Source of the DNA: an uncultured Clostridia bacterium
Lineage (GTDB): Bacteria; Bacillota; Clostridia; Oscillospirales; Acutalibacteraceae
NCBI GenBank assembly: GCA_946493765.1
Contig: CAMMAZ010000002.1
Coordinates: forward strand, 1-64,000
Direction of reading: 5' to 3'
Length of the DNA stretch: 64,000 nt
The position numbers and the translations under genes were made by a program. The notes under the pieces were generated by a model that saw nothing but the letters and a program-made list of their open reading frames with translations, was not told the DNA's origin and did no database searches. Shown one piece after another: positions 1 through 64,000 of this stretch (the first letter of the stretch is position 1; each line of letters begins with the position of its first letter).

Positions 1-24
1 TTCTTGCTTGCGGTGAAGTTTTCT

Positions 25-55
25 AATTCTGTAACACATCATTGACAAACCTACA
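25..55. mobile_element. Terminal end of an insertion sequence running off the left edge of the window
   Basis: aattctgtaacacatcattgacaaacctaca is the exact reverse complement of the left end (11770-11800) of the complete IS at 11770-12832; sequence further left diverges from it. Confidence 0.75.
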
Positions 56-83
56 GATAACGTAAAAAACACAACGGCAAAAG

Positions 84-118
84 AAGCAGCAAAATTTTGT
101 CTGCTGCTTCTTTATATA
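84..118. terminator. Intrinsic terminator hairpin downstream of the minus-strand hydrolase gene
   Basis: aaagaagcagc...gctgcttcttt inverted repeat with T tract on the minus strand. Confidence 0.65.
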
Positions 119-185
119 CAATCAATATTATCCGATATTTGTATTTTTTGCAAACTTTACAGTTGGCAGCCGTTTGCCCATTGCT

Positions 186-1190
186 TTATTGCATGGATTT
201 GCGGAAGAAGTCCGCCATTTTATCAAACGGGATCACGTCGGTCTTATCATACAAATCGGTATGCACCGCGCCCGGAATGATCAGCAGTTCTTTGTTATCG
301 GCGTAGGGGCTGTCCTTGACCATACCGGCAAAGGCGTCTTTGCTAAAATAGCAGGAATGCGCTTTTTCGCCGTGGATGATCAGTACCGCACTGCGGATCT
401 CGTTGCTGTATTGCAAAATCGGCTGATTCATAAAGGACATGCAGCCGGTCACGTTCCAGCCGCCGTTGGAGTTTAAAGACCGCACATGGTAGCCGCGTTT
501 TGTTTTGTAGTAGTCGTGATAGTCTTTCACAAAGAAAGGCGCGTCCGCCGGCAGCGGATCCACCACACCTCCGCCAAGCGCATAGCTGCCGTTTTTGTAG
601 TCCGCAATCCGCTGTGCGTTCAGCGCTTTGCGTTTTTCATAGCGCGCCTGCTCACTGTCTTCTGCATCAAAATAGCCTTTTGCATTGACGCGGGTCATGT
701 CATACATGGTGGACGCGACCGTCGCTTTGATTCGCGTGTCCAGCGCCGCAGCGTTGAGCGCCATGCCGCCCCAGCCGCAAATGCCGATGATCCCGATCTT
801 CTCCGGGTCGACGTTATCCTGCACCGACAGAAAGTCCACCGCCGCCTGAAAATCTTCGGTGTTGATGTCGGGAGAGGCCATGTAGCGGGGACTGCCGCCG
901 CTTTCACCGGTGAAGGAGGGGTCAAAAGCGATGGTCAAAAAGCCGCGCTGTGCCATCGTCTGCGCATAAAGCCCCGAAGCCTGTTCCTTGACCGCACCGA
1001 ACGGTCCGCAGACAGCGATAGCAGCCAGTTTGCCGGACGTGTTTTTCGGTTCATAAAGATCGGCGGCAAGGGTAATGCCGTAGCGGTTGTGAAAGGTCAC
1101 CTTGCGGTGATCGACCTTGTCGCTCTTTGGGAAAGTCTTATCCCATTCTTGTGTTAAACTCAGTTTTTCTTGCATGAAAAATACCTCCAT
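186..1190 (-). CDS. Alpha/beta hydrolase (dienelactone hydrolase-like)
   Basis: 334-aa ORF with GICGWGGMALNAAA nucleophile-elbow-like motif and C-terminal GAVHTDLYD. Confidence 0.8.
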   Translation of the reverse strand: MEVFFMQEKLSLTQEWDKTFPKSDKVDHRKVTFHNRYGITLAADLYEPKNTSGKLAAIAVCGPFGAVKEQASGLYAQTMAQRGFLTIAFDPSFTGESGGSPRYMASPDINTEDFQAAVDFLSVQDNVDPEKIGIIGICGWGGMALNAAALDTRIKATVASTMYDMTRVNAKGYFDAEDSEQARYEKRKALNAQRIADYKNGSYALGGGVVDPLPADAPFFVKDYHDYYKTKRGYHVRSLNSNGGWNVTGCMSFMNQPILQYSNEIRSAVLIIHGEKAHSCYFSKDAFAGMVKDSPYADNKELLIIPGAVHTDLYDKTDVIPFDKMADFFRKSMQ

Positions 1191-1430
1191 TCACTTTTTG
1201 TCCTCTTTTTGCATGGTGTAGACCATGTGATCGAGGCAGTCGATTTTGTATTGCGCTTGATGCAGCTCCTCTAAAAGGGAGGCTTTGTGCCGGTAAAGCA
1301 GCCGGTACTGCTCCTTGCGTTTTTGTGTGCGCTCCAACTGCAAAAAATGTGCAATGCAAGCGGCGTCGCATCCGGCGTCGGACAGATTGCGCCGTATTTT
1401 AAAAATTCGATCGTCCGTGCTCGTATCCAT
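1191..1430 (-). CDS. Small conserved-looking hypothetical protein, adjacent to the hydrolase (possible MerR-partner type)
   Basis: 79-aa ORF directly upstream of and co-oriented with the hydrolase; helical, Cys-containing. Confidence 0.55.
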   Translation of the reverse strand: MDTSTDDRIFKIRRNLSDAGCDAACIAHFLQLERTQKRKEQYRLLYRHKASLLEELHQAQYKIDCLDHMVYTMQKEDKK

Positions 1431-1597
1431 CCGGCGTCACCTCCTGCTGTTTTTATTGTATGCCGATGCAATCAAAATAGCAAATACTTTGTTTCTATTC
1501 TGTGATATGCTTGACAGGCATTTTATAGCCAAAGCTAATAAAGGCGTGCGGGGATCGGGTGTGTAAACGAAATTGATCTGGAGAAAATCAGGCGTGC

Positions 1598-1634
1598 ATG
1601 AAAAAAGGCAAAACCGAAACGTTTTGCCTTTTTT
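1598..1634. terminator. Bidirectional intrinsic terminator
   Basis: aaaaaaggcaaaaccgaaacgttttgcctttttt inverted repeat. Confidence 0.7.
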
Positions 1635-1693
1635 CATTCTTTATCCATGCCAATACTGTGGGGTTAAATCCGGTGTTTGTGGGCAATTTAAAA

Positions 1694-2762
1694 TTACCCG
1701 TTCATGTTCAGGTTGCCGCTAAAACCGCCGGGACGTGCAAGCCCCTGCCGGATCAGTTGTGCATATTCCGTTTTCATGCCCAACAGCTTGATGCCGCGGT
1801 CAACGGTAAATCGATAAATTGTTTCCATGTCGTTCAAATGCGGCTGGGTGATATTGACACCAAAAAGGCCGGGGATGTCGCACATGCGGGAAATATAATG
1901 ATCGCCTCTGCCGCAGAAATGGATCGCGCCGCCGCCGTAGTGATCGAGCAGCTGCGCGTCATACGGCCGGGCAAATTCGGCATATTGCTCCGGCGATATA
2001 TTCATCGCGCTGTCGTTGCGCAGCATAATCACGCCGCGGTGCATGATGTTGGACCAGTGCGCGCGAAATTCGCCTTTTGGCGGGAAAAGGGAAAGCCATT
2101 GATCCATGAAGGCTTTGTAGGTATCGGTGACCAGCTGCAAAAGTGCATGGACAAGCTCCGGCTCGTCATACATGGCATAAAACATCTCGCACCCCCACAG
2201 CAGTTCGCAGATATCCAACGGCCCCTGCGTGTCCGGATGATAAACGGTGACAAATTGTTTGATGTTCGGATAATGCTCGAACACTTCGGCAAAGCATTCG
2301 CCCATGGCGAATACCTTAGCGCCAAGTCCCGCATTCAGATCCGGCATGCCTTTGTCGAGCAGCGCGCGAATTTGATCGGTGCCGCCCAGCGGACGGCTGG
2401 TCGGCAGCGTGTTGGTTTCATAGGGCATCATAAACATTTCGGCGCCGAAAAGGGAAGACAAAATAGCGGTTCCGTAATTCGCCCGCACACAGGGCACACC
2501 GTTACCTGCAAGCGCCGATGCAACGCCGCCGAGTTCCGACAGCAGCATCCATTCCTGATTTTCGACTGCATCATTGATGTTGATCGCCGGAAAGTCGGGT
2601 TTTTCGATCTTCTTTTTGCGGTTTGGAACGAAAATATCGCCGTCAAACCGGTCAAACAAAAAATCTTCCCATTGTTTTTGATAATCCAATTCGACCTGCG
2701 CATCGATCTGCCGTTCGAGCGCATCCAAAAGCCGCAGGGTGTTTGCACTGCATTGCAGCATG
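1694..2762 (-). CDS. Uroporphyrinogen decarboxylase (URO-D) family protein
   Basis: ORF trimmed to MLQCSANTLRLLDALERQ start; HFCGRGDHYISRMCDIPGLFGVNITQPHLNDM pattern typical of URO-D/methyltransferase family. Confidence 0.75.
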
Positions 2763-2906
2763 ATCTGTTCCCCCTTTTCGCTTGAAACTGCCAACAGTGT
2801 AGCACACTGTTTTGGCGTTGTCAACAAAAGAGAGCAGAAAGGACAAATAATTTTTATTGAACCTTTGCAAGGATTGTGAAAAAATAAAAAATTTTCGCAA
2901 AAGGGA

Positions 2907-2935
2907 TTGAAAACTATACTAATTTGGTATATTAT
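2907..2935 (+). promoter_or_regulatory. Putative promoter of the nifS operon with a palindrome in the spacer
   Basis: TTGAAA(2907)-17-TATTAT(2930); imperfect palindrome ATACTAATTTGGTAT at 2916-2930. Confidence 0.5.
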
Positions 2936-3031
2936 TAAAGCAAAGCAAAATCCGGCGGCGGGGCAATCGCGGATAAACGCGTCCCGCACGCGCGTTATAT
3001 TCATTATATTTATGATACGTAATCAAAAGGA

Positions 3032-4222
3032 ATGAACACAATGGAAAAACGATTTGTTTATGCCGACAATGCGGCGACAACCAAAATTTCACCGGCGGTG
3101 AAGCAAGCGATGATCGGCGCGCTCGATTTATACGGCAATCCCTCCAGCCTGTATGCGCTGGGAGATCAGGCGAAAGCGGCGATCGAAAAGGCGCGGGAAC
3201 AGTGCGCCAAAGCGATCGGGTGCGCGCCCGCTGAAGTGTTTTTCACGTCCGGCGGCACCGAAGCAGACAACTGGGCGATCAAGGGTGCGGCCGCGCGGCT
3301 GCGCAAAAAGGGCAAGACCCACATCATTTCCACCGCGTTTGAGCATCATGCGGTGCTGCACACATTGCAGGCGCTGGAAAAGCAGGGCTTTTCCGTCACA
3401 CTGCTGCCGGTACATGAAAACGGAATTGTCCGGGTGGAGGAATTGAAGGATGCCATTCGTCCCGAAACCGGCCTTGTTTCGGTGATGTTTGCCAACAACG
3501 AGATCGGCACCATCCAACCGGTTGCTGAAATCGGCGCGATCTGCCGGGAACGCGGCATTTTGTTTCATGTCGATGCGGTGCAGGCGATCGGCAGCCTGCC
3601 GGTGGACGTGCAGGCGCAAAACATCGATCTGCTTTCGGTTTCGGGTCATAAAATTCATGCGGTAAAAGGCATCGGCTTTTTATATATCCGCCGCGGCGTT
3701 GCGATCGATAACCTGATCGACGGCGGCGCACAGGAACGCGGCCGCCGCGCGGGAACGGAAAACGTGCCTGCGATCGTGGGACTGGGCAAAGCGATGGAAC
3801 TTGCCGCAACCGGTATTGCAGACCGCGCCGAAAAGATCGCAGCGCTTCGCGACCGGCTGATCGCCGGCGCGCTGCAAATCGAACGGTCACGGCTGAACGG
3901 AGACGCTAAAAATCGGCTGTGCGGCAACGCAAACCTTTGTTTTGAAGGTATTGAGGGAGAAAGCCTGCTTTTGATGCTGGACATGCAGGGCATCTGCGCT
4001 TCCAGCGGATCGGCCTGTACCTCCGGTTCGCTCGATCCGAGCCATGTGCTTTTGGCGATCGGTCTGCCGCATGAGATCGCGCACGGGTCGCTGCGTGTGA
4101 CCATCAACGAAGAAACCACGAAAGAAGATATTGACTATATCCTTGAAAAGCTGCCGCCGATCGTCGAACGGCTGCGGTCGATGTCCCCGCTGTGGGAACG
4201 GATCAAGTCGGAAGAAAAATAG
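3032..4222 (+). CDS. nifS: Cysteine desulfurase (NifS/IscS family)
   Basis: [31 protein letters not shown] (PLP lysine), [17 protein letters not shown] motifs. Confidence 0.95.
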
Positions 4223-4248
4223 AACAAAAGAATGGAGATGGATATTTG

Positions 4249-4674
4249 ATGTATACACAACAGGTCATGGATCATTTCACCAATCCGCGCAACGTCGGGG
4301 AAATCCCGGACGCCGACGGAATCGGCGAGGTGGGCAACGCAAAATGCGGCGATATCATGAAAATGTATATAAAGGTTGACAACGACGTGATCACCGATGT
4401 AAAATTTAAGACATATGGCTGTGGTTCCGCGATCGCAACCTCTTCGATTGCAACAGAAATGATCAAAGGGCATACAATAAAAGAGGCGTTGGAATTATCC
4501 AACCAGGCGGTGGTGGAAGCGCTCGGCGGCCTGCCGGCGCATAAAATCCATTGTTCCGTTCTGGCGGAACAGTCGATCAAAGCCGCGATCAGCGATTATT
4601 ACCAGAAAAACGGAATCGATCCGGAGCCGATCGTGGGTAAAATTCCGACCTGTGAAGACGGACACTGCCATTAA
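4249..4674 (+). CDS. nifU: Fe-S cluster assembly scaffold NifU/IscU
   Basis: HFTNPRNVGEIPDADGIGEVGNAKCGDIMKMYIKV and TYGCGSAIATSS motifs. Confidence 0.95.
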   Translation: MYTQQVMDHFTNPRNVGEIPDADGIGEVGNAKCGDIMKMYIKVDNDVITDVKFKTYGCGSAIATSSIATEMIKGHTIKEALELSNQAVVEALGGLPAHKIHCSVLAEQSIKAAISDYYQKNGIDPEPIVGKIPTCEDGHCH

Positions 4675-4696
4675 TTTTAGGAAAGAAGGATTGGCA

Positions 4697-4951
4697 ATGG
4701 AGTATGTTGCAAAAACAAAAGGCGTTTGTTCATCCGCCATTGAATTTGAGGTAGAGGACGGCATTGTGAAAAACGTGCATTTTACCGGCGGATGCAATGG
4801 GAACACACAGGGAATCGGCAAATTGGTCGAGGGTATGCCCGCAAAAGAAGTGATCCGCCGTTTAAAAGGCGTGAAATGCGGCATGAAAAACACATCCTGC
4901 CCGGACCAGCTCGCCACCGCTTTGCAAAAAGTGCTGGAAGAAGAGGAATAA
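4697..4951 (+). CDS. TSCPD domain-containing protein
   Basis: 84-aa ORF with CNGNTQGIGKLVEG and NTSCPDQL motif. Confidence 0.85.
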   Translation: MEYVAKTKGVCSSAIEFEVEDGIVKNVHFTGGCNGNTQGIGKLVEGMPAKEVIRRLKGVKCGMKNTSCPDQLATALQKVLEEEE

Positions 4952-4986
4952 TTCCGGCAGATCTTTCACATATCACAAAATGAAAT

Positions 4987-5024
4987 CACCCCTCTCCGGG
5001 ATCATCCCGAAGAGGGGTGATGTT
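4987..5024 (+). terminator. Intrinsic terminator of nifS-nifU-TSCPD
   Basis: atcacccctctccgggatcatcccgaagaggggtgat followed by gtttt. Confidence 0.8.
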
Positions 5025-5155
5025 TTATGGGTTGCAAAAAATTAACAGTGACGCTGTGAAAACAATTTACCGTGTGGTGTTCCATAGCATCGGGAGCTCC
5101 CGGCGAAGGGTTCATCCCTTCTGCGCTTTTAGGTTTTTCGCATTGCAGAAAGCAG

Positions 5156-5184
5156 TTGAAAAACAGGCGGGATTTTGGTATAAT
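5156..5184 (+). promoter_or_regulatory. Sigma-A type promoter
   Basis: TTGAAA-17-TATAAT immediately upstream of the coiled-coil gene. Confidence 0.8.
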
Positions 5185-5209
5185 AACAAAAAAAGTATCG
5201 ATTTTTGAA

Positions 5210-5794
5210 ATGAGCGTGATTGTTTTGGCAGAACAAGGGGTGTTCCGCACAAAAGTGTTCGGCGGGTTCAATAAAAAGGACGTGTTCCGCTATTTTGACG
5301 AGCTGCAAAACAGTTCCGGCGATGAAATCAAGCTGCTGAAAGAACAGTTAAAACAGCGGGATGAAACGCTGCAGGCCGATGCGGAGAAGATCAAGGAATT
5401 GTCGGATGCGCTGGTGGAACTGAAAAGTCAATATGACAGCCTGCGGCAGAAAGCCGAACAGGCCGATGCGGTGTTGGCGGAAAACCGTGCGCTGCACGAA
5501 CAGCTTTCACAGCTGCAGCTGGAAAAAGAAAGCGATTTGTCCTATAAAGCACGGTGCGATAATTTATCGCACAAGGTGGTCAAAGCACAGTCGGAAAACA
5601 TGCTGCTTAAAACCGCGATAGAAAAGGAAAAAATCAAAAATCAGTCGTTGCAGCATGCGATCGATGAGATTGCAAAGGTGCCGACCGGAAATTTGAGTGA
5701 AAAGTCGGAAGTGCTGGCGGATTTGTCGGAACTGATCGAATCCATGCTGCAAATCAAAGAAAAAATCCGCGATGCAAAACAGCAGTGCGAATAA
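5210..5794 (+). CDS. DivIVA-like coiled-coil protein
   Basis: N-terminal FRTKVFGGFNKKDVFRYFDELQN resembles the DivIVA N-terminus, followed by long heptad-rich coiled coil. Confidence 0.6.
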   Translation: MSVIVLAEQGVFRTKVFGGFNKKDVFRYFDELQNSSGDEIKLLKEQLKQRDETLQADAEKIKELSDALVELKSQYDSLRQKAEQADAVLAENRALHEQLSQLQLEKESDLSYKARCDNLSHKVVKAQSENMLLKTAIEKEKIKNQSLQHAIDEIAKVPTGNLSEKSEVLADLSELIESMLQIKEKIRDAKQQCE

Positions 5795-5809
5795 AGGGGC
5801 GTTGACAGA

Positions 5810-6343
5810 GTGGAAAACGAATTGCATACCTCGCAGCTGAAAGAAGCGGCAAAAACATTGCATGCCGGCGATCGGATCTTGTTGTCCGGGCCTGTGTTCA
5901 CCGCCAGAGATGCAGCGCATAAACGCATCCGGCAGTTGATCGAAACCGGAAAGCCGCTGCCGTTTGCGATGGAGGGTGCTGTGATTTATTATGCGGGACC
6001 GACCCCGACGCCGCCGGGATTGCCGATCGGTTCCTGCGGGCCCACCACTTCCTCCCGCATGGACCCTTATGCGCCGCAGCTTTTGGATATGGGGCTTGCC
6101 GCCATGATCGGCAAAGGCGGGCGCAGTAAGGCGGTGTGTGATGCGATCGTGCGCAACGGCGCGTTGTATTTATGTGCGGTCGGCGGCGCGGGCGCGCTTG
6201 CCTGCAAGCATATTCGTTCCTGTGAAGTGATCGCTTTTGATGATTTGGGTTGTGAATCGGTTAAAAAACTCGAATTCGACAGGTTCCCGCTGTTGGTTGC
6301 AATCGATGCGAAGGGGAATAATCTCTTTGTCCATGCGGATTAA
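5810..6343 (+). CDS. Class I fumarate hydratase / tartrate dehydratase beta-subunit (C-terminal domain)
   Basis: IYYAGPTPTPPGLPIGSCGPTTSSRMDPYAPQLLDMGLAAMIGKGGRS motif. Confidence 0.9.
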   Translation: MENELHTSQLKEAAKTLHAGDRILLSGPVFTARDAAHKRIRQLIETGKPLPFAMEGAVIYYAGPTPTPPGLPIGSCGPTTSSRMDPYAPQLLDMGLAAMIGKGGRSKAVCDAIVRNGALYLCAVGGAGALACKHIRSCEVIAFDDLGCESVKKLEFDRFPLLVAIDAKGNNLFVHAD

Positions 6344-6380
6344 AATAGCGGATATTTATTATATATAAGCATGGTGTATA

Positions 6381-6420
6381 AACGCCCGGAACGTTTTATC
6401 GTTCCGGGCGTTGTTTTTGT
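6381..6420. terminator. Intrinsic terminator
   Basis: aacgcccggaacgttttatcgttccgggcgttgttttt. Confidence 0.8.
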
Positions 6421-6429
6421 GCGGTATTT

Positions 6430-7626
6430 TTATTTTGACATGCTTTGCCGGGCGCCGCGGCGGGACAGCAGAATGCCTACAATCAAAAGCAGCGGGAAGA
6501 TAGCGGCGGCGAGCAATCCTTTTTTCAGGTCGTCGCCGAACCAGTCGGAAATGGTTCCGACCGCTGCCGGACCTGCCGTGCAGCCGAGGTCTCCGGCCAG
6601 CGCCAAAAGTGCGAACATGGCGGTGCCGCCGGTTTTCAGCGTTTTAGAAGCGGTGCTGAAGGTGCCGGGCCACATGATGCCGACCGACAGGCCGCAAAGC
6701 GCACAGCCGGCAAGACCGAGTGCCGGATGTGAAGAAAGCGCGGCGAGCAGGTAGCCGATCACGCAGAGGATGGCACAGCCGGTCATGAAAGGGGCCAGCC
6801 GGATTTTGTGGCTGCATTTGCCGTAGAAAAGGCGGGTTAGACCCATTAACAGGGAGAACATACAAGGACCCAGCAGGTCGCCGGTCGTTTTGTCGATTCG
6901 CAGACCGGATTCCGCAAATGCAGACGCCCATTGGCTCATGCCTTGTTCCGCCGCGCCGGCCGCGACCATCATGAGCAGCAAAACCCAGAAGATTCCGGTT
7001 TTGAAAAGCTGTGTGAAAGACATGCTTTCTCCGGATTCGACCAGTGTGTGAATGGGGACCTTTGCAAAATAAACGCTGTTGGCGATGGGGATCAGCGCCC
7101 AGAAAAGTGCGAGAATCTGCCAGTTTTGCGTGCCGAACAGCGCAAAAAACAGGGTGGACACACCGATCACAAAAACGCTGCCCCAACAGTAAAACGAATG
7201 CAGAAGACTCATGGCGCCGGATTTGCTGTTTGTCGGGCAGGCTTCAACGATCGGGCTGATCAGCACTTCCAAAAGACCGCCGCCGATCGCATAGACCGTC
7301 ACGGCGATGCAAATGCCGACAAACGGGGCGGGCAGGATTTCCGGGAGAACCGCTAAGAAAACAAGGCCGGCAGCTGCGAAAATATGCGCGGCGACGGCAA
7401 GGATGCGATAGCCGATTTTGTCGGCGACTTTTGCGCAAATCAGGTCGACAAGCAGCTGGATACCGAAATTGAAGGTGGTCAGCAATGCGATTTTGTCGAG
7501 AGAGATGCCGTATTGCGACCGGAAAGTCAAAAACAACAGCGGCGCAAAATTGTTGACGATCGCCTGGACAATGTAGCCGGTGTAGCAGGCGTAGATGGTG
7601 TGTTTGTAATTTTTGAGGGTGGACAT
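6430..7626 (-). CDS. MFS transporter
   Basis: 398-aa polytopic membrane protein with MFS-like repeats. Confidence 0.8.
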   Translation of the reverse strand: MSTLKNYKHTIYACYTGYIVQAIVNNFAPLLFLTFRSQYGISLDKIALLTTFNFGIQLLVDLICAKVADKIGYRILAVAAHIFAAAGLVFLAVLPEILPAPFVGICIAVTVYAIGGGLLEVLISPIVEACPTNSKSGAMSLLHSFYCWGSVFVIGVSTLFFALFGTQNWQILALFWALIPIANSVYFAKVPIHTLVESGESMSFTQLFKTGIFWVLLLMMVAAGAAEQGMSQWASAFAESGLRIDKTTGDLLGPCMFSLLMGLTRLFYGKCSHKIRLAPFMTGCAILCVIGYLLAALSSHPALGLAGCALCGLSVGIMWPGTFSTASKTLKTGGTAMFALLALAGDLGCTAGPAAVGTISDWFGDDLKKGLLAAAIFPLLLIVGILLSRRGARQSMSK

Positions 7627-7648
7627 GATTTTAAATTCCCTTCATTTT

Positions 7649-8530
7649 TTAATTTCCTTTGATAAAAATCGTTTTGAACAATGCTTTGAACGAAAATTCC
7701 TTGTGATAGATCATCACGTTGACCTGTGCGCCCAGCAGCAGGATCACCATGCTCATATAAAGCCACAGCATCAGCAAAACCACAGCGGCAAGGCTGCCGT
7801 AGACATGCGAAGGATTGGAAAAATGCTGGATATAAAGTGAATAGCCTAAAGAGAAAAGCACCCAGCTGCCGGACGCTAAGGCGGCGCCGGTGAAATGCGC
7901 GCGCAGCGGCATATCGCTTCTGGCCAGCGTTTTATAGCCAAGGACGAAAAGAAAGGTCAAGAAAATGAAATAGCAAAGATATTTGATGATATTGATGTCG
8001 TTTAAAAAGGATAAAATGCTGTTGGGACCGAACAGGAGATTGGAAATGTATTTTCCGAACAGCAGCAGCGTGACGGTGGTGATGATTATGAGCATGAACG
8101 CCACGGTGTAGATCAGCGAGAACAGCTGGTTGATGAGAAAGCTTTTGCGTTTTGGAATATCATAAATTTCCCGCAGTCCCTGGCTGATACTTTTAATGCC
8201 TCTTGAGGAGGACCACAACAGTGTGATCGCAGTGATGGAAAACATCGAGATGCTTTGGGTGTCGTGTGCGTTTTTTAAGATCTCATTGGCGTAGGGCACA
8301 AGCTCGGTCGGCAGGATCTCCCCCAGCAGCTCGTTGATGTCCGCTTGGGAAAAAGGAACAATCGCTTTTAAAATGGAAGAGAGCAAAACGATGAACGGCA
8401 CGGCGGAAACAATAATGAAAAAGGCTGCCTGCGCAGAAAACGCAAACAGATGGTTTTCGCTGATCCGCTGTGAAATCGCGGAGGTTTCGCTTCGCAGAGA
8501 GGAAAGCGTTTTTTTCGGTTGTTCTTTCAT
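7649..8530 (-). CDS. YihY/BrkB family inner membrane protein
   Basis: AFSAQAAFFIIVSAVPFIVLL, SSRGIKSISQGLREIYDIPKRKSF, GSLAAVVLLMLWLYMSMVILLLGAQVN motifs. Confidence 0.9.
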   Translation of the reverse strand: MKEQPKKTLSSLRSETSAISQRISENHLFAFSAQAAFFIIVSAVPFIVLLSSILKAIVPFSQADINELLGEILPTELVPYANEILKNAHDTQSISMFSITAITLLWSSSRGIKSISQGLREIYDIPKRKSFLINQLFSLIYTVAFMLIIITTVTLLLFGKYISNLLFGPNSILSFLNDINIIKYLCYFIFLTFLFVLGYKTLARSDMPLRAHFTGAALASGSWVLFSLGYSLYIQHFSNPSHVYGSLAAVVLLMLWLYMSMVILLLGAQVNVMIYHKEFSFKALFKTIFIKGN

Positions 8531-8719
8531 GGGTACCCTCTTTTTCTCCGCAATGCTGCGGGATCGTCAATTCTATTGTATGTGTTGATTTTGAAATCTA
8601 TTTTAAAAAGTCAAGGGAATTTTGTCGTTTAAAAAAATATTTATCTCCTAAACTCTGGAATGAAAAGCCGGTTTTGCGCGCATACTGAAGATAACAACAA
8701 AAAAAGGATCTGATGCTGC

Positions 8720-9499
8720 GTGGCTTATCATTTTAATAATAAAGTTGAAATCTGCGGCGTGAACACTTCCAATCTTCCGGTTTTAAAGGAAGCGGAAAAG
8801 ATGGAGCTTTTAAAACAGACCCGCGCCGGCGATACAAAAGCGCGGGAGAAGTTGATCTCCGGGAATTTAAAGCTGGTGCTCAGCGTGATCCAGCGATTTA
8901 TCAATCGCGGGGAAAATCCCGACGATTTGTTCCAGGTCGGCTGCATCGGGCTGATCAAAGCGATTGATAATTTTAATATTGAATTGGACGTGCGCTTTTC
9001 CACCTATGCTGTTCCGATGATTATCGGGGAAATTCGCCGGTATCTGCGGGACAACAATTCCGTGCGGGTGAGCCGGTCGCTTAAAGATACCGCCTACCGC
9101 GCCATGCAGGTCAAGGAAAAGCTGACGGCCAAAAAGAACCGGGAACCGACGGTGGAAGAAATCGCAAAGGAACTGGATCTGAGCAAGGAAGATGTGGTCA
9201 TTGCGCTGGAGGCGATCGTGGAGCCGGTGTCCCTTTATGAGCCGGTTTATTCCGACGGAGGCGACACCATTTTTGTGATGGACCAGGTCGGGGATAAAAA
9301 CGACGACAGCAACTGGCTGGATGAGATCCTTTTAAAAGAAGCGATGAAAAATCTCCCAAACAGAGAAAAACGGATTTTGCAGCTGCGCTTTTTTGGCGGT
9401 AAAACGCAAATGGAGGTCGCCAACGAGATCGGTATTTCCCAGGCGCAGGTGTCCCGGTTGGAAAAGGGCGCGCTGGATCGGATCAAAGGGAAAATTTAA
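8720..9499 (+). CDS. sigG: RNA polymerase sporulation sigma factor SigG
   Basis: NKVEICGVNTSNLPVL N-terminus and regions 2-4 typical of SigG. Confidence 0.93.
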   Translation: MAYHFNNKVEICGVNTSNLPVLKEAEKMELLKQTRAGDTKAREKLISGNLKLVLSVIQRFINRGENPDDLFQVGCIGLIKAIDNFNIELDVRFSTYAVPMIIGEIRRYLRDNNSVRVSRSLKDTAYRAMQVKEKLTAKKNREPTVEEIAKELDLSKEDVVIALEAIVEPVSLYEPVYSDGGDTIFVMDQVGDKNDDSNWLDEILLKEAMKNLPNREKRILQLRFFGGKTQMEVANEIGISQAQVSRLEKGALDRIKGKI

Positions 9500-9519
9500 A
9501 AGGGAAAATAGTTGATAAA

Positions 9520-9576
9520 CAAAAACACGGGCGCACAATAACCGCTTTGCGGATTATTATACGCCCGTGTGTTTGT
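9520..9576. terminator. Intrinsic terminator between sigG and the convergent PPIase gene
   Basis: acacgggcg...cgcccgtgtgtttgttttt. Confidence 0.75.
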
Positions 9577-9599
9577 TTTTTCAATAGAAATTTGTCATT

Positions 9600-10265
9600 T
9601 TAATCGATAACCGTGATTTTGCTGATGGTCGGCTGATCGAACGCCAAAACGGTACCGTTTGCATCGGCAACCGGTGTGTTGGCGATGATCTGATCGATGA
9701 CCTCCATTCCTTCGGTCACATAGCCGAATGCGGCATAGTTTCCGTCGAACGCCGATTCATCGTTGCTCATGATGAAAAACTGGGAAGAGGCGCTGTCATA
9801 ATCCTGGCTGCGTGCCATGGAGATGACGCCGCGCACGTGTTTTAAATCATTTTCAACGCCGTTTTCGGCAAATTCGCCTTTGATCGTTTCATCCGATCCG
9901 CCGGTCCCGTTGCCCTCCGGATCGCCGCCCTGAATCAGATAACCGTTATAAATGCGGTGGATGGTCAGCCCGTCATAAAAACCGGATTCGGCAAGGTTCA
10001 GAAAATTTTCCACTGTGATGGGAGCAAGCTCTCCGTAAAGCTCAAGTGTGACCGTTCCGTAATCCTCAAAATCTATCTGCACATGGTTGGTGGCATTGAA
10101 AAGCTCGGATGGATGATAGTCGCTGTGATAGGTGGTTGTGGTCGGCACGACCGAATTGTCCGTCCGGGAACGGGTAACGTCACCGTTGTTCGCGTCGGTA
10201 TCGCCGCAGGCGCTCATTCCGAAGCACAGGCAGACGGCCAGTAAAATCAAAAGTATTTTTTTCAC
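9600..10265 (-). CDS. Cyclophilin-type peptidyl-prolyl cis-trans isomerase lipoprotein
   Basis: Lipobox LCFGMSAC; FYDGLTIHRIYNGYLIQGGDPEGNGTGG. Confidence 0.92.
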   Translation of the reverse strand: MKKILLILLAVCLCFGMSACGDTDANNGDVTRSRTDNSVVPTTTTYHSDYHPSELFNATNHVQIDFEDYGTVTLELYGELAPITVENFLNLAESGFYDGLTIHRIYNGYLIQGGDPEGNGTGGSDETIKGEFAENGVENDLKHVRGVISMARSQDYDSASSQFFIMSNDESAFDGNYAAFGYVTEGMEVIDQIIANTPVADANGTVLAFDQPTISKITVID

Positions 10266-10390
10266 GTTTCAATGACTCCTTCATCTTTTTAATTTTGCAT
10301 TAGTATACCACAATGTTTATCGGATTTCAACAGTATAATGGCGAAATCTGGTGGCAAAATAAGACCGAAACAGAAGTTGCAAAGGAGAAG

Positions 10391-11728
10391 ATGATAGCAA
10401 TGAAAAGAAGAACGACGGTGCGGATCATCAGTTTCGGTTTGGCTGTCTGTGCGGCGTTGGGCGGTTTTATCGCCATGCAGTGGCGCGATAACCGCAACTT
10501 GAATCAGCTGCTCACCAATCAGTATACCGCGGCGATGACCGATCTATCCGATTGTTTGTCTCAAATTAATGTGCTGCTGCAAAAAGAAATGTATTCCGGG
10601 ACATCCAAAGGGTTTGCGGAGCTGTCTTCCCATTTGTCACAGACGGCGGGCGCCGCAAAGGCAAGTCTGGCGCGTCTGCCGGTTTCCGGCGAACAGACAG
10701 ATGCGATTTTTAAATATTTATCCCAGGTTGGGGATTTCAGTCTGTCGTTATCCAGAAAAGCGGCAGCCGGCAGCGATATGACCGATGAGGAACGTTCCTC
10801 ACTGCAAAAGCTGACCGATTATTCGGGAAAATTGTCGGATGAGATCACCGCCATCCAGACGCAGATGGAAACCACCGGCTGGGACGGCGAGATCACCGCG
10901 ATCTTTGACGAGGCCAGCGACGAACTTTCCGATTTGAACAGCGCCATTGAGGATACCGCCCAAACGGTGACGGGTTATCCGACGCTGATCTATGACGGTC
11001 CGTTTTCCGATCATGTGAATTCGCTGGAACCGGAATATATCAAAGACAAAACCGCCATCAGTCGGGATGAGGCGGCAAAAATCGCTGCCAAATATCTTGA
11101 ATGCGACACCGATGAAGCAAAATTTTACGATGACGAGGATGGGCAGATCACCGCTTATGTTTTCACGCATGGGGATGATTCGGTCGCCATTACGCGGCAG
11201 GGCGGGGTTTGTTTGTATCTTTACCGCGCGCATCAGCCCGAAACAGTTGAAATCACAGAGGAAGAAGCCGTCGCAAAAGCGCTAAGCTATGCCCAAGACC
11301 GGTTTGGCATGTCATTTCAAGAAAGCTATTATATGGTGAATGAAAATATCTGTGTTGTGAATTTGGCGTATCTTCTGGAGGATACCATCTGCTACAGCGA
11401 TCTTGTTAAAGTCGGCGTTGCGATGGATACCGGTGAGATCGTCAGCGTAGAAGCGCAGGGACTGATTATGAATCACAAGGAACGCTCCGCGCCTCAGCCG
11501 GAAAAAACGCAAGAGGAGGCGCGCGCAAGCGTGAGCAGCGCGCTGGATATCCGGTCGGTCAACACGGCGATTATTCAGCGGGAAGATTTAAAGGAAGTGC
11601 TGTGTTATGAATTTGTCTGCAAGGGGCAAAACGACGAAAATATTCTGGTCTATGTCAACGCCGATACCTTGGATGAGGAAAATATTTTAATGCTCATTGA
11701 AACCGAAGGCGGCGTGATGACAAGATAA
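10391..11728 (+). CDS. ypeB: Germination protein YpeB-like (PepSY domains)
   Basis: N-terminal TM followed by QLLTNQYTAAMTDLSDCL; C-terminal PepSY-like repeats; start ATG at 10391 or 10400. Confidence 0.8.
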   Translation: MIAMKRRTTVRIISFGLAVCAALGGFIAMQWRDNRNLNQLLTNQYTAAMTDLSDCLSQINVLLQKEMYSGTSKGFAELSSHLSQTAGAAKASLARLPVSGEQTDAIFKYLSQVGDFSLSLSRKAAAGSDMTDEERSSLQKLTDYSGKLSDEITAIQTQMETTGWDGEITAIFDEASDELSDLNSAIEDTAQTVTGYPTLIYDGPFSDHVNSLEPEYIKDKTAISRDEAAKIAAKYLECDTDEAKFYDDEDGQITAYVFTHGDDSVAITRQGGVCLYLYRAHQPETVEITEEEAVAKALSYAQDRFGMSFQESYYMVNENICVVNLAYLLEDTICYSDLVKVGVAMDTGEIVSVEAQGLIMNHKERSAPQPEKTQEEARASVSSALDIRSVNTAIIQREDLKEVLCYEFVCKGQNDENILVYVNADTLDEENILMLIETEGGVMTR

Positions 11729-11739
11729 AAAATAAGATG

Positions 11740-11771
11740 TCCGGATATGCAATGCGCATATCCGGATTTTG
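11740..11771 (+). terminator. Intrinsic terminator of ypeB
   Basis: tccggatatgc-aatgc-gcatatccgga then tttt; the IS insertion point lies in its T tract. Confidence 0.8.
11745..11769 (+). repeat. Left copy of 25-bp target-site duplication
   Basis: atatgcaatgcgcatatccggattt, identical to 12833-12857. Confidence 0.88.
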
Positions 11772-12832
11772 TAGGTTTGTCAATGATGTGTTACAGAATT
11801 GGGAAAGAAAAAAGAACCTGTTTCGGGGAGCGCCAATTGAGAGGACGCATAGGGAAATTGTTGTATTGACGTTGGCGAACAGCGAGTTGCTTTTGGAAAT
11901 CGTGAAAGGAAAAGAACTTGTGTGAGGCATAGAATTCTTCATTGTCTTTACGGTGCGAGCGTTCCACTTTTCCGTTGTGGCGCGGCGTAAAAGGGCGGAT
12001 GAGCTTATGGCGGATTCCCAACTGCGCAAGGGTTTGTTCAAAGAGGGTTTTCTTGGCTGTGTTTTTGGAATTTAATCGGTTTGTAAACTCAGTACCGTTG
12101 TCCGTCTGTATGCATTCAATCACATAGGGGAACTTTTCCGCGACATGCTGAATGAATAGGGCAGAGGTGTACGTGCTATGCTCTTCAAAGGCTTCTAAAT
12201 AGCGGAACCGGCTGTATTCGTCAATAAACGTGTATTGGTAAAACTTCTTCCCTGCCGCCTCGCCGACAAGGCAGGCAGCAGGAACAAATTTCACATCAAT
12301 TTGCCCGCGTTGCCCGGGATACTGCATGGGTTCATATGGTTTCGGGATATATTTAGGATTTGGCAGTTTAACTGCCATTTGCCCACTGCGCGTCAACACA
12401 CGATACAAGCCGGAGACAGAGCGTGAATATCCGCGTTGGCGCAGCTTGACCCAGAGCACGACCAAGCCGGTATTTGGATTTCGTCGACGCATATTGCGGA
12501 TCAGTTTTAATTCTTCCTCTGTGTGCTGATTAGGATGGTGATGCGGTCGGTGGGAACGATCTGCCAAGGATTCCAGCGTTCCGTCATATCGCTTTTTCCA
12601 GCGATAGACATACTGCCGGTTCACGCGATAACGAATCGCTGCTTTTGTTACACCGTATTTTTCTGCATATTGAATCAGGGCTTGCCTAAACCGCATGGTT
12701 TGTGTTATCTTATTCATGGCGAATAGATGGATACCTGCCTTTCGGTTTTGTCTGGCAACTCTACCTTAACACAGGTCCTTTCTATTCGCTATCTTTTTTT
12801 CTTATTTGTTACACATCATTGTAACACCTACA
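11770..12832 (-). mobile_element. Complete insertion sequence (IS481-like DDE element), 1,063 bp
   Basis: Inverted ends TGTAGGTTTGTCAATGATGTGTTACA / TGTAGGTGTTACAATGATGTGTAACA; contains a DDE transposase; flanked by 25-bp direct repeat. Confidence 0.9.
11791..12717 (-). CDS. IS481-like DDE transposase (HTH + rve integrase core)
   Basis: HTH YGVTKAAIRYRVNRQYVYRWKKRY; GQIDVKF, IQTDNGTEFTNR, HNGKVERSH catalytic motifs. Confidence 0.93.
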   Translation of the reverse strand: MNKITQTMRFRQALIQYAEKYGVTKAAIRYRVNRQYVYRWKKRYDGTLESLADRSHRPHHHPNQHTEEELKLIRNMRRRNPNTGLVVLWVKLRQRGYSRSVSGLYRVLTRSGQMAVKLPNPKYIPKPYEPMQYPGQRGQIDVKFVPAACLVGEAAGKKFYQYTFIDEYSRFRYLEAFEEHSTYTSALFIQHVAEKFPYVIECIQTDNGTEFTNRLNSKNTAKKTLFEQTLAQLGIRHKLIRPFTPRHNGKVERSHRKDNEEFYASHKFFSFHDFQKQLAVRQRQYNNFPMRPLNWRSPKQVLFSFPIL

Positions 12833-12857
12833 ATATGCAATGCGCATATCCGGATTT
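12833..12857 (+). repeat. Right copy of 25-bp target-site duplication
   Basis: atatgcaatgcgcatatccggattt immediately after terminal CCTACA. Confidence 0.88.
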
Positions 12858-12861
12858 TTAG

Positions 12862-12890
12862 TTGATTTTCCAAAAAGGATATGCTATACT
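12862..12890 (+). promoter_or_regulatory. Putative sigma-A promoter
   Basis: TTGATT-17-TATACT just right of the IS. Confidence 0.6.
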
Positions 12891-12947
12891 CGTTTTTGCG
12901 GCTTATTAGAACCGCGGATCTTTTTTATCATTTGGGGGCTTTTAAAA

Positions 12948-13166
12948 ATGAAAATGAAAAAAATAACGGCGATATTGCTGTCGGTTGCATGTCTGGTGGC
13001 CTGCATGACAGGCATATCGCCGTCGTCACTTGCACAGACGGCAGACGATGGATATACATATGAAGTTTGTCCGGATGGTCGCCGAACTGATTACCCAGTC
13101 GGATTTGCCGATGTGACAAACGGACAACGCCTTTGTGTTGGAACAACAAAAACGGTTCAGGGATGA
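12948..13166 (+). CDS. Short putatively secreted peptide (72 aa) or remnant of a larger secreted protein
   Basis: MKMKKITAILLSVACLVACMTGISPSSLAQ signal peptide; stop codon lies inside the terminator hairpin. Confidence 0.45.
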   Translation: MKMKKITAILLSVACLVACMTGISPSSLAQTADDGYTYEVCPDGRRTDYPVGFADVTNGQRLCVGTTKTVQG

Positions 13167-13186
13167 TGACCCTGAACCGTTTTTTT
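13149..13186 (+). terminator. Intrinsic terminator
   Basis: aaaacggttcagggatgatgaccctgaaccgttttttt. Confidence 0.85.
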
Positions 13187-13418
13187 AGTCGATTTTAAAA
13201 TCCGCTTCGGTGAATGTGGAAAGCGCCGGCGCTTGTTTTGGCACGCGTTTTAGCGGATCATAGCGAAAGCGGCGGCAATGATAATCTTGTGGGACGATGC
13301 CTTTTTTATAGCAAAGAATGCATCCGCCGTCCTTCGCCCTTTTCCCTTTCCGGCAATAGGCGCAGGCGGGCGGGATGCCCTTGCCGTACAGCTTGCGGCT
13401 CAATCGATCACTTCCCAA
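13185..13418 (-). CDS. Small Cys-rich (putative zinc-binding) hypothetical protein
   Basis: CAYCRKGKRAKDGGCILCYKKGIVPQDYHCRRFRYDPLKRVPK. Confidence 0.75.
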   Translation of the reverse strand: MGSDRLSRKLYGKGIPPACAYCRKGKRAKDGGCILCYKKGIVPQDYHCRRFRYDPLKRVPKQAPALSTFTEADFKID

Positions 13419-13449
13419 AATTTATTCTGTTTCCATTATAATCGATCTC

Positions 13450-14517
13450 TTAGAAAAAATCCACTAATTTTTTGATTTTGCGCTGGCGTGTGGAAAACAG
13501 AAAGACCACGCACAGGCAAAACAGACAGGCGGAGAAAAGCAGGGTGTGGGACGAAAAGGAAAAACCGGACGGTTTTGCGCCGTAGTACACGGGGAGGGCA
13601 TTCGGGATCAAACCGATCAGCACCGACGCGAGCAGATAGGAAATGCAGCCGTTTAGCAGCCGCGCGCTCAAAAACAGGCCGGTTTTCGGCCTAGCGGGAC
13701 CGGCTGCCGATAAAACCTGGCAGATGACCGAAAACCCGCCGAATCCCGTGATACCGGCGATCAGCGGGATGCTTGGCAGCAGCTGCGCCAAAAACACACA
13801 GCCGTTGGAGACTTCCAGCGCCGCGACTGCTGCAAAAAATCCGGTTTTGTTGGTGATCAGCGCGCTTAAAATCCCGATCAAGCCGGAAAACAAAATGGTG
13901 TAAGCGCAAATGGAAAGGATGGAAGCGCTGGCCTTTGCGACCGCCTGCACAAACGCTTCGGCCAGTGGAAGACGGGGAGATGGCCTTTGTGTGGCGCCGC
14001 TGTCGGACACCTTGAACATATGACAGAATAAAACAGCCGTGAGCATGGCGGAGAGGATATGGGTGATCAGCAGCAAGAAACCATAGCGCATGTTATGCAG
14101 CATGCCGTCGCCGACCGCCAGCACCAGAAAGCCGGGACCCGCGCCGACGCTGACGGTTGCGAGCAGCCGGCTTTGCGGCAGGGTCAGCTGTCCGCTTTTT
14201 TGCAGCTGTGCGCACAGCGCGGCGCCTGCCGGGTAGCCGGAAATCAGACTTAATAAAAAGACCGGAAGCGCGCACGGCGGCAGACCGAACAAAATAGATG
14301 ACAGGCGTTTGCATAGCCGGCCGGAGGCGTTCAGCGCACCGGAAAGCTGCAAAAAGGAACAGATGCAAAGCGGGGGAAACAGCGATGGGATAATCACGCT
14401 GCCGCAAAGCGTCAATCCGTTTTGAATACCGGTTTTTAAAGGCGCTGAGAATAAGAATACGGCGGCAAATCCCACGCCGGATAAAAGCAAAACAGACATT
14501 TTTTTAAAATTTTTCAT
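13450..14517 (-). CDS. ylbJ: Sporulation integral membrane protein YlbJ-like (nucleoside-recognition domain)
   Basis: Polytopic; SVIIPSLFPPLCICSFL and LISGYPAGAALCAQL motifs; adjacent to yqfC/yqfD. Confidence 0.75.
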   Translation of the reverse strand: MKNFKKMSVLLLSGVGFAAVFLFSAPLKTGIQNGLTLCGSVIIPSLFPPLCICSFLQLSGALNASGRLCKRLSSILFGLPPCALPVFLLSLISGYPAGAALCAQLQKSGQLTLPQSRLLATVSVGAGPGFLVLAVGDGMLHNMRYGFLLLITHILSAMLTAVLFCHMFKVSDSGATQRPSPRLPLAEAFVQAVAKASASILSICAYTILFSGLIGILSALITNKTGFFAAVAALEVSNGCVFLAQLLPSIPLIAGITGFGGFSVICQVLSAAGPARPKTGLFLSARLLNGCISYLLASVLIGLIPNALPVYYGAKPSGFSFSSHTLLFSACLFCLCVVFLFSTRQRKIKKLVDFF

Positions 14518-14600
14518 AAAATCCGCCCTTTCTGCGACTTAAAAAACGAATGGTCTCATAAATTGAATAAGAACGACAACGGTAAAGGAGATTGGAATCC

Positions 14601-14879
14601 ATGCCTGAAAAAGGAAAACGGGGACTGGAGAATCTGGCCAAAAAATTGGATCTGCCGGGCGGAATGCTCGGCCGTTTTGCAAATATTGAACTGCATGGCA
14701 ATAAAGAAGCGATCATCGACGGTAACTGCACGATCCTTGAATATTCCGATACCGTCATTCGTGTGAGCAGCGGGGCGAATCTTGTGCGGTTTTGCGGCAG
14801 AGATTTGAATCTTAGTGCGCTCAGCTGTAACGGTGCGGTGATCAGCGGGGTGATCTGCACCGTCGATTTCATCGACTAA
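14601..14879 (+). CDS. yqfC: Sporulation protein YqfC (YabP/YqfC family)
   Basis: 92-aa protein, directly upstream of yqfD; RBS aaaggag. Confidence 0.85.
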   Translation: MPEKGKRGLENLAKKLDLPGGMLGRFANIELHGNKEAIIDGNCTILEYSDTVIRVSSGANLVRFCGRDLNLSALSCNGAVISGVICTVDFID

Positions 14880-14907
14880 GCGGCGCGACAGAAAGGCGGT
14901 TCTGTTT

Positions 14908-16089
14908 ATGTTTATGCTTTGGCTCTACCGTTACATGACCGGATATGTCATTTTTGAGGCAAAAGGACAATTTCCGGAACGGTTTTTGAATTTATGTTCC
15001 AAAGACGGCACGGCAGTGTGGGACGCCGTGATGCAAAACGGTGTGCTGGCCGGCTGCATGAGCGTGCACAATTACAAGCATGTGCGCAAAAAAGCGCGAA
15101 AGGCAAAGGTGCGGCTGCGCGTTGTCAAACGAAGGGGTTTGAATTTTATCGTGCATCGATACCGCCGCCGGCCGGGGTTGGCGGTCGGGTTTGTTTCGTT
15201 TTTTCTGCTGATTCAGCTGATGTCCTCCTTTGTCTGGGACATTCAGATCGTCGGCGCACAGCGCGTGCCGGAAAATGAAATTTTGCAGGTGCTGGAACAG
15301 GCGGGTGTGAAAAAGGGGACATTGCGGCGCGCGATCGATACCGAACAAACGCGGCAGTATATGCTGATCAACACAGAAGGTCTTTCCTGGGCGGCAGTGA
15401 ATATTGAGGGGTGTTTTGCCACCATCGACGTGCGGGAAACGCGCCAAGAGGAGGAAAAGGAGGATAAAAACAGCGCGCCGTGCAACATTGTTGCAACGCG
15501 CGGCGGCGAGATCGTGAGCGTGAAGGCGTATAACGGGATTCCGGCGGTGAAAACCGGCGAAGCGGTCGCGGCGGGCGATCTGCTGGTGTCCGGGACGGCG
15601 ACTTTAAAAAACGGAACCACAAAATTTGTGCATGCCGACGCGCAGGTGATCGCCAAAACAGAACACGAATTGTCGGTGTTTGTGCCGTATGTGCAGGAAA
15701 AAACGGTGAAATCCGAGGAAAGCGTCTGCCGCCGGGTGTTCAGCTTTTTTAACTTAGATATTCCGCTGTTCACCGGCAGCGTCGACAAACCCTATCAGCG
15801 GGAAAAGACCGTCTGGCAGCCGCAGATCGGCGGGGTGAAGCTGCCGCTGTCGATCACGACCGCCCGGTTTTATCCGACCCGGACCGAGAAATATACCATC
15901 GACAAATCGCTGGCGCAAAAACTTTGTGAGGAGAAAATGCAGGCGCTTTGCGAAAAGGAAATCGGGAATATTGTCGAAAAACAGATCGACGCAGAATTTA
16001 CATATCAAAAGGACGGCGTTTTATATACCTGCCGGTATTTATGTGAAGAGGATATCGGAAAAACAGAAAATATTATAATTAATCAGTGA
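14908..16089 (+). CDS. yqfD: Sporulation protein YqfD
   Basis: FIVHRYRRRPGLAVGFVSFFLL, VWDIQIVGAQRVPENEILQVLEQAGVKKG. Confidence 0.9.
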   Translation: MFMLWLYRYMTGYVIFEAKGQFPERFLNLCSKDGTAVWDAVMQNGVLAGCMSVHNYKHVRKKARKAKVRLRVVKRRGLNFIVHRYRRRPGLAVGFVSFFLLIQLMSSFVWDIQIVGAQRVPENEILQVLEQAGVKKGTLRRAIDTEQTRQYMLINTEGLSWAAVNIEGCFATIDVRETRQEEEKEDKNSAPCNIVATRGGEIVSVKAYNGIPAVKTGEAVAAGDLLVSGTATLKNGTTKFVHADAQVIAKTEHELSVFVPYVQEKTVKSEESVCRRVFSFFNLDIPLFTGSVDKPYQREKTVWQPQIGGVKLPLSITTARFYPTRTEKYTIDKSLAQKLCEEKMQALCEKEIGNIVEKQIDAEFTYQKDGVLYTCRYLCEEDIGKTENIIINQ

Positions 16090-17123
16090 CAAAGCGGAAA
16101 AAATATGATATAATCAACTATGAATATAAAAAAATAAAAGGACTTGATAACGAATTGGCGGAAAAAATAATCGATATCAGCGCACTCAAACAGGCGAGTC
16201 TGCTGTTTGGAAATTATGATGAACACATCAAACTGCTGGAAAAATTGTTTTCGGTGTCGATCGTTTACCGGGATTCCAAACTGAAAATCACCGGCGACGG
16301 TCCCGCGGTGTCGATGGCGGCGCGAACGATCGACCGCATGATTTATCTTTTGCATAAAGGGGAGCCTTTGACGGAACAGGGCATTTTATATATCGCCTCG
16401 CTGGTCCAAGAGGACGAGGACGATTTCGTGCAGGAGATCACCGACAGCGAATGCATCTGTGTGACCGTCAGCGGCAAGCCGGTCAAACCCAAAACCATGG
16501 GGCAAAAGCAATATGTCAAGGCGATGCAGGAAAACACGGTGGTGATCGGCGTCGGCCCTGCGGGAACGGGAAAAACCTATTTGGCGGTCGCCCACGCGGT
16601 CAAGGCGTTCAAAGAAAAAAAGATCAACCGCATTATCCTGACGCGGCCTGCAGTGGAAGCGGGCGAAAAGCTGGGCTTTTTGCCCGGCGATCTGCAGCAG
16701 AAGGTCGACCCGTATCTGCGGCCGCTGTATGACGCGCTGTTTGACATGTTCGGTGCGGAAACCTTTGCACGGCTGCAGGAAAAGGGCAGCATTGAAGTCG
16801 CGCCGCTGGCATATATGCGCGGGCGGACGCTCGATGACAGCTTTATCATTCTCGATGAAGCGCAAAATACCACAAAAGAACAGATGAAAATGTTTTTAAC
16901 CCGGCTCGGGTTCAATTCAAAAATGGTGGTGACCGGCGATCTCACACAGATCGATCTGTCGCACGGGCAGGTCAGCGGCCTGACCGATGCGATCCGGGTG
17001 CTGCGGGGTTTGGAGGATATCAAAACCGTTCGATTAACGGAAAAGGACGTTGTCCGCCATAAGCTGGTGCAGTCGATTGTCAAGGCTTATGAAAAGGCGG
17101 ATCAAAACAGGAGGCGCAAATAA
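16086..17123 (+). CDS. PhoH family ATPase
   Basis: GPAGTGKTYLAVAHAV; LTRPAVEAGEKLGFLPGDLQQKVDPYLRPLYDAL; start may be further downstream. Confidence 0.93.
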   Translation: MTKRKKYDIINYEYKKIKGLDNELAEKIIDISALKQASLLFGNYDEHIKLLEKLFSVSIVYRDSKLKITGDGPAVSMAARTIDRMIYLLHKGEPLTEQGILYIASLVQEDEDDFVQEITDSECICVTVSGKPVKPKTMGQKQYVKAMQENTVVIGVGPAGTGKTYLAVAHAVKAFKEKKINRIILTRPAVEAGEKLGFLPGDLQQKVDPYLRPLYDALFDMFGAETFARLQEKGSIEVAPLAYMRGRTLDDSFIILDEAQNTTKEQMKMFLTRLGFNSKMVVTGDLTQIDLSHGQVSGLTDAIRVLRGLEDIKTVRLTEKDVVRHKLVQSIVKAYEKADQNRRRK

Positions 17124-17615
17124 ATGGATAAAATCAAGGTGACGATCGAAAACAGACAAAAGCAGGTGAAAATTCCGACCGGCATTCGTCTGCTGCTTCG
17201 CCGCTGCTGTACGGCGGTGTTGAAAATGGAGCATTTTGAGGGGTCTGCCGAGGTGAACATTTATTTTGTCGACGACAAGGAGATCGCGGCGATGAACGCG
17301 CAGTTTCGGCAGATCACTGCGCCGACCGACGTGCTGTCCTTCCCGATGGGGGAAAACGGGGAATACAGCGTCAACCCTGAAAACGGCGCGAAGATGCTCG
17401 GCGATATTGTGATTTCGGTGGAATGCGCCGTGCGGCAGGCACGGGACTTCAATCATTCGCTGCAGCGGGAAATGGGCTATTTGACCACCCATTCCATGCT
17501 GCATCTGTTGGGGTATGACCATGTCGACGGCGGCCTGCAGGCTGCGATCATGCGCGAAAAAGAAGAAGAAGTCATGAACATGGTCGGACAGGCCAGAGAT
17601 ATTGTAACAAAATAA
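17124..17615 (+). CDS. ybeY: Endoribonuclease YbeY
   Basis: PTDVLSFPM; HSMLHLLGYDH zinc motif. Confidence 0.95.
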   Translation: MDKIKVTIENRQKQVKIPTGIRLLLRRCCTAVLKMEHFEGSAEVNIYFVDDKEIAAMNAQFRQITAPTDVLSFPMGENGEYSVNPENGAKMLGDIVISVECAVRQARDFNHSLQREMGYLTTHSMLHLLGYDHVDGGLQAAIMREKEEEVMNMVGQARDIVTK

Positions 17616-17629
17616 AAAGGAAGCATCAC

Positions 17630-18529
17630 ATGGAAAAACAAAACACAACCTGCGCTTTTATTGCGCTTGTCGGCCGTCCGAACGTTGGAAAATCTTCGAT
17701 TTTGAACCGGCTGATCGGCCAGAAGATCGCCATTGTTTCGGACAAGCCGCAGACCACCCGGACAAAGATCACCGGCATTCTCACCAAAGGGGAAATGCAG
17801 CTGGTGTTTATCGACACACCCGGTCTGCACAAACCGCGCAACGCGCTGGGTGAACATATGGTCAAGGCTGTCGGCGACGGTATGGCGGACGTGGACTGCT
17901 GCGTTTTGGTCGTCGAAGCGCATACCCCTGTTGCAGCTGCGGAGCTGGAACTGATCGAGCGATTTAAAAAGCGAAAATTAAAGGCCGTTTTGGCGATCAA
18001 CAAGATCGACCTGTTAAAGGATAAAAGCGCGCTGCTTGCCCGCATCGCGGACTACACGGCGCTGTTCGACTTTGAAGCGGTGGTGCCGCTTTGCGCTAAA
18101 ACCGGCGACGGTGTGGAAACGCTGTTTGACGAGCTTAAAAAATTTGCCGTTCCTTCGGTGCATTATTTTGACGACGGGTCGTTGACCGACCAGCCCGAAC
18201 GGGTGCTGGCGGCAGAGATCATCCGGGAAAAGCTGCTGCGGCTTTTGGACAAGGAAATCCCGCACGGGCTTGCGGTGTCGATCGAACGGTTCAAGGAACG
18301 GGAAAACGCGGATATTCTGGATATTGAAGCGGTGATCTACTGCGAACGCCAGAGCCATAAAGGCATTGTGATCGGTAAAAACGGCGCGATGCTCAAAAAA
18401 GCGGGTCAGCTTGCAAGAGCCGATCTGGAAGCGTTTTTTGAAATCAAAATCAATTTAAAACTCTGGGTCAAGGTCAAGGAAAACTGGCGGGTGCGGCAGG
18501 GCAGCATCCACGATTTCGGTTTGGATTAA
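17630..18529 (+). CDS. era: GTPase Era
   Basis: GRPNVGKSSILNRLIGQKIAIVSDKPQTTR; C-terminal KH domain. Confidence 0.97.
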   Translation: MEKQNTTCAFIALVGRPNVGKSSILNRLIGQKIAIVSDKPQTTRTKITGILTKGEMQLVFIDTPGLHKPRNALGEHMVKAVGDGMADVDCCVLVVEAHTPVAAAELELIERFKKRKLKAVLAINKIDLLKDKSALLARIADYTALFDFEAVVPLCAKTGDGVETLFDELKKFAVPSVHYFDDGSLTDQPERVLAAEIIREKLLRLLDKEIPHGLAVSIERFKERENADILDIEAVIYCERQSHKGIVIGKNGAMLKKAGQLARADLEAFFEIKINLKLWVKVKENWRVRQGSIHDFGLD

Positions 18530-18643
18530 ATTAACAGACCTTGTGCCCGCAAGGGTTTTCACCAAAAAACAAAAATTCCCTATAATATTGTAAAGACTTT
18601 TGACAACAACGTTAGTAGTACGTTTTGAAAAGAGGTTTTTACA

Positions 18644-18826
18644 ATGCAAAGCGAAAATTTATGGGAACGGTTTGCAAAAACCGGGAAAATTGAAGATTAT
18701 ATGCAGTTTAAAAACAGTTTGAGGGAGGCGCAGGCCGTTGTCACTGATCACGACCAAGGGACTGATCATCAAGGAGGACAAAGTGGGGGAGAACGACCGC
18801 CTCATCACAATTCTCACATCGGATAA
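18644..18826 (+). CDS. YqzL-like short protein between era and recO
   Basis: MQSENLWERFAKTGKIEDYMQFKNSL resembles YqzL; position era-yqzL-recO; 3' end overlaps recO. Confidence 0.6.
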   Translation: MQSENLWERFAKTGKIEDYMQFKNSLREAQAVVTDHDQGTDHQGGQSGGERPPHHNSHIG

Positions 18827-19481
18827 CGGGATCATCCGGGCGTTTGCCCCGAATGCGTTGAAGCTGCGATCGCAGAATATCAGTGCGACGCAGCTGTTGT
18901 CTTATTCCCGGCTTGTGATCTACAAGGGCAGGGATACATATAAAGTCAACGAGGCGCAGAGCATTGAGATTTTTTTTGATCTGCGCTACCAGATCGAGGC
19001 GTTGGCGCTCGCGGGGTATTTTTGCGAGCTGCTGTATGATCTGGCGCCCAAAGAGGACGACGGCGACGCGTTTTTGCGGTTGGCGCTCAATTGCCTTTCT
19101 TTTCTTTGCAGCGGCAAAGTCAAACGGGAACTGTTAAAAAGCATTTTTGAACTGAAAATCTGTCAGTATGCCGGGTATATGCCGGATCTGTCCTGCTGCT
19201 GCGCCTGCAAACAGGATGACATCAAAAACGTCTGGTTCGACCCGTATGCCGGGGTGGTCTATTGCGAAAACTGCAAGCCGAGCCCCAGGGCGTTTCGCAT
19301 TTCCAACAGCGTGTTTGCGGCGATGCGGCATATTCTCTACACGCAAGGGGCAAAGCTGTTCGCTTTCGATTTGAAAAACGGCGCGGAAAACGAGCTTTCC
19401 AAGGTCAGCGAAACGTTCGTGCGCATCCAGACGGACAGGGAATTCAAAACCCTTGTGTATTACAATTCGATCAATCATTAA
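18738..19481 (+). CDS. recO: DNA repair protein RecO
   Basis: TTKGLIIKEDKVGENDRLITILTSDNGIIRAFAPNA; zinc CCCACKQDD..CENC. Confidence 0.95.
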   Translation: MSLITTKGLIIKEDKVGENDRLITILTSDNGIIRAFAPNALKLRSQNISATQLLSYSRLVIYKGRDTYKVNEAQSIEIFFDLRYQIEALALAGYFCELLYDLAPKEDDGDAFLRLALNCLSFLCSGKVKRELLKSIFELKICQYAGYMPDLSCCCACKQDDIKNVWFDPYAGVVYCENCKPSPRAFRISNSVFAAMRHILYTQGAKLFAFDLKNGAENELSKVSETFVRIQTDREFKTLVYYNSINH

Positions 19482-19493
19482 AGGAAAACAAAA

Positions 19494-21854
19494 ATGGAAA
19501 ATAAAAATTGGAACACGCTGGAGCTGCCCAAAATTCTGTCGCGATTGCAGAATTTGTGTCAGAGCGACGGCGGGAAAATACGCGCCGGGGAATTGCAGCC
19601 GCAAACGAGCCTTTCCGGCGCTGCGGCGCTGATCAAGCAAACGGAGGACGCCTACACACTGATTGCACGGTTTGGTTCTCCGTCTTTTTCGGCTGCGAAA
19701 AATATGGACAATGCGTTAGCGCGCGCGGCTGCCGGCGGTCTGTTGTCGATGAAAGAGCTTTTGGACATTGCAGGGGTGCTGCGCTGTGTAAGGCAGCTTT
19801 TGGACTGGCGGAGCAAAAGCGCGGGGATTGAAACGAGTCTTGACGAATTGTTCCATGGCGTCACAGCCAATAAATATTTGGAAGAAAAAATCACATCCTG
19901 CATTTTAAACGAAGAGGAAATGAGCGATAACGCGTCGCCTGAGCTGTTCAACATCCGGCGGCGGCTCACTGCCGCGTCCAACAAAATCCGGGACAGGCTG
20001 GAAGCGATCGTGCGTTCCGGTTCCAAAGCGTTGCAGGATAACATTATCACCCAGCGCAACGGGCGGTTTGTGGTGCCGGTCAAGGCAGATAGCCGCGGCG
20101 AGATCCCGGGACTTGTGCACGATACCTCCGCATCCGGCGCGACGGTGTTTGTCGAGCCGATGGCGGTGGTGGAAGCCAACAATGAAATGAAGCTTTTGCA
20201 ATCCAAAGAAGCGGATGAAATCGAACGGATTTTGTTTTCGCTGTCGGCTGAGGCGGCGGATTTTGCCGAAAGCATCAAATATTCGGTTTCGGTGCTGACA
20301 AACCTCGATTTGATTTTTGCCAAAGCCAAACTGGGATTCGATATGAAAGCATCGGTGCCGGTGTTAAACGACAAAGGCATCATTGACATTAAAAAAGCGC
20401 GGCATCCGCTGCTGGATCCGAAAACGGTGGTGCCGGTGGATATCCTGCTTGGCGAAAATTATCGCACGCTGGTGATCACGGGTCCCAACACCGGCGGTAA
20501 GACGGTGATGTTAAAAGCGATCGGACTTTTGAGCTTGATGGCGATGTGCGGTCTGCTCATTCCCGCAGGGGACAACAGCCGGCTTTCGGTGTTCGATCAA
20601 GTGCTCGCGGACATCGGCGATGAACAGAGCATCGAGCAGTCGCTTTCCACCTTTTCTTCGCATATCAAAAACATCAAGGGGATTTTGGAAACGGCAGATG
20701 AAGATTCGCTGGTGCTGCTGGACGAATTGTGTTCCGGCACCGATCCGGTGGAGGGCGCGGCGCTGGCAACGGCGATTTTGGAGGATTTGAAGGCCAAAAA
20801 CTGCGTTGTTGCAGCGACCACCCACTATTCGGAACTCAAAGCCTATGCGCTGGATACCGAAAATGTTGAAAACGCAAGCTGTGAATTCGATGTGCAAACG
20901 CTGATGCCGACCTATAAGCTGCTGATCGGCACGCCGGGCAAATCCAACGCCTTTGCGATCGCCGGGAAGCTCGGTATCGACGCGAAACTGATCCACCATG
21001 CGCAGACTTTAGTGTCTGCGGAAAGCAGCAAGTTTGAAAAGGTGGTCGACGCGCTGGAAAAATCGAGGTTGCAGCTCGAACGCCAGAAAAGCGTTGCTTT
21101 AAAGGAACGGCTGGAAGCCGAAAAGCTTTCCAAACTCGCACAGGAAAAAGCGGAAAAATTACAGCAGGAATATGACCGTGAGATCGAAAATGCCAAAGCG
21201 GCGGCGCGGGTGATCACCGACAACGCGCGGGTGGAGGTCAACCGGCTGCTGGACGAAATGGAAAAAATCAAAAAGCAGAACAAACAGGATCTGTCCGGCG
21301 CGCGTGCGGCGGCCAGATCCGGCTTTAAAAAGCTGGACAGCATTGCATCGTCCGGCGAAAAATATAGCGATGATTACAAGCTGCCACGCGATTTGCAGGT
21401 GGGAGATACTGTGATTTTAAAAGATACCGGTCAAAAGGCGACGGTTATCAAACCCAAGGACAACAAAGGCAATGTGACGGTGTCTGCCGGGATCATGAAA
21501 ATCAAGGTGTCGGAAAAGGAACTCAAACTCGTTGAGGATAACGGCATCCGGCTGCCGAAATCACTGCAAAAGAATTATACCTCCAAAATCGACGCCGCGG
21601 CAAGCAGGCAGGCAGGCATGGAAATCGATGTCCGCGGTATGGCAGTGGATGAAGCGGAGCTGGAACTCGACCGGTATATCGACAACGCGCTGCTCAACGG
21701 GCTGACACAGATCACCATTATCCACGGCAAAGGAACGGGCGCGCTGCGCGCGGGTATCCATAAATACCTGCGGGCGCATAAAAACATCCGCACATTCCGG
21801 CTGGGAACCTTCGGCGAAGGGGAAAGCGGCGTGACCATTGCGGAGCTGAAATAA
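19494..21854 (+). CDS. mutS2: Endonuclease MutS2
   Basis: TGPNTGGKTVMLKAIGL Walker A; LLDELCSGTDPVEGAAL; C-terminal Smr domain. Confidence 0.97.
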   Translation: MENKNWNTLELPKILSRLQNLCQSDGGKIRAGELQPQTSLSGAAALIKQTEDAYTLIARFGSPSFSAAKNMDNALARAAAGGLLSMKELLDIAGVLRCVRQLLDWRSKSAGIETSLDELFHGVTANKYLEEKITSCILNEEEMSDNASPELFNIRRRLTAASNKIRDRLEAIVRSGSKALQDNIITQRNGRFVVPVKADSRGEIPGLVHDTSASGATVFVEPMAVVEANNEMKLLQSKEADEIERILFSLSAEAADFAESIKYSVSVLTNLDLIFAKAKLGFDMKASVPVLNDKGIIDIKKARHPLLDPKTVVPVDILLGENYRTLVITGPNTGGKTVMLKAIGLLSLMAMCGLLIPAGDNSRLSVFDQVLADIGDEQSIEQSLSTFSSHIKNIKGILETADEDSLVLLDELCSGTDPVEGAALATAILEDLKAKNCVVAATTHYSELKAYALDTENVENASCEFDVQTLMPTYKLLIGTPGKSNAFAIAGKLGIDAKLIHHAQTLVSAESSKFEKVVDALEKSRLQLERQKSVALKERLEAEKLSKLAQEKAEKLQQEYDREIENAKAAARVITDNARVEVNRLLDEMEKIKKQNKQDLSGARAAARSGFKKLDSIASSGEKYSDDYKLPRDLQVGDTVILKDTGQKATVIKPKDNKGNVTVSAGIMKIKVSEKELKLVEDNGIRLPKSLQKNYTSKIDAAASRQAGMEIDVRGMAVDEAELELDRYIDNALLNGLTQITIIHGKGTGALRAGIHKYLRAHKNIRTFRLGTFGEGESGVTIAELK

Positions 21855-21878
21855 AAAACAGAAAGGAAGAAAATCGAT

Positions 21879-23087
21879 ATGGCGGCAATCGGCAGATTTT
21901 TCGGTGCGATCGGCAGAGGCTGGCAAGGGCTTCTTCGCAATATTGCAGACTATATCCGCGAAACGGACAAGCTGCTGCTTATTCTTTGCACCATCGCCTC
22001 GCTTTACGGCTGCGCTTTGATCTATTCTGCGACGCCCGGCTCCAACCGTGAGTTTTTCGTGCAATTGGCATCGCTAGGGCTTGGATTATGCGTGGCGGTC
22101 TTTGTTTCGCTGTTTGACTATAAAACGCTGATGCGGTTTTGGTATGTTTATATCGGGGTGGGGCTGGTCCTGCTGGGGCTGACATTTGTGTTCGGCTATG
22201 CGCCGCAGGGCAGCGATAACAAAGCCTGGCTGGAACTGCCGATGGGCATGTCGCTGCAGGTTTCGGAGCTGATTAAAATTTTCGGCATTTTAACCTTTGC
22301 AAAGCATGTGTCCGCGCTGCCCAAAGAGAAAATCAACCGTCCGGTCCATGTGCTGCTGCTCGCCATGCACGGCGTGACGCCTGCGGGCCTGATTATGGTC
22401 TTGCAGGGAGACATCGGCACGGTCGCGGTCATGCTTGTGATTTTTGTGTGTATGATGGTAACGGCAGGCGTCCGGGTGCGGTACTTCCTGATCGGCGGCG
22501 TGATTGCGCTGCTTGCCGGCGCGGCGGTCTGGCTGTTATGGTATGCCGGTGCGATTTCCATCCCGGAATATATTATTAAGCGGTTCACGATTTTGGCCGA
22601 CCTGGAATCCGATGCGCGGGGATTGGGCTACCAGCAATTGCAGGGCCTTAAAGCGCTGGGTGCGGGCGGTCTGTTCGGCTCCGGGTATTTGCAGGGGGCG
22701 ATGACACAATCGTCGGCAGTGCCAAAGGCTTATAACGACTTTATTTTCACCGTTGCCGGTGAAGAACTCGGTCTTGTCGGCGCATTGGCGGTGGTTTTGA
22801 TTTTATTGCTGATTATCGTGCGCATCGCCGTTGTCGGTTCCGCGTCGCGTGATATTGGCGGCAAGATCATCTGCGCAGGCGCGATGGGCATGTTCGCCGC
22901 ACAGACGATCATCAACATCGGCATGTGCCTTGCGGTCATGCCGGTCATCGGCGTTACGCTTCCGTTTTTCTCAGCGGGCGGCAGCTCGCTTGTGTGTCTG
23001 TTCATCAGCATCGGTCTGGTGACCAGTGTGCACACCCACCGCAACGCCAGAGTGATGCCGCTGCGCGATGAAAAGCAGCGGATTTAA
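21879..23087 (+). CDS. FtsW/RodA/SpoVE family peptidoglycan polymerase (probably RodA)
   Basis: Polytopic SEDS protein; NDFIFTVAGEELGLVGAL; GVTLPFFSAGGSSL. Confidence 0.92.
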   Translation: MAAIGRFFGAIGRGWQGLLRNIADYIRETDKLLLILCTIASLYGCALIYSATPGSNREFFVQLASLGLGLCVAVFVSLFDYKTLMRFWYVYIGVGLVLLGLTFVFGYAPQGSDNKAWLELPMGMSLQVSELIKIFGILTFAKHVSALPKEKINRPVHVLLLAMHGVTPAGLIMVLQGDIGTVAVMLVIFVCMMVTAGVRVRYFLIGGVIALLAGAAVWLLWYAGAISIPEYIIKRFTILADLESDARGLGYQQLQGLKALGAGGLFGSGYLQGAMTQSSAVPKAYNDFIFTVAGEELGLVGALAVVLILLLIIVRIAVVGSASRDIGGKIICAGAMGMFAAQTIINIGMCLAVMPVIGVTLPFFSAGGSSLVCLFISIGLVTSVHTHRNARVMPLRDEKQRI

Positions 23088-23105
23088 AAGGAAAGGAGCG
23101 CACAC

Positions 23106-23546
23106 ATGCGGGAGATTGTCTGCAAAAGTGAAGAAGAAACGGTCCAGTTTGCAAAACAGCTTGCAAAGCAGCTGCACGGCGGAGAGCTTATCGCCTTATT
23201 TGGCGGTATGGGCATGGGAAAAACCGCATTTGTGCGGGGATTGTGCGAGGGGCTTTGCTATCCGGGCGAGGTGAGTTCCCCGACTTTTGCCATCGTGCAG
23301 GAATACCGCGGCGGACGGCTGCCGGTTTATCATTTTGATATGTACCGCGTCACCGATTGGGACAGTCTGTATTCCACCGGCTTTTTTGAATATTTGGAGT
23401 CCGGCGGGGTAACGGTCACCGAGTGGAGCGAGAATATTGAGGGCGCATTGCCGGATACATATATAAAAATACAGTTCAGGTTAGGAGAGAAGGACAGTGA
23501 GCGTGTGCTCACGGTCGAAAACGAAAATGCTGATTTTGGGAATTGA
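23106..23546 (+). CDS. tsaE: tRNA t6A biosynthesis ATPase TsaE
   Basis: GGMGMGKTAFVRGLCEGL; SSPTFAIVQEY. Confidence 0.95.
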   Translation: MREIVCKSEEETVQFAKQLAKQLHGGELIALFGGMGMGKTAFVRGLCEGLCYPGEVSSPTFAIVQEYRGGRLPVYHFDMYRVTDWDSLYSTGFFEYLESGGVTVTEWSENIEGALPDTYIKIQFRLGEKDSERVLTVENENADFGN

Positions 23547-24228
23547 TTCTTCATCGGTCAGCGGCGCGGCCGCCGTTTTGCGGGACAACACCGTTTTGGC
23601 GGACGGATTTGTCTGCAACGGATTGACCCATTCGCAAACGCTGCTGCCATTGATCCAGCAGACGTTACAGCAGGCGGACGTGCAGCCGGACGCAATCGAT
23701 TTGATCGCGGTGACCAACGGCCCCGGCTCTTTCACCGGTCTTCGCATTGGTATGGCGACGGCAAAGGGGATCGCGGCGGTGTATGACACGCCGTGTGTCG
23801 GCGTATCCGCACTGGAGGCGGCGGCAATGGGCGTCCGGCAAAACGGCGCGGTGATCTGCCCGGTGATGGACGCGCGCTGCAAACAGGTTTATAACGCGCT
23901 GTTTTGCTGCCAGGACGGGAAGCTTTCCCGGTTGTGCGAAGACCGCGCCATCTCGATCGAGGATTTAAAAAAAGAATTGCAAAATTTAAAAAAACCGGTC
24001 GTTTTGGTTGGCGACGGTGCGGTTTTGTGTTATAATGCCTATAAGGATCTAGATTATGTTGCGCTTTGTGCGGAAAAAGACCGTTTGATCCGGGGAGAAA
24101 GCGTTGCGCTTTTGGGATTTGCCAACACGGACGCAGCGGTCCAGCCCGAAGCTTTGCGGCCGGTTTATCTGCGGCTGCCGCAGGCACAGCGCGAACTTTT
24201 AAAAAAGAAAGGACAAAATGAACAATGA
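23527..24228 (+). CDS. tsaB: tRNA t6A biosynthesis protein TsaB
   Basis: MLILGIDSSS; TNGPGSFTGLRIGMATAKGIA. Confidence 0.95.
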   Translation: MLILGIDSSSVSGAAAVLRDNTVLADGFVCNGLTHSQTLLPLIQQTLQQADVQPDAIDLIAVTNGPGSFTGLRIGMATAKGIAAVYDTPCVGVSALEAAAMGVRQNGAVICPVMDARCKQVYNALFCCQDGKLSRLCEDRAISIEDLKKELQNLKKPVVLVGDGAVLCYNAYKDLDYVALCAEKDRLIRGESVALLGFANTDAAVQPEALRPVYLRLPQAQRELLKKKGQNEQ

Positions 24229-24668
24229 TAGCGATCGGATGCGACCACGGCGGTTTTGAATTGAAAAACAAGATCATTGCCTATTTCAAAGAAAACAACA
24301 TTCCCTGCAAGGATTTTGGCATTGCGGTGTGTGAATCGGTGGATTATCCCGACATTGCCTATCCGGTGGCAAAAAGCGTGGCGGCGGGAGAATGCGAAAA
24401 AGGGATTCTCATCTGCGGCACCGGAATCGGCATGTCGATGGCTGCCAACAAGGTCAAAGGCATTCGCGCGGCGGTCTGCACCGACCATTTTTCCGCGCGC
24501 TACACCCGGCTGCACAACGATGCAAATATTTTGTGCCTGGGCGGCAGAGTTCTGGGCGATGCATTCGCGCTGGAACTGGTCGACCTGTTTTTGAACACCC
24601 CGTTCGAGGGGGGACGGCACCAGAACCGTGTGGATAAAATCCATGCGATTGAAAAAGCGGATCGATAA
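24225..24668 (+). CDS. rpiB: Ribose 5-phosphate isomerase B
   Basis: IAIGCDHGGFELK; GTGIGMSMAANKVKGIRAA. Confidence 0.96.
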   Translation: MIAIGCDHGGFELKNKIIAYFKENNIPCKDFGIAVCESVDYPDIAYPVAKSVAAGECEKGILICGTGIGMSMAANKVKGIRAAVCTDHFSARYTRLHNDANILCLGGRVLGDAFALELVDLFLNTPFEGGRHQNRVDKIHAIEKADR

Positions 24669-24770
24669 AAAATTTGGAGCGTGTGATGCTGTCCGGCAAA
24701 AGATCTTTCTTGACCTTACACGATCCTGCATGTTAAAGTAAAGGTAACAAATGAATAGGGCGGTGGCAGT

Positions 24771-24956
24771 GTGGCATTTGATAAGATGTCATACGATAAT
24801 GCGTACCGGCGGCAGCACTATGATTTGGTGCAGTTTAGTGTTCCCAAGGGGAAAAAGGCATTGCTCAAGGAGATTGCCGAAAATAAAAATCTGCCTTTAT
24901 CAAAGATGATTGTTGAAGCACTGGAAACGCAGTATGGTATCGACTTATCAAAGTAG
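24771..24956 (+). CDS. Arc-type ribbon-helix-helix small protein
   Basis: MSYDNAYRRQHYDLVQFSVPKGKKALLKEIAENKNLPLSKMIVEALE. Confidence 0.75.
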   Translation: MAFDKMSYDNAYRRQHYDLVQFSVPKGKKALLKEIAENKNLPLSKMIVEALETQYGIDLSK

Positions 24957-25089
24957 TTTAAAGCGGCGGTGTCCGCTTTATCTACAGTCAACTATCATGA
25001 TAGTGTATTACTGCATATTGCCATATTCATTCTGCATGAAGGGAGGGAAAACATACAATGTATTTCAAAAGTGGGAAGGAGGGATTCGC

Positions 25090-25374
25090 GTGGAAACGTT
25101 TGAAAAAAATATTCGAAATGCGTTTGTCGATTCGGCGTATGATCTTGCGATGAAAAATCAAAAAACAGATCCGGAATATCAAAGACTTTGGCATGATTAT
25201 GAAGAACTGATACAGCGAGTGCGAGAAAAGATGGATAAAGAAAATCAGAAGATTGTGTTTGCATTGGATGTATTAAAAAATGAAATAAACGGAATGGAAA
25301 ACGATTGGATTTATCAACAAGGGTTGATCGATTGTATAACGCTTTTAAAAATGCTGCATTTATTTAATGGGTAA
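25090..25374 (+). CDS. Small helical hypothetical protein (DUF6809-like architecture)
   Basis: 94-aa ORF with GTG start; DPEYQRL... and C-terminal YQQGLIDCITLLKMLHLF. Confidence 0.55.
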   Translation: METFEKNIRNAFVDSAYDLAMKNQKTDPEYQRLWHDYEELIQRVREKMDKENQKIVFALDVLKNEINGMENDWIYQQGLIDCITLLKMLHLFNG

Positions 25375-25426
25375 AATGCATTGCAAAAACCGTCGGACAA
25401 TTTGTCCGGCGGGGGTGGTTTATCGT

Positions 25427-26983
25427 TTACAGTGTCAGTCCTGCGCCGGGGCCAAGCGGCAGGCCGAGCAGCATCCAGACGACCAGCAGCGCCGACCAGC
25501 TGATGAAAAACAAAAGGCTGTAGGGCAGCATCATGGAGATGAGGGTGCCGATGCCGGTTTGCTTGTCATAGCGTTTGGCGAACACAACGATCATGGCAAA
25601 ATAGGACATCAATGGGGTGATGATATTGGTGACCGAGTCGCCGATGCGGTAGGCTACCTGCGTCAATGCCGGGGAATAGCCGAGCATCATGAACATCGGG
25701 ACAAAAACGGGCGCGAGCACCGTCCATTTTGCGGTTGCGGAACCCATGATCAAATTGATGAGCGCAGAAAAAAGCACAAACAGCACCATCAGCACCGGAC
25801 CGGAAATGCCGGAGGATTTTAAAAATTCCGCGCCGGAAATCGCCAGAATCGTACCCAATTTGGAATAGTTGAAAAAATTCACAAACTGTGCGGCGACAAA
25901 GATCAGCGCGATATAGCTGCCCATGGCCGACATGTTTTGTTCCAATTGCCGGCAGATACTGCCCTTTTCATGATAAACGCCGGCGATTTTCCCATAGGTA
26001 ACGGCGGGGATGAAAAACAGCAGTGCGATCAGAACCACAAGACCGTTTATCAGCGGTGCATCGACGGTAAAACTCCCGGTGTCCGGGTTGCGCAAAAAGG
26101 AATTTTGGGGAATGGCCGCCAAAACAAGTCCGAGGGCAAGCGCGAGCAGGACGGCTGTCGCCCATTTCATGCCGCGGCTTTCTTTTGCAGTCAGCGGAGA
26201 GAGGGCGGGGTCTTCTTTTGTCTGGGTTTCCTGCCATTTGGCAAGGCGGGGTTCGACGATTCTGTCGGTGACGAGGGTGCCGCCCGCGACGATCAGAAAG
26301 GTGGAGGCGATCATGAAATACCAGTTGTCGGTCACGCCGACGGTGAAATTGCTGTCGACGATATGCGCGGCTTCGGTGCTGATACCCGCAAGCAGCGGGT
26401 CGAGCGCGCCGATGATCAGGTTGGCGCTGAATCCCCCCGACACGCCGGCAAACGCCGCGGCAAGTCCTGCAAGCGGATGGCGGCCATAGGCCTTGAAAAG
26501 CAATGCGCCGATGGGAATGAGGATCACATAGCCGATGTCGGTCGCCACATTGGACAGCACCCCTAAAAAGACAAGGGTGGGGGTGACAAGCGCTTTCGGG
26601 GTGACGGCGACCAGCTTTTTGAGCAATGCGGACAAATAGCCGCTGCCTTCCGCGCAGCCGACGCCGAGCATCGTGACCAGCACAACACCGAGCGGCGCAA
26701 AGCCGGTGAAGTTGTCAACGAGGCTGGTCAGCATGTAGGCAATGCCGTCGCGGCTCAGCAGCGAGACCGCCGACACCGTCTGGGTGGCGGTCTGCAATGT
26801 GGCGGGGTCGATCATCTCACCGGTCGCCTGCACGCCAAGCAGCGCACATAGCGCCGACAGCGCGATCACAAATAGCGTTAAAAGGGAAAACAGGACGATC
26901 GGGTGCGGCAGCCGGTTGCCGACGCGCTCGATCCCGTTGAGCGCTTTTGTGAAAATGTTTTTTTGTTTCTTTTTGCCGTTCAT
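25427..26983 (-). CDS. AbgT family (p-aminobenzoyl-glutamate) transporter
   Basis: NRLPHPIVLFSLLTLFVIALSAL; TDIGYVILIPIGALLF; MLGYSPALTQVAYRIGDSVTNIITPLM. Confidence 0.93.
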   Translation of the reverse strand: MNGKKKQKNIFTKALNGIERVGNRLPHPIVLFSLLTLFVIALSALCALLGVQATGEMIDPATLQTATQTVSAVSLLSRDGIAYMLTSLVDNFTGFAPLGVVLVTMLGVGCAEGSGYLSALLKKLVAVTPKALVTPTLVFLGVLSNVATDIGYVILIPIGALLFKAYGRHPLAGLAAAFAGVSGGFSANLIIGALDPLLAGISTEAAHIVDSNFTVGVTDNWYFMIASTFLIVAGGTLVTDRIVEPRLAKWQETQTKEDPALSPLTAKESRGMKWATAVLLALALGLVLAAIPQNSFLRNPDTGSFTVDAPLINGLVVLIALLFFIPAVTYGKIAGVYHEKGSICRQLEQNMSAMGSYIALIFVAAQFVNFFNYSKLGTILAISGAEFLKSSGISGPVLMVLFVLFSALINLIMGSATAKWTVLAPVFVPMFMMLGYSPALTQVAYRIGDSVTNIITPLMSYFAMIVVFAKRYDKQTGIGTLISMMLPYSLLFFISWSALLVVWMLLGLPLGPGAGLTL

Positions 26984-27091
26984 ATTCTGCCTCCGGTTTT
27001 GATTCAGTCTTAGTATGGCGGCGATCGGGGACAAATAAACGCAAAAAGAAAAAATCCGCTGGATTCTTCCAGCGGATTTCAGGTTTTTGAA

Positions 27092-27280
27092 CTAGTTCGC
27101 TCTTGTCACCTTGCCCGAGCGCAAGCAACGGGTGCAGGCATAAACTCTTTTGGGTGTTCCGTTCACAACAGCCTTAACACGTTTGACATTTGGCTTCCAG
27201 GTCCGATTGGAACGTCTGTGCGAGTGAGACACTTTGATGCCGAAAGCAACAGACTTTCCGCAGATATCGCATTTTGCCAT
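27092..27280 (-). CDS. rpmB: 50S ribosomal protein L28
   Basis: MAKCDICGKSVAFGIKVSHSHRRSNRTWKPNVKRVK. Confidence 0.97.
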   Translation of the reverse strand: MAKCDICGKSVAFGIKVSHSHRRSNRTWKPNVKRVKAVVNGTPKRVYACTRCLRSGKVTRAN

Positions 27281-27392
27281 AACTGCACCTCCTTTAAACG
27301 TTCAAAAATTAGTCGCAAGCATTATTTTAACAGATATTATTCCAAAAAGCAAGACTTTTTTTGAAAAAATAAAAAAATTTGAGATAAAACAC

Positions 27393-27421
27393 TTGACGAA
27401 CCTTCAAATATGTAATATAAT
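27393..27421 (+). promoter_or_regulatory. Putative sigma-A promoter for rpoBC
   Basis: TTGACG-17-TATAAT. Confidence 0.75.
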
Positions 27422-27571
27422 TGTAAACTAGCACAATAATGGGTAAAATATCCTCTTTGAGCATCGGATATTTGCATTATAACAGATATCCGCACAGAAA
27501 TCAAGTGTGTTTTTTACCGGTTAGAAAATCAAGAATTGGCTCGCCGAACAGATGAAGGAGTGAAAAAGCCT

Positions 27572-30500
27572 ATGGTTAATGTGAAACCGATAAAGCTTGG
27601 AAGGAACACCCGTATGAGCTTTCAGAAAATCAATGAGGTGCTGGAAATGCCCAACCTCATTGAGGTGCAGAAAAAGTCATACCAGTGGTTCCTGGACGAG
27701 GGCCTGCGGGAAGTTTTCAAGGATGTTGCGACGATCACCGACCACAACGAGAATCTTGTGCTCAGTTTCATCGACTACAGACTCGACGAAAAACCCAAAT
27801 ACTCGATTACCGAATGCAAAGAACGGGACACAACATATGCCGCGCCGCTTCGCGTGCGCGCACAGCTTTTAAATAAGGAAACCGGGGAAATCAAAGAAAG
27901 TGAAGTTTTCATGGGCGATTTCCCGCTGATGACCGATTCCGGCACCTTTATCATCAACGGCGCGGAACGCGTGATCGTTTCGCAGCTGGTTCGTTCCCCC
28001 GGCGTGTATTTTTCACTGGAGGTCGACAAGACCGGTAAAGAGCTGTTCAGCTCCACCATCATCCCGAACCGCGGCGCGTGGATCGAATATGAAACCGATC
28101 ACAACGACATCATGTATGTGCGGATCGATAAAAACAGAAAGCTCCCGATGACCACCTTTGCCAGAGCGATCGGGCTGACCACCAACAACGAAATCGTTGA
28201 AATGCTCGGAGAGAGCGACCGCCTGTTTGCGACGCTGGAAAAAGACACGACCGATAATGTGGAAGACGCGCTTTTGGAAGTGTATAAAAAGCTGCGTCCG
28301 GGCGAGCCGTTCACGGTGGACGGTGCGCGCACCCATTTATACAATTTATTGTTCGACCCGAGAAGATATGATTTATCGAGAGTCGGCCGGTATAAATATA
28401 ATAAGAAATTAGCGCTGGCCGCAAGACTTGCGGGCCGGAAACTGTCGCGCCCTGTGATGGATCCGCGCACCGGTGAGATTTTGGCGGAAGCGGGAGAGAT
28501 CATCACCCGCGACCGTGCGGTCGAGCTGGAAAACAAAGGCGTCGACGCTGCGTTTGTGACAGTGGAATATGAGGGCGAGGAAGTGGAACGCAAGATCCTT
28601 ACCAACGGTATGGTGGATCCTGCTTACTATCTGCATTTTGATTATAAGGCATGCGGCATCAACGAGCATGTCAGCTTTAAGGTGCTCATGGACATCCTCG
28701 ACACCTGCAAGGACGACGAGGAAGCCATCAAAGCGGCGCTGGAAGCAAGACACGACGAATTGATCCCGAACAATGTCACGCTGGACGATATTTTCGCATC
28801 GATGAATTATCTGTGCGGACTGCCGGCAGGCATTGGCAGTGTGGACGATATCGACCATTTGGGCAACCGCCGTATCCGTTCGGTCGGCGAGCTTTTGCAG
28901 AACCAGTTCCGTATCGGTTTTGCCAGAATGGAACGTGTTGTCAAAGAAAAAATGGCGCTGCAGACACAGGAAAACGAATCCATCGTGCCGCAGACGCTGA
29001 TCAATATTCGTCCGGTGGTCGCGGCGATCCGTGAATTTTTCGGTTCTTCGCCGCTGTCCCAGTTCATGGATCAGGCAAACCCGCTGGCGGAATTGACCCA
29101 CAAACGCCGTTTGTCGGCGCTCGGTCCCGGCGGTTTGTCCCGTGACCGTGCGGGATTCGAGGTCCGCGACGTGCACTATACCCATTATGGGCGCATGTGC
29201 TCGATCGAAACGCCGGAAGGTCCGAACATCGGTCTGATTTCCCACCTGGCGACTTTTGCGAAAATCAACGAATATGGGTTCATTGAAGCGCCCTATCGTA
29301 AAGTGGACAAAGAAACCGGCGTCGTGACCGACGAAGTGGTTTATATGACCGCGGACATGGAAGACGAATTCGTCATTGCGCAGGCAAACGAACCGCTGGA
29401 TGAAAACAACCGGTTCAAACGTGCAAAGATCAACTGCCGCCACAAGGATGAATTTATTGAAATCGAAAATTCCGCCGCAGATTACATGGATGTTTCTCCG
29501 CGCATGATCGTGTCGGTCGCAACGGCGATGATCCCGTTCCTTGAAAACGACGACGCGAACCGTGCGCTGATGGGTTCCAACATGCAACGGCAGGCGGTGC
29601 CGCTGCTCGTGACCGAGTCGCCGATCGTCGGCACCGGTATGGAATATAAGGCTGCGGTGGATTCCGGCGTGACGGTGATCTGCAAACGCGGCGGCGTTGT
29701 GACCAAAGTGGAAGCGACCGGCATTGAAGTGAAAACGCCGGACGGCGATACCGACCGGTATGATCTGATCCGGTTCTTGCGTTCCAACCAGGGCACCTGT
29801 ATCAACCAGAAGCCGATTGTGAACGAAGGCGAAACGGTGGAAGCCGGCGATGTGCTGGCGGACGGACCGGCTACCCAAAACGGCGAAATCGCGCTGGGCA
29901 AAAACATGCTCATCGGCTTTATGACCTGGGAAGGTTATAACTACGAGGACGCGGTGCTGCTCAACGAACGGCTTGTCAAAGAGGACGTTTTCACATCCGT
30001 TCATATTGAAGAATACGAAACCGAGGCCAGAGACACCAAGCTCGGGCCGGAGGAAATCACAAGAGATATTCCGAACGTCGGCGAAGACGCGCTCAAAGAT
30101 CTGGACGAGCGCGGCATTATCCGCGTCGGCGCAGAGGTGCGTGCGGGCGACATTTTAGTCGGTAAGGTCACCCCGAAGGGCGAAACCGAACTGACGGCGG
30201 AGGAACGGCTGCTGCGCGCGATCTTCGGCGAAAAGGCAAGAGAGGTGCGCGACACCTCCATGCGTGTGCCGCACGGTGAATATGGTACCATCGTCGATGT
30301 GAAGGTGTTCACAAGAGAGAATTCTTCGGAACTCAATCCCGGCGTGAACATGGTGGTTCGCTGCTATATCGCGCAAAAACGTAAGATCTCCGTCGGTGAT
30401 AAAATGGCGGGACGGCACGGTAACAAGGGCGTTGTTTCCCGCATTCTGCCGCAGGAGGATATGCCGTTTTTGCCGGACGGCACACCGCTGGATATCGTTT

Positions 30501-31321
30501 TGAATCCGCTGGGCGTTCCGTCCCGTATGAATATCGGACAGGTGCTGGAAGTGCATTTAGGCTATGCCGCCAAAGCGCTCGGCTGGAAAATCTGCACCCG
30601 CGTTTTCGACGGCGCGCGTGAATCGGATATTCGCGAATGCCTGAAAATGGCCGGTTATGATGAGGACGGCAAAACACAGCTGTATGACGGACGGACCGGT
30701 CTGCCGTTTGACAACCGCGTCACGGTCGGTTATATGTACTTCTTAAAACTGCATCACCTGGTTGACGATAAGATCCACGCCCGTTCGACGGGTCCGTATT
30801 CTCTGGTCACCCAGCAGCCGCTTGGCGGTAAGGCGCAGTTCGGCGGCCAGCGTTTCGGTGAAATGGAAGTCTGGGCGCTGGAAGCTTACGGCGCGGCTTA
30901 TACATTGCAGGAAATTTTGACGGTGAAATCCGACGACGTCGTCGGCAGGGTCAAGACCTATGAATCGATCGTCAAGGGCAACAACATCCCGAAACCCGGT
31001 ATTCCGGAATCCTTCCGCGTTTTGATCAAGGAATTGCAGTCATTGGCGCTGGATGTCACGGTGCTGGATGCCGATAACAACGAGATCGACATCAAACAGA
31101 GCTTTGACGATGACGACGATGAGCTGGCGATGAATGTGCCGGAAACCGAAGAGGAAACGCTGCAGTCGGAAACGGTCGCCGATAACCTTTCGGGTTACGG
31201 CGTGACGGATGAAAACGGCGAATACCTGGATGAAGAAGATGAAGAAGACGATGACAATCTGTTTGCCGAAAGCGACGATGCGATCGGTGAAGATCTGGTC
31301 GACGATGAAGAATTGCTGTAA
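27572..31321 (+). CDS. rpoB: DNA-directed RNA polymerase subunit beta
   Basis: Full-length RpoB motifs, e.g. [28 protein letters not shown]; Asp/Glu-rich C-terminal tail. Confidence 0.98.
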
Positions 31322-31335
31322 GGAGGACGCTGTTT

Positions 31336-34300
31336 ATGCAAAATACTGAATTTGAATCGATCCGTATCGGACTGGCGTCGCCTGAAAAAATCAGAGAATG
31401 GTCTTACGGTGAAGTCAAAAAGCCGGAAACAATCAATTACCGTACCTTAAAACCCGAACGGGACGGTTTGTTCTGCGAGCGTATTTTCGGGCCCCAAAAG
31501 GACTGGGAATGCCACTGCGGAAAATATAAACGCATTCGTTTCAAGGGCAAGATCTGCGAACGCTGCGGCGTTGAAATCACCCGCGCTAAGGTGCGGCGCG
31601 AACGCATGGGTTCGATCGAGCTTGCCGCGCCGGTGTCGCACATCTGGTATTTCAAAACCATTCCTTCCAGAATGGGTCTGATGCTGGATATGTCGCCGCG
31701 CGACTTGGAGCAGGTGCTTTATTTCTCCAAATATGTCGTGACGGATCCGGGCTCGACCCCGCTGACAAAACTCCAGCTTTTAAACGAACGCCAGTATATG
31801 GATATGTATGAAAAGTATGAGGACGATTTTGTCGCGGATATGGGCGCGGAAGCGATTAAAAAGTTATTATCCGAAATCGATCTGGAAGCGCTGAGCGCGG
31901 AACTTAAAGAGGAAATGGAAACCGCGACCGGCCAGAAGAAAATCCGGCTGGGCAAACGGCTGGAAGTGGTGGAATCTTTCCGCCTGTCCGGCAACCGCCC
32001 GGAATGGATGATCCTCGACGTGATCCCGGTTATTCCGCCGGATCTGCGTCCGATGGTGCAATTGGAGGGCGGACGTTTCGCCACCTCCGATCTAAACGAT
32101 CTTTACCGCCGTGTCATCAACCGTAACAACCGCTTGGCAAGACTGTTGGAGCTCGGCGCGCCGAACATCATCGTGCGCAACGAAAAACGGATGTTGCAGG
32201 AAGCGGTGGACGCGCTGATCGATAACGGCCGCCGCGGCCGTCCGGTCACCGGACCGAACAACCGGCCGCTGAAATCCCTGTCGGATATGTTAAAAGGTAA
32301 ACAGGGACGGTTCCGCCAGAACCTGTTGGGTAAACGTGTCGACTATTCCGGTCGTTCGGTTATCGTCGTCGGACCGGAACTGAAAATCTATCAGTGCGGT
32401 CTGCCCAAAGAGATGGCCATTGAACTGTTTAAACCGTTTGTGATGAAACGACTGGTGGAAACCAGCGTTGCGGGCAACATCAAGTCCGCCAGAAAAATGA
32501 TCGAACGGCTGCGTCCGGAAGTGTGGGATGCGCTGGAAATCGTCATCAAAGACCATCCGGTCTTTTTGAACCGTGCACCTACGCTGCACCGTCTGGGTAT
32601 CCAGGCGTTTGAACCGGTGTTGGTGGAGGGCCGTGCGATCAAGCTGCATCCGCTGGTATGTACGGCGTTCAACGCCGACTTCGACGGTGACCAGATGGCG
32701 GTGCATGTGCCGCTGTCCGCAGAAGCGCAGGCAGAAGCCCGCATTCTGATGCTGGCTGCCAACAACTTGTTAAAACCCTCCGACGGCAAACCGGTCACGG
32801 TGCCGACGCAGGATATGGTTTTGGGTTCCTACTATCTGACGCTTGTCAAAACCGACGAGCCGGGTGTGGGAAAGGTGTTCCGCGATAAGGACGAAGCGAT
32901 CATGGCGTATGATGCCGGGGTCGTCGGTCTGCACGCGCCGATTAAGGTGCGGGTCACCGGGGAACACAACGGTGAAAAAATCTCCCGCATCATCGACGCG
33001 ACGGTCGGTTATATCATTTTCAATGAATCCATCCCGCAGAATCTGGGATTTGTCGACCGTTCCGTGCCCGGACATGAGCTGGATCTGGAAATCATCTTTA
33101 AACAGGATGAGAACGGTAAGTATATTCCGAGCAAAGCCGGCAAAAAACTGCTGGGTAAAATTATCGACGCTTGCATTCGTATCAACGGCACGTCGGTGAC
33201 CAGCGAAGTGCTGGATAAAATCAAGAGCACCGGCTATAAATATTCCACCAAGGGCGCAATCACCATCGCTGTTTCCGATGCGATCGTCCCGCCGATCAAG
33301 GCGCAGAAGATCGCCGAAGCGGAAGCTGCGGTCGACAAGGTTTCTACCTTGTATAAACGTGGTATGATGTCCAACGACGAGCGCGCCAAAGCGGTGCAGA
33401 ACATCTGGGAAAAGACGGTGGAAGAGGTCTCGGAAGCGTTGACCGACAACCTGTCGGAATACAACCCCATCAACATGATGGTCGATTCCGGCGCGCGTGG
33501 TTCGGCAAGCCAGATCCGTCAGCTCGCCGGTATGCGCGGACTGATCGCCAACACGTCCGGTAAGATCATTGAAGTTCCGATTCGTTCCAACTACCGTGAG
33601 GGCTTGAACGTGCTGGAATACTTCATTTCCTCCCGTGGTGCGCGTAAAGGCTTGGCGGATACCGCGCTGCGAACCGCCGACTCGGGTTATTTGACCCGCC
33701 GTCTGGTGGATATTTCGCAGGACGTGATTGTGCGTGAAAACGACTGCAATACCGATGAAGGTTTAGCGGTGTTTGATATTTACGAAGGAAAATCGCTTAT
33801 TGAGTCGTTGTCCGACCGTTTGATCGGCCGGTATCTGAAAGAACCCGCCATCCATCCCGAAACCGGGGAAGTGCTGGTGGATACCGATCATATCGTCACC
33901 GTTGAGGACGCGCAGAAGATCGTTGACGCGGGTATCAAGCAATGCGTGATCCGTTCGATCCTTACCTGTAAAGCGAAAAAGGGCATCTGCAAAAAATGCT
34001 ACGGTTCCAACCTGGCGACCGGTCAGCCGGTTACCATCGGCGAGGCGGTCGGTATCGTCGCGGCGCAGTCCATCGGTGAACCGGGTACGCAGCTGACCAT
34101 GCGTACCTTCCATACCGGCGGTATCGCGTCGAGCGAGGATATCACGCAAGGTCTGCCGCGTGTTGAAGAGCTGTTTGAAGCAAGACGGCCCAAACATTCC
34201 GCCTATATCAGCGAGATCGCGGGTATTGTGCGTATTGAAATGGTCAAGAAAAATCGCGAGATCGTTGTGACCGATGTGGAGGGGCTGGATGAAAGAAAAT

Positions 34301-34926
34301 ATTCCATCCCGTATGATTACCGCATTTTGGTCAACGAAGGTGATACGGTCGAAAAAGGCCAGCAGTTGACCGACGGCGTGATCTATCCGCAGGATGTGCT
34401 GGCAGTGCTCGGCGCACAGGCGGTGCAGAATTATATCATCGCACAGGTGCAAAGCGTGTACCGCTTGCAAGGTGTTGATATCAACGACAAGCATATCGAA
34501 GTAATCGTGCGCCAGATGATGCGCAAGATTCTGGTGACCGACAACGGCAGTTCGGATATGATTCCGGGCACCATGGTCGAACGCGGCAACTTCTATGCGA
34601 CTTATGGCGAATTAAAACAGCGGCAGCAGGCCGGGGAAGACGTTGTTTTGCCGACCGGCACGGCAACGCTGCTGGGTATTACCAAGGCATCCTTGGCGAC
34701 CGATTCGTTCCTGTCCGCCGCATCCTTCCAGGAAACCACGCGCGTGCTGACCGACGCTGCGATCAAAGGCAAGTCCGATTCGCTGTTCGGTCTGAAGGAA
34801 AACGTCATTATCGGTAAGCTGATCCCGGCCGGAACAGGACTGAAGATCTATTCCGAAAATGCGATGGAGATCCCCGAAGAGGAAGAACAGGAAGACACGC
34901 TTGTTTATTCCACCGAGGAAATCTAA
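31336..34926 (+). CDS. rpoC: DNA-directed RNA polymerase subunit beta'
   Basis: [16 protein letters not shown], zinc-binding N-terminus, [16 protein letters not shown]. Confidence 0.98.
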
Positions 34927-34942
34927 AATCCGATCAAGTCCA

Positions 34943-34976
34943 TGAGCCGCCCGGAAAAAGGGCGGCTCATTTTTAG
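34943..34976 (+). terminator. Terminator of rpoBC
   Basis: tgagccgcccggaaaaagggcggctcattttt. Confidence 0.85.
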
Positions 34977-35111
34977 GTGGATCAACGGATAAATCCGAAA
35001 AAACGGGGCATAATAGCCGGTGTTTTCAAGTATAAATTGGTTAAAATCAACCAAGCACAGCAGGAAAACACCCGCCCTGTTGCGCAATATAGAAAATTTT
35101 TTCTTTTGTTG

Positions 35112-35140
35112 TTGACAAATGCTTGATTTTGAGATAGAAT
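35112..35140 (+). promoter_or_regulatory. Putative sigma-A promoter of the str operon
   Basis: TTGACA-17-TAGAAT. Confidence 0.75.
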
Positions 35141-35213
35141 TTATACGTTAATGTATTTTCGGTTTATATGCCTATATGCATTGAACGCAATTTTAGAAAG
35201 GAGGAAATCGTGA

Positions 35214-35627
35214 ATGCCAACCTTTAACCAGTTAGTTCGTATTGGCCGTGAAACCGTTGAAAAGAAATCGACTGCGCCTGCTTTGAACAAAGGCTTCAAT
35301 TCCAAAAAACGTGTTTCCATCGACCAGAGCTCACCGCAAAAGAGAGGCGTGTGCACTGCTGTTCGTACCATGACCCCGAAAAAGCCGAACTCTGCGCTGC
35401 GGAAAGTTGCCCGTGTGCGTTTGTCCAACGGCATCGAAGTTTCAGCTTATATTCCGGGTATCGGTCACAATCTGCAGGAACACAGCGTTGTGCTCATCCG
35501 CGGCGGCCGTGTTAAGGACCTGCCTGGTGTGCGTTACCACATCATCCGCGGCACGCTCGACACACAGGGTGTTGCCAACAGAATGCAAGGCCGTTCCAAA
35601 TACGGTGCGAAACGTCCGAAGAAATAA
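35214..35627 (+). CDS. rpsL: 30S ribosomal protein S12
   Basis: [32 protein letters not shown]. Confidence 0.98.
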
Positions 35628-35787
35628 GCGGACAACCCATTTTACTCTATGTTTTAAGACAAATATCTTGCACACCCCTATTTTAAGGGGAGCAGTGACA
35701 TAAATCGGTCTCTGCTCTGGTGCCAACGGATTTGTCAAATCAAACTCGAGTACCGATGATATCATTTTTATGAAGGAGGGAAGCGAA

Positions 35788-36258
35788 GTGCCAAGAAGAG
35801 GCCAAATCGCAAAACGTGACGTGCTGCCGGATCCGCTTTATCATTCAAAGCTGGTCACACGTCTGATCAACAACATCATGCTCGACGGCAAAAAAGGCGT
35901 TGCGCAGAAAATCGTTTACGGTGCATTTGAAATTATCGCTGAAAAGACGGGGAAAGAACCTTTGGAAGTCTTTGAACAGGCGATGGAAAATGTTATGCCG
36001 CAGTTAGAGGTTAAAGCGCGCCGTGTCGGTGGTTCTACCTATCAGGTGCCGATCGAGGTTCGTCCTGAAAGAAAGCAGACGCTGGGACTGCGTTGGATCA
36101 CCAACTATGCCCGCGCCCGTTCCGAAAGAACGATGAAAGAACGGCTTGCCAACGAGATCATGGATGCTGTCAACGGCAACGGCGGCGCTGCCAAAAAACG
36201 TGAAGACACACATAAGATGGCTGAAGCGAACAGAGCTTTTGCACACTACAGATGGTAG
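35788..36258 (+). CDS. rpsG: 30S ribosomal protein S7
   Basis: [39 protein letters not shown] start. Confidence 0.97.
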
Positions 36259-36309
36259 TTTTTTAAGACGCTTAAAACGCCAGATTCTATTTTTTAAAAG
36301 GAGAACATT

Positions 36310-38394
36310 ATGCCAAGGAAAGTTCCACTCGAACTCACAAGAAATATTGGTATTATGGCCCATATCGATGCCGGTAAGACCACGACAACCGAGCGTATCC
36401 TGTTTTACACGGGTATCAACCACAAGATCGGTGAAACACACGACGGCGCGGCAACGATGGACTGGATGGAACAGGAACAGGAACGCGGTATTACCATCAC
36501 TTCCGCTGCAACGACCTGCTTTTGGAAAAACCATCGTATCAATATTATAGACACGCCCGGACACGTTGACTTCACGGTGGAAGTGCAGCGTTCTTTGCGC
36601 GTGCTCGACGGTTCGGTCACAGTTCTTTGTGCAAAAGGCGGCGTTGAACCCCAGTCCGAAACAGTTTGGAGACAGGCTGACGAATATAAGGTTCCGCGTA
36701 TGATCTATGTCAACAAGATGGACATCATGGGCGCGGACTTCTATCACGTTCTGGACATGGTTAAAGAACGTTTCCAGTGCAATGCTGTGCCGATTCAGCT
36801 TCCGATCGGATCGGAGGATACCTTTAAAGGTATCGTTGATCTGATCAATAACGACGCGATCGTTTACTATGACGATCTGGGGAAAGATGTTCGCCATGAA
36901 CCGATCCCCGACGATATGAAAGATTTAGCCGAAAAATACCGCAGCGAACTGATCGAGCATGTTGCCGAACAGGACGACGCGCTGTTGGAGAAATTTTTCG
37001 GCGGCGAAGAATTGACGGTGGAGGAAATCAAGACCTGCATCCGCAAATCCACCATTGCAGGCACCATGGTTCCGATCACCTGCGGTACTTCTTACCGCAA
37101 CAAGGGCGTGCAGCCGCTGCTTGACGCAATCGTTGACTTCATGCCCGCGCCGACGGATATTGCTTCCATCAAAGGTATCAATCCCGATACGGAAGAGGAA
37201 GAGGAACGTCATTCCTCCGATACAGAACCTTTCGCGGCGCTCGCGTTTAAGATCGCGACCGACCCGTTTGTGGGTAAGATCTGCTTCTTCCGCGTTTATT
37301 CCGGAACGGTGGACGCTGGTTCCAGTGTGTACAATTCGGTAAAAGGCACAAAAGAGAGAATGGGACGCATTTTGCAGATGCACGCCAATCACCGTGAAGA
37401 TATCGAAACCTGCTATGCGGGCGATATTGCTGCTGCCGTTGGTCTGAAAAATACCACCACCGGCGACACGCTGTGCGATGAGAAGCATCCGGTCATTCTC
37501 GAATCCATGAACTTTCCGGAACCGGTTATCCGTGTGGCGATCGAGCCGAAAACAAAAGCCGGTCAGGAAAAAATGGGTATTGCTTTGTCGAAGCTCGCTG
37601 AAGAAGACCCGACCTTCCGGTTCTATACCGACGAGGAAACCGGTCAAACCATCATTGCCGGTATGGGTGAGCTGCACCTGGAAATCATCGTGGACAGAAT
37701 GCTGCGTGAATTCAAGGTGGAAGCAAATGTGGGTAAACCGCAGGTTGCTTACAAGGAAACCATCCGCAAGGCGGCCGACGTCGACGAGAAATACGCGCGT
37801 CAGTCCGGTGGTAAAGGTCAATACGGTCATGTTAAGATCAAAGTCGAGCCGAACGAAACCGGCAAAGGCTATGAATTTATCAACAACATTGTCGGCGGTG
37901 CGATTCCGAAGGAATATATTCCGGCAGTCGACGCAGGTATTCGCGGCGCAATGCAGGCCGGTGTGCTGGCAGGCTACAATGTTGTGGACGTGAAGGTCAC
38001 GCTTTACGACGGTTCTTATCATGAAGTCGACTCTTCTGAAATGGCGTTCAAGATCGCCGGTTCCATGGCGTTCAAATCCGCCTGCAGAAAAGGTGACCCG
38101 GTCCTTCTCGAACCGATCATGAAAGTGACCGTTATCGTTCCGGATGAATATATGGGCGACGTCATCGGCGACCTGAATGCGCGCCGCGGCGAAATCCAGG
38201 GCTTTGAAGACCGCAACGGTGCAAAGCAGATCAATGCAAGAGTGCCGCTGGGCGACATGTTCGGTTATGCGACCGACCTGCGTTCCAAAACACAGGGTCG
38301 CGGCCAGTATGTCATGGAGCCGGACGGTTATAAGGAAGTTCCGAAGTCCATCGCCGAGAAGATTATTACGTCCAGAGCGAAAAAGGAAGACTAA
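36310..38394 (+). CDS. fusA: Elongation factor G
   Basis: [33 protein letters not shown]. Confidence 0.98.
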
Positions 38395-38491
38395 AATAGA
38401 AAATAATACTTGATATTTTGGGAATCTTTTGTTACAATGATTTTAAAAGGCGAAAGCTATATTTAATTGATTTTAAGGAGGCACATTTCAA

Positions 38492-39694
38492 ATGGCTAAA
38501 GCACATTTTGAACGAACCAAACCCCATGTAAACATTGGTACAATCGGTCACGTTGACCATGGTAAAACAACGCTCACAGCTGCAATCACAAAGGTTCTGT
38601 CTTTTAAAGGCGGCGCACAGTTTGAAGACTATGCAGATATCGATAAGGCGCCGGAAGAGAGAGAGCGTGGTATCACAATCAACACCGCGCACGTTGAATA
38701 TGAAACCGAAAAACGTCACTATGCGCACGTTGACTGCCCCGGACATGCTGATTATGTCAAGAACATGATCACCGGTGCTGCGCAGATGGACGGTGCGATC
38801 CTCGTTATCGCTGCGACCGACGGCCCGATGGCACAGACAAAAGAACACCTGCTGCTTGCCCGTCAGGTCGGCGTGCCGGCAATCGTTGTTTTCTTGAACA
38901 AATGCGACCAGGTCGACGATCCGGAACTGCTGGAACTCGTTGAAATGGAAGTTCGCGAAACCTTGTCCAAATATGAATTCCCGGGCGACGACACCCCGAT
39001 CATCAAAGGTTCTGCACTGCAGGCGCTGGAAAGCACCTCCACAGACATCAACGCTCCGGAATATGCGCCGATCGTTGAATTGATGAACGCTGTCGACGAA
39101 TTCATCCCGACTCCGGATCGTAAAGCGGATCTGCCGTTCCTGATGCCGATCGAAGACACCATGACCATTTCCGGCCGTGGTACCGTTGTTACCGGCCGTG
39201 TGGAACGTGGCCGTCTGAACGCCGGCGACGAAGTCGAAATCTTAGGTTTGACAGAAGAACGCCGCAAGGTCGTTGTTACTTCGATGGAAATGTTCCGCAA
39301 AACATTGGATTACTGCGAAGCAGGCGACAATGTCGGCGCGCTGCTGCGTGGTGTCGCACGTGAAGAAGTGGAACGCGGCCAGGTTCTTGCTGCACCGGGT
39401 ACCATCAATCCGCACACCAAATTCACCGGTCAGGTTTATGTCCTGAGCAAAGAAGAAGGCGGCCGTCATACTCCGTTCTTCAACAACTATCGTCCGCAGT
39501 TCTATTTCAGAACAACCGACGTTACCGGTGTTATCACTCTGCCGGAAGGCACAGAAATGTGCATGCCTGGCGATAACGTCAACATGGACGTTGAACTGAT
39601 CACCCCGATCGCGATCGAAGAAGGTCTGCGTTTCGCTATCCGCGAAGGCGGCAGAACTGTCGGTTCGGGCGTTGTTACAAAGATCAACGGCTAA
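38492..39694 (+). CDS. tuf: Elongation factor Tu
   Basis: [45 protein letters not shown]. Confidence 0.98.
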
Positions 39695-39832
39695 TTTGAA
39701 TTTTTAAAAACTGCTTTGCAATTTTGCAAAGCAGTTTTTCTTTTGACCCTATGTTTTGAAATTTAAATGGAAGGGGAAAAGTGATTTTTTGAAAAAAGGA
39801 CAAGGGGCATTTTGCGCCCCTTGCTTTTTGCT

Positions 39833-40114
39833 TTATGCGGTGTGCCGGATGCTTTCCAAAATCAGCTGCACAGCCATTTTAAACCCTGCAATAAAAGATG
39901 CTTCATTGAAAAGCGCACATTCCTGCGTAGGCAGGCTTTGCAGGCCGTCCTGCAGATCGACAAAATCCGGTTTGGAGAGCTTTTGCTCCCATTTTTTCAT
40001 TTCCGCGTCGATTTTTTCCATGGTTTCGGTGTATTCCCTGGATTGGGGAATAATCTGCTCGCATGGCACGATTTCACCGTCATATAACCGGTTTAAAATA
40101 TTTTTCACTTCCAT
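39833..40114 (-). CDS. DUF6809-like small protein
   Basis: MEVKNILNRLYDGEIVPCEQIIPQSREYTETMEKI...FIAGFKMAVQLILES. Confidence 0.7.
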   Translation of the reverse strand: MEVKNILNRLYDGEIVPCEQIIPQSREYTETMEKIDAEMKKWEQKLSKPDFVDLQDGLQSLPTQECALFNEASFIAGFKMAVQLILESIRHTA

Positions 40115-40286
40115 CTTTTTAAGTCCTTTCAAAAAATTTTGACACAAACGCTTGAAAGGCGGGCGAACATCCTGTATACTATTGAATGTGCAAATTTGTC
40201 CTTTCAGACGTTTGCGCGAAAAGCGGTGCACGGCTTGCAGGTCAGCGCCGCTTTTAAATTTTTTCCCCGCAATTTCTTCACCTCCT

Positions 40287-40333
40287 AATACAGGGGACGA
40301 GTTAATTATATAACTCGTCCCCTGTATTGTCAA
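40287..40333 (-). promoter_or_regulatory. Promoter with the -10 box inside a large inverted repeat
   Basis: Minus strand TTGACA-17-TATAAT; arms aatacaggggacgagtt / aactcgtcccctgtatt around aattatat. Confidence 0.8.
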
Positions 40334-40344
40334 GTGTTAAAAAT

Positions 40345-40524
40345 TTATTTTGTTAAATCACGATATAAATGATGGATCGCCTGCCGAATTGCCTCTGAAC
40401 GGTTCACATTTAATTTTGTTTGACAATAATCTAATTCTGCATTTGTTTCTTTGTCAATTCTCGTTTTAATTGGAATATTCAGCGGTTTATCCGTTTTTGG
40501 ACCCGGTTTTAGCCGTTCTTTCAA
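40345..40524 (-). CDS. Ribbon-helix-helix (CopG/Arc-like) small protein
   Basis: KPGPKTDKPLNIPIKTRIDKETNAELDYCQTKLNVNRSEAIRQAIHHLYRDL; TTG start 7 nt after aggagg. Confidence 0.75.
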   Translation of the reverse strand: MKERLKPGPKTDKPLNIPIKTRIDKETNAELDYCQTKLNVNRSEAIRQAIHHLYRDLTK

Positions 40525-40547
40525 AACAGCACCTCCTAATTTGAACC

Positions 40548-40584
40548 ACAAATTCATTATATAATTTGTACCCCAAATTCGCAA
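40548..40584 (-). promoter_or_regulatory. Promoter of the RHH gene with the -10 box inside an inverted repeat
   Basis: Minus strand TTGCGA-17-TATAAT; arms acaaatt / aatttgt around cattatat. Confidence 0.75.
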
Positions 40585-40845
40585 GTGTTTTTTATGCAAA
40601 TGCGAAAGAATTGTGGGGAAGTTGCTTGGAGAGGGAGAAAGGCTTTTGTGCGCAGGAAACTAGGCAGGCTTCCCCTGGAGGAGAAAAGGGCGCGCTTTGC
40701 TTCTATGTTTTCACGGCTATTCAGAATGCGCCCTCTCAAGTTTTGGAACCGAGTTCCAAAACTTCCAACTATCATGTTTTCACAGCAAGGTGACTGATGA
40801 GGTGTTAAAGCATGAGATTGCCGGTTTCCCACAGGTTTTCGGTGA

Positions 40846-40904
40846 GCCGTTCCACCTCATCCACCGCGAACGTAAGTCCCCCTTCTCCTCAAAGGAGAAG
40901 GCTC
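40846..40904 (+). repeat. Copy 1 of 59-bp intergenic repeat
   Basis: gccgttccacctcatccaccgcgaacgtaagtcccccttctcctcaaaggagaaggctc. Confidence 0.85.
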
Positions 40905-40924
40905 CGGATTGCAGGGACTACATA

Positions 40925-40975
40925 AAGGCTTCCCCTAGAGGGGAAGCTGGCGGCGATAGCCGACTGATGAGGTGT
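40925..40975 (-). repeat. Related inverted-orientation repeat unit
   Basis: Reverse complement reads cacctcatcagtcggctatcgccgccagcttcccctctaggggaagcc. Confidence 0.65.
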
Positions 40976-41017
40976 TTCAAACAACAAAGTTTCTGGCTTC
41001 TCACAAGTTTGTTGCGT

Positions 41018-41076
41018 GCCGTTCCACCTCATCCACCGCGAACGTAAGTCCCCCTTCTCCTCGAAGGAGAAGGCTC
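41018..41076 (+). repeat. Copy 2 of 59-bp intergenic repeat
   Basis: One visible mismatch (tcctcaaagg/tcctcgaagg) to copy 1. Confidence 0.85.
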
Positions 41077-41233
41077 TGGTAGGTGACTGATGGGATGCGA
41101 TCTCTCTTCCTGCGCTTTTGGAAACCGCGATTTTTTGGAAAAAATCGAGTAAAACTTTTTAGATATTTGGACAACAAAAAAGTGCGGCAAACATTGATTT
41201 TGCCGCACTTTTGCAGTTTTTTGCCTTTTGTAT

Positions 41234-43537
41234 TTACAGTGTTACGTCAACGGTGTGGGTTTTTCCATCATTGCACAACGCAATCACATTATCGGAGACT
41301 TCTTTTCCGTCCACCAAAATTTTGGAGACCCCGCTTTGTTTGCCGTTGGGATTATGAATGGTGATCTTATAAACATCGTTTCTGAATTTGCGGGTCATTT
41401 GCAGATTGTCCCACTGCGCCGGAATGCAGGGATCGATTTTAAATCCGTTATACATCGGATGGAAGCCCAGCATATACTGTGTGATGGCGCGGAACATCCA
41501 GCCGGCGGTGCCGGTGACCCATGCGAACAGCGTTTCGCCTTTGCGCGGGTTATCCGGTCCGAAATACATGTTGGTCACGACATAGGGCTCGCAGCCGGAA
41601 TGATCCGACGGATTGGTTTCACTGTCCGGCAAAATCTTAGTGACGGTTTCATAGGCCTTGTCGCCCCGGCCTTCGATGCAGTCGGCGACGACTTTAAAGG
41701 TTCCGCCATGGCAATAGGGGGTGCCGTTTTCCCAGATGCCGGGAATGAAGCTGGTCAGCCGCCCGATTTTGTTGTTGAATTTGGTGTAGGTCGGATAGAG
41801 GGTCAGCGGGCCGTAGTCGCTGTCTAAATAGGTATCCACGGCGTTCAAGCATTTTTCGCGGCGGTCGCCTTCCGCCACGCCGGACAGGATCGCCCAGGTT
41901 TGAGAGTTTAAGTAGATCTTGCCCTCTTTTTCGGTGTGGGTGCCGACCTTTTCGTTGTAGTCGTTGATGGCGGCGAGGTACCAGTCGCCGTCCCAACCGT
42001 TGGCGTTGACCGCCTGTTTCATTTTTTCGGCGCGGGCGGTCATTTCATCGCAGATCGCCTGGTCGTTTAAAATCTCTTTTGCGATTTCGGCGGTGTTTTG
42101 CAGCGCATAGCAAAGGGCGATAGACGTCCAGACCGATTCGCCTTTGCCTTTTAAGCCTGTCATGTTTAAGGAATCGTTCCAGTCGCCGTCTCTGGAATGG
42201 ACAAGACCGTGTTCGCCGGTGTCTTCAGACGCAAACCGCGCGGCGGTCAGCATATGCTCCCAGACGGTGTCTTCCCCTTCGTCGAGATATTTGACCGGAT
42301 GGTTCAAAAACGCGGTGTCGCCGGTTTCCTTGATATAGGCGTTGACGGTCGGGGCGATCCAGGTCGGACCGTCGGAATAAATGTGATGATCCAGCGGCAG
42401 CCAGCCACGCACGCAGCGGCCGTCGCGGTACATATAGGTCAATGTTTCGAGGATTTTTTCTTTGGCAAGCTGCGGGTTGAAAGAGGCGACCGCCCATGCG
42501 TCCTGCAGCTGATCGCGAAAGCCTTTGCCGGTGTCGCGACCGACTTCGGCGCAAAGCTGCACCTGCTGTTTTAACCAGTAGTTTGCAAAGTTATTCACCT
42601 TTTCGTCCGGTGTGGTGACAAAAATGTCTTTTGCCATTTCCTGTTTGGAAGCGTTAAGGTTTTCAAAATCCTGTTCGATCTTGCCGGGCGCAAACAGCTT
42701 TTTGGACAGGGTCTTTGCGGTATCCATGCTGTCCACTGCGCCGATGATGACGTTTAAGGTCACGGCTTTGCCGGGTTCGATCACATAGTCGTGCTGCATG
42801 GCGCCGACCATCTGCTCACAGGCGGCAAGCGAGTTGGATAAGCTGTCGTGCGCGATGCCTTCCGGCGCGAAAATGCCGCCGTAGACCCCTAAAAAGGCGC
42901 GTTTGGAGGTGTCGAACGCGGTCGGTGCGGTGTCTGACGCCATAAAGCCGTTAAACCAATCGTGCGGCCGTTCCATGGCAAGATTGAAACAAACGATCGC
43001 ATTGTGCACTTTGTCAAACTCGCCGTGCACATAGGAGTTATAGTCGCTGTAGCGCTGGTAGCCTTCCAGCTGGAATTCCACAAAGGAATAAAGGGAAATG
43101 TTTTTCGCAGCCGACGTTTTGTTTTCCAGCGTCACAGTCCAGATTTCGCAAGGGTCTTCGGCATTGACAAACACCCGCGCGGTGGCTTTGAGTCCGTCGC
43201 AGGAAGAGGTGATGACCGAATAGCCCAGCCCGTGTGTGCAGGAAAAATCATCGACCGGCGTTTTGACCGGATACCAGCCGGGATTGAAAACCTTGCCGGT
43301 TTGCTGATCCTTGATATAAAAATACCGGTTGCCGTCCCGGATCACACAGCAACGCCCTTTTCCCTGCGGGTCGATATAAGCCTGGGCACGCGCACCGTAG
43401 GCGCCGTTGCCGCCGCCCTGGTGGTTCACGCCGCTTAAAATCCGGGCGTTCCATATGTAATTCAAAAGGGGACGGGGCGGCTGTGTGCTGGTAATTTTAT
43501 AGGTGTTTGCGTTTTCAAAATGACCGAATGCAGACAT
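41234..43537 (-). CDS. Glycoside hydrolase family 94 (cellobiose/chitobiose-type) phosphorylase
   Basis: GRDTGKGFRDQLQDAWAV; DGRCVRGWLPLDHHIYSDGPTWIAPTVNAYI; HSRDGDWNDSLNM. Confidence 0.9.
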   Translation of the reverse strand: MSAFGHFENANTYKITSTQPPRPLLNYIWNARILSGVNHQGGGNGAYGARAQAYIDPQGKGRCCVIRDGNRYFYIKDQQTGKVFNPGWYPVKTPVDDFSCTHGLGYSVITSSCDGLKATARVFVNAEDPCEIWTVTLENKTSAAKNISLYSFVEFQLEGYQRYSDYNSYVHGEFDKVHNAIVCFNLAMERPHDWFNGFMASDTAPTAFDTSKRAFLGVYGGIFAPEGIAHDSLSNSLAACEQMVGAMQHDYVIEPGKAVTLNVIIGAVDSMDTAKTLSKKLFAPGKIEQDFENLNASKQEMAKDIFVTTPDEKVNNFANYWLKQQVQLCAEVGRDTGKGFRDQLQDAWAVASFNPQLAKEKILETLTYMYRDGRCVRGWLPLDHHIYSDGPTWIAPTVNAYIKETGDTAFLNHPVKYLDEGEDTVWEHMLTAARFASEDTGEHGLVHSRDGDWNDSLNMTGLKGKGESVWTSIALCYALQNTAEIAKEILNDQAICDEMTARAEKMKQAVNANGWDGDWYLAAINDYNEKVGTHTEKEGKIYLNSQTWAILSGVAEGDRREKCLNAVDTYLDSDYGPLTLYPTYTKFNNKIGRLTSFIPGIWENGTPYCHGGTFKVVADCIEGRGDKAYETVTKILPDSETNPSDHSGCEPYVVTNMYFGPDNPRKGETLFAWVTGTAGWMFRAITQYMLGFHPMYNGFKIDPCIPAQWDNLQMTRKFRNDVYKITIHNPNGKQSGVSKILVDGKEVSDNVIALCNDGKTHTVDVTL

Positions 43538-43641
43538 AAAATTTCGTTCCTTTCAGTTAAAGCGCGTGAAAATATGCATATTTTCACGCGGTGATTTTAC
43601 ATTGATTATATAACAAAAGGGCATCTTTGGCAAGAGAATTC

Positions 43642-44208
43642 TCATTCATAATTTTTATAGACTGCGATGCAGGTGATGAGCAGTGCGCCGACCAGGAAAG
43701 ATAGCTGGATCCAATCCAACAGATAGAAAACGGTGCAGGCGGCAAAAAAGCAGAGAAATGAAACGACCGACCGGCGTTCGTTGGGACGAATGACAAACAC
43801 GAGCGAAAACAGGATATAGAAAAAAGCGAGGGATAAAAGCGGCAGAATATTCGGATAAAGGCCGATCAGCACGCCGAAAGAAACGGAAATGCATTTGCCG
43901 CCATGCAGTTTATGAAATGCGGAAAACGCATGCCCGACGACCGGCGCCGCCATGACGGCGGAAAACCAGAACGACTTGGTGTCGAGATAATAGCTTGCAA
44001 AAAACACCGGCAACGCGCCTTTTGCAATATCGCAGAAAATGCACAAAAGGCCGGTGGGGATACCGGCATATTTCACGGCATTGGCGCCGCCGGGATTTTT
44101 ATCCGCGCTGGCAGCCACAATGTCTACGCTTTTGAGTTTTTTAGGCAGGTATGCGCTGAAAAGCAGGCTTCCCAAAAGAAAGCCGATAATCGTCAACGCG
44201 GGATACAT
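43642..44208 (-). CDS. plsY: Glycerol-3-phosphate acyltransferase PlsY family
   Basis: NPGGANAVKYAG; GHAFSAFHKLHGGKCISVSFG. Confidence 0.85.
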   Translation of the reverse strand: MYPALTIIGFLLGSLLFSAYLPKKLKSVDIVAASADKNPGGANAVKYAGIPTGLLCIFCDIAKGALPVFFASYYLDTKSFWFSAVMAAPVVGHAFSAFHKLHGGKCISVSFGVLIGLYPNILPLLSLAFFYILFSLVFVIRPNERRSVVSFLCFFAACTVFYLLDWIQLSFLVGALLITCIAVYKNYE

Positions 44209-44258
44209 GCAAGTTTCACATCCTTTTTTAAAATTTGCATTGCCGGGGATTTTCCATT

Positions 44259-45371
44259 TTACGCTTGCCGGTGCAGCAGTGTGTCGCAGATGGTTTTGGC
44301 GGCGAATGGGTTGATGATGTTCCGCTGGTTTTTGAGCATCTGCTTTTGCAGTTTTTCATCCTTTAAAAGCTTTGCCGCCGCGTCGGCCAGTTCGTTTTCG
44401 TCTTTCCCGGACAGCGACATGCCGTTTTGAACAAAAAATTCAACGTTTTTGGTTTCGCAGCCGGGAATGGGAAAGCTGTGGATCAGCGGAACATTTTTGA
44501 CCGCCGCCTCGGTGGAGGACAGGCCGCCGGGTTTGGTTATCAAAATGTCGCAGGCGTCCATATACAGCGGGACTTGATCGGTGAAATCCACCAGGTGCAG
44601 GTTGTTGTTTTCCGGAAAATCCGATCTGAGCCGTGCTTTCATCTGTTCGTTGTTGCCGCAAAGCAGGACGATCTGTGTGTTCTTCGGCAGTCTTTCAAAT
44701 AACAGGCGGATAAAAGCGGTCAGGTTGCCAAAACCCATGCTGCCGGTCATGATCAAAACGGTGGGTTTGTTTTCCGGCAGGTGCAAAGATGCCCGTGCAG
44801 TGGATTTTTGCGTTTTGACATTGAATTTGCCGCTGACCGGAATGCCGCTGGAAACGATGCTGTTTTTGGAAACGCTCTTTTTTAAAAATTCGTCTTTTAA
44901 AAGGCTGCTTGGAATAAAATAATAATCCATTTCCGTTTCGTCGAAAAAGGGAATGCAGGTATAATCCGTGGCGACGGCGCAGGCAGTCACTTGCAGGTTT
45001 TTTCGTTTTTTCAGATAAGTCACCGTTTCGGCGGGAAAAACATGCGGCATGATAATGGTATCGAATTCGTTTTGCAGAATATACCGGTGGAGATTTTTCG
45101 CATAGAGTTTATTGGCATAGTAAACCGGGGATTTGATCGGTAATTTGTTGACGATTTCCCCGGCTTTATAACAAAAACCAAATGCGTTCGGCGCTTTTAA
45201 AGTGGACTGAATATATAAATTGCTGATCCTGTCCGACGCTTTTTCCGAAGAAAACTTCAGCGCATCGCACAGTTCGCAGTAAATCCCTCTATTGGTAATC
45301 TCCTCATACAGCGCTTTGCCGGCAGAATTGTGACCCCCGCCGGTGTTGCAGGAGAGAATGAGTGCTTTCAT
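44259..45371 (-). CDS. MGDG synthase/UgtP-like glycosyltransferase (UDP-sugar:diacylglycerol type)
   Basis: MKALILSCNTGGGHNSAGKAL; MTGSMGFGNL; ITKPGGLSSTEA. Confidence 0.88.
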   Translation of the reverse strand: MKALILSCNTGGGHNSAGKALYEEITNRGIYCELCDALKFSSEKASDRISNLYIQSTLKAPNAFGFCYKAGEIVNKLPIKSPVYYANKLYAKNLHRYILQNEFDTIIMPHVFPAETVTYLKKRKNLQVTACAVATDYTCIPFFDETEMDYYFIPSSLLKDEFLKKSVSKNSIVSSGIPVSGKFNVKTQKSTARASLHLPENKPTVLIMTGSMGFGNLTAFIRLLFERLPKNTQIVLLCGNNEQMKARLRSDFPENNNLHLVDFTDQVPLYMDACDILITKPGGLSSTEAAVKNVPLIHSFPIPGCETKNVEFFVQNGMSLSGKDENELADAAAKLLKDEKLQKQMLKNQRNIINPFAAKTICDTLLHRQA

Positions 45372-45607
45372 GCAATGAAACCTTTCCGGCCGGTTTGCAC
45401 CAGCCTTTTGTTTATCCACTATTTTAACATATTTTTGATCGAATGTAAACAAATTGGGAATAAATTTTGGTTGTCTTATGTCGATTTTTATGTTATGATA
45501 AGCTTCGCAACCAATAGTTGCGGCGATGAATATTCGAGTTTCTTGCCGCTTTTGTTATCCTGCTGGTATAATGGGCGTGCAATCAAAAAGAAAGGGTGTG
45601 CGTGTTG

Positions 45608-46540
45608 ATGAATATCGAAACGGCAAACCGGCTTTTAAATTTGAGAAAGCAGCACAATTTATCGCAGGAACAATTAGCGGAAAAACTGGGTATTTCCCGG
45701 CAATCGGTCAGCAAATGGGAACGGGCGGAGGCATCCCCCGATACCGATAATTTAATCGAGCTTGCAAAGCTGTATCAGATCTCTTTGGATGAACTGCTGG
45801 GCACCGGACTGAACAACAAGACCGAACCGGCGGTGCGGGAGGGGGACACGGAAGAAAGCCCGGCGCAGGCAACGGAAGCTGCATCTGTCACGGCGCAGGA
45901 TGATGCGCTGGAAGATCAAGCAAGCGCGGGTGATGCGCCGGAAAGCGATCCCGCGCCACAAGATAATGGGGAACAAAAATCTCCGGATGGCGGCACACTA
46001 AAAAAAGAAAAGGTGCATGTGGGGTGGAACGGCATCCATATTCAAGACGGGGATGAACAGGTACACATCGGGCTGCGCGGTATCCATGTCAAGGACGCGG
46101 AAGATGAGGTGCATATAGGCCTTAGCGGCATTCGTGTGAAAGATCGAAAAGATGCGGTGCAGGTGGAAGACGGCCGGGTGTTTGTCAACGGGAAGGAATA
46201 TAAAAAAGGTGATTTTATCAAACACCATAAAAAAGGATGGATCGCCACATTCCCGTTTGCGCTGCTTGTCTGCATTGGATTTTTCATCTGCGGCGCTTAC
46301 GGCTATTGGCATCCGGGATGGATACTGTTTTTGACCGTTCCGGTCTGGCATTCCATTGTCGAAGCGGTGCAAAAGCGGGATTTGTCCGTGTTTTGTTACC
46401 CGGTATTGGTTGTTATTGTATTCCTGCTGCTTGGATTTTATGCCGGCGCCTGGCATCCGGGCTGGGTTTTGTTTTTGACCATCCCGTTTTTTTACTGGAT
46501 TGCCAATGGATGCAAACAAGAAAAAGAAAACAGGGAGTAA
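45608..46540 (+). CDS. XRE-family HTH regulator with internal 16-aa repeats and C-terminal TM duplication
   Basis: LRKQHNLSQEQLAEKLGISRQSVSKWERAEASPD; VHVGWNGIHIQD-type repeats; WHPGWILFLTVP / WHPGWVLFLTIP. Confidence 0.85.
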   Translation: MNIETANRLLNLRKQHNLSQEQLAEKLGISRQSVSKWERAEASPDTDNLIELAKLYQISLDELLGTGLNNKTEPAVREGDTEESPAQATEAASVTAQDDALEDQASAGDAPESDPAPQDNGEQKSPDGGTLKKEKVHVGWNGIHIQDGDEQVHIGLRGIHVKDAEDEVHIGLSGIRVKDRKDAVQVEDGRVFVNGKEYKKGDFIKHHKKGWIATFPFALLVCIGFFICGAYGYWHPGWILFLTVPVWHSIVEAVQKRDLSVFCYPVLVVIVFLLLGFYAGAWHPGWVLFLTIPFFYWIANGCKQEKENRE

Positions 46541-46655
46541 CGCGCGCTTGGCGTTACCCCTGTTTTTTTCAAATCAGGATATATTTTTCAATTTTGATCG
46601 AATCAAATCCGAAAACCGCGACTGAAAAGTGAAAGCTTTCAAAAGAGGTGGATGC

Positions 46656-48272
46656 ATGCAATTATCCGAAATACAAAAACATATGGCATATTTGTTTCGT
46701 GCCGCGCTGAAAAAGTGCGGGAATTTCAGCGACGCCGAAGATTTGACGCAGGAGGTCTTGCTGGCGGCTTTACAGCAAAACAAAGCAATCAAAGATCAAA
46801 AAGCATGGCTGTCGACAGTGCTGAATCACAAGTATTATGATATGCTGCGCCGGAAATACAAGCTGCCGACGGTGTGTATTGATTTTGTTCCGGAAGCGTT
46901 TGAAATGTTCGACGATCCGCAAAACGATGACAGGCCGGATGCAAAAGCCGTTCGCCGTGAGGTGGCTTATCTCTCCGGCAAATACCGTGAGGCGATCGTG
47001 CGGCATTATCTGCAAGGGGAAAAGGTGCAGGATATTGCAGATGATCTTTGCGTGCCAAAGGGGACCGTGCTGTCCAGGCTGTCCGCCGGTCGGAAACAAA
47101 TGCAGAAAGGATTTGAGAAGATGGATTTTTATGAAAAACAAAGCTACCAGCCTGAGCGGTTGGATATTTCGGTAAATGGATGTTCGGGGTTTCATGATGA
47201 ACCGTGGTCGTTTGTGGCAAACGATTTGATGAAACAAAATATTTTGATCGTCGCTTATGAAAAACCAGTGACCTGTGTTGAGATCGCAAAAGCGCTCGGC
47301 ATACCGACCGCGTATATCGAGCAGGCGGTAAGCGATCTTGTCGGGTCGGAGTTGATGCAGGAAACAGGAAACAAATATTTTACCGATTTTATGATCGCAA
47401 CGCCGGATGCGGTTCTGAAAGGATTGGACGTGCAGATCGCATTTACCGAAAAGCATTATGACGCCCTTTTCAAAACGGTGACCGGTTATCTGGAAAAACT
47501 GCGCGGCGTTCCTTTCACCGCAGGACTTGCAGAGGAAAAGCGCAGAAAATTAGAATATTATTTTATTTTGCATCTGTTTTCCACGGCTATTTTCGAGGCG
47601 TCGCGCCGGATTGTTCCGGGCGAGGAAGTTTTTCCGCAGCGCCCCGACGGAGGCAGATGGATTGCGCAGGGAAACAGGTATCCGCTTGATTTTGATTTTG
47701 AAAATTATGAATATGGGAAATATTGTTACGGCGGCATGCGAGGGACTTATTTTGAAAATTTTTTAAGTGCAACGGCGGTTGATCTGCATGTCTACGACAC
47801 CCAGCCGGACTTGAATCGATACCAGCACGGACCGGTTGAACTGGACGACGATAACCTTGCAAAAATGCTGTATATTCTATCGCGTGGAATTCCTTTTGAC
47901 CAAACGGGGTTTAATCCGATGTTTCTTGCGGATATTCCGCACCTGACGCAATGCGGTATTTTAGGCAGTGATAACGGAAAACCGGTCGTGGATCTGCCGA
48001 TCCTGACCCCGGAACAGTATCGCGCGCTGGATCAAATCAGGGTGGAACAAATGTATTCTATGGCCGATTGGATAGAGCAACCGTTGCGGGACATTTTCCC
48101 GGCGTTAAAAATTGAGATTCCAAAACATTTGGAAAATTCGGTTGCGGGATTTCGGCAATATGCCTGTTATGCCATTCCTATGGCGTTTATCAAAAAGGCC
48201 ATTGCCTGTGGTGATTTTGATGCAAAAGATGCAACGCCGCCGATGGTATTGGTGATAGAGGACGCCAATTAA
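46656..48272 (+). CDS. ECF-like sigma-70 factor with long C-terminal extension
   Basis: N-terminal sigma2 DAEDLTQEVLLAAL and sigma4-like YREAIVRHYLQGEKVQDIADDLCVPKGTVLSRLSAGRKQ, then ~370 aa more. Confidence 0.8.
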   Translation: MQLSEIQKHMAYLFRAALKKCGNFSDAEDLTQEVLLAALQQNKAIKDQKAWLSTVLNHKYYDMLRRKYKLPTVCIDFVPEAFEMFDDPQNDDRPDAKAVRREVAYLSGKYREAIVRHYLQGEKVQDIADDLCVPKGTVLSRLSAGRKQMQKGFEKMDFYEKQSYQPERLDISVNGCSGFHDEPWSFVANDLMKQNILIVAYEKPVTCVEIAKALGIPTAYIEQAVSDLVGSELMQETGNKYFTDFMIATPDAVLKGLDVQIAFTEKHYDALFKTVTGYLEKLRGVPFTAGLAEEKRRKLEYYFILHLFSTAIFEASRRIVPGEEVFPQRPDGGRWIAQGNRYPLDFDFENYEYGKYCYGGMRGTYFENFLSATAVDLHVYDTQPDLNRYQHGPVELDDDNLAKMLYILSRGIPFDQTGFNPMFLADIPHLTQCGILGSDNGKPVVDLPILTPEQYRALDQIRVEQMYSMADWIEQPLRDIFPALKIEIPKHLENSVAGFRQYACYAIPMAFIKKAIACGDFDAKDATPPMVLVIEDAN

Positions 48273-48279
48273 AATGAAA

Positions 48280-48320
48280 AACATCCCACCGCCCGTGCTT
48301 TTACGGGCGGTGGGATGCAG
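48280..48320. terminator. Intrinsic terminator
   Basis: catcccaccgcccgtgcttttacgggcggtgggatg. Confidence 0.8.
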
Positions 48321-48332
48321 CTTTCAGGGTGT

Positions 48333-50285
48333 TTACAGCTGTTCGAGGCTATCAAGCCAGATTTTTGCGCTCGCGTCGCTCGGCATGCGCCAGTCGCCGC
48401 GGGGAGACAGGCACACACTGCCGACTTTCACGCCGTCCGGCAGGCAGCTGCGTTTGAACTGCTGAGAGAAAAAGCGTTTATAGAAGGTTTTGAGCCATTT
48501 TAATATAACCGGCGGCTCAAATTCGTCTGCAAATGCAAGTTTTGCAAGATAATAGATTTTATCCGGTGCAAAGCCGAAGCGAAGCATATGATACAAAAAG
48601 AAGTCGTGCAGCGCATAGGGGCCGACGATGTCCTCCGTTTGCTGGGCGATGTTGCCCTTTTCGTCCGGCGGGAGCAGTTCGGGACTGATGGGGGTGTCGA
48701 TCACGTCTTTGAGCACGGGTGTGGCCGCCGGGAACAGATCGAAAGCGACGACGCTGTCGATCATCCATTTGACCAGCGTTTTCGGAACCGAGCCGTTGAC
48801 GTTATACATGCTCATGTGGTCTGCGTTGTAGGTGCACCAGCCCAGCGCCAGTTCACTCAAATCGCCGGTGCCGACGACCAGACCGCCGGTTTTGCCGGCA
48901 TAGTCCATCAAAACCTGGGTGCGTTCTCTGGCCTGCACATTTTCATAGGTTGTATCGTGTGTATCTGGATTTTGACCGATATCCTTAAAATGCTGTTCGC
49001 AGGCGGATTTGATGTTGATTTCTTTTGTGGTGACACCAAGGGCGCGCATCAGTTCCAGCGCGTTTTGATAGGTGCGGTCGGTGGTGCCGAAACACGGCAT
49101 GGTAATGCCGGTGACGTCTGTCAGCGGGCGGTTTAACGCTTTCATCGCCTGCACGCACACCAGCAGCGCGAGGGTGGAGTCCAGTCCGCCGGAAACGCCG
49201 ACGACCGGCTTTGCGCCGGTGACCAGCAGGCGCTTGCGAAGACCGAACACCTGCATGTCGAAAATATCCTTGCAGCGGCGTTCGCGGTCGGTTTTGCTGG
49301 CAGGAACAAAGGGATATTTTTTGATGTGATAAAGCGTTCCGTCGCCGCTGAAGGTTTCGTTTTCAAAGGGAACGGGAATGATGTGGCATTCGTGGGGGAG
49401 AATCTGCGCGCTGTCTTTAAAGGTTTTGATTTTGATGCGATCGGCGCGCAGCCGTCCTAAATCGATGTCGCTGCATAAAAGATAATCATTGTCGATCAGC
49501 GTTTTGTTTTCGTTTAAAACCGCCCCATTTTCACAGATGATGCTGTGACCGGAAAAAACAAGGTCGGTGGTGGATTCGTCGCATCCGGCGCTGCAGTAGA
49601 CATAGCCGCCAATCAGCGAAGCGGACTGCTGCTTTGCCATGGCGCCGCAATAGGCGCGTTTGGTGATGGTTTCGTTGCTGGCGGATAAATTAAAGATCAG
49701 TTCCGCGCCGCCCACGCAAAGGTAGCTCGACGGCGGGATCGGCGCCCAGAGGTCCTCACAGATCTCCATGCCGAATTTCACTTTGTGACCCAGGTCAAAG
49801 ACCAGGCCGGAACCGACCGGAATGGGATAGTCCGCGCCGATGCCGGGGAAAGCGACTGTGGATTGCACGCTTGTTTCCTTGCATTCGAGTGCACTGGAGA
49901 ACCAGCGTTTTTCATAGAACTCGTTATAATTCGGGATGAAAATTTTCGGCACGATCCCGAAAATCTTTCCGCGGCGCGCGCCGATGGCGCAGTTAAACAG
50001 CTGCCCTTCCAAAAGCAGCGGCGCGCCGAACAGGATAGTGACCGGCAGCGTTTCGGTTTGCTTTAAAAGCAAAAGAATCGCGTCCACGGCGCTTTTTTGC
50101 AACGCGTCCTGGAAAAACAGGTCGCCGCAGGTGTAGCCGGTCACACAAAGTTCCGGGAAAACCACGATATCGACGTTTTTTTCCTGTGCGGCTTTCACCT
50201 TTTCAAACATTGCCTGCACGTTTGCCGAAGGATCGCCGACGGATACCGGCGGTACGGCGCAGGCGACACGGATAAAATCATACAT
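48333..50285 (-). CDS. nadE: Glutamine-dependent NAD+ synthetase
   Basis: N-terminal nitrilase domain; GVSGGLDSTLALLV; GTGDLSELALGWCTYNADHMSMYNVN. Confidence 0.96.
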   Translation of the reverse strand: MYDFIRVACAVPPVSVGDPSANVQAMFEKVKAAQEKNVDIVVFPELCVTGYTCGDLFFQDALQKSAVDAILLLLKQTETLPVTILFGAPLLLEGQLFNCAIGARRGKIFGIVPKIFIPNYNEFYEKRWFSSALECKETSVQSTVAFPGIGADYPIPVGSGLVFDLGHKVKFGMEICEDLWAPIPPSSYLCVGGAELIFNLSASNETITKRAYCGAMAKQQSASLIGGYVYCSAGCDESTTDLVFSGHSIICENGAVLNENKTLIDNDYLLCSDIDLGRLRADRIKIKTFKDSAQILPHECHIIPVPFENETFSGDGTLYHIKKYPFVPASKTDRERRCKDIFDMQVFGLRKRLLVTGAKPVVGVSGGLDSTLALLVCVQAMKALNRPLTDVTGITMPCFGTTDRTYQNALELMRALGVTTKEINIKSACEQHFKDIGQNPDTHDTTYENVQARERTQVLMDYAGKTGGLVVGTGDLSELALGWCTYNADHMSMYNVNGSVPKTLVKWMIDSVVAFDLFPAATPVLKDVIDTPISPELLPPDEKGNIAQQTEDIVGPYALHDFFLYHMLRFGFAPDKIYYLAKLAFADEFEPPVILKWLKTFYKRFFSQQFKRSCLPDGVKVGSVCLSPRGDWRMPSDASAKIWLDSLEQL

Positions 50286-50291
50286 AAATTT

Positions 50292-50837
50292 TTATTCCTC
50301 TCTGTTGATCACTTTCACCTGCAGACCCTCCAGAACATTGAGCGCCTGGGTGTGCAGGGATTTATCAAAACTGTCGGTGCAGGACGCGTCGACGATGATT
50401 TCCGATTCCGAAAACCAGGTCTTGAAAATCACGGCGTTGCTCAAAACGCAGATGTTGGACACAAGGCCGACAAGCTCGATACTGTCCGGATTTTCGGGCA
50501 AAACTTTTAAAATTTCCGGTGTGATTTGCAGGCCAAAGCCCGTTTTTTCAAAACCGATCGCGTCCACATCCTGCAAAGCGGCCGCCGTTTGCCCAAACAG
50601 CGCCCAGCCGCCGGCGCCTTTGACGCAGTGGACGATTGGCAGATGTTTGCCTTCACAGGTTTGCAGGTAATTTTCATCGTGGGTATCTAAAGTGTAAAAC
50701 ACGTTGCCTTTGCCAAAGTCGCGCACCTTTTGGGCGATTTTATCATCCAGCGATTCGGCGCCGTCGAATCCCAGTGCGCCGTTTACAAAATCCTTTTGAT
50801 AATCGATCACGATCAATATTTTTTTCATGCTTTTCAC
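50292..50837 (-). CDS. Isochorismatase-family cysteine hydrolase (nicotinamidase-like)
   Basis: ILIVIDYQKDFVNGAL; ELVGLVSNICVLSNAV. Confidence 0.88.
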   Translation of the reverse strand: MKSMKKILIVIDYQKDFVNGALGFDGAESLDDKIAQKVRDFGKGNVFYTLDTHDENYLQTCEGKHLPIVHCVKGAGGWALFGQTAAALQDVDAIGFEKTGFGLQITPEILKVLPENPDSIELVGLVSNICVLSNAVIFKTWFSESEIIVDASCTDSFDKSLHTQALNVLEGLQVKVINREE

Positions 50838-50840
50838 CGC

Positions 50841-51740
50841 TTATTCCTTTTCCCAGAGTTTTGCGGGATAAACGCCGTTTTGCACAAGCTGGCGAATCGC
50901 ACGCTGCACCTGCGGTTTATCCTCCTTGTAGGTCACGCCGTGCCATTTTTCGTGCGTTTTCAAAACTTTCACTTTGTGTGCGCCGGAACGGATGACGTTG
51001 TCGACGGCAAAAGGAATATAAAATTCATCCTTTGCAAGATCTGCGGTTTGCAAAAAGGTTTCAAACTGCGCTTGCAGCGATTGCAGAAAATCCGGCTGGA
51101 AGCCCCAGCAGTTCATCGAAACCACCGTGTCGGGATCGATGGGCAGCATCGTTTCGCCGTCGGTCGTGTAGACCGTTTGTCCGTTTTGGGAAATAATTTT
51201 CGTGTATTCCTCGATGGCGGACAGATAACCGCTGTCGTCTGTCTGGCAGACGCCGCGAGAAACATAGCCGTTTTCCGTTAAGGTGTTTTTTAAAATAAAG
51301 CCCGCCATGGCATAATCACTGCCGGTTGTCAATGCGCCGTGCAGCAGCCGGAAAGCCTCGGCGCCGTAAAAATCGTCGGCGTTGATCACCGCAAAGGGAC
51401 GGTCGATCACCGGTTGGCAGCAAAGCACCGCGTGCGCCGTGCCCCACGGCTTTGTCCTGCCTTGCGGCGGGGTAAAGCCGGTTGGTAATTTGTCGATGGT
51501 CTGGAAAATATAGTCCACCTTTGCATTTTTGGCAATGCGGTCACCGACCGCCGCTTTGAAATCCGCTTCGATTTCCGGTTTGATCACAAAAATGATTTTT
51601 TCAAATCCGGCGCGCAGCGCGTCGAACGCTGAATAGTCGATGATTTTTTCTCCACTCGGACCGATCGGGTCGATTTGTTTTAAACCGCCGTAGCGGCTGC
51701 CCATGCCGGCCGCCATGATAACAAGTGCAGGCTGTTGCAT
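50841..51740 (-). CDS. Sugar nucleotidyltransferase-like NTP transferase
   Basis: LVIMAAGMGSRYGGLKQIDPIGPSGEKIIDYS; INADDFYG. Confidence 0.85.
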   Translation of the reverse strand: MQQPALVIMAAGMGSRYGGLKQIDPIGPSGEKIIDYSAFDALRAGFEKIIFVIKPEIEADFKAAVGDRIAKNAKVDYIFQTIDKLPTGFTPPQGRTKPWGTAHAVLCCQPVIDRPFAVINADDFYGAEAFRLLHGALTTGSDYAMAGFILKNTLTENGYVSRGVCQTDDSGYLSAIEEYTKIISQNGQTVYTTDGETMLPIDPDTVVSMNCWGFQPDFLQSLQAQFETFLQTADLAKDEFYIPFAVDNVIRSGAHKVKVLKTHEKWHGVTYKEDKPQVQRAIRQLVQNGVYPAKLWEKE

Positions 51741-51837
51741 TGGTTTGCCACACCTTTCCGTTTTTAATGATTTTCTTTAGTATAGCATGCGTGAAAGGCA
51801 AATTCAACCGATTTTTGTTTTTTTTGCAGATTGGGGC

Positions 51838-51866
51838 TTGACAAAAGGCAATCGATGTGGTAAACT
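51838..51866 (+). promoter_or_regulatory. Putative sigma-A promoter of rplJL
   Basis: TTGACA-17-TAAACT. Confidence 0.7.
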
Positions 51867-51872
51867 ACCTGT

Positions 51873-52005
51873 GTTATCCGTTCTAAAGACAGTAAGTGTG
51901 CGTTGCATGTAAAGGGTTGACCGCTTACCGAGGAAAGGTGCGCATTTGATTTCGAAAGTGTGTATGGTGCCTTTCCGCTTTGCGGAAAGGCTTTTATTTT
52001 TTGAA
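51873..52005 (+). ncRNA. Ribosomal protein L10 leader
   Basis: aaagacagtaagtg...gcttaccgaggaaaggtgcg...gtgcctttccgctttgcggaaaggctttt upstream of rplJ. Confidence 0.8.
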
Positions 52006-52043
52006 CGGTGTAACGGTGAAAAAATCACTGGAGGTGAATTGTT

Positions 52044-52550
52044 TTGCCAAGTGCAGCTGTTTTAGAGCAGAAAAAGCAGATCGTCAGCGAGCTGACCGAA
52101 AAACTCAAAGGTGCTTGCGCAGGTGTGATCGTGGATTACAAGGGTATTTCCGTTGAACAGGATACCGCGCTGCGTAAACAGCTCAGAGAAGCGGGCGTGG
52201 ACTATTTCGTTGCGAAAAACACCCTGCTTGGGTTAGCTGCGGACGCCGCCGGTTTGTCGGATATGAAATCCGTGCTGGAAGGCACCACTGCAATCGCATT
52301 GAGCACCGATGATTACATTTCGGCTGCAAAAATCCTGAATAAGTTTGCAGAAGAACAAAAGGATTTCTTTGCGATCAAACTCGGTTTCCTCGACGGCGCG
52401 GTCATTCCGGTCGAAAAGGTGCAGTATCTCGCAAAGCTGCCGTCCAAAGAAGGACTGGTGGCAAAGGCACTGGGCAGCCTGAAAGCGCCCATTTCCAATC
52501 TTGTTTATGCGCTTAACGCAATCAAGGAAAAACAAGAAGAAGTCGCTTAA
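52044..52550 (+). CDS. rplJ: 50S ribosomal protein L10
   Basis: VDYKGISVEQDTALRKQLREAGVDYFVAKNTL; TTG start after ggaggtg. Confidence 0.97.
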   Translation: MPSAAVLEQKKQIVSELTEKLKGACAGVIVDYKGISVEQDTALRKQLREAGVDYFVAKNTLLGLAADAAGLSDMKSVLEGTTAIALSTDDYISAAKILNKFAEEQKDFFAIKLGFLDGAVIPVEKVQYLAKLPSKEGLVAKALGSLKAPISNLVYALNAIKEKQEEVA

Positions 52551-52600
52551 AAAAGTTTGGCGGCATGAAATTTTATTTTGATTAACGGAGGATGAAAATC

Positions 52601-52981
52601 ATGGCATCTGAGAAGATTGCAAAATTTATTGATGACGTTAAAGCCCTTTCCGTTTTGGAACTGGCTGAGCTCGTTGAAGCTTTAGAAGAAGAATTCGGCG
52701 TTTCCGCTGCGGCTCCGGTCGTTGTTGCCGGCGGCGCTGAAGGCGGCGCTGCAGCTGCTGCAGAAGAGAAAACAGAATTTGATGTTATTCTGGCTTCTGC
52801 CGGCGCATCCAAAATCCCGGTTATCAAAGCGGTTCGCGAAGCAACCGGTCTTGGTCTTGCTGAAGCAAAAGCTTTGGTCGACGGTGCACCGAAAGCTGTG
52901 AAAGAAGGCATCTCTAAAGAGGATGCTGAAGCGCTCAAAGCGAAACTCGAAGAAGCTGGCGCTACTGTTGAATTGAAGTAA
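52601..52981 (+). CDS. rplL: 50S ribosomal protein L7/L12
   Basis: C-terminal [47 protein letters not shown]. Confidence 0.98.
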
Positions 52982-53023
52982 TTTCGCAGTTTTCTGTGCT
53001 GCAATAGCGGTGCAGATCATTTA

Positions 53024-53062
53024 AAACCGTTTTCCCGTTTTTGGGAAAGCGGTTTTATTTTT
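53024..53062 (+). terminator. Terminator of rplJL
   Basis: aaaaccgttttcccgtttttgggaaagcggttttatttt. Confidence 0.75.
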
Positions 53063-53159
53063 GTGCCGATGCGCATATCATGCGGTAGAATTTTTTGCAT
53101 TTGTGGAAAATATACAAATAATTTGGTAATAAATATTTCAACATTTATAATTTTGGGGG

Positions 53160-53188
53160 TTGACAGATGAAAAAATTGATGGTAAAAT
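53160..53188 (+). promoter_or_regulatory. Putative sigma-A promoter of glnN
   Basis: TTGACA-17-TAAAAT. Confidence 0.75.
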
Positions 53189-53203
53189 ATCGACAAATAC
53201 AGC

Positions 53204-53242
53204 AAAGGCGCTGTGAACCGTAGGGTTCATAGCGTCTTTTTT
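53204..53242 (+). terminator. Leader terminator/attenuator between promoter and glnN start
   Basis: aaaggcgctgtgaacc-gta-gggttcatagcgtctttttt (two G.U pairs). Confidence 0.75.
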
Positions 53243-53275
53243 GTTTTGAATCTTTTTCGATGGAGGACTAAAAGC

Positions 53276-55360
53276 ATGAAAAACATTCCCGAATTTTTTG
53301 GATGTCAGGTCTTTAACGACAAGGTGATGCGCGACCGGCTGCCGTCTGATACCTATAAAGCGCTGGTCGAAACGGTGGAAGCAGGCAAGCCGTTGGAACT
53401 GAGCGTTGCCAATGTTGTTGCAAACGCAATGAAAAAATGGGCGATTGAGAAAGGGGCTACCCACTATACCCACTGGTTCCAGCCGATGACCGGTGTGACG
53501 GCGGAAAAACACGACAGCTTTATCAATCCCGACGGCAAAGGGAATGTGATTATGAAATTTTCCGGCAAAGAGCTGGTCAAAGGTGAACCGGATGCTTCCA
53601 GCTTCCCGTCCGGCGGTATTCGTGCAACCTTTGAGGCTAGAGGCTATACCGCTTGGGATCCGTCTTCCTATGCGTTTGTCAAGGAAGGCTCGCTTTACAT
53701 CCCGACCGCATTTTGTTCCTATACCGGTGAGGCGCTGGATAAAAAGACGCCGCTTTTGCGCTCCATGGAAGTGCTGGAACGCGAAGCCATCAAAATTTTA
53801 AAATTATTCGGCAAAGACGTCAAACGTGTTGTGACGACGATCGGACCGGAACAGGAATATTTCATTATTGATAAAGAAGTCTATCTCAAACGGCCGGATC
53901 TGATGTATACCGGTCGGACATTATTCGGTGCAAAACCCCCGAAAGGACAGGAACTGGAGGATCAGTATTTCGGACAGATCAAGCCGCGGATCGCTGAATA
54001 TATGGCCGATCTCGACGAGGAACTCTGGAAGCTGGGAATCAGCGCAAAAACCAAACACAACGAGGTGGCGCCCGCACAGCATGAAATGGCGCCGGTGTTC
54101 TCCACCTCCAACGTCGCGTCGGATCACAACCAATTGACGATGGAAATCATGAAAAAGGTTGCCGACCGGCACGGTTTGGTTTGCCTGTTGCATGAAAAAC
54201 CATTCGCAGGCGTCAACGGGTCGGGCAAACACGATAACTGGTCTTTGTCGACCGATACCGGTGAGAACCTGTTGAATCCGGGCAAAACGCCGTTTGAAAA
54301 CGCACAGTTTTTGCTGTTCTTGGCAGCGGTGATCAAAGCGGTCGACGAATATCAGGATCTGCTGCGTATTTCCGTTGCAAGCGCGGGCAACGATCACCGT
54401 CTGGGTGCGAACGAGGCGCCGCCGGCGATCATCTCCATGTTCCTCGGCGAAGAGCTGCAGGAGGTGCTGACTGCGATCGAAAACGGCGAAACGCTGGAAG
54501 CGCACAAGAAAGCGATCATGGATCTGGGTGTTTCATTAATTCCGAAATTCAATAAGGACACCACCGATCGCAACAGAACCTCTCCGTTTGCGTTCACCGG
54601 AAATAAATTTGAATTCAGAATGGTGGGTTCCGCCGCTTCCGTCGCCGGACCAAACACCATTCTCAATACCATCGTTGCCAATTCATTATCCGATTTCTAT
54701 GAAGAGCTGGAAAGCTCCGACGATCTGATCAAAGATGTGATGCAGTTGGTGAAAAAGACGGTCAAGGAACACAAACGCATCATTTTCAACGGCAACGGCT
54801 ATTCCAAAGAATGGGAGGAAGAAGCGGAACGTCGTGGGCTTTATAATTTGAAGTCAACGCCGGAAGCACTTTCCAAAATGCTGGATGAGAAAAATATCAA
54901 ATTGTTTGAAAAGTTCGGCGTGTATACCAAAGGCGAAATGGAAGCGCGGTATGAGATCTATATGGAGAACTACTGCACGGTCATCTCCATTGAAGCGCTC
55001 ACGATGATCGACCTGATCAAAAAACAGGTCATGCCGGCGGTGATGGACTATGAAAAAACGCTGATCGATCTGATTACCGGCAAGCAGGCGGTTTCTGTGA
55101 GCGATAAGATGGAAAGCGCGCTGCTTGAGAAAATCTCAAAATTGGCGGATGCGATGTATGTCAAGCTGGAAGCGTTGGAAGACGCGATGCTGCTTGTGAA
55201 AAACTGCAAAGATACGCAGGAGACCGGCATGTATTACAAAGATAAGGTTTTCCTCGGCATGCAGGAGCTGCGTGCAGTTGTAGATGAGCTGGAAACGCTG
55301 GTCGCTGCGGAATACTGGCCGCTGCCGACCTATGCGCAAATGCTTTACAGCGTGATCTGA
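53276..55360 (+). CDS. glnN: Glutamine synthetase type III
   Basis: ~695 aa; [48 protein letters not shown]. Confidence 0.97.
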
Positions 55361-55398
55361 TCCAAATAAAATTAAAAATTTTTAAAACACAATGGCGT

Positions 55399-55447
55399 GT
55401 GTGTCAAAATGCGAATTCGCATTTTGGTGCATGCGCTTTTTGTTTTT
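55399..55447 (+). terminator. Long hairpin terminator/attenuator between glnN and amt
   Basis: gcgtgtgtgtcaaaatgcgaa / ttcgcattttggtgcatgcgc, ~21 bp with G.U pairs, then tttttgttttt. Confidence 0.75.
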
Positions 55448-55470
55448 ATTCTGAAAAGGAGATGGAATCT

Positions 55471-57237
55471 ATGGACAATGTAATGGAATTGTTCTCGGAC
55501 GTCAATACCCTATGGGTATTGGTCGGCGCGGCGCTTGTGTTTTTCATGCAGGCGGGATTCGCAATGGTGGAAACCGGGTTTACAAGAGCAAAAAATGCCG
55601 GTAACATCATCATGAAAAACCTGATGGACTTTTGTATCGGAACGCCGCTTTACTGGCTGGTCGGATTCGGTATCATGTTCGGCGGCTCGGGCGCACTGTT
55701 CGGCGGGCTGGATCTTCTGGGACTGGGCGATTATTCGGCCGTTTTGCCGGAGGGGGTCAGCAAATATACCTTCTTTATTTTCCAGACGGTTTTTTGCGCG
55801 ACTGCGGCGACGATCGTTTCCGGTGCCATGGCGGAACGGACAAAATTCAGCGCTTATTGTGTTTACAGCGGCGTGATCAGTTTGATTATCTATCCGATTT
55901 CCGGACACTGGATCTGGGGCGGCGGCTGGCTGGCATCTCTGGATGAACTGACAAACGGTGTTTTGCCCGCATTTCACGATTTTGCCGGATCCACGGCGGT
56001 ACATATGGTCGGCGGTATTTCAGCGCTGATCGGCGCGGCGATCTTAGGTCCCCGGATCGGAAAATTTTATACCGACAGAAAAACAGGCAAGAAAAAAGTA
56101 CGTGCGATTCCGGGGCATTCTTTGACGCTCGGTGCTTTGGGCGTGTTTATTCTGTGGTTCTGCTGGTTCGGATTCAACGGCGCTTCGACGACTTCCATGA
56201 CCAACGGTATGGCGGATGTTGCGGGCAGCGTGTTTTTCACCACCAATCTCGCGGCGGCGACTTCGACCGTTACCGTTTTGATCATCACCTGGATCCGCTA
56301 TAAAAAGCCGGACGTTTCGATGACGTTGAACGGTTCGCTGGCCGGTCTGGTCGCCATTACGGCGGGCTGCGACGCGGTCAATCCGGTCGGTGCGTTTTTT
56401 ATCGGTGTGATCGCCGGCTTTGTGGTGGTGTTCGGCATTGAATTTATCGAAAAGGTCTGCCATGTGGATGATCCGGTCGGTGCCGTCGGTGTGCATGGTT
56501 TATGCGGTGCGGCAGGTACCATTATGGTCGGACTGTTTTCCGCCGGACTCAACGGCAATCCTGCCGGTCTATTCTATGGCGGCGGCGCATCGTTTCTGGC
56601 ATCGCAGCTCATCGGTGTGCTGAGCGTTGCGGCTTATGTGACGGTTGCGATGATCATCGTTTTCCAAGCGATCAAGCATACGATCGGTCTGCGGGTTTCC
56701 GAAGAAGAGGAAATTTTAGGATTGGACGTTACCGAACATGGTTTGGTCAGCGCTTATGCGGACTTTGTGCCTGCTGAGCTGCCGGCTGATACCGGCTATG
56801 CGCCGACTTTAAAGCCGCAGACAGCGCGTGTGGCGCCGGATGCAGCAGTGCCGGTCGTGAATGTTTCCAATCCGGATGCAAAAATGACAAAAGTGGTGAT
56901 CATCACAAAACAGTCGAAATTTGACGCGCTCAAAGAAGCGTTGGAGAATATCCATATCACCGGTATGACAGTCACGCAGGTGCTCGGCTACGGTATGCAA
57001 AAAGGACAGAAAAAATATTACCGCGGCGTTGAGCTGAAAACCAATTTGCTGCCCAAAGTCAAGTGTGAGGTCGTTGTCAGCAAAATTCCGGTTGAGACGG
57101 TCGTTAACACGGTGAAAAAAGCATTGTATACCGGTGATTTCGGCGACGGAAAGATCTTTGTTTATGATGTGGAAAACGTCATTAAGGTCAGCACCGGCGA
57201 ACAAGGCTATGATGCTTTGCAGGATGAAGACGAATAA
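55471..57237 (+). CDS. amt: Ammonium transporter fused to C-terminal PII (GlnK-like) domain
   Basis: FFMQAGFAMVETGFTRAKNAGNI Amt signature; C-terminal MTKVVIITKQSKFDALKEAL...GYGMQKGQKKYYRGVELKTNLLPKVKCEVVV. Confidence 0.95.
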   Translation: MDNVMELFSDVNTLWVLVGAALVFFMQAGFAMVETGFTRAKNAGNIIMKNLMDFCIGTPLYWLVGFGIMFGGSGALFGGLDLLGLGDYSAVLPEGVSKYTFFIFQTVFCATAATIVSGAMAERTKFSAYCVYSGVISLIIYPISGHWIWGGGWLASLDELTNGVLPAFHDFAGSTAVHMVGGISALIGAAILGPRIGKFYTDRKTGKKKVRAIPGHSLTLGALGVFILWFCWFGFNGASTTSMTNGMADVAGSVFFTTNLAAATSTVTVLIITWIRYKKPDVSMTLNGSLAGLVAITAGCDAVNPVGAFFIGVIAGFVVVFGIEFIEKVCHVDDPVGAVGVHGLCGAAGTIMVGLFSAGLNGNPAGLFYGGGASFLASQLIGVLSVAAYVTVAMIIVFQAIKHTIGLRVSEEEEILGLDVTEHGLVSAYADFVPAELPADTGYAPTLKPQTARVAPDAAVPVVNVSNPDAKMTKVVIITKQSKFDALKEALENIHITGMTVTQVLGYGMQKGQKKYYRGVELKTNLLPKVKCEVVVSKIPVETVVNTVKKALYTGDFGDGKIFVYDVENVIKVSTGEQGYDALQDEDE

Positions 57238-57261
57238 AACTGCCGGATAAACGGCATAAAA

Positions 57262-57304
57262 AAACAGTGCGCTTACCCCCATTTGGGTAAACGCGCTGTT
57301 TTTA
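57262..57304. terminator. Intrinsic terminator between amt and the convergent ABC gene
   Basis: aacagtgcgcttacccccatttgggtaaacgcgctgttttt. Confidence 0.75.
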
Positions 57305-59155
57305 TGATAATTCAAACATACCGTGATACAGCTGATAATATTCGCCTTTTTGCGCGAGCAGCTCTTCATGGCTGCCGCGTTCGATGATTTTACCGTGCTC
57401 CAAAACCATGATCGCATCGGCGTTTCGCACGGTGGACAGCCGGTGGGCAATGACAAAAACGGTACGTCCTTCCATCAGCTGATCCATACCCTTTTCAATC
57501 AACGCTTCCGTTCGCGTGTCGATGCTGGAGGTCGCTTCATCAAGAATCAGCACCGGCGGATCCGCGACCGCCGCCCGTGCTATTGCCAACAGCTGCCGCT
57601 GTCCCTGCGAGAGATTCGCACCGTCGGCGGTGACAAGCGTTTGATAGCCTTTGGGCAGCCGGCGGATAAAGGAGTCGGCATTTGCGATTTTCGCAGCATT
57701 CCGGATTTCCTGCGGCGTCGCGTCGAGCTTGCCGAACCGGATGTTGTCTTCAATGGTGCCGGTGAACAGGTGCGTGTCCTGCAAAACAATGCCCAGCGAC
57801 CGGCGCAGACTGCTTTTTTGGATGGCTTTCACATTGATGCCGTCATAGGTGATGCTGCCGGACTGCACGTCATAGAACCGGTTGATCAGATTGGTAATGG
57901 TGGTTTTGCCCGCGCCGGTCGAGCCGACAAATGCGATCTTCTGACCCGGTTTGGCATACAGGCTGATCTCCTTTAAAATCGTACGGCGGCTGTCGTAGCC
58001 GAAATTGACATTTTCAAACCGAACGTCTCCGCGCAAAGGAGTCAGATCGCCGTTTTCCGCCTGCCAGGCCCACTGCCCGGTTTTTGTATCGCAGGAAATC
58101 AGTTGCCCGTTTTCTTCTTTGACATTGACCAGCCGGATGCGGCCGGCATCCGTTTCCGGTTTTTGATGCATGGCTTCAAAAATGCGTTCCGCACCGGCGA
58201 GCGCCGCTAAAAGAAAATTGCTTTGCTGGGTGAACTGATTGATCGGCATCGCCGCCTGCCGCACAAAAACAAGATAACTTGCAAGACCGCCGATATCCGC
58301 CATGCCGTTTAATGCCATGATGCCGCCCAGCACTGCGACGATCGCATAATTGATATAGGAAATGCTCACGACTGCCGGAACCATGGTGGCGGCAAATTGC
58401 TGCGCGCCGGTTCCCGCTTTGCGCAGCTGCTCGTTTTTCTCACGGAAGGCTTTTAAGTTTTCCGTTTCATGGCTGAAAACCTTGACCACCTTTTGCCCTT
58501 TGATCATTTCTTCCACATAGCCGTCCAATTCACCAAGGTAGGTCTGCTGTTTATTAAAGTATTTTTTACTGCGTTTGCCGCTGTAGCGTATATACAAAAA
58601 CATGGCGATATAGCAGATGGCGACGATCAGTGTCAGCCGCCAGTTTAAAACAAACATCAGCGCCAGTGTGCCGACGATCTGGATAAAGCTCTGGATGACC
58701 ATCGCAAAGCTGTTGTTGAGCGCATCGGAAATGGTGTCGACATCATTGGTGAAATAGCTCATGATATCGCCGTTCGGGCGGGTATCAAAAAAGCGAAGCG
58801 GCAGTTTTTGCAGATGCGTGAACAGGTCCCGCCGGATATCAAACAGCACTTTCTGTGCGGCGCGAACCATGATTTGGGTGTAACCATAGCTGGATAAAAC
58901 GCCGGTTAGGTAGATGGCGGCGGTGATGAGAACACCGATGATCAGGCCGCCGCCGTCACCCGGCAGCAGGTAGTTGTTGATGACGGGTTTGATCATGTAG
59001 GTCCCGAGCAGGTTGGCAAGCGCGCTGATCGAGACAAGCACGGCGACCGTTAACAATAAAAATTTATGCCGGCCCATGTAGGATAAAAGGGTTTTGACCG
59101 TGTATCCCAAATTTTTCGGGCGTTTGCCGCTAAAACTCCGTGCCACCGGCGGCAC
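57302..59155 (-). CDS. ABC exporter, fused permease/ATPase (subunit 2 of heterodimer)
   Basis: GSTGAGKTTITNLINRFYD; LSQGQRQLLAIARA. Confidence 0.93.
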   Translation of the reverse strand: MPPVARSFSGKRPKNLGYTVKTLLSYMGRHKFLLLTVAVLVSISALANLLGTYMIKPVINNYLLPGDGGGLIIGVLITAAIYLTGVLSSYGYTQIMVRAAQKVLFDIRRDLFTHLQKLPLRFFDTRPNGDIMSYFTNDVDTISDALNNSFAMVIQSFIQIVGTLALMFVLNWRLTLIVAICYIAMFLYIRYSGKRSKKYFNKQQTYLGELDGYVEEMIKGQKVVKVFSHETENLKAFREKNEQLRKAGTGAQQFAATMVPAVVSISYINYAIVAVLGGIMALNGMADIGGLASYLVFVRQAAMPINQFTQQSNFLLAALAGAERIFEAMHQKPETDAGRIRLVNVKEENGQLISCDTKTGQWAWQAENGDLTPLRGDVRFENVNFGYDSRRTILKEISLYAKPGQKIAFVGSTGAGKTTITNLINRFYDVQSGSITYDGINVKAIQKSSLRRSLGIVLQDTHLFTGTIEDNIRFGKLDATPQEIRNAAKIANADSFIRRLPKGYQTLVTADGANLSQGQRQLLAIARAAVADPPVLILDEATSSIDTRTEALIEKGMDQLMEGRTVFVIAHRLSTVRNADAIMVLEHGKIIERGSHEELLAQKGEYYQLYHGMFELS

Positions 59156-60875
59156 CCCCTTTCATCTGTGACGCATAGATCTCTTTATAAATGGAATCGC
59201 TTTGCAACAATTGGTCATGGGTGCCGTCGGCGTGGATTTTTCCGTCTTCCAGGATCAGAATCCGGTCGGCGTCCATCACCGAAGTGATACGCTGGGCGAT
59301 GATCAGCTTTGTCATGTCCTTTTGTTTGGCAAGCTCCCGGCGGATATGACTTTCCGTCGCGGTGTCCACCGCGCTGGTGCAGTCGTCTAATATCAATATT
59401 TTGGGCTGCTTTAACAGTGTGCGGGCGATGCAAAGCCGCTGCTTTTGTCCGCCGGAAAGATTAACGCCACCCTGGCTCAAATCGGTGTCCAGCCCGTTTG
59501 GCATTTGCTTGATAAATTCATCCGCACAGGCGACCCGGCAGGCTTCCCTGAGCTGTTCGTCCGAAGCGTCCGGGTTGCCCCAGCGCAGATTGTCGCGGAT
59601 GGTGCCGGAAAAGAGCACGTTTTTTTGCAAAACGATGCCGACTGCATCGCGCAAAGTTTTTAAATCATAGGCGCGCACATCGGTGTTTCCGACCGAAACG
59701 GCGCCTGTCGACGCATCGTACAGTCTTGGGATCAGTTGCACAAGCGAGCTTTTGGAAGAGCCGGTTCCGCCGATGATGCCGACGGTCTGCCCGGCGGGAA
59801 TGTGCAGATCGACATGCTGCAGCGCATATTCTTCGGCGTCGGTTTTATATTTAAACGAAACATTGTCAAAATCGATGCTGCCGTTTTGAACCTGTGTGAC
59901 CGGGGATTCCGGCGAACGAATATCCGGCGTTTGGTTGAGCGTTTCGCTGATGCGTTTTGCACTGGCCAGTGAACGGGTGAGCAGCAAAAAGACGTTGGAA
60001 ATCATCATTAGTGCGTTCATGACCTGCAAAACATAGCTTAAAAAGCCGGTCAGATCGCCCACCTGCAATTCGCCGCCCAGAATCATGTTGCCGCCGAACC
60101 ACAAAATCAAAACAGCGGCGGCATACATGGTGAACTGAAATGCGGGGAGATTCAAAACCGCATAGTGAAAGGTGCGTTCGCTGGTTTGCAGAAGTTCGTT
60201 GTTGACCTGGTCGAATTTTTCCGCTTCATAGTCTTCCCGCACAAATGCCTTGACTGCACGGATAGCGGTCAGATTTTCCTGCACCACGCTGTTGACGCGG
60301 TCGACCGTTTTTTGCAGTTTTCCATACATCGGGGCGATTTTCCGGACAATGAAAAATAAAATCAAGGCTAGGATGGGGGAGCAGACAAAAAAGACGAGTG
60401 AGAGTTTCGCGTTCATCCAGATGGAAAGGCCGATACCCATGATCAGCATCACCGGTCCGCGCACCATGGGTCGCAATCCGCCGGTGAGCGCGTTTTGCAT
60501 GACGTTGACATCGGTGGTGATGCGGGTGATGAGCGACGCGGTGTCGAAATGATCGAGATTGGAAAAGGAATAGGTCTGCACCTTTTCATATTCCGCGTCG
60601 CGCAGCCTCGCGCCGAATCCGTAGGCCGCGCGGGCGGCAAAGCGGGCGTATAATAAGCCGGTAAGCAATGCGAGCAGCGCGCAGATTGCCATTTGGATGC
60701 CTTTGTTTAAAATATAGGGAACATCCCGCGCAGCGACGCCGACGTCCAAAAGATCCGCCATTAAAACCGGGATGATCAATTCAAAGGAAGTTTCGATCAA
60801 AACCAGCAGCGATCCGATCAGCAGATCCTTCCGATAGGGGCCAAAATAAGAAAAGAGTTGTTTTAATTCCCGCAT
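59130..60875 (-). CDS. ABC exporter, fused permease/ATPase (subunit 1 of heterodimer)
   Basis: GGTGSSKSSLVQLIPRLYD; LSGGQKQRLCIARTLL. Confidence 0.93.
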   Translation of the reverse strand: MRELKQLFSYFGPYRKDLLIGSLLVLIETSFELIIPVLMADLLDVGVAARDVPYILNKGIQMAICALLALLTGLLYARFAARAAYGFGARLRDAEYEKVQTYSFSNLDHFDTASLITRITTDVNVMQNALTGGLRPMVRGPVMLIMGIGLSIWMNAKLSLVFFVCSPILALILFFIVRKIAPMYGKLQKTVDRVNSVVQENLTAIRAVKAFVREDYEAEKFDQVNNELLQTSERTFHYAVLNLPAFQFTMYAAAVLILWFGGNMILGGELQVGDLTGFLSYVLQVMNALMMISNVFLLLTRSLASAKRISETLNQTPDIRSPESPVTQVQNGSIDFDNVSFKYKTDAEEYALQHVDLHIPAGQTVGIIGGTGSSKSSLVQLIPRLYDASTGAVSVGNTDVRAYDLKTLRDAVGIVLQKNVLFSGTIRDNLRWGNPDASDEQLREACRVACADEFIKQMPNGLDTDLSQGGVNLSGGQKQRLCIARTLLKQPKILILDDCTSAVDTATESHIRRELAKQKDMTKLIIAQRITSVMDADRILILEDGKIHADGTHDQLLQSDSIYKEIYASQMKGGAAGGTEF

Positions 60876-61315
60876 GATACATCCCCCTCTTTTGTCCAGG
60901 TTTCATGAAAATTTTGATGCGCGCGGGACAGAAAATCCGCAAACTGTGCGCGTTCGGCATCCGAAAAACCGCGAAGCATAATGTCTTCCATCTCTTCGCA
61001 GTGTTTTTGCCAGGCATTATGTGCCCTGACGCCTTTTTGGGTCAATGTGATCGAATCGGCGCGCCGGTTGGAAGAATCGGTTTTTCGGGCAATAAAGCCG
61101 CCCTTTTCCAGTGTGTCCAGCATGCGTGAGACTGCGGCGGGGTCGATCTCAAAGTAGTCCGCCAGCTCCCGCTGGCAGCATTCCGTTTTTCGGGACAGAT
61201 AAGAAAGCAGTTTCGGCTGCCCGGAACCCAGCCCGATCTCACTTAAGAAAGGGCGCAGATAATTGCGCTGCGCGTGAAACGCCCGGTACAGCAGCATGTG
61301 AAATGTTTTTTCCAA
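60863..61315 (-). CDS. MarR family transcriptional regulator
   Basis: LADYFEIDPAAVSRMLDTLEKGGFIARKTDSSNRRADSITLTQKG. Confidence 0.93.
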   Translation of the reverse strand: MEKTFHMLLYRAFHAQRNYLRPFLSEIGLGSGQPKLLSYLSRKTECCQRELADYFEIDPAAVSRMLDTLEKGGFIARKTDSSNRRADSITLTQKGVRAHNAWQKHCEEMEDIMLRGFSDAERAQFADFLSRAHQNFHETWTKEGDVSCGN

Positions 61316-61334
61316 AACTTAAAAATCTCCTTTA

Positions 61335-61361
61335 TTGATGTGTCAATCATTGATATATCAA
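61335..61361. promoter_or_regulatory. Putative MarR operator (two tandem palindromes)
   Basis: TTGATGTGTCAA (61335-61346) and TTGATATATCAA (61350-61361), 15 bp centre to centre, just upstream of the marR start. Confidence 0.65.
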
Positions 61362-61440
61362 TTATTTATTATAAGGGAATTTATAGATTTGTCAAGCGGT
61401 GTTCCAACAAAAATGCCCGGTCTTTTGACCGGGCATCCAA

Positions 61441-62043
61441 TCAGATGTTTTTGTTATAAAGCTTTATCGACAGCGGGATGGAAACGAGAACCGAAAGAAC
61501 AGCAACAAGCACCGGCAGAAAGGATAAAAGCGCAGTGTTTTGGTTGATGAATCGGATGACATCTTCCGTGAAAAAGCCGACCGTTAAAACACCGATCACG
61601 ACAAGCGCAATGAAAAACAGCCGCCCTTTTTCCACACCGAATTTAAACATCACTGGCAGGTTCATGCACAGAAAAATAACGGCGATGCAGCAGATAAAGA
61701 AAAGCTGCGGAAAAACCGCACCGGTCACGACATTGGGGTCCAGCGCCGTCGCAATGCTTTTGGCACAGCCGGAAATCAAAGCGGTCACAAGAATCAACAG
61801 GCCGCCGAACAGGTATTTTTCCAGCACGATATCCCGCACCGGACAAGGGAGCATCAATTGAAATTGATCCCATTTGGAACGCTGGTCGTAGCCCAGCGCG
61901 GTGACGGGCAGCAGCGCCGCATATAATATCGCAAAGCCACTGGATGAAAGCTGTGGCAGGACTGCGAAAATTAGCACCAGTAAAAGAAAAAATTTCATTT
62001 GTTTGAATAGAAAATAAAAGTCCTTGAGCAGTAAGCCTTTCAT
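61441..62043 (-). CDS. ABC-2 type transporter permease
   Basis: Membrane protein adjacent to ABC ATPase; LPVTALGYDQRSKWDQFQLMLP. Confidence 0.8.
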   Translation of the reverse strand: MKGLLLKDFYFLFKQMKFFLLLVLIFAVLPQLSSSGFAILYAALLPVTALGYDQRSKWDQFQLMLPCPVRDIVLEKYLFGGLLILVTALISGCAKSIATALDPNVVTGAVFPQLFFICCIAVIFLCMNLPVMFKFGVEKGRLFFIALVVIGVLTVGFFTEDVIRFINQNTALLSFLPVLVAVLSVLVSIPLSIKLYNKNI

Positions 62044-62044
62044 G

Positions 62045-62890
62045 CTATTTGTCCCCTTTCGCTAAAAACAGGATGATTTCTTCAATGGTGGTTTTCTCAG
62101 TGGGGATGCCGGATGGCAGCGCGTTTTTTTTCACCAGCGCTGTCACATCGTAGTCCGTTTGTTTTTTGCCTTTGATCGCACTTGCGGGAATGGAGGCGAA
62201 GGTATCGCGGGGAAGGCGTAAAATCGCATATTCTTCCAAAAGCCGGTCTTTTTCTTCACAAAACAGCAAACTGCCGTTGTGCAAAAAGGCGATATAATCG
62301 CAGATTTTTTCAAGATCGCTCACAATATGCGAGGAAATCAGCACCGAATGGGTCTCATCTCTGGTGAATTCGTTAAAAACATCGAGAATCTCATCCCGCA
62401 CAAACGGATCGAGTCCGCTGGTCGCTTCGTCCAGCACCAAAAGCTTTGGGTGATGCGACAGCGCGACGGCAATTGATAGCTTCATCTTCATACCGCGGGA
62501 AAATTCTTTAAAAATTTTCTCTTTGGGCAGGTTGAAGGTTTGCAGATAGGAAAAATAGAGCTTTTCATCCCAGTTTTGATAGATGTTTTTCATGACGGCG
62601 TTGACATTTTGCGGATTCAACACGTCGGGGAAATAGGATTCGTCCAAAACAACGCCGATTTCATTTTTAAGTTTCGTGAAAGCATCGCTTTGGTTATCCG
62701 TTCCCAAGATAGAGATGGTGCCACTGTCGGGGGAGAGTGCGTTCATAATCATTTTAATGGTTGTGGATTTTCCGGCGCCGTTTTCCCCGACCAATCCCAA
62801 AATACAGCCGGACGGCAATATAAGATTTAAATTTCGGATGGCAAAATCGCCAAAGCTTTTGTTCACATTCTTGATTTCGATTGCATACAT
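62045..62890 (-). CDS. ABC transporter ATP-binding protein
   Basis: GLVGENGAGKSTTIKMIMNALSPDSG; FSRGMKMKLSIAVALSHHPKLLVLDEATSGLDP. Confidence 0.94.
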   Translation of the reverse strand: MYAIEIKNVNKSFGDFAIRNLNLILPSGCILGLVGENGAGKSTTIKMIMNALSPDSGTISILGTDNQSDAFTKLKNEIGVVLDESYFPDVLNPQNVNAVMKNIYQNWDEKLYFSYLQTFNLPKEKIFKEFSRGMKMKLSIAVALSHHPKLLVLDEATSGLDPFVRDEILDVFNEFTRDETHSVLISSHIVSDLEKICDYIAFLHNGSLLFCEEKDRLLEEYAILRLPRDTFASIPASAIKGKKQTDYDVTALVKKNALPSGIPTEKTTIEEIILFLAKGDK

Positions 62891-62895
62891 TGCTG

Positions 62896-63276
62896 TCATT
62901 CCTCCTGTTGCATCAGCTTGAACATGTTTTCCAGTTCTTCATAAGACAGACCGCAGGTGCGGCCGAGCGTTAAAATTTCACGCATGTGCTCTTCAATTTG
63001 CTTTAGATATTCTTCACGGATGATGGTCATGTTGGTTTCGGCAACAAAACAGCCTTTGGAAGCGACGGTGTAGATATAGCCGTCCTTTTCCAACTCATCG
63101 TAAGCGCGTTTGGTGGTGATGACGCTGATACGCAGATCTTTTGCCAGGTTGCGGATCGACGGCAGCGCGTCCCCCTCCTTGAGCTTGCCGGCAATAATGT
63201 TTTGTTTGATCGCAGTGTAGATCTGTTCATAGATCGGCTGATCGCTTTTGTTGCTGATAATAATATCCACATGCAT
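62896..63276 (-). CDS. GntR family (YtrA subfamily) transcriptional regulator
   Basis: DQPIYEQIYTAIKQNIIAGKLKEGDALPSIRNLAKDLRISVITTKRAYDELEKDGYI. Confidence 0.95.
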   Translation of the reverse strand: MHVDIIISNKSDQPIYEQIYTAIKQNIIAGKLKEGDALPSIRNLAKDLRISVITTKRAYDELEKDGYIYTVASKGCFVAETNMTIIREEYLKQIEEHMREILTLGRTCGLSYEELENMFKLMQQEE

Positions 63277-63286
63277 CCCTCCTTTG

Positions 63287-63321
63287 TTTATACTGTTCAT
63301 ATTCAATATATACAGTATAAA
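63287..63321. promoter_or_regulatory. Putative GntR/YtrA operator
   Basis: TTTATACTGT-n15-ACAGTATAAA inverted repeat upstream of the gntR start. Confidence 0.65.
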
Positions 63322-63508
63322 CAGATGATATACATTTGTCAAGAGGAAAAATTAATTTTTCTATTTTTAGCGGATGCACAAACTGATTTGACGGCAAATC
63401 GCATAAAAATGGGCATGGCGTTTTTCATTTATGCATAATTGACATTTTTTGCAGAATATGTTATATTGATGATAACCACTAAAAATGAAAAAGATAGGGG
63501 AATGCATC

Positions 63509-64000
63509 ATGTTTTGTAAAAATTGCGGCGCACAAAATGCGCCGGAGGACCGCTTCTGCAAAAATTGCGGCAGTCCGCTGCAGCAGGGGACGCCTGCGCA
63601 GCAATCCCAGCCTGTAGAGCAGGTAAAACCGCCTGTGCAACCGACGCCGCCCGCGCAGCCGGAACCGCCTGCGCAGCCGTCGTTTTCCACACAACCGGCG
63701 CCGTCTGCACAGCAGAACCAGCAAGTTCCGTCGCAGCAATTCGGGCAGCCGGGACAACAGCCGATGGGGCAATCGGTTCCGCCGCAGGCTGCATATCAGG
63801 CAAATCAACAGGCCGGAATGATTCCCGGCGTGCGGGAAACGGTTCAAAAGCTTGGGTCTTCTCCGGTGTTTTTGATTGCTGTCATTTGTTTTACAGCGTC
63901 GCTCATTTTGAATCTGATTGCATCGTTTATCGGTAATAACGGTCTGCTGTCGGAAGTCTTTGGCGAACTCAATGATGAACTGGGTATCGGCGGTTATGCG
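63509..64000 (+). CDS. Zinc-ribbon protein with Pro/Gln-rich linker and TM segment (partial, runs off window)
   Basis: MFCKNCGAQNAPEDRFCKNCGSPLQQ; P/Q-rich low-complexity; hydrophobic FLIAVICFTASLILNLIASFI; no stop before 64000. Confidence 0.85.
   Translation, partial: MFCKNCGAQNAPEDRFCKNCGSPLQQGTPAQQSQPVEQVKPPVQPTPPAQPEPPAQPSFSTQPAPSAQQNQQVPSQQFGQPGQQPMGQSVPPQAAYQANQQAGMIPGVRETVQKLGSSPVFLIAVICFTASLILNLIASFIGNNGLLSEVFGELNDELGIGGYA

Follow-up and report, generated by a model that had tools for sequence, protein, structure and literature searches.

The insertion sequence (IS) in the window, by which we mean the whole 64,000-nucleotide stretch of DNA analysed, very probably represents a group of IS481-related DDE elements whose transposition machinery selects active sigma-A-type promoters and cuts about 26 bp apart upstream of the -35 box. 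The duplication length, its fixed position relative to the -35 and -10 boxes, the orientation bias, the empty site and the generality of the pattern are apparent from the sequences themselves. We infer further that the transposase recognises promoter-bound RNA polymerase rather than reading bare hexamers.

The element and its surroundings

An earlier note on this DNA had placed an IS481-like element with a perfect 25-bp duplication at positions 11745-12857. These coordinates proved exact, and the repeat abuts both IS ends (Table 1): each is directly adjoined by ATATGCAATGCGCATATCCGGATTT, and a 26th base, T, matches as well if the terminal T of the IS is counted. The ends are imperfect inverted repeats of 26 bp (TGTAGG...CCTACA), and the element has a single transposase ORF. 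The earlier description of the ypeB terminator also agreed with what we found, the left copy being whole and the right one lacking its first 5 bases. Judging by its position relative to the promoter, the 72-aa ORF appears to be the gene that this promoter serves.

Table 1. Coordinates of the insertion sequence and adjoining features in the window
Feature	Position	Strand	Remarks
ypeB-like gene, 471 aa, upstream of the insertion	10313..11728	+	ORF; homologues in 13/19 relatives
ypeB terminator stem-loop	11740..11766	+	Whole at left, 5 bases short in the right duplication
Target site duplication, left copy, ATATGCAATGCGCATATCCGGATTT	11745..11769	.	Perfect 25-bp match to the right copy
IS481-like insertion sequence, 1,063 bp	11770..12832	- (strand of transposase gene)	Bounded by inverted repeats and the 25-bp direct repeat
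Left terminal inverted repeat, TGTAGGTTTGTCAATGATGTGTTACA, transposase 3' side	11770..11795	+	Matches 17 contig ends of the same genome
Transposase, 308 aa, DDE (D141, D206, E252), HTH and integrase core	11791..12717	-	Pfam, NCBIfam
Right terminal inverted repeat, TGTAGGTGTTACAATGATGTGTAACA (reverse-complemented), transposase 5' side, facing the target promoter	12807..12832	-	
Target site duplication, right copy, ATATGCAATGCGCATATCCGGATTT, at the UP-element position	12833..12857	.	4 bp upstream of the -35 box
-35 box of the target promoter, TTGATT	12862..12867	+	29 bp from the IS end
-10 box of the target promoter, TATACT, with TG just before and a 17-bp spacer	12885..12890	+	
Downstream ORF, 72 aa, signal-peptide-like start	12948..13166	+	ORF list

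Length of the target duplication and an empty site

The host genome is a draft of 64 contigs, and the ends of a multicopy sister element, 17 left ends (the same left end as that of the window IS) and 15 right ends, sit at its contig ends. This sister element evidently broke the host assembly. Positions 1-55 of the window (G000:C2:19-55) are themselves its left end, so that the contig starts in the sister element; many other contigs of the draft also end in it, and its interior is absent from the assembly. When left and right ends were paired through their flanks, 13 pairs had 24-27 bp in common at the junction, each a different sequence.

Relatives came from one scan of 84,980 species genomes, which gave 405, and the best 80 of these were kept. 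Cultured carriers include Herbinix hemicellulosilytica and Mobilitalea sibirica. The duplication was measurable in 37 of the best 80, with lengths of 25 bp (7 loci), 26 bp (16), 27 bp (7) and 28 bp (5), and one locus each with 21 and 22 bp. Copies with short duplications, which the earlier note had thought incompatible with its reading, were not found among the 13 host pairs and the 37 relatives, 35 of which lie within 25-28 bp. The perfect 25-bp repeat at the window IS is not a product of chance, since it stands exactly at both ends and since more than 45 other insertions have such repeats, differing in sequence.

An empty site is available for one relative, 56% identical, in genome G059. This IS of 1,051 bp has a 26-bp duplication and is flanked by a tRNA gene and by a gene which we take, by eye from its sequence, to be yebC-like, 30 bp upstream of TTGCGT-N17-TACAAT. 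In the sister species G294 the flanks are joined, with one copy of the duplicated stretch, no tandem pair and a conserved promoter; the alignment has 80% identity over the region and several small gaps around the site. The earlier note had asked for an empty site that might already carry tandem 25-mers, and the single copy in G294 replies to this for the relative rather than for the window copy. No empty site was found at the window's own ypeB locus: in the nearest genomes of the genus the identity of ypeB is only about 35%, and the genomes that carry close transposases are not more closely related.

Promoters at a fixed distance from the insertions

The promoters at all insertion sites described here are sequence predictions. 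In the window, TTGATT-N17-TATACT has its -35 start 29 bp from the IS end, and in the host genome as a whole a sigma-A-type promoter was predicted at 16 of 16 readable sites, with the -35 at 29-31 bp. It lies on the right-end flank in 14 of the 16, window included. The remaining two pairs (L010/L029 and L013/L036), whose flanks were read by eye, have it on the left flank, with the -35 at 29 bp, so that these copies are inserted the other way round, and the left-side promoters of L010 and L013 also fall within the scored promoter set. Outward from the right end, the duplication comes first in each host flank and is separated by 3-5 bases from a hexamer resembling TTGACA; a spacer of 17 bases (18 in one case) then leads to a hexamer resembling TATAAT. 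Genes beyond these promoters include those for ribosomal proteins L19, L21 and S15, diaminopimelate epimerase (dapF), YicC and ZapA, as well as a sodium:alanine symporter, a CNNM protein, an ABC transporter and DUF951. At one pair (L008/L035, G000) promoters point outward on both sides of a single duplication at approximately the right distance, which suggests insertion between divergent promoters.

The same arrangement was found in the 80 other loci, no two of which have similar flanks. Promoters were scored with a cut-off of at least 9 at 29-32 bp from the IS end, a looser threshold of 8 was also used, and the expectation was taken from flank positions 60-320. Of the 71 flanks on the 5' side of the transposase, 43 reached the cut-off, as did 12 of the 62 on the 3' side, with 0.29 expected on each side. 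Dinucleotide shuffles gave 0.6 of 70 (maximum 3) for the 5' flanks against 41 observed, and 0.5 of 61 (maximum 4) for the 3' flanks against 12 observed. Where both flanks were readable, a promoter at threshold 8 was present in 50 of 54 loci, roughly two being expected per side; it was absent from the expected position in the other four (L093, L111, L122 and L141). In a column analysis of the 5' flanks that used no promoter model, the sole strong columns were TTG at 30-32 and a TATAAT-like block at 53-58. The extended -10, which is not part of the score, was also enriched (T 0.63 and G 0.57 at positions -3/-2 before TATAAT), and in this the insertion sites resemble real Gram-positive promoters.

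The gap between the duplication and the -35 box is 3-4 bp in 31 of 35 loci, which would put one cut immediately before the -35 and a second one about 26 bp farther upstream. Spacers other than 17 bp were few (16 bp at 9 sites, 18 bp at 3), too few to separate anchoring on the -35 from anchoring on the -10. A negative correlation between the -35 and -10 matches was discarded as an artefact of selecting on their sum. At L071 (Clostridium cadaveris), in GC-rich DNA, a 26-bp duplication is accompanied by a perfect TTGACA at 30 bp and no -10.

The transposase gene is usually divergent from the target gene, by about 4:1 or more. In the host genome some 14 promoters lie on the transposase 5' side and 2 on the other, while among the other loci 50 have a promoter only on the 5' side and 12 only on the 3' side. 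When the symmetry of the inverted repeats was compared with orientation, the positions of the IS ends were found to shift by one base between loci.

The earlier note had proposed a compact IS with an IS1202-like duplication that preserves the terminator of the host gene. Its first half stands, as the length is 24-28 bp nearly throughout; preservation of the terminator as the point of the arrangement is not supported, the common feature being the promoter on the other side of the IS, 29-32 bp away. The ypeB terminator is incidental to targeting; terminators occur at some sites but not at others, since the promoter of a gene often has the terminator of the gene before it just upstream.

Family and fold of the transposase

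Among NCBIfam models the best match to the window transposase was IS481 (NF033577), with 220.6 bits against a cut-off of 224, followed by IS21 (77 bits) and IS3 (45 bits). Pfam identified the domains rve, rve_3 and HTH_32. Residues D141, D206 and E252 are invariant across 34 relatives, and N259, seven residues after E252, is nearly so. The AlphaFold model (pLDDT 85) has a helical HTH region and an RNase H core, without an extra domain; the nearest solved fold is that of IstA of IS21, and then come retroviral integrases and TnsB. The distance from the second D to the E (residues 206-252) is 43-46 residues in the window clade. In IS481- and IS3-type enzymes this spacing is usually shorter, 35 residues.

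The IS481 model is thus the best match although the score falls just short of the curated threshold. With this family the element shares a DDE transposase of about 300 aa, a length of about 1 kb and 5'-TGT ends, and it differs in the 25-28 bp duplication of its clade, the published range for IS481 being 2-15 bp, with 6 the commonest length (PMC10045372). Because of its 25-bp duplication we have filed the window IS as an IS481-related element of a separate long-duplication subgroup, and not as a typical member of the family.

IS1202-like elements and other IS481-like groups

Is such targeting confined to the window clade? We compared it with IS1202-like elements, which have large transposases of the ISNCY_2 type, in the genomes G260 and G176 (20 copies, L216-L235). 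The transposase of L216 has 457 aa and matches NCBIfam NF033594 with 453.6 bits. In 18 of the 20 copies a promoter lies on the transposase 5' side with its -35 at 16-18 bp from the IS end (0.1 in shuffles), and in one more copy it stands on the opposite side. The duplications of these elements, 16-18 bp long, abut the -35 box. A third IS1202-like element, L191, which is 46% identical, has the same promoter arrangement. IS1202-like elements thus hunt promoters too, with a spacing different from the 29-32 bp of the window clade, and the comparison with IS1202 made in the earlier note holds for more than the duplication length on which it was based.

Harmer et al. (2023) described IS1202-group elements with duplications of 16-28 bp and found no target for the long-duplication group (PMC10132070). 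Family model, size and duplication length suggest that the elements of G260 and G176 belong to this published group. The window clade shares with it a 16-28 bp duplication, TGT...ACA ends of about 25 bp and promoter targeting (the latter as seen in the G260 and G176 copies); the IS1202 transposases, however, have 394-507 aa with Q seven residues after the catalytic E, whereas the window enzyme has 308 aa and N. The IS1202-like copies L216-L235 end in ...CTATTGACA, so that their own right end carries a -35-like hexamer beside the duplication. A single-copy IS1202-type relative that is 31% identical (L192) has, with putative ends, a 26-bp repeat and TTGCAA-N17-TACAAT at 25 bp.

No promoter peak at 29-32 bp was found in two other IS481-like groups of G059 or in the G229 group, and targeting therefore differs between branches. 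The two groups of G059 (L237-L242 and L243-L249) have transposases of 302 and 297 aa and ISs of 1,449 and 1,306 bp. They occupy loops of strong hairpins, of which many are intrinsic terminators, with a short duplication or none visible.

How the target may be recognised

In the mechanism that we favour, the transposase would be guided by the RNA polymerase holoenzyme at a promoter, for example through contact with sigma region 4 or with the alpha C-terminal domains. The IS ends would be joined to the two target strands at points some 26 bp from each other. Relative to the -35 hexamer, the cuts would lie about 3-4 bp and about 29-31 bp upstream, and gap filling would then give the duplication of 25-28 bp. 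The promoter would retain its -35, its -10 and the whole upstream 25 bp (the UP-element region), and the upstream gene would lose nothing. With both the promoter region and the upstream gene intact, insertion beside essential genes would presumably be tolerated.

The most serious alternative, which we consider improbable though worth weighing, is that the transposase itself reads the DNA of the -35, and perhaps of the -10, without participation of RNA polymerase. Precision to about 1 bp fits such reading, and L071, where TTGACA stands at the right place without a -10, agrees better with bare sequence than with a polymerase complex. However, the protein has 308 aa and no extra domains, and direct reading would require it to recognise a pair of hexamers that ends about 30 bp from where it cuts; sites with a poor -35 and a good -10 (TTGCGG or TTGTGG with TATAAT) are used as well; and a different family uses the same two hexamers at another distance. 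Polymerase contact is favoured because both hexamers and the extended -10 are enriched and because two families use the same signals at different distances.

Selection after random insertion, leaving only copies upstream of promoters, is very unlikely. Such insertions are probably harmless, and essential genes adjoin several of them, but survival cannot account for a precision of 1-2 bp relative to the -35, other harmless places are nearly free of insertions, and other IS481-like groups in the same class show no promoter pattern. Still less credible is targeting of terminator hairpins. It would suit the window duplication, which is made of terminator, several host sites just after terminator-like sequences, and the habit of the two G059 groups that do occupy hairpin loops; most sites of the window clade, however, have no hairpin (median fold of reconstructed sites -12 kcal/mol, against -23 to -36 in the hairpin-targeting groups), and nearly all have a promoter. 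That the 25-bp repeat is an older tandem duplication, the IS itself making short duplications or none, is an idea for which we found no supporting point and which deserves practically no credence, as different repeats of 24-28 bp flank about 50 independent insertions and the empty site in the sister genome has one copy.

Beyond guidance of the window clade by polymerase, we incline, with only slightly better than even confidence, to a broader reading. Transposases of both the IS481 and the IS1202 type may capture RNA polymerase-promoter complexes, and duplications of about 17 or about 26 bp may reflect cuts on DNA covered by the alpha C-terminal domains, in phases specific to each family. Promoter hunting would then have evolved independently in a second DDE lineage, and the long duplications of IS1202-type elements would be explained.

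Comparison with known systems

Insertion at a fixed few base pairs from a protein-binding site and in a fixed orientation is familiar from Tn5053, a res-site hunter, whose target is res and not a promoter. The term res-site hunter appears in PMC7765201. The same kind of insertion is seen in the ISAjo2 group, or dif hunters (PMC10132070), whose target is XerC/dif rather than a promoter.

Promoter-directed insertion is known in kind from Mutator-type elements. Guerillot et al. (2014) showed that TnGBS, ISLre2 and ISKra4-group elements, which have transposases of the Mutator type, land upstream of sigma-A promoters at a distance of 13-17 bp and with one prevailing orientation, and proposed RNA polymerase contact for them (PMC3942029). 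The window clade shares the fixed distance upstream of sigma-A promoters and the prevailing orientation; it differs in its IS481/IS21-like transposase, in the distance of 29-32 bp and in the duplication of 25-28 bp. No description of promoter targeting by IS481 or IS1202 elements was found in the open literature, to which our search was limited, and within that literature promoter targeting by elements of these types, with unrelated transposases, longer duplications and distinct spacing, appears to be new. IS481EU of parabasalid eukaryotes (PMC10045372) is also IS481-related and has duplications of about 4, 15 or 25 bp; unlike the window clade, it has mixed lengths within one family, and no target has been described for it.

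The long duplications (16-29 bp) of IS481- and IS1202-type elements, such as the 27 bp of IS1202 itself and the 28 bp of ISSeq2, have been recorded without explanation, and we offer the DNA just upstream of promoters as the target for both. With them, two transposase lineages would be known to insert at fixed distances from bacterial promoters, the other being that of the Mutator-type elements, and the likeness between the two appears to be convergent. The elements of the IS481 and IS1202 types may provide a simple test system for contact between transposase and RNA polymerase, and in bacteria that have been little studied their insertion sites may locate promoters with base-pair precision.

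Plasmid records gave only distant IS481 matches (30-38% identity, one fragment excepted) together with ISEsa1-like matches. One relative, L066, has a transposase 96% identical to that of the window, while the YpeB of its genome is just 36% identical, which points to recent horizontal transfer of the IS.
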